This document shows positions 1 to 32,128 of a stretch of DNA of 32,128 nucleotides, in pieces. The DNA is taken from positions 1 through 32,128 of the forward strand of contig NZ_ALVX01000003.1 in the NCBI RefSeq assembly GCF_000447295.1, written 5' to 3'. The notes beneath the pieces are model-generated. The model saw only the letters and a program-made list of their open reading frames with translations, made no database searches and had not been told where the DNA came from. The first letter of the stretch is position 1; every line of letters starts with the position of its first letter. Source of the DNA: Fischerella sp. PCC 9431. Its GTDB lineage: Bacteria; Cyanobacteriota; Cyanobacteriia; Cyanobacteriales; Nostocaceae. The translations under genes were made by a program, and so were the position numbers.

Positions 1-416
1 TATTTAACTACGAGTATAAACACTGCGGATGGTGTGTATTAGTCCATTCGTCACAATTTAAGACAAAGCTCTTTTTGTCAACAGTAATTAAGCTATAAAT
101 TAAAAGAGGTATTGAGTATCAAATTTAGCTAAATACTCAGTTTTTAGGACAGGAGTAAAGGATGCTTTTTGATATGACGCGTTAGCATAGCTCCTCCGAA
201 AGGAGGCTCGCAGACTGAAAAATTCTGTTTTTCACCCCGATTTTGTTCCAAATTTTAAGCATTATTGCTTATTAACAAATAGGTTATAAGCTTAAATTGT
301 GACCAATGGTATTAGTCATGGTTGTATAATCTTCGTTGGTTAATTTCGGTTAACTGTGGGATGAGTGCGCTTTGGTCGGTTCTGAGCAGCATCTGTACCA
401 ATTTTCTTTTCCCTAT
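1..416. other. Gene-free left end with a cyanobacterial hairpin repeat
   Basis: No credible coding frame is seen here. At about 179-213 lies GCGTTAGCATAGCTCCTCCG followed by AAAGGAGGCTCGC. It is a small hairpin (CCTCC/GGAGG) of a repeat type that is dispersed through filamentous cyanobacterial genomes. The rest is AT-rich and lies downstream of the leftward operon ending at 417. No convincing terminator with a U-run is visible. Confidence 0.5.
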
Positions 417-1223
417 TTAAATCAGATAGATATTCCCATCATCATCAAGCCCAGCTAGTTCAGCCTTAACCAGTTCTGCAAAAAGCTCACGAATCATCGC
501 AGCATCCGCATCTTTAATAACTCCGTTTTTGTTCACCGTGTTAACACTCATAGGCTTTTCTAGTGTTGCTTCTTTCCTAAGCAGATAATCAAACAGCTTT
601 TGAGCATTTTCACTAATTTGTGGTTTCTGTGGTTCATTATTGCCTTGTGTTGCGTCAATTTCAAATTCCAGCGCCTTGCGGTTTTCAGCTTGCTTTAGCT
701 GCTGCTGGATTGCTTCAATTTCCGCATCTACGTCTTCTGCACTGACAGGAATGTAGAGAGTTTCGCGGAATCTATCAATTGCATCCGCCATTTCCAGCGC
801 TTTCATCGATTCGTAGGCTTCCCCACCTAGTTTTAAATCAATTGTTTGTTCCTGGGTTAAGGATTGCAACTGGGCAGTCTTGTTAATCGCCTCCACAGTC
901 TCGTTATACTCACTGATTGAAGCCATTTCTCTAGCTGCATATCCAGCCAGGGGGAAAGCTGCACAGGCTATTGTTATCCCCAAAATCTTTGTTAGAGCTT
1001 CGTTAAAGTAAACTTTTGTTGGCTGCAACCTTGGTTGCTCTGGATTTTCTATTGTGTAAGCCCTGTTCTGACAAGTGGTGATACCAAAATACGTATCACA
1101 GACTTTATATTCTCTCCAGTCCCGGAGATAACCAGGAATTGCTAGTCCCAAACTCACTAAACCCACAGTAAAACTGCCAAGGGCTAATTCTTTGTAGCTA
1201 ATTTTTAACGTAGTTTCAGCCAC
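417..1223 (-). CDS. Hypothetical two-TM membrane protein, last gene of the parM operon
   Basis: Not recognised. The 268-aa protein has hydrophobic segments at about residues 12-32 and 76-96, with a short loop between them holding two cysteines (about 42 and 51). A long charged region with coiled-coil character follows (about 100-200). The C-terminal 65 residues look like a small helical or winged-helix fold ending in a GLDDDGNIYLI strand pair; that fold is inference. The start is a GTG preceded by a GGAGGG ribosome-binding site, and the gene overlaps the end of the upstream gene by 19 bp, which suggests translational coupling. It is the last gene of the leftward operon headed by parM. Confidence 0.7.
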   Translation of the reverse strand: MAETTLKISYKELALGSFTVGLVSLGLAIPGYLRDWREYKVCDTYFGITTCQNRAYTIENPEQPRLQPTKVYFNEALTKILGITIACAAFPLAGYAAREMASISEYNETVEAINKTAQLQSLTQEQTIDLKLGGEAYESMKALEMADAIDRFRETLYIPVSAEDVDAEIEAIQQQLKQAENRKALEFEIDATQGNNEPQKPQISENAQKLFDYLLRKEATLEKPMSVNTVNKNGVIKDADAAMIRELFAELVKAELAGLDDDGNIYLI

Positions 1224-1570
1224 AGCACATACCCTCCCCCAACAATAAGTAATGCGCTAGCCCCAACAACAATGGCTGACACAGTATCTCTGTAGAGCCA
1301 AACTAGATTCCAGAAGCCAAACAGTGAACAGAAGATAGCCGCAATACGCAACAAGCTAGCTGTTTTGTTGTGAGGGATATTACTAACAAAATAAGTGATG
1401 GTCAGTATAAAAGCGATTGGGTAAATCAAAAACAACTTAGGGGCTATTTGGACTACAAAAGCGACTGCAATACCTGCGCTCATCCATGAGAGAAATTCAG
1501 CCCAATTGCTTAAGTGAATGTAAAACTTAGTACCTCTGCCACTTGGTTTTGGTTCAAAACTGGATTGCAT
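1205..1570 (-). CDS. Hypothetical small membrane protein, about four TM helices
   Basis: Not recognised. The 121-aa protein starts with a short polar N-terminus (Pro/Ser/Gly-rich, residues 1-15). Four hydrophobic stretches follow at about 24-43, 45-63, 72-93 and 98-119, so nearly all of it is membrane-embedded. It starts at ATG with only a weak ribosome-binding site and overlaps the next gene by 19 bp. Its place in a run of small membrane proteins suggests a shared membrane complex, but no function can be assigned. Confidence 0.65.
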   Translation of the reverse strand: MQSSFEPKPSGRGTKFYIHLSNWAEFLSWMSAGIAVAFVVQIAPKLFLIYPIAFILTITYFVSNIPHNKTASLLRIAAIFCSLFGFWNLVWLYRDTVSAIVVGASALLIVGGGYVLWLKLR

Positions 1571-1607
1571 GTAATCTTAATGGGGCTAAATGCCCCATCC
1601 CTCCTAA

Positions 1608-2279
1608 TTATTTATCAGATTTCAAATGCCCGTAACGGATGTACTCAGTATCTTTCTGCCGCTTAATGCCGACAGATGCCAACAACTCTTGACGGGTTTG
1701 TTGTAACTGTGCGGTTGCTGCTTGCCGTTTCTCACCAGCTTGTTTCTGATTCTCAATAAGTTGCAAACTGGTTTTGAGCTTGCCTTCTCCGAGTTGCCCC
1801 ATCAGTTCGTACTTTGCATCCAGGGCTTTAACCTTGCGGTCAACTTTCGCGGTTAAAGACTGAGCGTGTTTGTTATAGTCAGCAAGCGCCAGGAATGCGT
1901 CAGCAGTGGACTTGTCGATCCGCTTTTTGCCTTCAACGACTATGTTTGTAGAAGCCGCGTAGAACTCAGCTAGTTTTACCTGTCCAGCCATCAAAGTTGC
2001 AGTGTGCTTGAGCATCTGGGCTAGGGCTTTGGTGTTTAACCTGGCTACCTCTGCCACCTTCCCGACAGCAACAACTTTGTCCTTAAACTTCGGGTCAGCC
2101 AAATTGATGTCGGGAAATTGTAGCCCGTAGGACTGGTAAAGCCCTTGGAGCATTGAAATAGCTTGAGGTAATGCAGCCTGTTTACCCATTTGTGCGGCAT
2201 TAGTGGAGAAATCACCCTTACCACCTTTGACAACAGACATTTGACGGTCATTAGTATTGGTCAGTTTGTTGAATTCCAT
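1608..2279 (-). CDS. Hypothetical helical cytoplasmic protein
   Basis: Not recognised. The 223-aa protein has a low-complexity N-terminus (residues 1-30, Asn/Gly/Lys-rich). The rest is predicted to be almost entirely alpha-helical, with many Ala, Lys and Gln, especially in the C-terminal 90 residues, which read like a coiled coil. The start at 2279 is preferred over an upstream in-frame start at 2366. The longer version would add a hydrophobic, Cys-rich leader overlapping the upstream gene completely. With the chosen start the gene overlaps its upstream neighbour by 29 bp, like other pairs in this operon. Confidence 0.65.
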   Translation of the reverse strand: MEFNKLTNTNDRQMSVVKGGKGDFSTNAAQMGKQAALPQAISMLQGLYQSYGLQFPDINLADPKFKDKVVAVGKVAEVARLNTKALAQMLKHTATLMAGQVKLAEFYAASTNIVVEGKKRIDKSTADAFLALADYNKHAQSLTAKVDRKVKALDAKYELMGQLGEGKLKTSLQLIENQKQAGEKRQAATAQLQQTRQELLASVGIKRQKDTEYIRYGHLKSDK

Positions 2280-2493
2280 GTGTTTGTTTGAGTTGTATTT
2301 GTGTAATTGACGACACGACACGATAAGTCGTAAGAAACAGAAGTCCAGTGAACAGAAGAAGTACAAGAGCCATCCATGCTTCTAACAAGCCGGAATTTGA
2401 TGATGATTCTTCCCGATGGGTTGTTGTGGTGGTGGTCGTGCCATCTGCAAAAGTATCAACTTGTTCGGTATGAATGACGACACGTTTATTCAT
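2251..2493 (-). CDS. Hypothetical single-TM small protein with poly-Thr tract
   Basis: Not recognised. The 80-aa protein has a run of seven threonines at about 19-25, a Ser-rich linker (about 30-35) and one hydrophobic segment at about 40-62, then a short polar tail. The ribosome-binding site is weak. The gene begins 13 bp after the stop of the preceding gene and overlaps the following one, so it is an operon member. A membrane anchor or small membrane subunit is the only inference the sequence allows. Confidence 0.55.
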   Translation of the reverse strand: MNKRVVIHTEQVDTFADGTTTTTTTHREESSSNSGLLEAWMALVLLLFTGLLFLTTYRVVSSITQIQLKQTHGIQQTDQY

Positions 2494-2506
2494 TGGTTAT
2501 TAATTA

Positions 2507-3052
2507 TCAGATTTCCGTTACCCAAGCCTCTGGTTCATCTTCATCAGCAAACGAAGTTCCTTGAGTCGCAATAGCATACAGTTCCTGTTCTGTGCTGTCT
2601 AAGTATTCAGTAAAGGCTGGGTCAGATTCATCACTAGCCCATGCACCCACATCCTTTAAGTTTTGGAATTTCTCTTGCAGTAAATACTGAGTAGATTTGC
2701 TCTCAGTAGCAAAAGGAATAACTTTCTCACATCCTTGAGCGATATCCCAAAGAATTTTAGGGTCAATATCTGCTCCACCAAAATGGGCTAAAAATTGCCC
2801 GTGTGCCAATGGGTAGGGAGTATCATCAATGTCTGTGAAATAATTGTAGGGGTCAAAATCTACCTCTACCCATTCAGAGCCTGCTTTTGAATACAGTTTG
2901 AAGTCAGTCGAAAACTCTCTTAATTCATCCTCACCCACTAGCAAACCTCTAACAAAGTCGTCAAATTCAGAGCGGTCGTCAAAATAGTGGGTTCTATCTT
3001 CATCACCCGCAATGGTGATAGCCAGTTTGGCTGGATGATTATTTTTAGGCAT
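2507..3052 (-). CDS. Hypothetical highly acidic soluble protein
   Basis: Not recognised. The 181-aa protein has about 40 Asp/Glu and only about 13 Lys/Arg, so it is strongly acidic along its whole length. There is no membrane segment. The start at 3052 (ATG, with AAGGA 9 nt upstream) is preferred over a GTG at 3094 that lacks a ribosome-binding site. Strong, evenly spread negative charge on a plasmid-borne protein is reminiscent of DNA-mimic antirestriction proteins such as ArdA, but no ArdA motif is seen and the comparison is only charge-based. It belongs to the leftward operon below parM. Confidence 0.65.
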   Translation of the reverse strand: MPKNNHPAKLAITIAGDEDRTHYFDDRSEFDDFVRGLLVGEDELREFSTDFKLYSKAGSEWVEVDFDPYNYFTDIDDTPYPLAHGQFLAHFGGADIDPKILWDIAQGCEKVIPFATESKSTQYLLQEKFQNLKDVGAWASDESDPAFTEYLDSTEQELYAIATQGTSFADEDEPEAWVTEI

Positions 3053-3121
3053 GGTGTAAAATCCTTGTTGAATAGTTATGTACTGGGCGTTCACTTGGGT
3101 TAACTTGGTGATCGCTCATCT

Positions 3122-3391
3122 TTAGAACAAACTTTGCTGAATAGCTACATCTGTCATGGTTGCTCGGTGCTGTCTATACAAACTCGGCACTTCATAGACT
3201 TTGCGTAAAACCTTGTCCCTGTTGAGTTTTAGGTCTGCCGTCTTTCTTTGTGCTGGCAGAGGTCGAAAAAGATACTGAGTATGTTTGATACTGTCGCTGC
3301 TGTACAAATAACGGTACAGAACGCCATCAATACTGTAGGTTTTGCTCATTGTAAGCAGCGTCACGCAATGAACAAGCTGTAAATCATTCAT
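3122..3391 (-). CDS. Hypothetical small basic protein
   Basis: Not recognised. The 89-aa protein is rich in Arg, Lys and Tyr and has no membrane segment. The start at 3391 is chosen because GGAGGTG stands 6 nt upstream. It overlaps the stop of the preceding gene by 8 bp, a sign of coupled translation. An upstream in-frame start at 3442 lacks a comparable ribosome-binding site. The motif SIDGVLYRYLY near residue 23 suggests a small beta fold; function unknown. Confidence 0.6.
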   Translation of the reverse strand: MNDLQLVHCVTLLTMSKTYSIDGVLYRYLYSSDSIKHTQYLFRPLPAQRKTADLKLNRDKVLRKVYEVPSLYRQHRATMTDVAIQQSLF

Positions 3392-3947
3392 CTTGCTCAC
3401 CTCCAGAAGCACACACACCAACCACACCTGCGCCAATGCCAACAGTTAAGCTACAGATAGCCAGTCCAGAAAATACTTTGGCTTGGTTGCTCCAAATGGG
3501 TTGATAGTCTTCACCTCTGCTCTGCTGCACTCGGTCTAGTCCATAGCAGAACACTGTACCCAAACCACACAACACAAGCCCAATGAAACTTATCTGAACT
3601 CCAAAAACACTTAAGTTTTTAGCCAAACACCATAACCAATATGAAATGGAGTACTTGCGATATTGCTCAATCTCGTTTAGTGCATCGTCAAGCTTTTTTT
3701 TAATCAACTTTTCATCATTGGGATAAGCACACGGTTGATTGTCCTTGAGTACCTTGTCAATATTTGTAAGAGCCACATCAAGCTGGCGATTATTTTCTAG
3801 GCTCAAGTACTCTTGTGATGTAGCTACATCGAGTATCCAGTTGTAGCTAAGTTCTAGCTTTTCGATTTGGTCTGTTGTCAGCATAGATTTAGTTTCTTTT
3901 TTAGGTAACTCGTTAATTGATTCGAGCCTTGCAGGGTTAACAAACAT
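3384..3947 (-). CDS. Hypothetical membrane protein translationally coupled to the RHH gene
   Basis: Not recognised. The 187-aa protein has a soluble helical N-terminal half (residues 20-100, amphipathic and charged) and two hydrophobic segments at about 112-134 and 156-180, the second Gly/Val/Cys-rich. The ATG at 3947 shares its A with the TGA of the 55-aa RHH gene upstream (TGATG), and AAGGAG lies 11 nt before it. A longer frame from 4016 is open but is explained by the RHH gene being coded there in another frame. A link to plasmid partition is suggested only by its position. Confidence 0.65.
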   Translation of the reverse strand: MFVNPARLESINELPKKETKSMLTTDQIEKLELSYNWILDVATSQEYLSLENNRQLDVALTNIDKVLKDNQPCAYPNDEKLIKKKLDDALNEIEQYRKYSISYWLWCLAKNLSVFGVQISFIGLVLCGLGTVFCYGLDRVQQSRGEDYQPIWSNQAKVFSGLAICSLTVGIGAGVVGVCASGGEQDE

Positions 3948-4114
3948 CACGCTGCATTCTCCTTTCGTCCTAGAAACGTTTCGTTGACTGCCTTCTCCAA
4001 AGTTTTTCGTAACCAATAAGCAGGGGTTACACCGTCCATGTCAGCAAGCATTCTCACTGTTGGTACTAACTCAGTGGGTACGTCCCAGTTAAGCCGCTTG
4101 CTCTTGCTGTGCAT
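3947..4114 (-). CDS. Probable ParR-like ribbon-helix-helix protein (55 aa)
   Basis: A 55-residue protein reads as a minimal ribbon-helix-helix fold. It has a basic N-terminus (KSKR), a strand LNWDVP at residues 8-13, helix A at about 14-25, a turn DGVT and helix B AYWLRKTLEKAV at about 32-43. The ribosome-binding site AGGAGG lies 9 nt before the ATG. The gene starts inside the 3' end of parM (26-bp overlap) and ends in TGATG coupling with the next gene. In type II (ParMRC) partition loci the actin-like ATPase gene is followed by parR, whose RHH protein binds parC, so position and fold both support ParR. ParR proteins are usually about 100 residues or more, so this one is unusually small. Fold and role are inference. 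Confidence 0.7.
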   Translation of the reverse strand: MHSKSKRLNWDVPTELVPTVRMLADMDGVTPAYWLRKTLEKAVNETFLGRKENAA

Positions 4115-5387
4115 TGGTTTGTTCCTCCTGATGCTCAGTATTCTGTTCAGTATTAAGTTCAGTTACATACAGTCTTTTGAGTTCTGATAAAGCAATCATT
4201 CCTGGGTCAGAAGTCTCGATTAAATGCTCTTTAGGTATGCCTTGACGTAGCATTTGTTCTTTAATCAAGTGATGGGCGGGTTTGATAGCAAAACCTCCAC
4301 CGCACAACACAACGGGATGTCTACGAGCGCTTGTACCGAGTGATTCGAGGGCGAAAGTAAGCGGGGAATCCTTAATCCAGTTTTTGATAGCTGTCTCCAG
4401 TGCTTGCCCAATATCACGTCCATCAGGGGCAATGGCTGACACTTTTCCGTCTTGGATTGTTGCGGTTTCTAGTACTTCTCGCAGTTGACTGGGCTTAATC
4501 ACTCTGGATGAGTCAGTATTGGCAACAGCCTTAGCAAATTCCTTGATTAACTGTGATACACCACCGCCGCCGTTGGGTTCGTGAGCTATGCGTTTGGGAT
4601 AAAGCCCAAGATTTGAGTATTCGCTTACGCAAGCGGTTCCATAGCCAACATCAAATGTAAATAATGTTGGGCGTTCGAGCTTGTTACCTTGCCCATGCAG
4701 TGCAGCGCCGTAGCCTTCTGGGTAATTAAGCGCTCCTTTGGAGAAGGAAAGCCGATATTTAACCCCGTCTACTTGCATCCACTTGCATTGATTAATTGCT
4801 TTTTTGAGGGTTAAGGGATTGGCAAGGCTGAGAGTTACTAAGCGGATGGTCAATGCTCGGTTTTTCTCGTTGGCTCCAGTGGAATACTGATAAAGATTGG
4901 GCAAGGATGCAATTGCCCCTAGTGCAAGGATTGGGAAATAGCGGACTTTGTTGTCATCATCATCTGACATTGCCACCCATTCAGTACCTTGGAGTTTGGC
5001 ACTACGACCAACCACCCAATGCTCAACTTTGTCTTTGAGCTTTCCTTCTACCTCTACTTTCTCTCGACTCATGCTAAAGGCTCCCATTTCCCCAAAGGGC
5101 GGTGAAGATACCTCGCACACAATCGAGTCAAGCACGATACTTGAATAGGCAACCCCATTAATAATGGGCATAGCCTTAATACGAGAGCGTCCGCAGTCCA
5201 TGACAATAATGATTTCTTGTTTAGGAATGGTTACACGGGGCTTTCTGGACTTGGATTGTTTCTCCGTATCTTCAGTATTGTCTGTACTTGTGGTAATGCC
5301 TGCAACTTCAACTGTCACATTGCTTTCTTGTGGTTCAACGACTTCAGGAGTAGTTTGTGTTGCTGTTTCGTTCTTTTGACGTGGCAT
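4089..5387 (-). CDS. parM: ParM/StbA-family actin-like plasmid partition ATPase
   Basis: An actin-fold ATPase of the ParM/StbA group, which in type II partition polymerises into filaments that push plasmid copies apart. The 432-aa protein has an unusual polar, Thr/Glu-rich N-terminal extension (residues 1-50), then phosphate-1 loop MDCGRSRIK (63-71), phosphate-2 FDVGYGT (245-251) and adenosine motif CGGGFAI (362-368). It ends in a Gln/Glu/Asn-rich tail (from about 412). The family's usual length is about 320-350, the excess being the two disordered ends. ATG with AGGAG 9 nt upstream. It heads a leftward operon, with the RHH gene overlapping its 3' end and a TACCCGGA array upstream. MreB and other actin homologues are less likely given the companion genes. 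Confidence 0.88.
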   Translation of the reverse strand: MPRQKNETATQTTPEVVEPQESNVTVEVAGITTSTDNTEDTEKQSKSRKPRVTIPKQEIIIVMDCGRSRIKAMPIINGVAYSSIVLDSIVCEVSSPPFGEMGAFSMSREKVEVEGKLKDKVEHWVVGRSAKLQGTEWVAMSDDDDNKVRYFPILALGAIASLPNLYQYSTGANEKNRALTIRLVTLSLANPLTLKKAINQCKWMQVDGVKYRLSFSKGALNYPEGYGAALHGQGNKLERPTLFTFDVGYGTACVSEYSNLGLYPKRIAHEPNGGGGVSQLIKEFAKAVANTDSSRVIKPSQLREVLETATIQDGKVSAIAPDGRDIGQALETAIKNWIKDSPLTFALESLGTSARRHPVVLCGGGFAIKPAHHLIKEQMLRQGIPKEHLIETSDPGMIALSELKRLYVTELNTEQNTEHQEEQTNAQQEQAA

Positions 5388-5718
5388 TGACTTTTCTCCT
5401 AATTAAAATTTCTCGGAACTGTCATACATCTCGTATCTACGTACAGCGTCGTATTTATTACTGATGTCGCTATTGCTGAACAAGAACTTATGAAGGCTGA
5501 TTTACTATGCTCCGGGTTCCGGGTAACGGGTGAATTTTTCAAAAATACTAGGGGTTTTTGTACCCGGACGTTTTACCCGGAGATACCCGGAAGGCTTGCA
5601 AAATCGACCCGGAAGCGCCCTCTGGTCTACCCGGATAATTGAACGTACCCGGAAACTACCCGGAAGGGGTTCAAGAGCATTTTGAGAGTCAATGTGTACT
5701 GATGACATTTTTAGAAAC
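5388..5718. other. parM upstream region
   Basis: This gene-free stretch between parM and the possible small gene at 5719 is mostly the TACCCGGA array (5511-5664). The 120 bp next to parM is AT-rich and should hold its promoter and leader; no confident -35/-10 pair can be assigned. The open frame seen through the array on the minus strand is Pro/Arg-rich repeat translation and is not regarded as a gene. Confidence 0.5.
5511..5664. repeat. TACCCGGA repeat array, candidate parC centromere and parM operator
   Basis: Nine copies of an 8-bp motif stand upstream of parM. Seven are direct: 5561, 5574, 5584, 5606 (GACCCGGA), 5628, 5646 and 5657. Two are inverted: 5511 (one mismatch) and 5518 (exact). 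Start-to-start spacings are 13, 10, 22, 22, 18 and 11 bp, roughly multiples of a helical turn. In ParMRC loci parC is a set of direct repeats just upstream of parM that also holds the parM promoter. The location here fits, with the 55-aa RHH protein as the likely ligand. The role is inference. Confidence 0.7.
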
Positions 5719-5904
5719 CTACTGAGAATTGGGTGGCTTGCTTGCTGTGCCAGTTTCGAGAGAAGCAACTTTAAAAATCAGTCTCTCTACAGCTGCGGAT
5801 AGAACATTGCCAGGGGCATCTATTGAAATCCCCTCAAGTCTGCATAGATCAGCTATGGCGAAACAGTTAATAGTGATTCGCCTGCTTTCATATTTGTCAA
5901 TCAT
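5719..5904 (-). CDS. Possible small RHH-like hypothetical protein
   Basis: A 61-aa frame from the ATG at 5904. It has the order basic strand (RRITINCF), helix, turn (DAPGNV), helix (LSAAVERLIFKVASLE) and a polar tail, which is compatible with a small DNA-binding fold. No ribosome-binding site is seen, and an overlapping plus-strand frame of similar length exists, so it may be spurious. If real it would be divergent from the RHH gene at 6067 and would sit just beyond the parC-like array. Confidence 0.3.
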   Translation of the reverse strand: MIDKYESRRITINCFAIADLCRLEGISIDAPGNVLSAAVERLIFKVASLETGTASKPPNSQ

Positions 5905-5990
5905 GATTTTGGTCAAAAATCTGTTTTTGCAGCCTAGACACGCACTTTCTGGCTTCCGTTGCCTTTGTTATGTGACGTTTTTGGGCTACT

Positions 5991-6020
5991 AAAGTCATCA
6001 TATCACATCACAACACATCA
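5991..6020. promoter_or_regulatory. 10-bp repeat operator candidate upstream of the RHH gene
   Basis: Three consecutive 10-bp units all end in CATCA: AAAGTCATCA, TATCACATCA and CAACACATCA. Related TGATGTG text recurs across the start codon of the gene at 6067. Head-to-tail repeats one helical turn apart just upstream of a small RHH gene are a usual arrangement for self-regulating RHH repressors. No binding data exist; the role is inferred. Confidence 0.45.
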
Positions 6021-6066
6021 TGCTAACAATAAGAATATGATGACTGAACTTTAGAGGTGATGTACG

Positions 6067-6267
6067 ATGATGTGTGATGAGATAAATGATTATATTGAAG
6101 TGAGTAAAAAATTAAACGCTGTTATCCCGGATGAAGTTTGGGAGGATTTAGAGAAAATCGCACAAGCAGAAATGAGAACTAAAAGCCAAATGGCGGCGAT
6201 ACTTCTAGCAGAAGCGATCACCGCTAGAAAAACAAAATCCGCCTCACTCAAAAAGGAGGACAAATGA
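6067..6267 (+). CDS. Small CopG/Arc-type ribbon-helix-helix regulator
   Basis: A 66-aa RHH protein. A beta-strand (KLNAVIP, about 15-21) is followed by helix A (DEVWEDLEKIAQAE, about 22-35), a turn with Arg/Thr/Lys, and helix B (SQMAAILLAEAITARK, about 40-55), then a Lys-rich tail. Such proteins are dimeric DNA-binding repressors or antitoxins. The ATG at 6067 has GAGGTG 8 nt upstream. A 10-bp repeat at 5991-6020 is a likely own operator. The gene 80 bp downstream is not an evident toxin, so repressor or copy-control protein is more likely than antitoxin. Confidence 0.7.
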   Translation: MMCDEINDYIEVSKKLNAVIPDEVWEDLEKIAQAEMRTKSQMAAILLAEAITARKTKSASLKKEDK

Positions 6268-6348
6268 TCAATGCAGATCGGTGTAAAGCATTATTCTTTG
6301 TAAAAGAACTATTAATTTTACGTCACTAATTAATTTTTAATGTAGCCA

Positions 6349-7074
6349 ATGACTACCGTTCTAGACCCACCAAGCAATTTTCAACTCCCGCCGCACAATG
6401 AAGCGGCGTTAGAGATGCTTAGGGAGGCGAAAGACTATGAGTCTACTGTGGCTCTAGCGGCTGGTGGTGCTGCGCTTGCTACATGCGGCATGGTTCATCC
6501 GTTAGGCTGGGTTCTTTTTGCATTAGCTTATAAGCCATTAGTACGAGTTGAAAAACTTGCGCGGCTGGAAAGATTAACAGCCCTGCTTTTGGATGAGTTT
6601 AAAAGCGAGGGAATACAAGTTTTTCCAGTGCTTCAAATAGAGTCCAAAAACCCTATCGACTTGTTTTTACGGTTTGAGCGAAGAACACATCTGTTTATCT
6701 CCATTCGTTCGCGGGGAGATAGTGAGGTTATCTACAACGAAGCCAGGGAAATTTTACAGGTCAAAAAGAAGAATATTCGTGGTTTAACCACCTGGAAACC
6801 CTGTCCACTAGTTGAGCTATCAGATTACGAGAGATGGCTTACTAAAAATAGAGCGAATTTCGGAATGTCCTCGAAAGAGGTAACAAAAACACCGACAGCA
6901 AAAGTTTTGGTCTTATGGCCCCCTACCAAGGCGGCTATTGACCACAATGACCATCTTTATTCTGAGGTAGGAAGTATGAGGATTCTGGCTCTCAGAAGAA
7001 AAGGTACTGCGTTTGTTATTCAACAGGAGGAAGTAACCGAGTTTGTCAGGGCTTGGTTAGCCAAGTACGAATAG
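6349..7074 (+). CDS. Hypothetical membrane-anchored protein, possible nuclease-like fold
   Basis: Not recognised by name. The 241-aa protein has an N-terminal helix, an Ala/Gly-rich hydrophobic segment at about 34-62 that probably crosses or enters the membrane, and a soluble domain from about 65 to 241. The central part has the pattern PIDLFLRFE followed by a strand HLFISIRSRG and a later charged strand. This loosely resembles NERD or other restriction-endonuclease-like folds, but a clean D-ExK triad is not evident, so that is only a suggestion. No ribosome-binding site is clear. A strong hairpin terminator follows its stop. Confidence 0.6.
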   Translation: MTTVLDPPSNFQLPPHNEAALEMLREAKDYESTVALAAGGAALATCGMVHPLGWVLFALAYKPLVRVEKLARLERLTALLLDEFKSEGIQVFPVLQIESKNPIDLFLRFERRTHLFISIRSRGDSEVIYNEAREILQVKKKNIRGLTTWKPCPLVELSDYERWLTKNRANFGMSSKEVTKTPTAKVLVLWPPTKAAIDHNDHLYSEVGSMRILALRRKGTAFVIQQEEVTEFVRAWLAKYE

Positions 7075-7088
7075 ACGACTAAACAGCG

Positions 7089-7122
7089 AAAACCCCGCGT
7101 CTCGACGAGACAGCAGGGTTTT
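7089..7122 (+). terminator. Rho-independent-like terminator after the 6349-7074 gene
   Basis: The sequence AAAACCCCGC, GTCTCG, A, CGAGAC, AGCAGGGTTTT forms a GC-rich stem (a 6-bp perfect inner stem GTCTCG/CGAGAC plus outer AAAACCC/GGGTTTT pairing) with a short T-run. It begins 15 bp after the stop codon. The inner stem alone is a perfect interrupted palindrome. Confidence 0.65.
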
Positions 7123-7356
7123 CAAAAGTTATTCAATTTGGAGTTGGGGTATCGGATTTTTTGGCAAGTCCTGATTAATATCCCTAACAGTAATTTTATC
7201 TTAACTTTTGTCGGATTAAGCCATTGTAACAGTGGCTACCCAGATAGAAACAGCAATTCAGGAATTTTAGAAGATGTATTCCCGAATGTTTGTATAAAAG
7301 ATTACTGTACAGGATAGCCCCAATTCCTCCAAAACACTTACTGGAGGATGGGCAAA
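7123..7356 (+). promoter_or_regulatory. Leader and promoter region of the rep gene
   Basis: The gap before the replication gene contains an 8-bp inverted repeat with one mismatch, AGCCATTG TAA CAGTGGCT, at 7219-7237, an operator-like site. It ends in GGAGG at 7343-7347. That Shine-Dalgarno sequence decides the start: an ATG at 7348 directly abuts it, whereas the ATG at 7357 is 9 nt away. No iteron array is seen here. Confidence 0.4.
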
Positions 7357-10300
7357 ATGCCACAATTACAACAAGTTAATAACTCGCTTCAGCAGCAACA
7401 ACCCTCGTATATAGAAGCAAAACACTGGAATGAATGGTTAGCCAGTGGCGTTTCACCAGCGTTAACCGCTCTAAACGTCCGCTCTCTCACAGGGAATGAA
7501 GCATACGAATATTTACTCTACGCCCTACCTCAAACAGCCAGACGCAACGACGGGCGACTGCGAGATAAGTACTTAAGGCAGTATGCTCACGTCTCTTCCG
7601 GGGGCTGGTGGGTAAGCGGACTTGACCCCCGAAATCATTGGCAACCAATGGAATGGGGGCGTTTTAAACCCGACAACCCACGTATTGATTGGGAGAAAGG
7701 CAAATTCGTCAAATACGAATCTCCCCCCAAAACACCCAACCGCGTCACCTACTTTAACGTCCCAGATTGCATTTGGGACAAAGTAGCAAAACGGTACAAT
7801 ATCAAACGCTATCATTCTCCCCTAGCCCTACGTCTTTGTGACAGATTAGATCCCCTCCTGTTTTGGCAATGGGTACAGCAACACCCAGAAATCCCCGTCA
7901 TTCCTTGTGAAGGTGAGAAAAAAGCCGCTAGTTTGCTAACTCTTGGTTTTGTAGCTGTAGCCCTCCCTGGTATTTGGAACGGGCGTGTTGGTAAAAAAGA
8001 TTTCGACGAACGCCTGCACCCCGACTTAATGCCCTTGGCACAACCAGGACGCAAATTTATTACCCTCTTCGACTACGAAACTCAACCAAAAACCCGTTGG
8101 TCAGTATACCAAGCCATTGTTCGTACTGGCAAAACCATTTTGGCTGCTGGTTGTAGTAGTGAAGTAGCATTACTGCCAGGGCCAGAAAAAGGCGTTGATG
8201 ATTTTGTTGTCGAACGTGGCGAAAATGCTGACGCACTACTTACCGCCATCATCGATGATGCCAAAACACTTTCAGATTACCAGCGCTCGTACCGTCAAAG
8301 TTGCCGAGGACTGACCAAGAAATACACACCACATGTAAGAGTAAATGTCAAGTACCTATCCGAAGCAGTTGAGCTACCACAGTCCGGGCTAGTTGGGTTA
8401 TGCAGTGACATGGGGACGGGCAAAACCGAGTTAATGAAAAAGTGGCGCGATGAGCATCCAGATCAGCGATTCCTCAATAACGGACATCGAGTTAACTTGC
8501 TCAAAAACCTGGCACAACGCCTACAAACAGAAATGTACTCTGATTTGGGTTATGTGGGTTTAGCTAAAGCTACTGCCCTCAGCATTACCATCGACAGCTT
8601 GCACAAGCTTAACACCGACGCTCTCAAATATGGCTGTATATTTATTGATGAAGTTTGCCAGTACCTAACTCACCTGCTGCACAGTAAAACCTGTAAAGAG
8701 CATCGGGCTGAAATTCTGGAGGTACTGCAATATATAGTGTATAACACGCCACTTGTGGTCATCGCCGACGCACACCTGGACGACGTGACAATAGACTTTT
8801 TTAGGGCAATGCGTCCACCAGGCGAAGAACCCTTCATTATCAAAAACGACTGGAAGAATGGCGGACGTACTATTTATTGGTATGAGGGTAATGATACAAG
8901 CGCCTTAGTTGCTCAAGTTTCGGCGGCGCTGATGGCAGGTCAGAAAATTATGGTGGCTTCTGACTCCAAAAAATTTATTAAGAAACTTGAATATTCGTTG
9001 ACTAACCGGGGGGTTAAGTGTCGGGAGGTAGAGGCGCAGGGAGCTTTTGGTGCAGGGGATGCAGAGGGAGCAGGGGGAGCAGGGGGAGAAAAAAGAGCTT
9101 CTTCTCATATGCAGACAGGGGAGCAACAGATGCAGAGGGAACTGGGAGAGAAAAATACAGATGAAGGTGCAGAGGGTGTTTGTGGAGAATTATCTCAAAA
9201 ACTTTCTTCTTCAAGTGCTACCCCAGCTTCCCCAGCCCCCCCTGCTACCCCTGCTACCCCAGCCCCCCTGCCCCCCTGCCCCTCTGCACGGTTACGCATA
9301 TGGTCTATCCACTCAGAAAACTCTGGCAGCGAAGAAAATGTTGCTTTTATTAAAGATATAACTAATGCTGTAAAAAGCCTGGATGCGCTATTCGTCTCTC
9401 CCAGCCTGGGAACTGGGGTAGACATTCCCGAATATCATTTTGATGCAGTGTTTGGAGCTTTTCACGGGGTTTCTCAAACTGCTACCGAGTGCGCCCAGCA
9501 ACTTTGGCGCTATCGCCCCATAGTACCAATTCATGTTTGGGTAGCCCCAAGACCCCCCTTCGGTTATTTGGACACTAACGCCAGCAAAATTAAAGAGCGC
9601 CTGCTGCAAACTAATGAAATGACAGCTTTCCTGCTGAGAATTGACCGTGAAACAGGTAAGCGGGGCGCTGAGAAAGACTGGGCGTTGGATGCTTACTGCC
9701 AAATCATGGCTAACCGTCACCAATCAATTAACAATTTACGAGCTGATTTGCGTGATTTGTTGACTGAGATGGGCAACCAAATTATACCAATGGGAACTGA
9801 CGATAATGATGATGCTGTATATGAGCTTAAAAATGCCGCAGCTGCCCTAGACATTGCCTACTATGAAGCTGTTGCATCAGCCAAAAATATTTCAGCCATA
9901 GAGTATCGCACCCGCAAAAGTAAGGACTATCTCAAGCCTACTGAAGTGTTTGAGTGTGAAAAATTTCGCCTCTTTGATGCCTACGGAATGGAAGTTACAA
10001 GAGAACTGGTCAAAAAAGACGACGGTGGCAGATTCATTCGAGCGATCTCTTCGCTAGAGGCAATTTTATCTGAGCCAGAAGGGATAATTGTTGATCCACA
10101 TACTGGAAGACAATACCCAGCACCACCAACTATTGTGGCAGATAAAGACTACAACGAGAGAAACAAGCTACCGTTGTGTATGGACTGGGGTAATTTCTCA
10201 GCCCGGTGGCTGGCTAGGTTTAGCTTGGGGCTGCATGGTATTCTCAAACGCTTGGTTAATGGCGAAGAGATTACTGCTGCTGACCCAGAATGTGTGCAAA

Positions 10301-10974
10301 TGACTGAAATAGCCAAACAATGTGCGGCACACGTAAAAGCCATCCTTGGGTTTACGGTTCCCCCTGATTGTAAACCGATATGGCTGTTGGGGTTATTACT
10401 TGACCAGTTGGGATTAAAACTCTCTGACCATAAAAAAGGGCCAAGGGGTCAACAAGTTAAATATTTTTCGTTATCTCAAGAGGAATTGGACTTTGCATTG
10501 GCAGTAATTGCTCACCGAGAGCGCAAGCGTACTCAAAAGGAAGAGCGTGTGCGTTCTACAAAGAATGAAAATGCTGCAATGCAAGCTATGTATGGGGTTT
10601 CACCGCCAAACGCCCCCGTATCCACCCCCCCCCATAATTGTATAGGGGAACCCCATTTGGAGGGGGTGAATACTACCGACTCTGAACTAGGAAAATCCCC
10701 AATTCCTAACATTGATTTTGAGCAATTTGAACCGTCTGACGGCAACCCCACCCCCATAAAAGCTTGTGTCGAACAACTAACAGAGGGTATTAAGTATGGA
10801 GTCCAAGCCATAAAATCTATCCTCCAGCGTTGGACAACCGAACGGCGGTGGTGTGCGGTGCTGTTATTGGAGAAAATTGCTGAAAGCGAACTGCGGCGGT
10901 TGGAGGAGTTAGCGCCTCAAATATATGAGTGGCTAAATGAATCGATATTACCGATGGAGGGTGCAACTAACTGA
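7357..10974 (+). CDS. CyRepA1-family plasmid replication protein (TOPRIM-like plus helicase)
   Basis: Large cyanobacterial plasmid initiator, 1205 aa from the ATG at 7357 (chosen over 7348 by ribosome-binding-site spacing). An N-terminal DUF3854/TOPRIM-like domain contains IPCEGEKKAASLL at about 178-192, as in primase-type proteins. A P-loop helicase part has DMGTGKT (351-357), IDEVCQ (430-435) and a C-terminal RecA-like lobe with SLGTGVDIPE (about 682-691) and an ATECAQQLWRYRP arginine-finger motif. A low-complexity Gly/Ala/Glu then Pro/Ala stretch (about 562-647) interrupts the helicase and is coded by an inverted repeat. A C9 homopolymer (10625-10633) lies in a Pro-rich linker near the C-terminus. 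It probably opens and primes the origin. Family assignment is confident; biochemical detail is inference. Confidence 0.85.
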   Translation: MPQLQQVNNSLQQQQPSYIEAKHWNEWLASGVSPALTALNVRSLTGNEAYEYLLYALPQTARRNDGRLRDKYLRQYAHVSSGGWWVSGLDPRNHWQPMEWGRFKPDNPRIDWEKGKFVKYESPPKTPNRVTYFNVPDCIWDKVAKRYNIKRYHSPLALRLCDRLDPLLFWQWVQQHPEIPVIPCEGEKKAASLLTLGFVAVALPGIWNGRVGKKDFDERLHPDLMPLAQPGRKFITLFDYETQPKTRWSVYQAIVRTGKTILAAGCSSEVALLPGPEKGVDDFVVERGENADALLTAIIDDAKTLSDYQRSYRQSCRGLTKKYTPHVRVNVKYLSEAVELPQSGLVGLCSDMGTGKTELMKKWRDEHPDQRFLNNGHRVNLLKNLAQRLQTEMYSDLGYVGLAKATALSITIDSLHKLNTDALKYGCIFIDEVCQYLTHLLHSKTCKEHRAEILEVLQYIVYNTPLVVIADAHLDDVTIDFFRAMRPPGEEPFIIKNDWKNGGRTIYWYEGNDTSALVAQVSAALMAGQKIMVASDSKKFIKKLEYSLTNRGVKCREVEAQGAFGAGDAEGAGGAGGEKRASSHMQTGEQQMQRELGEKNTDEGAEGVCGELSQKLSSSSATPASPAPPATPATPAPLPPCPSARLRIWSIHSENSGSEENVAFIKDITNAVKSLDALFVSPSLGTGVDIPEYHFDAVFGAFHGVSQTATECAQQLWRYRPIVPIHVWVAPRPPFGYLDTNASKIKERLLQTNEMTAFLLRIDRETGKRGAEKDWALDAYCQIMANRHQSINNLRADLRDLLTEMGNQIIPMGTDDNDDAVYELKNAAAALDIAYYEAVASAKNISAIEYRTRKSKDYLKPTEVFECEKFRLFDAYGMEVTRELVKKDDGGRFIRAISSLEAILSEPEGIIVDPHTGRQYPAPPTIVADKDYNERNKLPLCMDWGNFSARWLARFSLGLHGILKRLVNGEEITAADPECVQMTEIAKQCAAHVKAILGFTVPPDCKPIWLLGLLLDQLGLKLSDHKKGPRGQQVKYFSLSQEELDFALAVIAHRERKRTQKEERVRSTKNENAAMQAMYGVSPPNAPVSTPPHNCIGEPHLEGVNTTDSELGKSPIPNIDFEQFEPSDGNPTPIKACVEQLTEGIKYGVQAIKSILQRWTTERRWCAVLLLEKIAESELRRLEELAPQIYEWLNESILPMEGATN
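9040..9297 (+). repeat. In-frame low-complexity inverted-repeat insertion in the rep gene
   Basis: The left half carries repeats of GCAGRGGGAGCAGGGGG type (about 9040-9150). The right half carries the opposite strand of the same kind (CCCCAGC, CCCCTGC, about 9215-9295), so the segment can fold as an imperfect GC-rich hairpin. It is in frame and adds about 85 low-complexity residues between helicase strands. Composition differs sharply from the flanking coding DNA, and similar purine-rich GCAGGGG arrays are dispersed in Nostoc-like genomes. Confidence 0.65.
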
Positions 10975-11346
10975 TCACGCGGGAATTTCTTGATATCGAT
11001 GTGTCCTCACAATAAATTGAAGTCAAACAATTTATTGGAGAAGTCGCCGACCCATATTGCAACAAAAGTTTCTATACTACGCCATCACTCCAAAATACTA
11101 CAAGCCAATAAGTATAATTGCTTGTTTTCAACCTGTGGGCAATTCTGGACATTAGTGGACAGATATGGACATTATTGGGCAAATTAAATATTTTGGGACA
11201 ATTTTATTCCAAAAAAATTGTAAGGTTCTGGGCAAAACTGGACATGTTTGGACAAAACTGGGCAAGGTTGTCAGCTTCTCCCATTCCATCCATAAATAGT
11301 TGTAGACATCTGAACAAAAAAGCTTCTATCTACAGCGTTTTCGTGT
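10975..11346. other. Convergent intergenic region holding the phased array
   Basis: No gene is accepted here. Apart from the TGGRCA array the stretch is AT-rich. A plus-strand frame (11118-11363) runs through the boxes, but its Trp/Leu-rich product is simply the array read in frame. No transcription terminator for either flanking gene is evident. Confidence 0.5.
11136..11264. repeat. Helically phased TGGACA/TGGGCA iteron-like array
   Basis: Boxes TGGRCA begin at 11136, 11146, 11156, 11166 and 11176, then at 11229, 11239, 11249 and 11259. Each block has exactly 10-bp spacing, and in both blocks the outer boxes are TGGGCA and the inner ones TGGACA. An imperfect TGGGACA at 11194 lies between. 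The array sits between the convergent 3' ends of the rep gene and the leftward transfer genes. Phased iterons next to a rep gene suggest an origin or another site for cooperative protein binding. Confidence 0.7.
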
Positions 11347-12060
11347 TTATTTTTTGCGATTAGGATCAGTACCGAGATACTTTTCAACCCTCTCTAACTT
11401 GGTATTTGTCCAACCAGTACGCAACCAAATATCTTGTAGATAACTGGTAATCTCATTGGAGATATTCACCGGAATATGTTGATTGATAAAAAAGAAAAAA
11501 ACCAGAGAACATAACGAAGTTATAGAAGCCACAAAGAAAGTTTTACTTTGTGGTTCAGAGCGAAAAACCTCTTTCTCTATCGTGATGGGTTTCGGGGGAG
11601 GAGTGTTTTTTAACTCTCGGATGACTGTGGTCATCCTGTTGGTGTGATTTACTAGTTCGCTCGCTTGTTTCTTCAAGTCGGACACTTCGCTCTTTAGCCC
11701 TTTCAACTCTAAGCTCTCTAATGTGGTTGAGGACTTGGGCATATTCTGTGACTGCTCCATTAAGAGAGTTAATTGCTCCATCCAATCTGCGTTGTTCTTC
11801 TCGAACTCGTTCCAAGAGAGATTCTGATTCTTCAGTTCGCCTGTCAGCATCTCGATAGTCGCCATCGCCTTGCTCAGAAGCTGATTCTGAATTAAATTCG
11901 TTTGCGCCCATGCCTGCAACTCCGCCCTATCCCTTTCCCTTTCAGTCTTTTGTGATTGCTTAAAACTTTCAAATTCCTTGTACAATCTGCCCAGTGCCGT
12001 CTTAACTTCACCTAGTTCGTTAATAGTAGAGAGATGGTCATTATTGTGGTTGTTGTTCAT
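11347..12060 (-). CDS. Coiled-coil protein with C-terminal TM segment (third gene of TraK-L-like operon)
   Basis: The 237-aa protein is predominantly coiled coil from about residue 12 to 150 (Glu/Gln/Lys/Leu-rich). It has a Pro-rich spacer (about 152-160), one hydrophobic segment at about 173-193 and a basic C-terminus (PNRKK). It overlaps the upstream ATPase gene by 20 bp. In RP4-type transfer regions the third gene of the oriT-proximal operon is traM. Similarity in position, but not in sequence, suggests a transfer-accessory role at the membrane. Recognition is by context only. Confidence 0.6.
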   Translation of the reverse strand: MNNNHNNDHLSTINELGEVKTALGRLYKEFESFKQSQKTERERDRAELQAWAQTNLIQNQLLSKAMATIEMLTGELKNQNLSWNEFEKNNADWMEQLTLLMEQSQNMPKSSTTLESLELKGLKSEVSDLKKQASELVNHTNRMTTVIRELKNTPPPKPITIEKEVFRSEPQSKTFFVASITSLCSLVFFFFINQHIPVNISNEITSYLQDIWLRTGWTNTKLERVEKYLGTDPNRKK

Positions 12061-12865
12061 CAGCTTTTTTTCGACCCCGACGAGATTTAGACTCAGTTAC
12101 CGCAGGCTCATTATTATTAATCACGCTCGACGATAAAGCTTGATTAATCTCAGATTGATGCAACCCCAAATAAGTACCAGCCAAATCAAGCTCAGGCTTG
12201 GCTTGGTCTAAAAACCCACTCACTAAAAGGTAATCCCCAAAGGGAAACCCATTATCCTCAGTAGCAGCAGAGTAAGGCAGACCTTTTTCTACCAACATAT
12301 CAAAAGTTGAGTAATCCAGCTCAGGCATTTCAATTTCTATGCCTTTTAACTCTGCAATAGTTATTCTAGTTTTACTATTGTCCCAACGCTGAAAACCCAA
12401 ACCCTTATCCCAGCAGAGATTCTTTACCACCACATAATCTACTTTATTGCCACAGAACTCCATCATCACTTTTAAGCTATTGATCACCGGATAGGTGAGG
12501 TTTAGCACAGTTACTATCGTCACCCGATAACCCAAATCAGCAGCAATTTTAAACAGCCCAAACTTACTGATAATCTCCCTAGTTTTATTGCCACTCGCCC
12601 CTGGCATATCCATCACAACAGTATCAGGAGACATGGCTTTAATTTCAGTAAAAAAGCGCTTCGCTTCAGCCACCTCCAGAAAATTTAACAGCCTTACCCC
12701 AGATCCAAAATTTCGATAATACTCATACAACTCTGGATTTTCAGTATCAGCATCATAAGCTAGATAATTAATGCCCTTGTCGTGCATTACATCTAATAGC
12801 AAGCGAGTGAAGGCAGTTTTCCCCGTCCCTCCTTTTCCTCCTAAAATCATCACAATTCGCTTCAT
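12041..12865 (-). CDS. TraL/ParA-like P-loop ATPase of the transfer region
   Basis: The 274-aa MinD/ParA/SIMIBI-type NTPase has a deviant Walker A GGKGGTGKTA at about residues 9-18, a Walker A' region YDADTENPE (about 38-46), a Walker B-like strand VVMDMPGASGN (about 83-93) and a Ser/Lys/Arg-rich tail. It is translationally coupled (ATGA) to the upstream TraK-like gene and has AGGAG 6 nt before the start. The RP4 TraL protein is an ATPase of this kind placed between TraK and TraM, and the same order is seen here. Its role in transfer is not well defined even in RP4. A partition ParA is less likely, because the plasmid has two other partition loci and no centromere-binding partner adjoins this gene. 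Confidence 0.7.
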   Translation of the reverse strand: MKRIVMILGGKGGTGKTAFTRLLLDVMHDKGINYLAYDADTENPELYEYYRNFGSGVRLLNFLEVAEAKRFFTEIKAMSPDTVVMDMPGASGNKTREIISKFGLFKIAADLGYRVTIVTVLNLTYPVINSLKVMMEFCGNKVDYVVVKNLCWDKGLGFQRWDNSKTRITIAELKGIEIEMPELDYSTFDMLVEKGLPYSAATEDNGFPFGDYLLVSGFLDQAKPELDLAGTYLGLHQSEINQALSSSVINNNEPAVTESKSRRGRKKADEQQPQ

Positions 12866-13338
12866 AGGCTACTCCTATCAGTGACATTGAATTGGGAATG
12901 AGCCTTAGCTCCTCCTTTTTTCCCCTTAGCACTTTGAGAAGGTGACGCACCTGAAGTTGAAGCTGTGTCTGGTGATGAACCAGAGTCTTTATTTGATTCT
13001 ACTGCTGATGATGTCTCACCAGTTGTTATTAAATCGTTATTTGAAGAAAAATCTGATTCAACCAATGATTCATTACTTTGCTGAAGTATAGTTGTCGTCA
13101 AAGCTCTTTTATGAAAAGTCTTAATCCCACTAGCAGCCAGTTCAACCCCATGTCCCTTAAACACATCAGAAACATCTTCATAAGAGTAGCCAGCATCCAA
13201 CATATCCTGGATAGGTTTAGCCAAACTTTTAATTAACTCTTCCAGACTGATAGTTTTGGGAGTAGATGCCTTCTGTTTGAGGCTAGCTTGGATATCATCA
13301 ACTTTAGATAAAGGGACAGCTTTAGGTTTACGGGGCAT
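12862..13338 (-). CDS. TraK-like oriT-proximal DNA-binding protein
   Basis: The 158-aa protein has a basic N-terminus (PRKPK) and a helical domain at about 30-80. It carries the pattern MLDAGYSYEDVSDVFKGHG then a second helix ending FHKRAL, as in small helix-turn-helix proteins that flank oriT (TraK of IncP plasmids and relatives). The C-terminal half is Ser/Thr/Gly-rich and disordered. It is the first gene of the leftward operon and diverges from the MobC-relaxase operon, as traK does from traJ-traI. No ribosome-binding site is obvious. Assignment rests on the helix pattern plus the order of genes. Confidence 0.6.
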   Translation of the reverse strand: MPRKPKAVPLSKVDDIQASLKQKASTPKTISLEELIKSLAKPIQDMLDAGYSYEDVSDVFKGHGVELAASGIKTFHKRALTTTILQQSNESLVESDFSSNNDLITTGETSSAVESNKDSGSSPDTASTSGASPSQSAKGKKGGAKAHSQFNVTDRSSL

Positions 13339-13924
13339 AGATAATCAAGATAATTTTTCTTATTTTAGGGTCAGACCCAGCCCGATAAATTATAAGTTTT
13401 TTGTGCTGAAGTAAGCATTACTAGATGTCCTTTATGGATATAAGAGAAAATCTAAAACTGTCAAAAGCAGCAAACCCTAATCTAATATTTCAAATTCAAA
13501 ATTGATTTGGTCAGAATTAGAGAGGGATGTGTAGGTAGGTGCGGTAAACTAATGTATCAAGAGTGGTACAAGAAATTGAGTTGTGGTAACAAAGCGCATG
13601 TTTACTGCATTCTGATTCTCCGCCCAGCCCACAGTTTCCGTGTACTCCAGACCCGACCCACCCCGCGCGCGGACATAGGCAAGCAATACGCCTTAACGCG
13701 CTCCGCGCTGCTTTCGCTCCGCTCAAGGGCGTTCATTGCTTGTTGGGGGTGTCCCCCAAGCCCCCTTTAATAAATCCTTTTCCTTGGGTGTAGGGGATAG
13801 GGTGTAGGGTGTAGTGATGATAGAAAATGTAAGAAATAAGCGTGAATAATTCCTGATAATTATGCAGTCGCTAATTTGCACTTTTCAAGCCAAACAATTC
13901 TTATCCCCTACACCCTACACCCTA
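13339..13924. other. Probable oriT region between divergent transfer operons
   Basis: A gene-free 586-bp stretch lies between the traK-like and mobC-like genes, where oriT sits in IncP-type systems. It holds a GC-rich, structured block at 13672-13766: a GCGC-rich palindromic patch and a perfect 7-bp hairpin TTGGGGG-TGT-CCCCCAA at 13743-13759 followed by GCCCCC. It also holds heptamer repeats at 13786-13813 with inverted copies at 13902-13922. No published nic consensus could be recognised, so the exact nick site is unknown. The minus-strand side is AT-rich and should carry the traK promoter. Confidence 0.5.
13786..13922. repeat. Inverted GGGTGTA heptamer arrays
   Basis: Tandem 7-bp units GGGTGTA, GGGGATA, GGGTGTA, GGGTGTA run from 13786 to 13813. 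The opposite-strand series TATCCCC, TACACCC, TACACCC runs from 13902 to 13922, ending 2 bp before the probable start of the mobC-like gene. Heptamer tandem repeats of this type are familiar in Nostoc-like genomes. The two arrays could pair across an 88-bp loop and bury the translation start. Confidence 0.7.
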
Positions 13925-14371
13925 ATGACAGAACCAGACCCCCGTACACAATTAAGTAATCAACTAGCCGAAGCCCTAAATAATCGGTCAATAGAGCCTG
14001 ATGAAAAGCGGGAAATAACCATCACTTTTAGAGTCAGCTATGCTGAAAAAACAAGGCTAGAGCAACGGTGCAGTGGAGTGGTGCAAAGCGACTTTATCAG
14101 AGCCAGACTATTTGACTACCCTTTACCCCAACCAAAGCTGACTATCCCTGAAATTAACAGACAAGCCATCTACGAACTAAAGAAAATTGGTAATAACCTC
14201 AACCAGCAGACAAGGGCTATTAACGAAGCAGTAAAGATTGGTAGACAACCGTTGACAAATAAAGTAGAAGAATATCTAAAAACTATTAAAGAACTAGCTG
14301 CCCTATTAGAACAAACTCACGCTAAATTATCTCAATCCATTTCAGATAAGGAGCAGCGAAATGATTACTAA
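13925..14371 (+). CDS. MobC/TraJ-like RHH relaxosome accessory protein
   Basis: The 148-aa protein has an N-terminal RHH element: strand REITITFRVS at about 26-35, helix YAEKTRLEQRCSG, turn, helix SDFIRARLF. It is followed by the MobC-type signature INRQAIYELKKIGNNLNQ (about 77-94) and a C-terminal helix. These proteins bind oriT and load the relaxase. The start at 13925 is preferred over 13862, which would add 21 residues coded mostly by the heptamer repeat; neither has a good ribosome-binding site. It overlaps the relaxase gene by 11 bp. Confidence 0.8.
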   Translation: MTEPDPRTQLSNQLAEALNNRSIEPDEKREITITFRVSYAEKTRLEQRCSGVVQSDFIRARLFDYPLPQPKLTIPEINRQAIYELKKIGNNLNQQTRAINEAVKIGRQPLTNKVEEYLKTIKELAALLEQTHAKLSQSISDKEQRNDY

Positions 14372-16013
14372 AATCAAAGCTAATAAATCATTTCGTGGCA
14401 CTACAAAATACGTACTAGAGAAAGAGAAAGCCAAAATCATTGGTGGGAATATGTACGGAAGAACCACCAATGATTTAGTTGAGCAGTTCACGCTATCAGC
14501 ACACCTAAACCCCCTACTAAAAGACCCTTGCTATCACTTAATGCTTAGTGTCCCTAAAACTGACAGAACTTTAAATGATGACGAATTGGCTAATATCTCT
14601 GAACGTCACTTTGCTTCTTTGATTGTTCTGTCAAGATTAAAAGGTGACGAAGCTCAAGTAAAACAACCAGATAAAAGGATAGACGATGCCAAGCTAAAGC
14701 AGCTAGTTGATGAATTTATCGAAACAGAACTACCCGCTTATGACTTCTTTATAGCCCGACACTCTGACAAAGAAAACGACCACACTCACATCGTTGCATC
14801 CAGAGTTAATAACCTAGACGGTAAATCCATCCGCACTTGGAATAATTACGCCCATTCAGAACACTCAGCCCGATTGTTAGAGCAAAAATTTAACCTGACT
14901 CCAGTACAAAGCAGTTGGGAAAGCAAACGCAAAGCAATGACACGTAACCAACTTGAACGAGTCGAGCGCGATGGGCTTCCAGGTGAAGAAATAATGCGAC
15001 GGACTATTGAGCAAGTGGCAGTTGATAAACCCACAATGCCCCAATTAATAGAAAGGTTATGGTCAGAACATCAAGTCAAAGCTGTCGTTAGTTATTATAG
15101 TCACGGTGGAGTCAGAGGCATCAAATTTGGTATTGATGTAGGCTCAATTAATGAAGATGGTTCTCCCAGATTGCTGTGGAAACAGGGAGGGAATTTAAAT
15201 AAATATAAGTGTTCATTTAAAAAGCTTCAGACAGAATTAGGGGTAAATTACGACCCTCTACGAGATGATCCAGAAATTAAACGTCTGACTCAAATAATAG
15301 AATCAGCAACAATTAGGCAAGATAATCAGCAGACAATAGATTATCCATTATCTAATAAACTTACAGATAAACTCCTTATATCTACTAATAAACCTGAAAC
15401 TATAGCATCAATTAAACCCCGAATAACGCAGGCTCACGCAGTAGAGCTATACAACTATTACAGTACTGGACTTGAGCAAAAATTGGTCACAGACCGGGAC
15501 AAAGAAGTAGCTAATAGGGCGTTAAAAGATGATAGGTCAGCCCCAGAGGTTGAAGAAATCCTAAAAGCAAGCCCAGCCGGATGGACTACTGATGAAGCTA
15601 GAGCATTGGTCTTAATAGCCAACAATAAGCTGAAATCACAACAACCATTCCCAGAACTCAAACCAGTAGAAAAACAGCATTTACAGCAGGAATTATTAGC
15701 CGTAGCAGTGCCTGTTGGTGTTGGGATAATCAATCACTTTCTTAAAGATACTGAAAAAAATAGCCTCAGATTTAAACATGCAACTCTGTCAAAACAGGGT
15801 AAAGAATTGGTGTATACCCATGATGAAAGGGGTGAAATTTTTCGTGTAGCAGTCAATCGAAATCAGTCAGGAAAGCTAGAGTATTCCCCGGTTAATGTGG
15901 GTGAAATCAAGAGTGAAGATATTGAAACTTGGAAAAAGGCAAAGCAGATATTGCAAGAATATATAGAACTTCAACAGCTTCAAAAAACTCAATTTAAAGG
16001 ATTATCGAGATAG
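14361..16013 (+). CDS. MOBP-type relaxase
   Basis: The 550-aa relaxase nicks oriT and carries the transferred strand. Within the N-terminal domain the likely catalytic tyrosine is Y17 (GTTKYVLE), followed by the conserved GGNMYGR patch (28-34). The metal-binding motif ARHSDKENDHTHIVASR has His134, Asp136, His141 and His143. The C-terminal 300 residues lack a recognisable primase or helicase and end in a helical tail. A ribosome-binding site AGGAG is 8 nt before the ATG. It is coupled to the MobC-like gene. No type IV secretion or coupling-protein gene is in the window, so the plasmid may be mobilisable rather than self-transmissible, unless those genes lie outside. Confidence 0.88.
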   Translation: MITKIKANKSFRGTTKYVLEKEKAKIIGGNMYGRTTNDLVEQFTLSAHLNPLLKDPCYHLMLSVPKTDRTLNDDELANISERHFASLIVLSRLKGDEAQVKQPDKRIDDAKLKQLVDEFIETELPAYDFFIARHSDKENDHTHIVASRVNNLDGKSIRTWNNYAHSEHSARLLEQKFNLTPVQSSWESKRKAMTRNQLERVERDGLPGEEIMRRTIEQVAVDKPTMPQLIERLWSEHQVKAVVSYYSHGGVRGIKFGIDVGSINEDGSPRLLWKQGGNLNKYKCSFKKLQTELGVNYDPLRDDPEIKRLTQIIESATIRQDNQQTIDYPLSNKLTDKLLISTNKPETIASIKPRITQAHAVELYNYYSTGLEQKLVTDRDKEVANRALKDDRSAPEVEEILKASPAGWTTDEARALVLIANNKLKSQQPFPELKPVEKQHLQQELLAVAVPVGVGIINHFLKDTEKNSLRFKHATLSKQGKELVYTHDERGEIFRVAVNRNQSGKLEYSPVNVGEIKSEDIETWKKAKQILQEYIELQQLQKTQFKGLSR

Positions 16014-16333
16014 GTGGTAACTGTAGGCGTTTGTGTAGCATCCGTGCAAGAACTTACGCTAAGGCTATAAAGCAGACAGGACAAGCATTCTAGCAATCAT
16101 TAAACATTGCCTAGTTTATATTCTTTTAGGCAAAGTCAAATAACTTTTTAACGAAAGAATCAGGTTGTAGCTTCTACGGGAGGTGCTGCCTGGGTTCTGT
16201 TTTAGGCAAAGTTGGTCAAGTGCGTAAGTTTCTGTACGATTGCTACCAGAACCCCGAGTACCTAAAAGTGTATGTTTAAAAGTATTATCGCTCCGTCTCG
16301 AAACTGAAAAACATTGCCTAAAAGAAAGCAAAC
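16014..16333. repeat. Intergenic stretch with AGGCAA repeats
   Basis: No gene is seen. The motif TTTTAGGCAAAG occurs at 16124-16135 and 16200-16211. Its reverse form CATTGCCTA occurs at 16105-16113 and again at 16312-16320. The first pair makes a small hairpin. The outer copies bracket about 215 bp that includes a possible imperfect stem (CTTCTACGGGAGG area). The set may be debris of an older insertion adjoining the IS630 derivative. Confidence 0.4.
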
Positions 16334-16603
16334 TAGTAGTCCACCAAAGGAATTTTGCCTGGTGATAGCCAAAACTGATAAGCTGGCAAATAACCAGAAA
16401 ATCTCTGTTTTATCTCGCCAATGCTTGGAGCGACGAATTCCGGAAGTCGAAATATTAAAATCTGAAATTCAAAGTTGGGAGAAAATTCGTAATCAGGACA
16501 AAGCAAGTGTTAACTGGCGTTTTCAAACTACAGATGCACGGAAAAAATTTGAACGATTATATCCTCAGATTTGACCATGCAAAGTTGACTTGGTGGACTA
16601 CTA
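16334..16603. mobile_element. Internally deleted IS630-family element with TIRs and TA duplication
   Basis: Terminal inverted repeats: GTAGTCCACCAA at 16336-16347 and its complement at 16590-16601, each flanked by TA, the IS630/Tc1-type target duplication. Pairing continues imperfectly for about another 15 bp inward (10 of 15 matches), giving a terminal repeat of about 30 bp. Only about 270 bp separate the ends, and the interior is the C-terminal end of a transposase. It is therefore a MITE-like deletion derivative that a full element elsewhere might mobilise. The right end lies 2 bp from the stop codon of the next gene. Confidence 0.75.
16348..16574 (+). pseudogene. C-terminal fragment of an IS630-family transposase
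   Basis: The open frame encodes about 75 residues ending LSRQCLERRIPEVE, WEKIRN, WRFQTTDAR and FERLYP. These are the typical C-terminal tail of two-domain IS630 transposases. The catalytic DDE region is absent, having been deleted up to the left terminal repeat. The frame opens through the repeat from a TTG at 16314, which is not a credible start. Confidence 0.75.
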
Positions 16604-16605
16604 GG

Positions 16606-17217
16606 TTATTTCAATTCTTCTGGATTAACTTTTAAACCATAAATAGCAGTGAGTTGGTCAGCTAGGGACTCGGCGGTAGCAGACTTTTCACTTTTTAAAA
16701 TCCGAGACGCTAGGGCTTTAGCCTCTTCAAAACTTACTATAGGTGCCATGAGTGCAGTAGTTAACTCACGATTTGTAATTTCTAACTCTTGTTTTAACTC
16801 TTCAATTTCCTGATTTTGCTTCTGTAGCATTTGTTCAACAGAGGAGCGCATCTCCTTCAAAATCTCCTGTTGTTCTTCCCGTTCCTGCCGTGCAATTTCA
16901 GCATATTGTCTAGCAATTTCAGCATGTTCTCGTGTTTGCTCAGTAGCTTGTCTAGCAATTTCAGCATATTCTCGTGCTTGCTCAGTAGCTTGTCTTACTT
17001 GTTCGCTGTATTGCCGATATTTCTCCTCTGATTGCCTAGATTCTTCGGCAGATTGTCTAGATTCTTCGGCTATTTGTCTTAAGTCTTCGGCAGACTGCCT
17101 AGATTCTTCGGCTACTAGCCTGGATTCTTCGGCGGTCTGCTGTTGCTGCTGTGTATTAACAACGTTGAGCTTCAAAGTAGAATGCGAGTTCTGAGCATCA
17201 GGTGTATGAGAGGGCAT
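16606..17217 (-). CDS. Coiled-coil protein with seven-residue repeats
   Basis: The 203-aa protein has a central region (about 28-125) built from heptads such as AEESRQS and AEIARQ, coded by near-identical 21-bp units. It therefore forms a long, very polar coiled coil. The C-terminal 50 residues (SFEEAKALASRIL, ADQLTAIYGLKVNPEELK) form a separate small helical domain. ATG with AAGGAG 10 nt upstream. Short heptad repeats of this kind are prone to copy-number change. The IS630 derivative inserted 2 bp beyond its stop without damaging it. Function not recognised. Confidence 0.7.
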   Translation of the reverse strand: MPSHTPDAQNSHSTLKLNVVNTQQQQQTAEESRLVAEESRQSAEDLRQIAEESRQSAEESRQSEEKYRQYSEQVRQATEQAREYAEIARQATEQTREHAEIARQYAEIARQEREEQQEILKEMRSSVEQMLQKQNQEIEELKQELEITNRELTTALMAPIVSFEEAKALASRILKSEKSATAESLADQLTAIYGLKVNPEELK

Positions 17218-17245
17218 TTCTCAATCGCTCCTTAATGTCTTAGTC

Positions 17246-17389
17246 TTACTGTTTGAACGCTTCCCGCATCGTCCGCCGCGAACCTTCACCAAGACTGTTG
17301 ATATAAACTTCAGCCGGGTGCAACGTAATGGGCAACGGCTCTGTCAGTGCGAGTGATTCAGGGTTAAAATTGTCAGCGATCGCGTCCAC
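17246..17389 (-). pseudogene. N-terminal fragment of a phage-type integrase/tyrosine recombinase
   Basis: A 47-codon frame (GTG at 17389) contains LHPAEVYINSLGEGSRRTMR, typical of the core-binding start of cyanobacterial XerC/D-like integrases, then stops after REAFKQ. The catalytic domain is missing. It precedes the coiled-coil gene on the same strand. It is either a truncated relic or the beginning of an interrupted gene; coding as an independent peptide is unlikely. Confidence 0.6.
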
Positions 17390-17705
17390 GGGCTGTTAAA
17401 AGAGTACTTTAAACTAGATCCTCTAACAATTGTCCTACAACCACAACCCTTTCAGACACCCCAAATTGCGAGAACAACTCTTCTCTACATTCATTACCCC
17501 AAAGTTTATCTAATTATTTAGGGCTGGTATCTCGGCAAACATCCAAATACGTCTACTCGTGTTGCCGTGGCGAACTGGACGATCGCTACGCTCGATTAGG
17601 CAGTGGTAGGGACGGGCAATAAGATTACTCATAGGCGGCCAAGATTGTCGCACCCGCCCCTACCCCTACGCCTAATCGCGTCCAGTTCTTGAGTTAAAGT
17701 AAGCT
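17390..17705. other. Intergenic region with a large interrupted inverted repeat
   Basis: GAACTGGACG and CGATTAGGC (17572-17581 and 17593-17601) together match the complement of 17670-17688 exactly, except that the left arm contains 11 extra bases (ATCGCTACGCT). Imperfect pairing continues inward through GGTAGGGACGGG and its partner. The resulting cruciform or hairpin is about 117 bp long with a loop of about 37 bp. It lies just upstream of the parA operator. It could be a dispersed cyanobacterial palindrome or a single-strand origin; neither can be shown. Confidence 0.5.
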
Positions 17706-17770
17706 ATACTTACTGCATCAATACAGTAATGCAGTAAGTAATTAAGTAATGCAGTATGTCAGTAATTAAT
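17706..17770 (+). promoter_or_regulatory. ATGCAGTA repeats upstream of parA (operator/centromere candidate)
   Basis: GTAATGCAGTA occurs at 17726-17736 and again at 17746-17756, exactly 20 bp apart. An inverted TACTGCAT is at 17711-17718, and partial CAGTA copies are at 17724 and 17760. This is the usual place for the parA operator, and in type Ib systems the RHH partner binds such short repeats. The same motif recurs after the operon. Confidence 0.65.
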
Positions 17771-17787
17771 GATTTTTCTAACCAAGT

Positions 17788-18435
17788 ATGGGTGCAGTAA
17801 TAGCATTAGTCAACCAGAAAGGGGGTTGCAGCAAGTCCACAACTGCTGTTCACATTAGCTGTTGGCTATCCCGCAAAGGTCACAAAATCCAGCTTTTAGA
17901 TGCTGATGCCCAGCGCAGCAGTTCAATTTGGCTGACTTCGATGGAAGATAAACCAATTCCAACTACTGTGCTGCAATCACCGGATGAACTATTAGAGCAA
18001 ATTCCAGAGTTAGCCGAACAGTGCGATTATCTGATTGTGGACGGCCCTGCTGGTTTATCTGAAGCTAGTAGGGCGATATTATTTCGTGCTGATTTGGCAG
18101 TAGTCCCCTGTCAACCGACGGGCTTAGACCTACAATCGGCTTCTGATGCTGTTCGTCTAATTAAGCAGGCTCAATCTGTACGTGGCGGCGCACCCAAAGC
18201 AGCTATATTCATAAGCCGTGCTGTTAAGGGTACGAAACTACTAGATGAAGCTAGAGCACTTTTGAGCAAAACAAAAGAAGTGTCGGTGCTAAAAACAGTG
18301 ATTCACCAAAAGCAAGCGATCGCAGACACCTTTGGGCAAGCCGCAACAATTTGGGATTTATCGGGTCGTCCAGCAGCTGAATCTGCCAGGGAATATGAGC
18401 GGTTGTTCAAAGAAATTATGGGGATGCTGCCATGA
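17788..18435 (+). CDS. parA: ParA-type partition ATPase (type Ib, short form)
   Basis: The 215-aa Walker-type partition ATPase has a deviant Walker A KGGCSKST at residues 11-18, Walker A' LLDADAQRSSS (about 36-46) and Walker B LIVDGPAG (about 83-90). It has no N-terminal helix-turn-helix, as in ParF-like short ParAs, which cannot autoregulate through their own DNA binding. It works with the RHH protein coded immediately downstream (4-bp overlap ATGA). ParA forms ATP-dependent gradients on the nucleoid that position plasmids. Operator-like repeats lie just upstream. Confidence 0.9.
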   Translation: MGAVIALVNQKGGCSKSTTAVHISCWLSRKGHKIQLLDADAQRSSSIWLTSMEDKPIPTTVLQSPDELLEQIPELAEQCDYLIVDGPAGLSEASRAILFRADLAVVPCQPTGLDLQSASDAVRLIKQAQSVRGGAPKAAIFISRAVKGTKLLDEARALLSKTKEVSVLKTVIHQKQAIADTFGQAATIWDLSGRPAAESAREYERLFKEIMGMLP

Positions 18436-18797
18436 GTACCAAAAAGCGAAAGTCTCTTGATGATACCCTGGCGAGTGAATTCGTCTATGGCTCAAAGGAG
18501 CAACCCCACTCTAAGCAGCCAACAGCTAATAATGAGACTCAGCCAGAGCCAGAACAGGAAAGAGTGCCAGTGACAAAACCAGCTGAGGAACCCACATCCA
18601 CCCAAGAATCAACCAAGCCTAATATAATGTCTCAACTTTACTCAACTACTCCCAAGGAACCGACAGTAAGATTAACCGTGGATCTAACTGAGTCGATGCA
18701 CCGCAAGCTCTCCTTACTGGCGGCGAAGACGGGTAGGAAAAAGGCTTCTATTGTGAGGTTGCTACTGGATGAAGCACTGAAAGAAGTAGAAGAGTAA
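18432..18797 (+). CDS. ParG-like RHH centromere-binding protein
   Basis: The 121-aa protein has a disordered, Glu/Pro/Thr/Gln-rich N-terminal 70 residues and a C-terminal RHH domain: strand TVRLTVDLT (about 78-86), helix ESMHRKLSLLAAKTG, turn RKKA, helix SIVRLLLDEALKEVEE. This domain order matches ParG-type partners of short ParA proteins, in which the floppy N-terminus stimulates the ATPase and the RHH dimer binds the operator/centromere. It follows parA with ATGA coupling. The likely binding motif is ATGCAGTA, found on both sides of the pair. Confidence 0.8.
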   Translation: MSTKKRKSLDDTLASEFVYGSKEQPHSKQPTANNETQPEPEQERVPVTKPAEEPTSTQESTKPNIMSQLYSTTPKEPTVRLTVDLTESMHRKLSLLAAKTGRKKASIVRLLLDEALKEVEE

Positions 18798-18830
18798 TTA
18801 AGTAATGCAGTAATTAATGCAGTAAGTATA
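18797..18830. repeat. ATGCAGTAA repeats after the par operon
   Basis: Two copies of ATGCAGTAA lie at 18806-18814 and 18818-18826, 12 bp apart, starting only a few bases after the parG stop. They repeat the motif found upstream of parA. They may be a second half of the centromere, and may also let the partition protein act on the promoter of the helicase gene that starts at 18879. Confidence 0.65.
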
Positions 18831-18878
18831 ACGACCAAATATTCACAAGTTAGGTAATGCTAGGGTTCGTGACACATC

Positions 18879-20588
18879 ATGGAGAAAAACTATACATTCA
18901 AATTTAATCCTTCCACTGCCAGTGAAGCCCTCAAAGTCGCTAAATATGACCCACTCAACTTTTACGAGGCGCGTCTTGACCTGTTCAACCTCTCAGTAAT
19001 GGCAGATTATGATCAGCTAATTTGCCTACCCACTCTTACTGCTATTGATAAATACTGGTATCAGATTGAAACAGCCCGAAAAGTCCTCAGACAACTGGGT
19101 GGACGGGCATTACTAGCGGATGAAGTAGGATTGGGCAAAACCATTGAAGCTGGACTAATCATAGCCGAATACTTAGCCAGGGGTATGGTACAGTCCCTCC
19201 TAGTGTTAACTCCCGCATCTCTAGTTTCCCAGTGGCAATCAGAATTAAATGACAAATTTAATATCGCCACTATCACCACAGATAACCGTGACCCCCAACA
19301 ACCCATAGAATCTTTTTGGACAGATAATCCCCGCATTATCGCTTCATTAAACACGGCTAAGTCTGCTAAACACTATCCCCACGTCACCAGTCGCACTTGG
19401 GACTTGGTTGTTGTCGATGAAGCCCACCACCTGAAAAATCGCACTACCCTCAACTGGAAACTGGTCAATGCCCTCAATAAGCGGTTTATCCTCATGCTCA
19501 CTGCTACGCCAGTGCAGAACTCCCTGGTGGAACTGTTTAATCTGCTCACCCTCCTCAAACCGGGACTACTACAAACAGAAGCCGCCTTTAAAAAAGAATA
19601 TGTTGATTCCAAAAATGGACGAGTCCCGAAAAATCCAGAAAAGTTACGTTCTCTGATGCGGGAAGTCATGGTACGAAATACCCGCGCCCTAGTAGATGTC
19701 AAACTGCCCAAACGCTTCGCCACCACAATTACCGTTACCCCGGCGGCTGGCGAGGAGAAACTTTACCAGGACTTGAGCGAGTATCTGCGTCAAGAAGAGG
19801 AAAAGCTAGACAGACTCTCCCGTACCAATTTGCTGATGCGTGCTGGTTCATCCCCTGGTGCTTTGGCTGACTCCCTCAAGCAATTGACCAAACGCCTACC
19901 TGATGAAGAACTGAAGTCTTTAGCAAGACGAGCATCTCAAGTAAAGCAGGTCGAGAAAGCAAAAGCATTGGTAGAGATGCTCATCATATCTCGCCAGAAA
20001 ACCTTGGTCTTCACAACCCATAAAGCAACTAGCACTTATTTGGCCCAAACTCTGCAAGCAGCAAATATCCCCTTTGCAGAATTTACTGGCGGGATGTCCC
20101 TTAAACAGAAAGATGAGGCCATCGCCGCATTTCGGGATAATGTTTCTGTACTACTGGCATCCGAAACAGGCGGGGAAGGACGTAACATTCAGTTTGCCAA
20201 TGCGATTGTTAATTATGACCTGCCTTGGAATCCAATGAAGATAGAACAGCGCATTGGTCGTATTCACCGCATCGGACAAACCCAAGATGTTTTTATTTTT
20301 AACTTTTGTCTCAAGGGCAGTATCGAAGAATATATTCTGCGGATATTGCACGACAAAATTAATATGTTTGAATTGGTGGTCGGAGAGATTGAAACAATTT
20401 TGGGGAATGTGGATGATGAATTTGACTTTAGTGAAATTGTCATGGATATCTGGCTTAAACATCAGGCTAAACCCGAATTAGATACAGCCTTTGACCAATT
20501 GGCAGATAATTTGTTGAAAGCCAAAAACCAATATCAGCAAACTCAAGAACTGGATGAGCAGATTTTTGGTGAAGATTTTGAAGCTTGA
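18879..20588 (+). CDS. SNF2-family DEAD/DEAH-box helicase (RapA/DrmD-like core)
   Basis: The 569-aa Swi2/Snf2 ATPase has a Q-like N-terminus, motif I DEVGLGKT (81-88), motif II DEAH (180-183), motif III TAT (208-210) and motif V ASETGGEGRNIQ (427-438). Motif VI is QRIGRIHRIGQ (457-467). Such proteins translocate on double-stranded DNA and remodel protein-DNA complexes. At 569 aa it lacks the extra N- and C-terminal domains of RapA (about 970 aa), and the gene 19 bp downstream may supply the missing part. The pair lies next to the partition locus at the start of a defence-like region. Members of this family occur in antiphage systems such as DISARM (DrmD), but no other DISARM component is here. 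Confidence 0.85.
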   Translation: MEKNYTFKFNPSTASEALKVAKYDPLNFYEARLDLFNLSVMADYDQLICLPTLTAIDKYWYQIETARKVLRQLGGRALLADEVGLGKTIEAGLIIAEYLARGMVQSLLVLTPASLVSQWQSELNDKFNIATITTDNRDPQQPIESFWTDNPRIIASLNTAKSAKHYPHVTSRTWDLVVVDEAHHLKNRTTLNWKLVNALNKRFILMLTATPVQNSLVELFNLLTLLKPGLLQTEAAFKKEYVDSKNGRVPKNPEKLRSLMREVMVRNTRALVDVKLPKRFATTITVTPAAGEEKLYQDLSEYLRQEEEKLDRLSRTNLLMRAGSSPGALADSLKQLTKRLPDEELKSLARRASQVKQVEKAKALVEMLIISRQKTLVFTTHKATSTYLAQTLQAANIPFAEFTGGMSLKQKDEAIAAFRDNVSVLLASETGGEGRNIQFANAIVNYDLPWNPMKIEQRIGRIHRIGQTQDVFIFNFCLKGSIEEYILRILHDKINMFELVVGEIETILGNVDDEFDFSEIVMDIWLKHQAKPELDTAFDQLADNLLKAKNQYQQTQELDEQIFGEDFEA

Positions 20589-20607
20589 GAAATTGATTTA
20601 ATTAGAT

Positions 20608-21648
20608 ATGATTTCCGACCCGATTATTGCTACCTTAGAAAAAATTGTTTCTCTGCATGACGGAATAGCAGAACCTGCTAGTGAACACATTTTAAATGCA
20701 TTGTTAACTGAAAACATCGCATCCCTACTTTCCCTCCCCGAAGAAGTCACATTTACTACTATTGTTGATGTCCCTCAAAGTGTTTTCGTTACCTATCATT
20801 CAGAAGTATTAAATAAGTTATCAGACCTATTATCTACTAAAGGACTTATTAGTGCCTTAAGCGTGAAATTCGATGGTTATTTAAAAACTACAGGATTTGA
20901 AAAGAGCATCTCAGAGAGATTCGTAGTTCAAAATGGTCTAATTCGTTTTGTAGAAGCTAAACCAGAAATCACTCGTTACATCCTGTGTAATGTTGCTTAC
21001 ACAGCGAATGCAGATGAAAAAAGAATTGGTTTAGTTTCATTTATTATCAATGAGCTAACAGGAGTAACACCAGTAGAAATTGGTGATGCTTTGTTCTGGG
21101 AGTCAGACCGAATTGCAGTAGCTCATGAAGCCACGCCATTATCTATGCCTTTTGATGAGTTATTGAAGTTAATCGAACATCAAAGTGCAATATTGATTGG
21201 AAAATCTCTAGAGAATTGGCAGGCTAAATTAACCAGAGCTAGAGCTAGGGATGAAGACAGACTCAAGGCTTATTACAATACAATTAGCTCAGAAATTCGC
21301 AACAAGATTGAGTCAAAACATTTGGTAGGTGATGAAAAAGATAAGGAAGTAGCACGAATTGAAGCCACAGAAAGAGAATTATCAAGAAAATTGTTAGATA
21401 TCCAAGAGCGTTACGCAATGAGTGTGGAAGCTTGGTTGCACAGTGCCATGATTATTCATTTACCTACGGTACATATTCAATGTGAATTGCAAAGAAAGAA
21501 AGCAAAACGAACTGTTACAGCAGTTTGGAATCCGTTCACTAAAATTATTGAGCCGCTACGCTGTGAATTATCAGGAGAACCTGTTTACGATTTCTATTTA
21601 GATGATCAATCCGCCAAAATTATCTCACCGACAGTTTGGAGAAAGTAA
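20608..21648 (+). CDS. Hypothetical partner of the SNF2 helicase
   Basis: Not recognised. The 346-aa protein begins 19 bp after the helicase stop and is surely co-transcribed with it. The N-terminal third is mixed alpha/beta, the middle (about 180-290) is a charged helical, coiled-coil-like region (RARARDEDRLKAYY, ELSRKLLDIQERYAM), and the C-terminus holds a beta-rich patch with CELSGEPVYDFYLDD. A Cys at about 294 and the CELSG Cys could form part of a small metal site, but a full CxxC pair is not seen. Helicase plus partner total about 915 aa, near the length of one-piece RapA/DrmD proteins, which suggests a split form. This is inference. Confidence 0.65.
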   Translation: MISDPIIATLEKIVSLHDGIAEPASEHILNALLTENIASLLSLPEEVTFTTIVDVPQSVFVTYHSEVLNKLSDLLSTKGLISALSVKFDGYLKTTGFEKSISERFVVQNGLIRFVEAKPEITRYILCNVAYTANADEKRIGLVSFIINELTGVTPVEIGDALFWESDRIAVAHEATPLSMPFDELLKLIEHQSAILIGKSLENWQAKLTRARARDEDRLKAYYNTISSEIRNKIESKHLVGDEKDKEVARIEATERELSRKLLDIQERYAMSVEAWLHSAMIIHLPTVHIQCELQRKKAKRTVTAVWNPFTKIIEPLRCELSGEPVYDFYLDDQSAKIISPTVWRK

Positions 21649-21687
21649 TTGCTAAAACGAATTGAGAATAAAAGTAAGAATTAAGCA

Positions 21688-22095
21688 ATGACTCAAGACA
21701 AAGTACAAAAGTTAATTCAACAAGCCGAGAAACTGAACTACCTGGAGCAGCTGCATTTGCTAGAGCTATTACAAGAGGTGGTTCGGAAAAATAATCCGGT
21801 TGCACGCTTGGCGAAACTTCAAGCAAACCGCGAAGAAATTTTTAAGATTGCTGCTAAATATGGCGTTTTAAATATACGAGTGTTTGGCTTAGGGACGCAG
21901 CCAGAAACTGAAGGCTCAAATGAGATAGTTTTTATTGTTGATGTAGAGCCAAAACGAGGTATATTTGCTCAAGCTAATTTTTTATTAGATTTGCAAGAGT
22001 TACTTGGTTTTAAAGAAGTGTATCTTGCTGCTAATGAGAAAAGTATTAGAAAACCTTTCCGAAAGGAAATGTTAGAAACAGCAGTGCCGTTGTAG
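21688..22095 (+). CDS. Degenerate MNT-type nucleotidyltransferase-like protein
   Basis: The 135-aa protein has an N-terminal helical part (1-45) then a fold resembling minimal nucleotidyltransferases (antitoxin-like MntA). The region LNIRVFGLGTQPETEGSNEI matches the usual FGS-x-ARGE-x-SDxDLLV pattern in position. The key GS is changed to GL (67-68), and the SDID metal-binding aspartates are replaced (SNEIVF), so it is probably catalytically dead. The C-terminal RKEMLETAVPL resembles the end of that family. No HEPN toxin partner adjoins. Start codon ATG, weak ribosome-binding site. It may be a vestigial toxin-antitoxin gene or a repurposed binding protein. Confidence 0.55.
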   Translation: MTQDKVQKLIQQAEKLNYLEQLHLLELLQEVVRKNNPVARLAKLQANREEIFKIAAKYGVLNIRVFGLGTQPETEGSNEIVFIVDVEPKRGIFAQANFLLDLQELLGFKEVYLAANEKSIRKPFRKEMLETAVPL

Positions 22096-22176
22096 TGAAA
22101 TATGAGTGAGTAATAGGCATTAATCCATTGGTATAAGCGGTTCTGTGGTATCTACAGTGTTAACAACTTATATATT

Positions 22177-24882
22177 ATGAATTTTGTAATAACTTTTGAG
22201 GTTTTGAAAGCCTATTATTTGTGTCCTCGCAAAGCATATTTACTGATATACAGTAGAGAGCAAGGAAATCTGCATGAATATGAAAAAATCTTGATTGAAA
22301 AGCAATTTATAAATCAATATAGAAATTTGGAATTACTTAAACAGAAGCATATTGATGTTTATCCATACAGCGTTTCAAATCTCGGAGAAGAGCATAAATT
22401 TTTAATTGATGCCAAGCTAGTTGCTGATAGGTTTCAGGCTGATTGTTCACTATTAACAAGAGTCAGCCAGTTAAATTACGAGCCAACGATTTTTATCGGA
22501 ACACACGCTATCAACCATACGGACAAGCTTCATTTAATGTTCATTGGTCATGTATTGGCAAAAATTCAGGGTAAGCCATCTGATGTGGGACATATTGTCA
22601 ATGTTCAGGGTGAGTCGCGGCGGTTCAAACTGGAAGGAAGCCATAAAGTTTTCAGTCCACTACTGGAACGCTTACAAGACTGGTTAAATGAATCTTCTCC
22701 AGAAGAACCACCTGTCATCTTAAATAAGCATTGCCCTACCTGTCAGTTTAGAGAGCAATGCAAAGCAAAAGCAATTCAAGAAGATAGCTTAAGTCTCTTG
22801 GATAAAGTTACCCCCAAAATAGTTCGTCAATATGAAAAGAAAGGTATTTTCACTGTTAAACAACTTTCATATTTATTCAAACCTCGAAAGCGTAAGAAAC
22901 GAGCTAGAAAATCTCCAGCAGTAACCCATGATGTTAAATTACAAGCTCTTGCCATTCGCACAGGCAAAATCTATTTGCAAGAAATACCTGGTTTGACACG
23001 ACAAGAAACTGAATTGTATCTAGATATCGAAGGTTTACCCGATCAGAACTTATATTACCTAATTGGGCTGTTAGTTCGTCAGAATGAAAAAATAGAATAT
23101 CATCCTTTTTGGGCGGATGATATTGAGAATGAAAGAAAAATTTGGCAAGAGTTTTTAGGCATTGTTGCTCAATACCCCAACACACCAATTTACCATTATG
23201 GTAGTTATGAGTTACGTGCAATCAAAACACTATCTCAAAGGTACGAAACTAATAGTCAAGAACTTATTACTCAATTAGTTAACGTTAATAAGCAAATTTA
23301 TGGAAAGGTATATTTTCCAGTCTACTCTAATAAATTAAAGGAAGTTGCAAGTTTTGTCGGAGCTACTTGGACAGCACCTGATGCCTCTGGAATACAGAGT
23401 CTTGTTTGGAGGCATTACTGGAATGATAGCTACGAGATTCAGTATAAATTAAAACTGATAACGTATAACCAGGAAGATTGCCATGCTTTAAAACTCTTGG
23501 CTGACGAGCTTGAAAGAATTAAATATTCTGCTGATGTTTTGTCTGATGTTGATTTTGCCCAGACACCTAAATCGCAAATATCAGAAGCTGGGGAAAAAGT
23601 TAGTAGCCAGTTTGAGATGATTCTCAGATTTGCAAGCGTTAAGTATGAGAAAAAGAAAATCAGTTTTAGCCAAGGGAAAGTGAGTGAAGGGGGTAAACGA
23701 GGAGGATCAAAGCCGTCAAAAACCATGCCGAAACCAAATAAAATTGTGCAAGTGCCACAAGTAGATGCTTGCTTTCAGTGTGGATATAGTCCTCTAAAGT
23801 TAATGCAAAGTAGCACTACTAGAACCATCATCGATCTTGTGCTTGCAAAAAATGGAGTTAAAAAGATTGTAACGAGATATGTTGGTTTTCACGGATACTG
23901 TGCTAAATGTCAGCGAATATACGCTCCTCCAAAAGTTTTAGAATTTGAGAGACATCAATTTTACGGACATGGCTTTCAATCGTGGATTGTTTACCAAAGA
24001 GTTGCTTTGCGTTTGCCTCTTCAAAGCATTCTTGAATCGGCAAAAGAGCAGTTTAATGAGCAGATGTCTTCTACTCGCATCACATATTTCATGAAAAACT
24101 TTGCTAAGTATTATGCAGAAACTGAGCAAGCTATTACAAAACGATTATTAGAAAGTTCTTTTATTCATGTTGATGAGACAAATTTTACTATCAAAGGAGT
24201 CAATTGGTATGTATGGGTATTCACTAATGGTGAATACGTTATTTTCAAGTTAACAGAAACGCGAGAGACTGACATTGTTTATCAAATTCTAGAAAAATAT
24301 GAAGGTGTCTTGATTTCTGATTTTTATACTGGCTATGACTCCATACCATGCAAACAGCAAAAATGCTGGGTTCACCTGATTAGAAATCTCAACAAAGATA
24401 TTAGAGAAAATCCCTTTGATATGGAATATGAGGTTTTTATTTTAAAGGTTAGAAGTTTAATAATTCCAATTATGGAGGCTGTCCAAAAATATGGACTCAA
24501 AAAGTTTTATCTTCACAAATTTGAGAAACAAGTCGATAATTTTTATAGAAATTCCATCGAAAATAGGCAATATAAATCTGAATTAACATTAAAGTATCAA
24601 CAGCATTTCAAGAAATATAGAGATAGCTTGTTTGCTTTTCTTAAACAGGATGGAATACCTTGGCACAACAACACAGCAGAGAATGCAATCAGGCATGTTG
24701 CTATACAACGAGATATTTCCAAGGCTTCTTTTCATGAAGAACCAACTCGAAATTATTTAGTCCTACTTGGTATACGCCAAACTTGCCGTTACCAGAATAA
24801 ATCATTCTTCAGGTTCTTATTCTCTGAGGAAACTGATATCGATAAGTTCAAAACTAGAAAGACTAGAAAGAGTAAAAACTAA
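22177..24882 (+). CDS. Fusion: TM0106-type RecB-like nuclease + RNase H-like exonuclease + IS66-type transposase
   Basis: One 901-aa open frame with three recognisable parts. (1) Residues 1-200, a Cas4/RecB-like module with the four cysteines of an Fe-S cluster: Cys16 (LCPRKAY) and Cys186, Cys189, Cys195. The expected nuclease E-x-K is not clean (EPT at 102-104), so activity is uncertain. (2) About 275-450, an RNase H-like DEDD exonuclease with YLDIEG (Asp283, Glu285) and YNQEDC (Asp434), the TM0106/YprB-type arrangement. (3) About 500-885, IS66 TnpC-like: a zinc ribbon of Cys532, Cys535, Cys575, Cys578, then the DDE triad Asp666 (HVDETNF), Asp715 (ISDFYTGYDS) and Glu835 (NNTAENAIRHVAIQRD). 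The IS66 leucine zipper and TnpA/TnpB are absent. No terminal repeats are seen nearby. ATG start, weak ribosome-binding site. Domain calls are from motifs; the joint function is unknown. Confidence 0.8.
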   Translation: MNFVITFEVLKAYYLCPRKAYLLIYSREQGNLHEYEKILIEKQFINQYRNLELLKQKHIDVYPYSVSNLGEEHKFLIDAKLVADRFQADCSLLTRVSQLNYEPTIFIGTHAINHTDKLHLMFIGHVLAKIQGKPSDVGHIVNVQGESRRFKLEGSHKVFSPLLERLQDWLNESSPEEPPVILNKHCPTCQFREQCKAKAIQEDSLSLLDKVTPKIVRQYEKKGIFTVKQLSYLFKPRKRKKRARKSPAVTHDVKLQALAIRTGKIYLQEIPGLTRQETELYLDIEGLPDQNLYYLIGLLVRQNEKIEYHPFWADDIENERKIWQEFLGIVAQYPNTPIYHYGSYELRAIKTLSQRYETNSQELITQLVNVNKQIYGKVYFPVYSNKLKEVASFVGATWTAPDASGIQSLVWRHYWNDSYEIQYKLKLITYNQEDCHALKLLADELERIKYSADVLSDVDFAQTPKSQISEAGEKVSSQFEMILRFASVKYEKKKISFSQGKVSEGGKRGGSKPSKTMPKPNKIVQVPQVDACFQCGYSPLKLMQSSTTRTIIDLVLAKNGVKKIVTRYVGFHGYCAKCQRIYAPPKVLEFERHQFYGHGFQSWIVYQRVALRLPLQSILESAKEQFNEQMSSTRITYFMKNFAKYYAETEQAITKRLLESSFIHVDETNFTIKGVNWYVWVFTNGEYVIFKLTETRETDIVYQILEKYEGVLISDFYTGYDSIPCKQQKCWVHLIRNLNKDIRENPFDMEYEVFILKVRSLIIPIMEAVQKYGLKKFYLHKFEKQVDNFYRNSIENRQYKSELTLKYQQHFKKYRDSLFAFLKQDGIPWHNNTAENAIRHVAIQRDISKASFHEEPTRNYLVLLGIRQTCRYQNKSFFRFLFSEETDIDKFKTRKTRKSKN

Positions 24883-24991
24883 AGGCTCTATTGAAATACT
24901 ACGTAGTAATCAGTTTACGCCAGATGCCCTCCAAGCCATCATTCAACGCATTAGTTTTGGAGGAAAGCCCGTGAAAGTTGTGCGTATCTGA
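24883..24991 (+). pseudogene. Possible C-terminal gene fragment after the fusion gene
   Basis: In another frame, right after the fusion stop, the sequence codes SIEILRSNQFTPDALQAI then QRISFGGKPVKVVRI and a stop. It reads like the natural end of a protein, yet its upstream part is only the fusion gene's own 3' end in the wrong frame. It could be the tail of a gene interrupted or replaced by the fusion gene. Identity not recognised. Confidence 0.25.
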
Positions 24992-25088
24992 ATAATAATG
25001 GTTTTACAAAGTAAGACAATTTAATGTGTATAAAATACAAACTCTCCATACTAAAATTAAATTATTTTAATTGCATTTTCTTTCTAAT

Positions 25089-25946
25089 TTAAAACGGCTC
25101 AGACCATCGCTTAACTAAAACCTCCCCAGAACTCTTATCAGGGCTAACGTGCAGATATTTACTCGTAGTATCCAAACTTGTATGCCCTAAAGTAGCCTGC
25201 ACCAAATGCACTGGAACACCTTCATCTAAAGCGTGGGTGGCATGACTGTGCCTAAACCAGTGGGCTGAAACATTCATGGCATTCTCCAATTCTGCTGCTG
25301 CCGCCGCCCTTTTCACCACTCGGTCAATATGAGAAGGAGCCAAAGGTCTACCCGTAGCACTGGCAAACACAGGCGCATCCTTCAACGCCTCACCACGCAG
25401 GGACATTAACTCCAGCCATAGCTCCTGGGGGACGTGGACTCGGCGAGTGCGCCCACCCTTGCCGTAAACATTAATCTGCCCACCGCCACCGCGACTGGGG
25501 ATCGCATCTTTCCACCGCAAACCGCACAACTCAGAAACCCGAATCCCAGTTAAATACAGAGTTTTTAAAATTAACCGATTGCGCTTATCAGTCGTCGCCG
25601 CAATCATCGCATCTACATCTGACGGCGTAAGAATACGCTCAACCAAAGTATCTTTCGGCTTGGGCAATTTAAATTGTTTGGGAATCGGACTGCGAGAAAT
25701 CGGCGGTTTCTCCAAACTGGTCACATAGGAAAAAAACGCCTTGAGAATATTGAGATGCTTAACTTTAGTTGTGTCTGCCTCTTGCAGAGAATCTAACCAT
25801 TCCCGAACGTGACGGATCTGAATGTCGGCGATCGCGTCCACCGATGTAAAACTTAGAAACTTGTGAATGGTATTTTGATAAGAAGCCCTAGTTTTACCGT
25901 GATGCACGTCCAACCACTCTTCTACCAACTCTGTCAGCGTTCTCAT
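25089..25946 (-). CDS. XerD-like tyrosine site-specific recombinase
   Basis: The 285-aa recombinase has a SAM-like core-binding domain (1-95) and a catalytic domain (about 100-285). Its full set of catalytic residues is Arg136 (TGIRVSELCGLRW), Lys163 (YGKGGRTRRV), His229 and Arg232 (SAHWFRHSHATH), His255 (LGHTSLDTTSKY) and nucleophile Tyr264. Plasmid-borne enzymes of this type resolve multimers or drive integration. The gene stands alone, convergent with the fusion gene. A 23-bp inverted repeat with a 29-bp spacer lies just upstream (26033-26107) and might be its site. ATG start without a clear ribosome-binding site. Confidence 0.88.
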   Translation of the reverse strand: MRTLTELVEEWLDVHHGKTRASYQNTIHKFLSFTSVDAIADIQIRHVREWLDSLQEADTTKVKHLNILKAFFSYVTSLEKPPISRSPIPKQFKLPKPKDTLVERILTPSDVDAMIAATTDKRNRLILKTLYLTGIRVSELCGLRWKDAIPSRGGGGQINVYGKGGRTRRVHVPQELWLELMSLRGEALKDAPVFASATGRPLAPSHIDRVVKRAAAAAELENAMNVSAHWFRHSHATHALDEGVPVHLVQATLGHTSLDTTSKYLHVSPDKSSGEVLVKRWSEPF

Positions 25947-26293
25947 ACAGGGGATCGGTGTGTGATGAGTAGGAATCTACTATTACATCTCATTGTCGCG
26001 CAAAAGCTTAATTTTTCGTCAACGAGTTCACACACTTAACCCAAACTTATCAATCGTCACGTCCACAATCCTTATTATTTCATTGATTGATAAGTTTTAC
26101 TTAAGTGGCTGACTGAAGTGGAGGAATGCACGCTTAAAAGCTGGATGAAATACCAAATTTAGGGGAAATTGATATCAAAGCTGCCCAGCCGCCCCAGCCC
26201 TAGATTTTTATACTCGCTCAACCATCAACGCCAGTCTGCACCGCGTCTACACCATGTCTATACCGAAACCAAGCAGCGAACCGGACAGCTTCT
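25947..26293. other. Intergenic region between recombinase and Uma2 genes
   Basis: Apart from the inverted repeat at 26033-26107, this AT-moderate stretch has no accepted gene. A short plus-strand frame near 26169 has no ribosome-binding site and overlaps the Uma2 gene. A stretch at 26273-26292 is repeated on the other side of the Uma2 gene. Confidence 0.4.
26033..26107. repeat. Long inverted repeat near the recombinase gene
   Basis: CACTTAA (26033), CCC, AAACTTATCAATC (26043-26055) pairs with GATTGATAAGTTT (26085-26097), TAC, TTAAGTG (26101-26107): 20 of 23 positions pair around a 29-bp spacer. The arms resemble recombinase arm sites, or a structured terminator or operator. Its closeness to the XerD-like gene makes a recombination site plausible, though the spacer is much longer than the 6-8 bp of dif-type sites. 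Confidence 0.5.
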
Positions 26294-26917
26294 TTACCCA
26301 CGCAAAAAGTTCCTTAACCACCGAATCGCCTCACTTGTTGTTTGCTCGTTTGCAATTTGGAGGCATTGCTGCACAATTTCTCTTACGTTAGGAAAATAGC
26401 TGCTTTCTGTAATTACGTAATTTTCACCCTGTAATCTATAAACTAATAGCTGCTTATTCTTTAATAGCCAAACCTCTGGCACTTTATAAGGGAGATAGTC
26501 ATTAATACTTGTATAGCTAGTAACATCTACCTCAATCACTAAATCTGGTGGAGGGTCATTGAGCCAGTCGATACGGCTTTTACCTACTACGGAACTCCAA
26601 TTTTCAATGTAAAAGCAAAAGTCAGGCTCAATGCCGCTAACTTGAGGCAAGCTCATGGTGATGGGTGTAAATGAGTCGTATCTTTGCCCTAAATGATCCA
26701 GCAAAACCTTAGCAATATCTGCCAGCAAGCTCGCATCTCTTCCATGCTCTGGTAGCGGTGCCATTAACAAAATCTCTCCTGGTCGATATTTAATGCGAGG
26801 CGAGCAGCGATCTCCTAGTTGCTGACTCAGTACTTGATAGTCTTGCCAAGATCCCAACATTCTTACGACTGTGCCAGGTGGCAACTCGATTCTTTCAGGT
26901 GTAATTACAGTGTGCAT
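26294..26917 (-). CDS. Uma2-family endonuclease (DUF820)
   Basis: The 207-aa PDDEXK-fold protein belongs to the Uma2/DUF820 family that is greatly expanded in cyanobacteria. The motifs are in family order: YRPGEILLMAPLPEHGR (about 44-60), EPDFCFYI (97-104, with Asp99) and DLVIEVDVTSYTS (125-137, with Glu129 and Asp131). The final catalytic Lys of the ExK pair is replaced by Asp, a variation common in this family. The start is an ATG in frame with no rival. Physiological role unknown even where well studied; many members are thought to move as single-gene units. A 20-bp near-repeat flanks the gene. Confidence 0.82.
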   Translation of the reverse strand: MHTVITPERIELPPGTVVRMLGSWQDYQVLSQQLGDRCSPRIKYRPGEILLMAPLPEHGRDASLLADIAKVLLDHLGQRYDSFTPITMSLPQVSGIEPDFCFYIENWSSVVGKSRIDWLNDPPPDLVIEVDVTSYTSINDYLPYKVPEVWLLKNKQLLVYRLQGENYVITESSYFPNVREIVQQCLQIANEQTTSEAIRWLRNFLRG

Positions 26918-27039
26918 ATTCGCCTGCCTTTAGAAACTCTGGCCACACCAAAACGGTTGACTGTTTTGACCCCCTGTTACGCGCGGGAGCTGTGCAGCAA
27001 GCCGGACAGCTTCTACATCAACATATTGTACCCGTTGAA

Positions 27040-27759
27040 TTAATTGCTTTGCTTGCTCCGCCATCGGCTTGTTTTCAGAGGGCGTGATTTGGGTGGAAGC
27101 CACAGGGGTTTACTGTTATCAAATGTGAACTGCTCTGTAAACTGTGGCAGCAAATAGACAAACTCTTTTTTACGCATTAGCCAACCCCAACCACCACAAA
27201 GTTTACGTCTCCCGTTGCGTTGATGCCCTGATGCAATTAGCAATATATGATTACCTATGTCAAAGGCTAATGCGCTGTTAATCACCCATAGCGACTTGCG
27301 CGGTGGCGACCAAATAAATTTATAAATATTGCTGTTTGGGGAAACTAGTTCTAATTTGATGCAAAAGTCTCGTGCATCGAATACCCAAAGCAAATGACCA
27401 AATTGAGTATAAAACTGCTCACGCTTGCTGATCTCTTCAACGCTAATACTACTGCATTGGAACTCAACGATTAGCTTGCTGCCGTTGGGCTGAGGTAAGC
27501 ACAGGTCTGCCCTTTGCCTAATAATGCCGTTACAAATGACTACTTCACGGTGTTCACTAGCAAAAAACTCTTGCCAGCTATAGTGCCACTGTGTCATCGG
27601 TTCCTTACCGCTACAATCACTACCTGATAAGTGCGACCAGTGATGAATCAGGATAGAGCCGCACTTTGCGATTACAGGCTTGTGACAGGCTGGACAAACT
27701 GCTCGCATACCTTTGCTTGGTTTAGCTTTTTTGTTATCGCCAACAATAGCAAACAGCAT
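27040..27759 (-). CDS. CoiA-like competence/nuclease family protein
   Basis: The 239-aa protein has an N-terminal zinc-finger-like element CPAC (22-25) with HHWSH (39-43) and a Cys at 49. A restriction-endonuclease-like core follows, with RAD (Asp85) and VEFQCSSIS (Glu99, Gln101), which is the D..ExQ active site of the CoiA family, then LLWVFDARDF. CoiA in Gram-positive bacteria acts in processing of transformed DNA. The role in cyanobacteria is not known, and a nuclease acting on incoming DNA is an inference. Start ATG at 27759 with AGGAG 10 nt upstream, preferred over 27801. Divergent from the 27938 gene. Confidence 0.75.
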   Translation of the reverse strand: MLFAIVGDNKKAKPSKGMRAVCPACHKPVIAKCGSILIHHWSHLSGSDCSGKEPMTQWHYSWQEFFASEHREVVICNGIIRQRADLCLPQPNGSKLIVEFQCSSISVEEISKREQFYTQFGHLLWVFDARDFCIKLELVSPNSNIYKFIWSPPRKSLWVINSALAFDIGNHILLIASGHQRNGRRKLCGGWGWLMRKKEFVYLLPQFTEQFTFDNSKPLWLPPKSRPLKTSRWRSKQSN

Positions 27760-27861
27760 GGTAGATAGTCTCCTGTGTTCTTGGGCAACGGTACAGCGCA
27801 AGCGGGAGCGACTAACAGCAAATACTTGTATATTTAGTTAAAGCGATGCTTATAATTTCAT

Positions 27862-27910
27862 TTTCTCTTTTCTTGAGAGAAAAATAAACTCAAATTCTCT
27901 TTTAGGAGAA
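27862..27910. promoter_or_regulatory. Paired TTCTC-GAGAA palindromic sites in a divergent promoter region
   Basis: Two similar inverted repeats stand side by side between divergent genes: TTCTC-N9-GAGAA (27863-27881) and TTCTC-N6-GAGAA (27895-27910). They may be operator sites or leader hairpins. The second overlaps an AGGAG that is 12 bp before a possible TTG start and 29 bp before the probable GTG start of the next gene. Confidence 0.35.
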
Positions 27911-27937
27911 CACTTACCCTGGTTGGAGTTACTAAGA

Positions 27938-28183
27938 GTGAAAAAACTCACCCTATCCAAACTAAAAAGTGCAGCCAAGGCTAAAAATCTTTTAGTTGAA
28001 GTTGTTGAAGGAATTTATCTGATTACACCAATGAAGTACAGAAGTAATCGGATGTACACACAAGACTTTAGTCAGTTGTCAGATGCTTTTGACTACATTT
28101 CAAGGTTTGATGAATCGACACTTGCCCAATTGAAGGCGACAGAACAAGAGTTACTCTTTTTATCGGCACTCGCCCAGGCATAG
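27938..28183 (+). CDS. Hypothetical small protein
   Basis: Not recognised. The 81-aa protein starts at GTG 27938 with GGAG 9 nt upstream, chosen over a TTG at 27923. It has a Lys-rich amphipathic N-terminal helix (KKLTLSKLKSAAKAKN), a short beta segment (LVEVVEGIYLITP) and a helical C-terminus rich in Ser, Gln and Leu. No membrane segment or known motif is seen. It lies between CoiA-like and ferredoxin-like genes. Confidence 0.5.
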   Translation: MKKLTLSKLKSAAKAKNLLVEVVEGIYLITPMKYRSNRMYTQDFSQLSDAFDYISRFDESTLAQLKATEQELLFLSALAQA

Positions 28184-28684
28184 TGCCTGTTGAAGTGAGG
28201 GAGTATTCACTCGGCGTGTTGGCTATTGAGTTGGATTTGGTATTGTTGGCATTTTGCAGTATAACGGGGCATTAACTGTGATTGTCGCACTATGTCTGAC
28301 ATAGTGTAGGGGTGGGGGTTGGGGAGTTCTTGTCAAATTTTTGACAATTTAATAGAGCGATGAAGAGATATTCAATGACTTTTTTGTGTTAGGGCTGACG
28401 ATCTCTGTACGTGATCTGACGGTAAATAAACAGAGAGTTTCTAATAACAAACACCATTATTCATCTGTGGGAGTCTGGATGGTTGTTGTTTTGCGTTGCG
28501 GCTTGCCTGACTTGTCTATACGCGCTTCTATACCGTCGGTTGATCAATCGTTGCTATCAGTATTGATATCAACAGCTAGTTACTTGGTTGCAACAAAAAA
28601 CTTCATAGAATACCTTCACCGTTAGAACAAACTCAATGCTCAATTTAGGTGATGCTATTAGAGAAATAGCAAAGCCATTTGTCC
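28184..28684. other. Intergenic region with a perfect 19-bp palindrome
   Basis: No gene is accepted. At 28288-28306 a perfect inverted repeat CACTATGTC-T-GACATAGTG is present, directly followed by a G-rich run. A plus-strand frame (28386-28625) lacks an ATG and ribosome-binding site and is not regarded as real. Confidence 0.45.
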
Positions 28685-29140
28685 ATGAAGAAACTGCTTA
28701 AACGTATACTGGCGCTAATCCGGCAAATTTTTCAGCAGTTCTCATCCACTGGTAAACCGAGTTCTCCTCCTTCTTATCACCCGCCTGTTCCTCCTATTCC
28801 TCCCATTCCTCCCATTCCTACTTTTGTTCCCCAGTGGGAGAACGGGTTGGTGCTAGTTTGTTCACAGTGTACAGTAGAGCAATTTTCTGGTGGTTCTCAT
28901 CGCATTAATAGAGGTACAACAGCTTCAGAAGAATTACAGAACTGGCTGAAATCTCGTCTAAAATTTGATGGATTGTGGGGTAAATATCGGGTTGTTAGTA
29001 CCAGTTGTTTGGGAGTTTGTCAAAGCGATCGCGTTGTTGTTGTTCTGCATCATAACGCAGTTGGACAACAGTGCTTTATTGTCTCACCTCAAGGCGAACG
29101 CGAAATTCTCTACTCCTATATCAAACATCTCAATCATTGA
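28685..29140 (+). CDS. (2Fe-2S) ferredoxin-like (thioredoxin-fold) protein
   Basis: The 151-aa protein has a basic hydrophobic N-terminal helix (1-20), a Pro-rich linker with repeated PPIP (about 25-48), and a C-terminal domain of the [2Fe-2S] thioredoxin-like type. Four cysteines, Cys59, Cys62, Cys108 and Cys112 (SCLGVC), and the pattern VVVVLHH..VGQQ..IVSPQGE match small ferredoxin-like proteins of cyanobacteria. The N-terminal helix may tether it to the membrane. Start ATG at 28685; no good ribosome-binding site. Role in electron transfer is inferred from the family. Confidence 0.68.
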   Translation: MKKLLKRILALIRQIFQQFSSTGKPSSPPSYHPPVPPIPPIPPIPTFVPQWENGLVLVCSQCTVEQFSGGSHRINRGTTASEELQNWLKSRLKFDGLWGKYRVVSTSCLGVCQSDRVVVVLHHNAVGQQCFIVSPQGEREILYSYIKHLNH

Positions 29141-29185
29141 TACCCAAACCGAATTTTCTTTGCCAACGTTCATCTTGGGTGTCAA
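29137..29185. terminator. Inverted repeat between convergent genes, terminator candidate
   Basis: TTGATACCCAA (29137-29147) pairs with TTGGGTGTCAA (29175-29185), 10 of 11 positions, around a 27-nt loop between the convergent ferredoxin-like and HEAT genes. It lacks a T-run, so it may merely be an mRNA-stabilising stem. Confidence 0.3.
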
Positions 29186-29192
29186 TAAGTAC

Positions 29193-29811
29193 TTAGATTT
29201 CACTCCCCACTTCCTCAATGGGTTCTTGCTCAACACCCTCTAATTTTGCCAAATTCTTCCTGGCATACTCCCGCACTCGCTCATCTGGGTCATTTTCTGC
29301 TCTGTCGCGCAAAAGTGGTAAATTCAAGGGATGATCAGGATATTGCTCGATAATTGCCTTAAGTGCAACTTCCCGAGGGTTTGGGTAGTTTCTTTGACGA
29401 ACAAAGGGGTCATTGATAGCACGATTATAAAAAAGCTCAAACATACCAGGCTGATCTTTCCAACCCCTAGCTAATTCATACACTGCTATCCATCGCACAA
29501 ATGAATCATCGCTTTGAGTACAGGTTTTGAGGATAGGTAAAATGTCGGGATCATCTTTCCAATTCTCAGCTAGCTCACGCACTGCTATTGGTCGTGTAAT
29601 ACCTTTACCGAACTGAGCACAGGTTTTGAGGATAGGTAAAATGTCGGGATCATCTTTCCAACCCTCAGCTAGTTTTTGTATGACCGTAGCTGTTACACTA
29701 TCTTTCCAATTTTCAGCTAGTTTTTGTATGACCGTAGCTGTTACACCTTCTTTAACTTGTGAACCTGATTGGATGTACGTCTGAGCAACATCTTTGAGCC
29801 AAGATAAAATT
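29193..29811 (-). pseudogene. HEAT-repeat tail of the NACHT gene, out of frame with it
   Basis: This is the 3' part of the NACHT gene. The frame is open throughout, from EILSWLKDVAQTY to the stop. It codes short HEAT-like repeats of the form LAENWKDDPDILPILKTC and VREYARKNLAKLEG. Two DNA-level repeats are visible: a 48-bp tandem unit (29653-29700 and 29701-29748) and a 99-bp (33-residue) spaced unit (29521 and 29620). The sensor domain of such NTPases is usually this repeat array. It is separated from the NACHT frame only by the 19-bp duplication at 29813-29850. A GTG at 29582 could start a separate 129-aa product but lacks a ribosome-binding site. If the duplication is real, the tail is not translated with the ATPase. 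Confidence 0.7.
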
Positions 29812-32118
29812 TCAGGGTAATGTTTCCAACTCAGGGTAATGTTTCCAACTCGTTACAACTGCCGCAACTGCCTTACTGAGATTAGAATGAAAGTATATTT
29901 TTAGAGAAGAGTCTGACTTACCGTAAGTCCAACCCCACCCAGAGCTTCTAGTATCATTATTTATTGAGTAGTTGAGTAGTTTAATGCAAATCGATAAATT
30001 TTCATGGTGGCTCCTCATTTCCGAAAGGCATTTAGCTGCCAGAAACAAATTAAGAAATTCTTTTTGACTACCATCTTGATTAATTAGATAATCCACAATT
30101 TCGCTTGTAAATTTTGCCTCAATCATCCCCGAAATCAGTTGCAGTACTTCATGCCAAGTTTCATCCTGCCAGTGCTTGCCAAAAACTTCTGTCTTCAGTT
30201 CTTTAATTGAAAGTATTTGTGTTTCTTTAAACTGCCAAACAAACTCCCAAGCACAGAAATATTCTAAAAATGTCCGATGCACAAAGGCGTAGTAATCTGC
30301 TCCCAAATAACACAAAATGAAGTTGCGTTCTCGTAGTTGCTCAATCATTAACCGTGCTATTCTTCTTGGTTGAGCAACTCCTATATCTTGCAAATAGCCA
30401 AATAAAGTATGTTCTAACTCGTCTTTACTAATCAAGTTACCAGCCAAACCAGTTTCTGCTGCTTGCATTTGGTAAGCAACTTGACGCAACATTGCTTGTT
30501 TATCTTTCAAGTCAATCGTGTAAGGATCTATATCGTCAACTGTGAGTAATTTTGCTTCCACGTCCCATTGATGCAGCAGTACTCGTGAAGCTTGTTCGTA
30601 AAGTGTGGCTCTATCTCTGGGCAATTCTTGGCTACGATTTAAAATAGCCATCATTGTCAGTAGCAGAGGATTTCCTGCTAATTCCGCAATGGCTTTTAAT
30701 TCGTCAATTGCTCTTTGCAGTCGCTCTCGTTTTCTCTCTTTATCTATGGAGTCATTAAAGGTTTCTTCATGCCAGCGGTCGATAAAATTTTTAATCTGTT
30801 TTGGCTCTAAATCTTGTAACATGAAGTGCTGAAATCCGGCATCGCGCAACTGTTGCGGCTTATAGCCAATCACACGAGAAGTCACAATTACCTGCACATT
30901 AGGATATTCATTCGTGAAGCGATGAATAGCGGTAATGACATCTTCGCGTTTACGAGGGTCAAATACTTCATCCAAACCATCAAACATAACTAGGGCATTA
31001 CCAGCCTTTAGCTGTTCGTGCAATTTATGCTGGTCTAAGTGACACAAGCAACCTGGACTTTGATGATAAAATTCTAGAAAATTCTGACAATGACCATCAT
31101 CGTGATTACGCATATAGGTGCGTAATTCAATCAGCAAAGGAATCGGTAAATGAAATTCCTTTTTATCAAGGGTTTGTTCTACCCAATCTAACGCCTGGTA
31201 TTGCAATAAGGTAGACTTGCCTGAACCAGGGTCGCCTAAAATTACTATATATTTATAAGTTTGCTTGTTTTGGAAGATATCTAATACAGAACATAGTGGC
31301 TGCTCAACATAAACGCTTTTATAGCTTTCTAATTTTTCTAGTTCAATTTCCGTGTCTAGTTGGTTATTTGCTTGCAATCGTCTTAACTGTTCTTTCGTTA
31401 GTTCTGGTACAATCTGGTGAACTTCCCGCACATTTTGGGGAATAAACATTCGCCATAATCTCAGTTCGTTATAGGCGCAACCAGTAGTGTCTAAACTATC
31501 TAATTTCAAATTGGCGTAGCGTTCGCGAATTGCTTTTTGATATTGTTCTAAATTAAAATCGGGTGTAATATTGCCATTTTCTTGTTGATGTTTTTGGAGA
31601 ACATCGAGTTTTTGGAGAATAAGAATATTTCTTAACTCTTCTGATTCCGAAAGAATTTGCTGGCATTTCCTGAGATAATTGTCCGTCACTAATTGCCAGT
31701 TAAACTTAGCTGGCATAGCTGGCAAGCCAAGACTTTTCCAAGTATTTTCCAGTTTTTGATAATCTAAATCATCACAATCAGCGTCAAAAGCCTTACCCAG
31801 AATTTCTTTAACAGATTTATTGTAGATAAATGTCTTGAGGGGTTTAGCAAATTTCTTAATGTCTTCTTCAGATAGTCTGCGAAACTTTAACTCTTCTTCT
31901 ACTAATTGCAAAAATTCCTTTAGTGCCTTAGCAATAGCTTTTTGAATTGGTTCTTTCTGAAATATTGCAGTAACGTTGTTGAAGCGGTCTTTAAAAAAGT
32001 CTTTGGCGTAGTCCTTGGCTAAATCCTTAGCAAATTCTTCATTGAGAATAGTTTTGACAAGGAGTCCGAGAGCATTTGTTGCTACCCAGCCAACTAACCA
32101 TTCAACCATAATACTCAT
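29812..32118 (-). CDS. NACHT-domain STAND NTPase (frame-shifted near the HEAT tail)
   Basis: The 768-aa NTPase has a long helical N-terminus with an amphipathic lead (VEWLVGWVATNALGLL then repeated AKD units, 1-50), a NACHT module with Walker A GDPGSGKST (295-303) and Walker B LVMFDGLDEV (376-385), a sensor-type TSRVIGY, and a helical C-terminal region. The ATG at 32118 is 11 bp from the window end. Bacterial NACHT proteins (bNACHT) are known phage-sensing immune NTPases, and cyanobacteria have many. The frame ends early at TSWKHYPELETLP because of a 19-bp duplication. Without it the protein would be 968 aa with HEAT repeats at the C-terminus. The N-terminal effector type is not recognised. 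Confidence 0.82.
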   Translation of the reverse strand: MSIMVEWLVGWVATNALGLLVKTILNEEFAKDLAKDYAKDFFKDRFNNVTAIFQKEPIQKAIAKALKEFLQLVEEELKFRRLSEEDIKKFAKPLKTFIYNKSVKEILGKAFDADCDDLDYQKLENTWKSLGLPAMPAKFNWQLVTDNYLRKCQQILSESEELRNILILQKLDVLQKHQQENGNITPDFNLEQYQKAIRERYANLKLDSLDTTGCAYNELRLWRMFIPQNVREVHQIVPELTKEQLRRLQANNQLDTEIELEKLESYKSVYVEQPLCSVLDIFQNKQTYKYIVILGDPGSGKSTLLQYQALDWVEQTLDKKEFHLPIPLLIELRTYMRNHDDGHCQNFLEFYHQSPGCLCHLDQHKLHEQLKAGNALVMFDGLDEVFDPRKREDVITAIHRFTNEYPNVQVIVTSRVIGYKPQQLRDAGFQHFMLQDLEPKQIKNFIDRWHEETFNDSIDKERKRERLQRAIDELKAIAELAGNPLLLTMMAILNRSQELPRDRATLYEQASRVLLHQWDVEAKLLTVDDIDPYTIDLKDKQAMLRQVAYQMQAAETGLAGNLISKDELEHTLFGYLQDIGVAQPRRIARLMIEQLRERNFILCYLGADYYAFVHRTFLEYFCAWEFVWQFKETQILSIKELKTEVFGKHWQDETWHEVLQLISGMIEAKFTSEIVDYLINQDGSQKEFLNLFLAAKCLSEMRSHHENLSICIKLLNYSINNDTRSSGWGWTYGKSDSSLKIYFHSNLSKAVAAVVTSWKHYPELETLP
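29813..29850. repeat. 19-bp tandem duplication breaking the NACHT-HEAT frame
   Basis: CAGGGTAATGTTTCCAACT occurs twice in direct succession (29813-29831 and 29832-29850). Nineteen is not a multiple of three, so it shifts the frame and creates the TGA at 29812-29814. With one copy removed, the 2926-bp span becomes 2907 bp, exactly 969 codons, and the NACHT and HEAT frames join. Confidence 0.85.
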
Positions 32119-32128
32119 GCTTGCTCAG

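Follow-up and report, generated by a model that had tools for sequence, protein, structure and literature searches.

Transposases of the DDE type that serve as cellular enzymes are, to our knowledge, well known in eukaryotes and rare in bacteria. TM0106/COG2251 proteins (TIGR03491, PF13482) are found elsewhere as stand-alone proteins or within longer helicase-type proteins. COG2251 was placed among presumed 3'-5' exonucleases with a DUF83 domain, and the available excerpts of that paper name AAA-domain partners rather than IS66 (PMC3985635). The words "IS66" and "transposase" are absent from the main text of a paper dealing with Cas4 and Cas4-Cas1 fusions (PMC5704561). TnpAREP is described as a domesticated transposase that has been retained though it is not itself an insertion sequence (PMC8266576). 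No report of a TM0106-IS66 fusion was found in the portion of the open-licence literature covered here. In the family described below, a full IS66 transposase is attached to the TM0106 part.

The window, i.e., the whole stretch of 32,128 bp analysed, is one entire contig (C7) of a 7.17 Mb genome in 8 contigs. It carries at 22177..24882 (+) a single uninterrupted ORF of 901 codons plus stop, read as such in the initial annotation, which encodes in this order an Fe-S RecB/Cas4-like domain, a DEDDy exonuclease and the zinc ribbon and DDE domain of an IS66 transposase. Residues 7-443 (22195..23505, +) match NCBIfam TIGR03491 with 218 bits (cut-off 97.45), and residues 280-445 (23014..23511, +) match Pfam RNase_H_2 with 98.5 bits (cut-off 22). 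An interdomain linker of low confidence (residues 490-515, 23644..23721, +; pLDDT <50) leads to the IS66 half (23707..24819, +), matched by the IS66 transposase model NF033517 of NCBIfam (residues 511-881, 188.9 bits, cut-off 180) and by Pfam DDE_Tnp_IS66 (residues 595-851, 119.6 bits, cut-off 23.1). Foldseek gave the ISCth4 transposase as the best match of this half. The best solved relatives of the N-terminal domain are Cas4 proteins, mostly from Cas4-Cas1-Cas2 complexes (Foldseek E 2.1e-5 to 9.7e-4); the likeness to Cas4 also appears with 8d3l_I (E 1.3e-4) and, weakly, in PADLOC (E 2.9e-6).

A search yielded 79 related loci, 70 of which are near full length (the match starting by residue 170 and running past 870) and show the same domain order. 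In quick trees, which gave warnings on long branches and composition, the N-half and the C-half each form one clade (SH-aLRT 100) against 39 and 19 stand-alone sequences, respectively, and the distances in the two half-trees are correlated (r 0.76, 0 of 999 permutations). Homologues are therefore not confined to separate nuclease and transposase genes, a possibility that the initial annotation had left room for, and a chance fusion, an assembly artefact or a frame error is ruled out by the near full-length loci and by the monophyly of both halves among the sampled sequences. The 61 aligned members span 12 named phyla: Cyanobacteriota (15), Acidobacteriota (10), Bacteroidota (9), Pseudomonadota (7), Verrucomicrobiota (5), Nitrospirota (5) and six others, two members being unclassified. 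The IS66-half tree requires 26 changes of phylum label. Full-length matches are scarce within phyla: among 292 cyanobacterial genomes, the window's own and one other have one, and in an Acidobacteriota draw 1 of 80 does, that one being the centre itself. Cyanobacterial genomes commonly have TM0106-type matches devoid of the IS66 half. The best reading of these distributions is that this single-gene family is old, thinly scattered and spread by horizontal transfer. A phage or viral origin was rejected, as neither the phages searched nor one viral_contigs scan (32 pattern matches, 0 confirmed) yielded a relative.

The residues expected of two active sites are conserved, at the positions first given for them. 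Among the Fe-S cysteines, C186, C189 and C195 are invariant in the 61 aligned members and C16 is found in 56, the five others being gaps. D283, E285 and D434 are likewise invariant, as is Y430, and the position of E345 holds E in 54 members and D in 7; E345 and Y430 complete the exonuclease set, which we take to be of the DEDDy type. In the IS66 half, the DDE triad (D666, D715, E835) is found in 61/61, as are C532, C575 and C578 of the zinc ribbon (C532/C535/C575/C578), whose remaining position, C535, is C in 49 members, H in 11 and Q in 1. Conservation of the triad would be equally expected if the protein still moved some unrecognised DNA. Over 11 pairs, dN/dS is 0.08-0.22 for the IS66 half, 0.04-0.30 for the DEDD part and 0.13-0.42 for the RecB-like part, values that indicate purifying selection on every part of the fusion.

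By contrast with its TM0106/COG2251 relatives, the fusion family has lost the [D/E]xK motif: at the aligned positions of the RecB-type PD-(D/E)xK motif, neither the D/E nor the K is present in any of the 61 members. Both are kept in the two helicase-type relatives compared (2/2), and the 29 cyanobacterial stand-alone proteins have D/E in 4 cases, K in 6 and both in 1. A [D/E]xK string lies near the lost motif in L080 and L113, off the aligned position. Because the aligned motif is lost throughout, the RecB/Cas4-like domain is probably a catalytically dead, DNA-binding scaffold. Thus, the initial annotation, which proposed a domesticated transposase with built-in end-processing nucleases, is upheld in part: domestication is the better reading, with the joint activity of the domains something that we, too, infer, and the Cas4/RecB-like domain as an active nuclease is unsupported on account of the motif loss.

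This loss also bears on the idea of an enzyme that captures, trims and integrates DNA, in which the Cas4-like domain would bind foreign ends, the DEDD domain trim their 3' ends and the DDE domain insert the fragment, as a functional analogue of Cas4/DnaQ-Cas1-Cas2. The presence of three domain kinds within one chain and the closeness of the N-terminal domain to solved Cas4 proteins, mostly in Cas4-Cas1-Cas2 complexes, speak for it. However, the Cas4 catalytic motif is absent, IS66 DDE enzymes normally require terminal repeats, and an unsystematic look near the genes revealed no array or insertion site; such an enzyme seems improbable enough to deserve little credit.

Transposon ends were sought by repeat scans, by a repeat-plus-duplication scan and by scans for canonical IS66 ends, with ten stand-alone IS66 loci, chosen by the analyst from earlier search matches, as controls. 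IS66-type inverted repeats (beginning GTA(A), at least 12/14) were found at 1 of 67 fusion loci, for a null of 2/330, versus 9 of the 10 controls, in line with the lack of terminal repeats remarked on for the window. The sole fusion locus concerned is L081, whose repeat is probably a host repeat. When an 8-bp duplication was scored together with the repeat, 1/67 fusions (again L081, by one point) exceeded the maximum of a null made of 662 mismatched flank pairs, versus 8/10 controls; the two controls below it, L175 and L181, were retained in the counts. A perfect 8-bp duplication was present in 4/10 controls, and an earlier repeat-plus-duplication scan of 68 loci had the same outcome. The gene is thus not a recognisable insertion sequence, and an autonomous IS66-type element is rejected on these counts. 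Missing TnpA and TnpB genes had also been invoked; no neighbour gene was found to be conserved, and an absence of these two would not be telling alone since TnpC-only IS66 elements exist, TnpA/TnpB being not universal. Direct repeats flank the gene in L081 (where the repeat is genome-wide), L108, L111, L084 and L048, and hairpins lie near the gene ends at 6 loci upstream and 2 downstream (72 loci). An integron cassette, raised by the short flanks, was dropped by eye.

The gene could still be a compact mobile element of some unrecognised kind, i.e., a mobile unit that ends at its start and stop codons or right beside them, and whose nuclease half gives an extra cut or trims ends, as a TnsAB-like aid to cut-and-paste. 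Between close relatives (~76-91% DNA identity), homology starts within ~60 bp of the ATG and stops at or shortly after the stop codon, the flanks being unrelated; several copies are on plasmids or at contig ends; and in L070 the fusion and a HigBA-like unit follow a comM-like gene and are themselves followed by a duplicate of its 3' end. However, other cargo of the same plasmid slot switches just as abruptly at gene edges, so that gene-exact edges are no proof of transposition. The near absence of inverted repeats relative to the controls tells against such an element too, as do the extra copies fetched within genomes, which are divergent, with no pair near-identical over the gene in short-read assemblies, which collapse repeats. 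Two copies in G769 share only one 90% segment. We regard a compact mobile element as unlikely.

Another way of keeping a transposase is the TnpAREP/REP manner, the enzyme acting in trans on short non-autonomous repeats. The fusions of L081 and L063 are indeed ringed by inverted-repeat units of ~71-198 bp beginning GTAGCAGCC, and G337, to which L081 belongs, has 139 matches to this 24-mer (at most 2 mismatches), versus 0 in 58 further genomes drawn from across the Verrucomicrobiota. However, 10 of 12 genomes of the G337 family have the repeat, 7 of those 10 having no fusion match, and the related fusion genomes G335, G346 and G360 have 0 matches. A REP-like repeat mobilised in trans in Verrucomicrobiota is thus largely refuted for this sequence; other cognate repeats are possible, and a trans-acting role as a whole appears very improbable.

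The contig of the window carries relaxase and ParA genes and is therefore probably a mobilizable plasmid; a search for an exact terminal overlap that would close the circle gave none. In this probable plasmid, the fusion gene occupies a variable cargo slot. The upstream edge of the slot is plasmid backbone (18879..21648, +), namely an SNF2 helicase gene (18879-20588) and a gene for a 346-aa protein (20608-21648), and the downstream edge is a tyrosine recombinase gene (25089..25946, -). The SNF2 gene is part of a backbone shared with plasmids lacking the fusion at that place (three inspected). Directly behind the fusion stop, 24888..24990 (+; end at ~24990 set by eye) is probably what is left of the 3' end of a DUF4365-type gene; over its first 75 bp it matches L036, whose fusion is followed by a longer copy. 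Upstream, a 135-aa gene (21688..22095, +) matches PDC-S09 of PADLOC and resembles, by eye, an MNT-type antitoxin; in L041, a homologue lies upstream of another fusion allele as well. Of nine window proteins scanned with PADLOC, three match well apart from the weak Cas4 match of the fusion, to the SNF2 helicase, PDC-S09 and PDC-S17, the last two being candidate families with no name. Among ten large neighbour proteins from the family, hand-picked after a positive pooled scan and with no control set, four match defence models. Across the fusion family, conserved neighbour genes are lacking, and no operon partner was found. The neighbourhood, which had been taken to add weight, thus counts only in part, its SNF2 gene being backbone.

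Module exchange, in turn, affects the two halves of the protein very unequally. In 28 informative pairs (a part with at least 78% DNA identity), 17 have an N-part at or above 78% and a C-part below 72% and none the reverse, these 17 coming from two clades and being not independent. For example, dS between L271 and L273 is 0.22 over residues 100-340, saturated over 480-850 and 0.07 over 871-895. Furthermore, L063 and L065 have, downstream of the gene, C-terminal remnants of a kind usual in relatives. The exchanged pairs thus show the IS66 half swapped on a constant nuclease half in two clades; no exchange was seen in the window's own group (the window, L035 and L036). This signal may be due to chimeric assembly, as metagenome bins and one other genome are the source of all ten sequences in those pairs.

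This exchange is unlike the behaviour of a housekeeping gene, as is the patchy distribution (2/292 cyanobacterial genomes, 1/80 in the Acidobacteriota draw). Both count against a nuclease of DNA repair or replication intermediates with no role in conflict, the DDE half of which would be a structure-specific nickase. Purifying selection on all parts and the common occurrence of TM0106-type proteins lacking the IS66 half in cyanobacteria are in keeping with such a nuclease, which we nevertheless consider distinctly unlikely.

A constant nuclease half with an exchangeable IS66 half is consistent with a function in DNA-element conflict. Our preferred reading, held tentatively and at a little under an even chance, is thus a domesticated transposase-exonuclease engaged in such conflict, with the IS66 half as its specificity module. 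It builds on the fusion itself, its spread, invariant active sites, purifying selection, the loss of the RecB motif, the lack of recognisable IS66 ends and the exchange, all established by comparing sequences. A TM0106-type nuclease and an IS66-type transposase would have been joined and then retained as a working enzyme rather than as a recognisable mobile element. The zinc ribbon and DDE domain of the IS66 half would recognise particular DNA and nick or cleave it; the Fe-S, catalytically dead RecB/Cas4-like domain would then bind the opened end, and the DEDDy exonuclease would degrade it 3' to 5', in this presumed order. The role could be to protect either the plasmid or the host from phages, plasmids or transposons.

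More specifically, the fusion is a candidate for a new single-gene DNA-conflict enzyme, in which a diversified IS66 module for targeting and nicking, perhaps aimed at transposon ends or other invading DNA, serves a constant Fe-S/DEDDy exonuclease that would destroy the nicked target, old C-terminal ends staying as remnants once a new module is acquired; we hold this to be possible but doubtful. The lack of conserved neighbour genes and the backbone origin of the SNF2 match run counter to a conflict role. If true, it would represent a new path by which a mobile element becomes DNA-conflict machinery. Its significance lies in the cross-phylum spread, the invariance of both catalytic centres, the absence of recognisable ends and the exchange of the transposase half. 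The gene is also a small, single-gene target for asking whether a transposase domain can act as a specificity module.

Each half of the protein has clear relatives among known systems. The Fe-S cysteines and DEDD residues are shared with TM0106/COG2251, as in the 29 stand-alone cyanobacterial proteins. In the same way, the zinc ribbon and DDE triad are common to the TnpC of IS66 insertion sequences, whereas the fusion has no recognisable terminal repeats or target duplications and carries nuclease domains. Its N-terminus shares the Fe-S RecB-like fold of Cas4 and Cas4-Cas1 fusions, but lacks the Cas4 catalytic motif and has a DDE integrase instead of Cas1. Among Tn7-like elements, TnsA-TnsB fusions likewise combine a nuclease with a DDE transposase in a single polypeptide; the present fusion differs from them by its nuclease and transposase families, the lack of a conserved partner gene and the lack of detected ends. 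As for TnpAREP, it resembles the fusion in being a transposase that persists although it is not an insertion sequence, but its chemistry is Y1 rather than DDE, and no cognate repeat is established for the fusion. Metnase/SETMAR, too, is a reused DDE transposase that carries a further enzymatic domain by fusion, although it is eukaryotic, with a SET domain and a mariner-type transposase, unlike the bacterial IS66 fusion. Finally, an exchange of modules that leaves remnants behind would be in the style of polymorphic toxins and of restriction specificity subunits.

The gene at 22177-24882 (+) of the window is a single gene of 901 codons without interruption, as the initial annotation had read it, and curated models match both halves above cut-off: TIGR03491 at residues 7-443 and the IS66 transposase model NF033517 at residues 511-881. 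Pfam adds RNase_H_2 (residues 280-445) and DDE_Tnp_IS66 (residues 595-851). The Fe-S cysteines and the DEDD and DDE residues named in that annotation hold across the 61 aligned members of the family (61 of 72 located genes kept, 11 dropped). Thus D283, E285, D434, Y430, C186, C189 and C195 of the nuclease half and D666, D715, E835, C532, C575 and C578 of the IS66 half are invariant (61/61), C16 being present in 56 members and falling in a gap in the other five; at position E345, 54 members have E and seven have D. As Y430 sits four residues before D434, a spacing that we take to be the DEDDy-type exonuclease motif, the nuclease half is predicted to hold a DEDDy-type exonuclease; a repair nuclease is a rival reading of the fusion.

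The Cas4/RecB-like domain had also been considered a nuclease, which is not borne out: where the RecB [D/E]xK motif aligns, its two positions have D/E in 0/61 and K in 0/61 fusions. Both residues are retained in two helicase-type proteobacterial relatives; among 29 cyanobacterial stand-alones, D/E is retained in four, K in six and both in one. An unaligned [D/E]xK string lies near the lost motif in two fusions (L080, L113). Because the aligned motif is gone from all 61 members, this domain is most likely non-cutting and would bind DNA via its fold and Fe-S cluster. Every part of the protein is under purifying selection: over 11 pairs, dN/dS spans 0.08-0.22 for the IS66 half, 0.04-0.30 for the DEDD part, 0.13-0.42 for the RecB-like part and 0.14-0.67 for the linker.

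The AlphaFold2 model, built on a 59-sequence alignment, has a mean pLDDT of 88.8, with a low-confidence linker (residues 490-515) separating the halves; since its pTM is 0.58, the placement of the domains relative to each other is uncertain. At an E-value of 0.001 or lower, Foldseek gave eight matches, four being chains of transposase complexes of ISCth4, an element of the IS256 family (best E 1.6e-8), and four Cas4 or Cas4-Cas1-type chains (E 2.1e-5 to 9.7e-4). The sole match in a profile search of PDB sequences was Cas4 8d3l_I (E 1.3e-4). An enzyme that captures, trims and integrates DNA is another rival.

Scanning a single genome per species yielded 129 confirmed relatives, of which 79 distinct loci were retained. 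The search for homologues with the same domain order, proposed as a check, found near-full-length matches (start within residue 170, end beyond 870) at 70 of them, the other nine being partial (L037, L064, L066, L067, L069, L085, L092, L095, L103). Partials counted, the loci belong to Cyanobacteriota (22), Bacteroidota (14), Pseudomonadota (10), Acidobacteriota (10), Verrucomicrobiota (6), Nitrospirota (5), Thermodesulfobacteriota (3), the archaeal Methanobacteriota (2), Planctomycetota (2) and three other phyla (one each), with two unclassified. The closest relatives of the window fusion come from Fortiea (86% aa identity), a metagenome bin (78%) and Chamaesiphon (76%). The family is old and widespread, and its distribution is thin: a full-length fusion occurs in 2/292 Cyanobacteriota genomes, including the window's own, and in 1/80 genomes of an Acidobacteriota draw, namely its centre; a match at E 1e-60 occurs in 2/59 genomes of a Verrucomicrobiota draw, one being its centre. 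The 61 aligned members cover 12 named phyla and their IS66-half tree requires 26 phylum-label changes, an argument for horizontal spread. Each half forms a single clade (SH-aLRT 100) against 39 TM0106-type or 19 IS66 stand-alones. These trees were built by a quick method and carry warnings about long branches and composition, and the stand-alone sample is limited; distances in the two half-trees are correlated (r 0.76, 0/999 permutations).

The claimed absence of terminal repeats is supported by a scan for inverted repeats starting with GTA and ending with TAC, with 662 mismatched flank pairs as null for the combined score. Among ten stand-alone IS66 genes of cyanobacterial genomes used as controls, nine have an inverted repeat of at least 12/14, four a perfect 8-bp target duplication and eight a combined score above the null maximum. 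A repeat of at least 12/14 was found at 1/67 fusion loci (null 2/330) and a score above the null maximum also at one (by one point), the mean score being 10.8 at the fusion loci against 10.7 in the null. Both cases are L081, a locus whose score is probably explained by the genome-wide GTAGCAG repeats around it. In an earlier unrestricted scan, 68 fusion loci had a mean of 15.9 and a maximum of 17 (null 15.7 and 20), while 7/10 controls scored 19 or more. Among the extra copies within a genome that were compared, no two are near-identical across the gene. The fusion does not look like an insertion sequence; the rival in which it is a mobile unit would call for an unrecognised type. As for other repeats, a 72-bp direct repeat (83%) flanks the gene of a Bacteroidota bin (L108, 7636-7707 and 10517-10588), and REP-like units with 24-bp inverted ends (GTAGCAGCCGACGTNAGGAGGCTC) lie at L081 7113-11291 and L063 271-3839. 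This repeat occurs in 10/12 genomes of one Verrucomicrobiota family, with 139 matches (at most two mismatches) in the genome of L081, and in 0/58 other genomes of the phylum-wide draw.

The window spans contig C7 of its genome entirely. Among its genes are one for a MobA-like relaxase (14361-16013), a ParA-type gene (17788-18435) and genes for DUF3854, Uma2, CoiA-like and NACHT proteins, which makes it a probable mobilizable plasmid of cyanobacteria. At 18879-21648, two genes together form the border of a variable cargo slot: one encodes an SNF2 helicase (its DrmD-like profile match lies below cut-off), the other a 346-aa protein with no family assignment. The pair is found in many plasmids or contigs of Nostocaceae at about 85-93% DNA identity, and the sequence directly behind the 346-aa gene differs among strains. 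For example, in the three complete plasmids inspected (UHCC 0302, NIES-22, C057) other genes occupy the slot; two of these plasmids carry a RelE-type toxin-antitoxin pair there. The slot of Nostoc TH1S01 (L041) contains another fusion allele (49% aa), flanked by backbone stretches of 3.2 and 1.0 kb that are 90-91% identical to the window. A 135-aa protein (21688-22095) with PADLOC PDC-S09 matches, resembling by eye an MNT-type antitoxin with a degenerate motif, precedes both alleles.

Several pairs of close relatives share little sequence outside the fusion gene. Homology between the window and L036 (88.8% DNA) runs from ATG to stop, followed by a separate common 75-bp stretch, and similar edges are seen in L042/L043, L044/L087, L047/L049 and L055/L057; common flanks are longer in L038/L051, L097/L098, L060/L062 and the Nitrospirota set. 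At the cargo slot, such gene-exact edges are common to other cargo. In Calothrix sp. PCC 7103, the halves lie near opposite ends of one contig (L103 8001-9410, L092 1855-3171) and overlap by 6 bp relative to relatives, which suggests an insertion within the linker. In the Polaromonas copy (L097 7595-7939), start region and main ORF are, by eye, in different frames, an apparent frameshift near the N-terminus.

Exchange between the halves was assessed from the DNA identity of residues 185-395 (nuclease) and 480-850 (IS66) in 1,953 pairs of 63 sequences. Of these pairs, 28 reach 78% in one or both parts; 17 of the 28 do so in the nuclease part and have an IS66 part below 72%, while the reverse pattern is found in 0/28. 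These 17 pairs stem from ten sequences in two clades, so independent events are few. In the Nitrospirota set (L070, L073, L099, L229), a HigBA-like pair follows the fusion gene, and in L070, L073 and L229 a comM-like (Mg-chelatase) gene precedes it; nuclease parts are 80-91% identical and IS66 parts 56-62%, except L073/L229 (91%). For L070/L073, dS is 0.25 over residues 100-340, saturated over 480-850, 0.31 in HigB and 4.8 (saturated) in comM; this makes the fusion-HigBA unit younger at its place than its comM neighbour. Directly behind the unit in L070 (5588-5730), the 3' end of the comM-like gene is duplicated over 143 bp (82%), as if the unit had entered at this gene. Between L271 and L273, which come from one genome, dS is 0.22 (100-340), saturated (480-850) and 0.07 (871-895), the breaks falling close to residues 345 and 870. 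The nuclease part of L063 groups with the Verrucomicrobiota set (support 98) and its IS66 part with a different clade (24 rows). When every located locus was scanned for extra pieces of either half, remnants of the relatives' typical C-terminal end were found 3' of the gene in L063 (8 bp behind) and L065 (715 bp behind), a pattern that placement of a new IS66 half ahead of the old end would produce. C-half fragments also lie 205 bp downstream in L039 and 2.8 kb upstream in L090. L090 (7677-13350) and L096 (2562-10469) each have a tandem of two different fusion genes on their contig. The exchanged sequences come from metagenome bins plus one other genome, chimeric assembly being the main caveat; the pattern recurs across several separate assemblies.

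The neighbourhood had been thought to add weight, which holds in part. No gene conserved beside the fusion was found across the family, the commonest neighbour groups within 4 kb being a recombinase-type protein (7 loci) and a ParA-type ATPase (by eye, 4 loci); of the 104 nearest-neighbour ORFs (out of 124) compared with Pfam, four match HigB-like Gp49 toxins, three phage integrases and two ParE toxins. Four of ten large neighbour proteins match defence models, namely an RTasHel/GajB-like helicase (L048), a restriction-modification methyltransferase (L057), a PrimPol-type protein (L111) and JetB2 (L050); the other six match none. As the ten were chosen after a pooled scan and counted without a control set, a location among defence genes is suggestive only.

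The proposal of a domesticated transposase with an end-processing nuclease keeps the invariance of both centres and the lack of recognisable IS66 ends in its favour, but the Cas4-like motif is lost. We favour a domesticated transposase-exonuclease whose IS66 half would recognise and then nick DNA, the Fe-S domain holding the opened end and the DEDDy domain degrading it. Its role may lie in conflict among DNA elements, the IS66 half then serving as a replaceable part that sets specificity. What each centre does chemically follows from its family; we infer their cooperation and the biological role. Single members appear in database records as 'transposase IS66, putative' or 'TM0106 family RecB-like putative nuclease', and the literature searched holds no description of a TM0106-IS66 fusion. 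The component domains are already known; within the scope searched, three features appear to be new: their combination, the lack of transposon ends of a recognisable kind and the swapping of IS66 halves.
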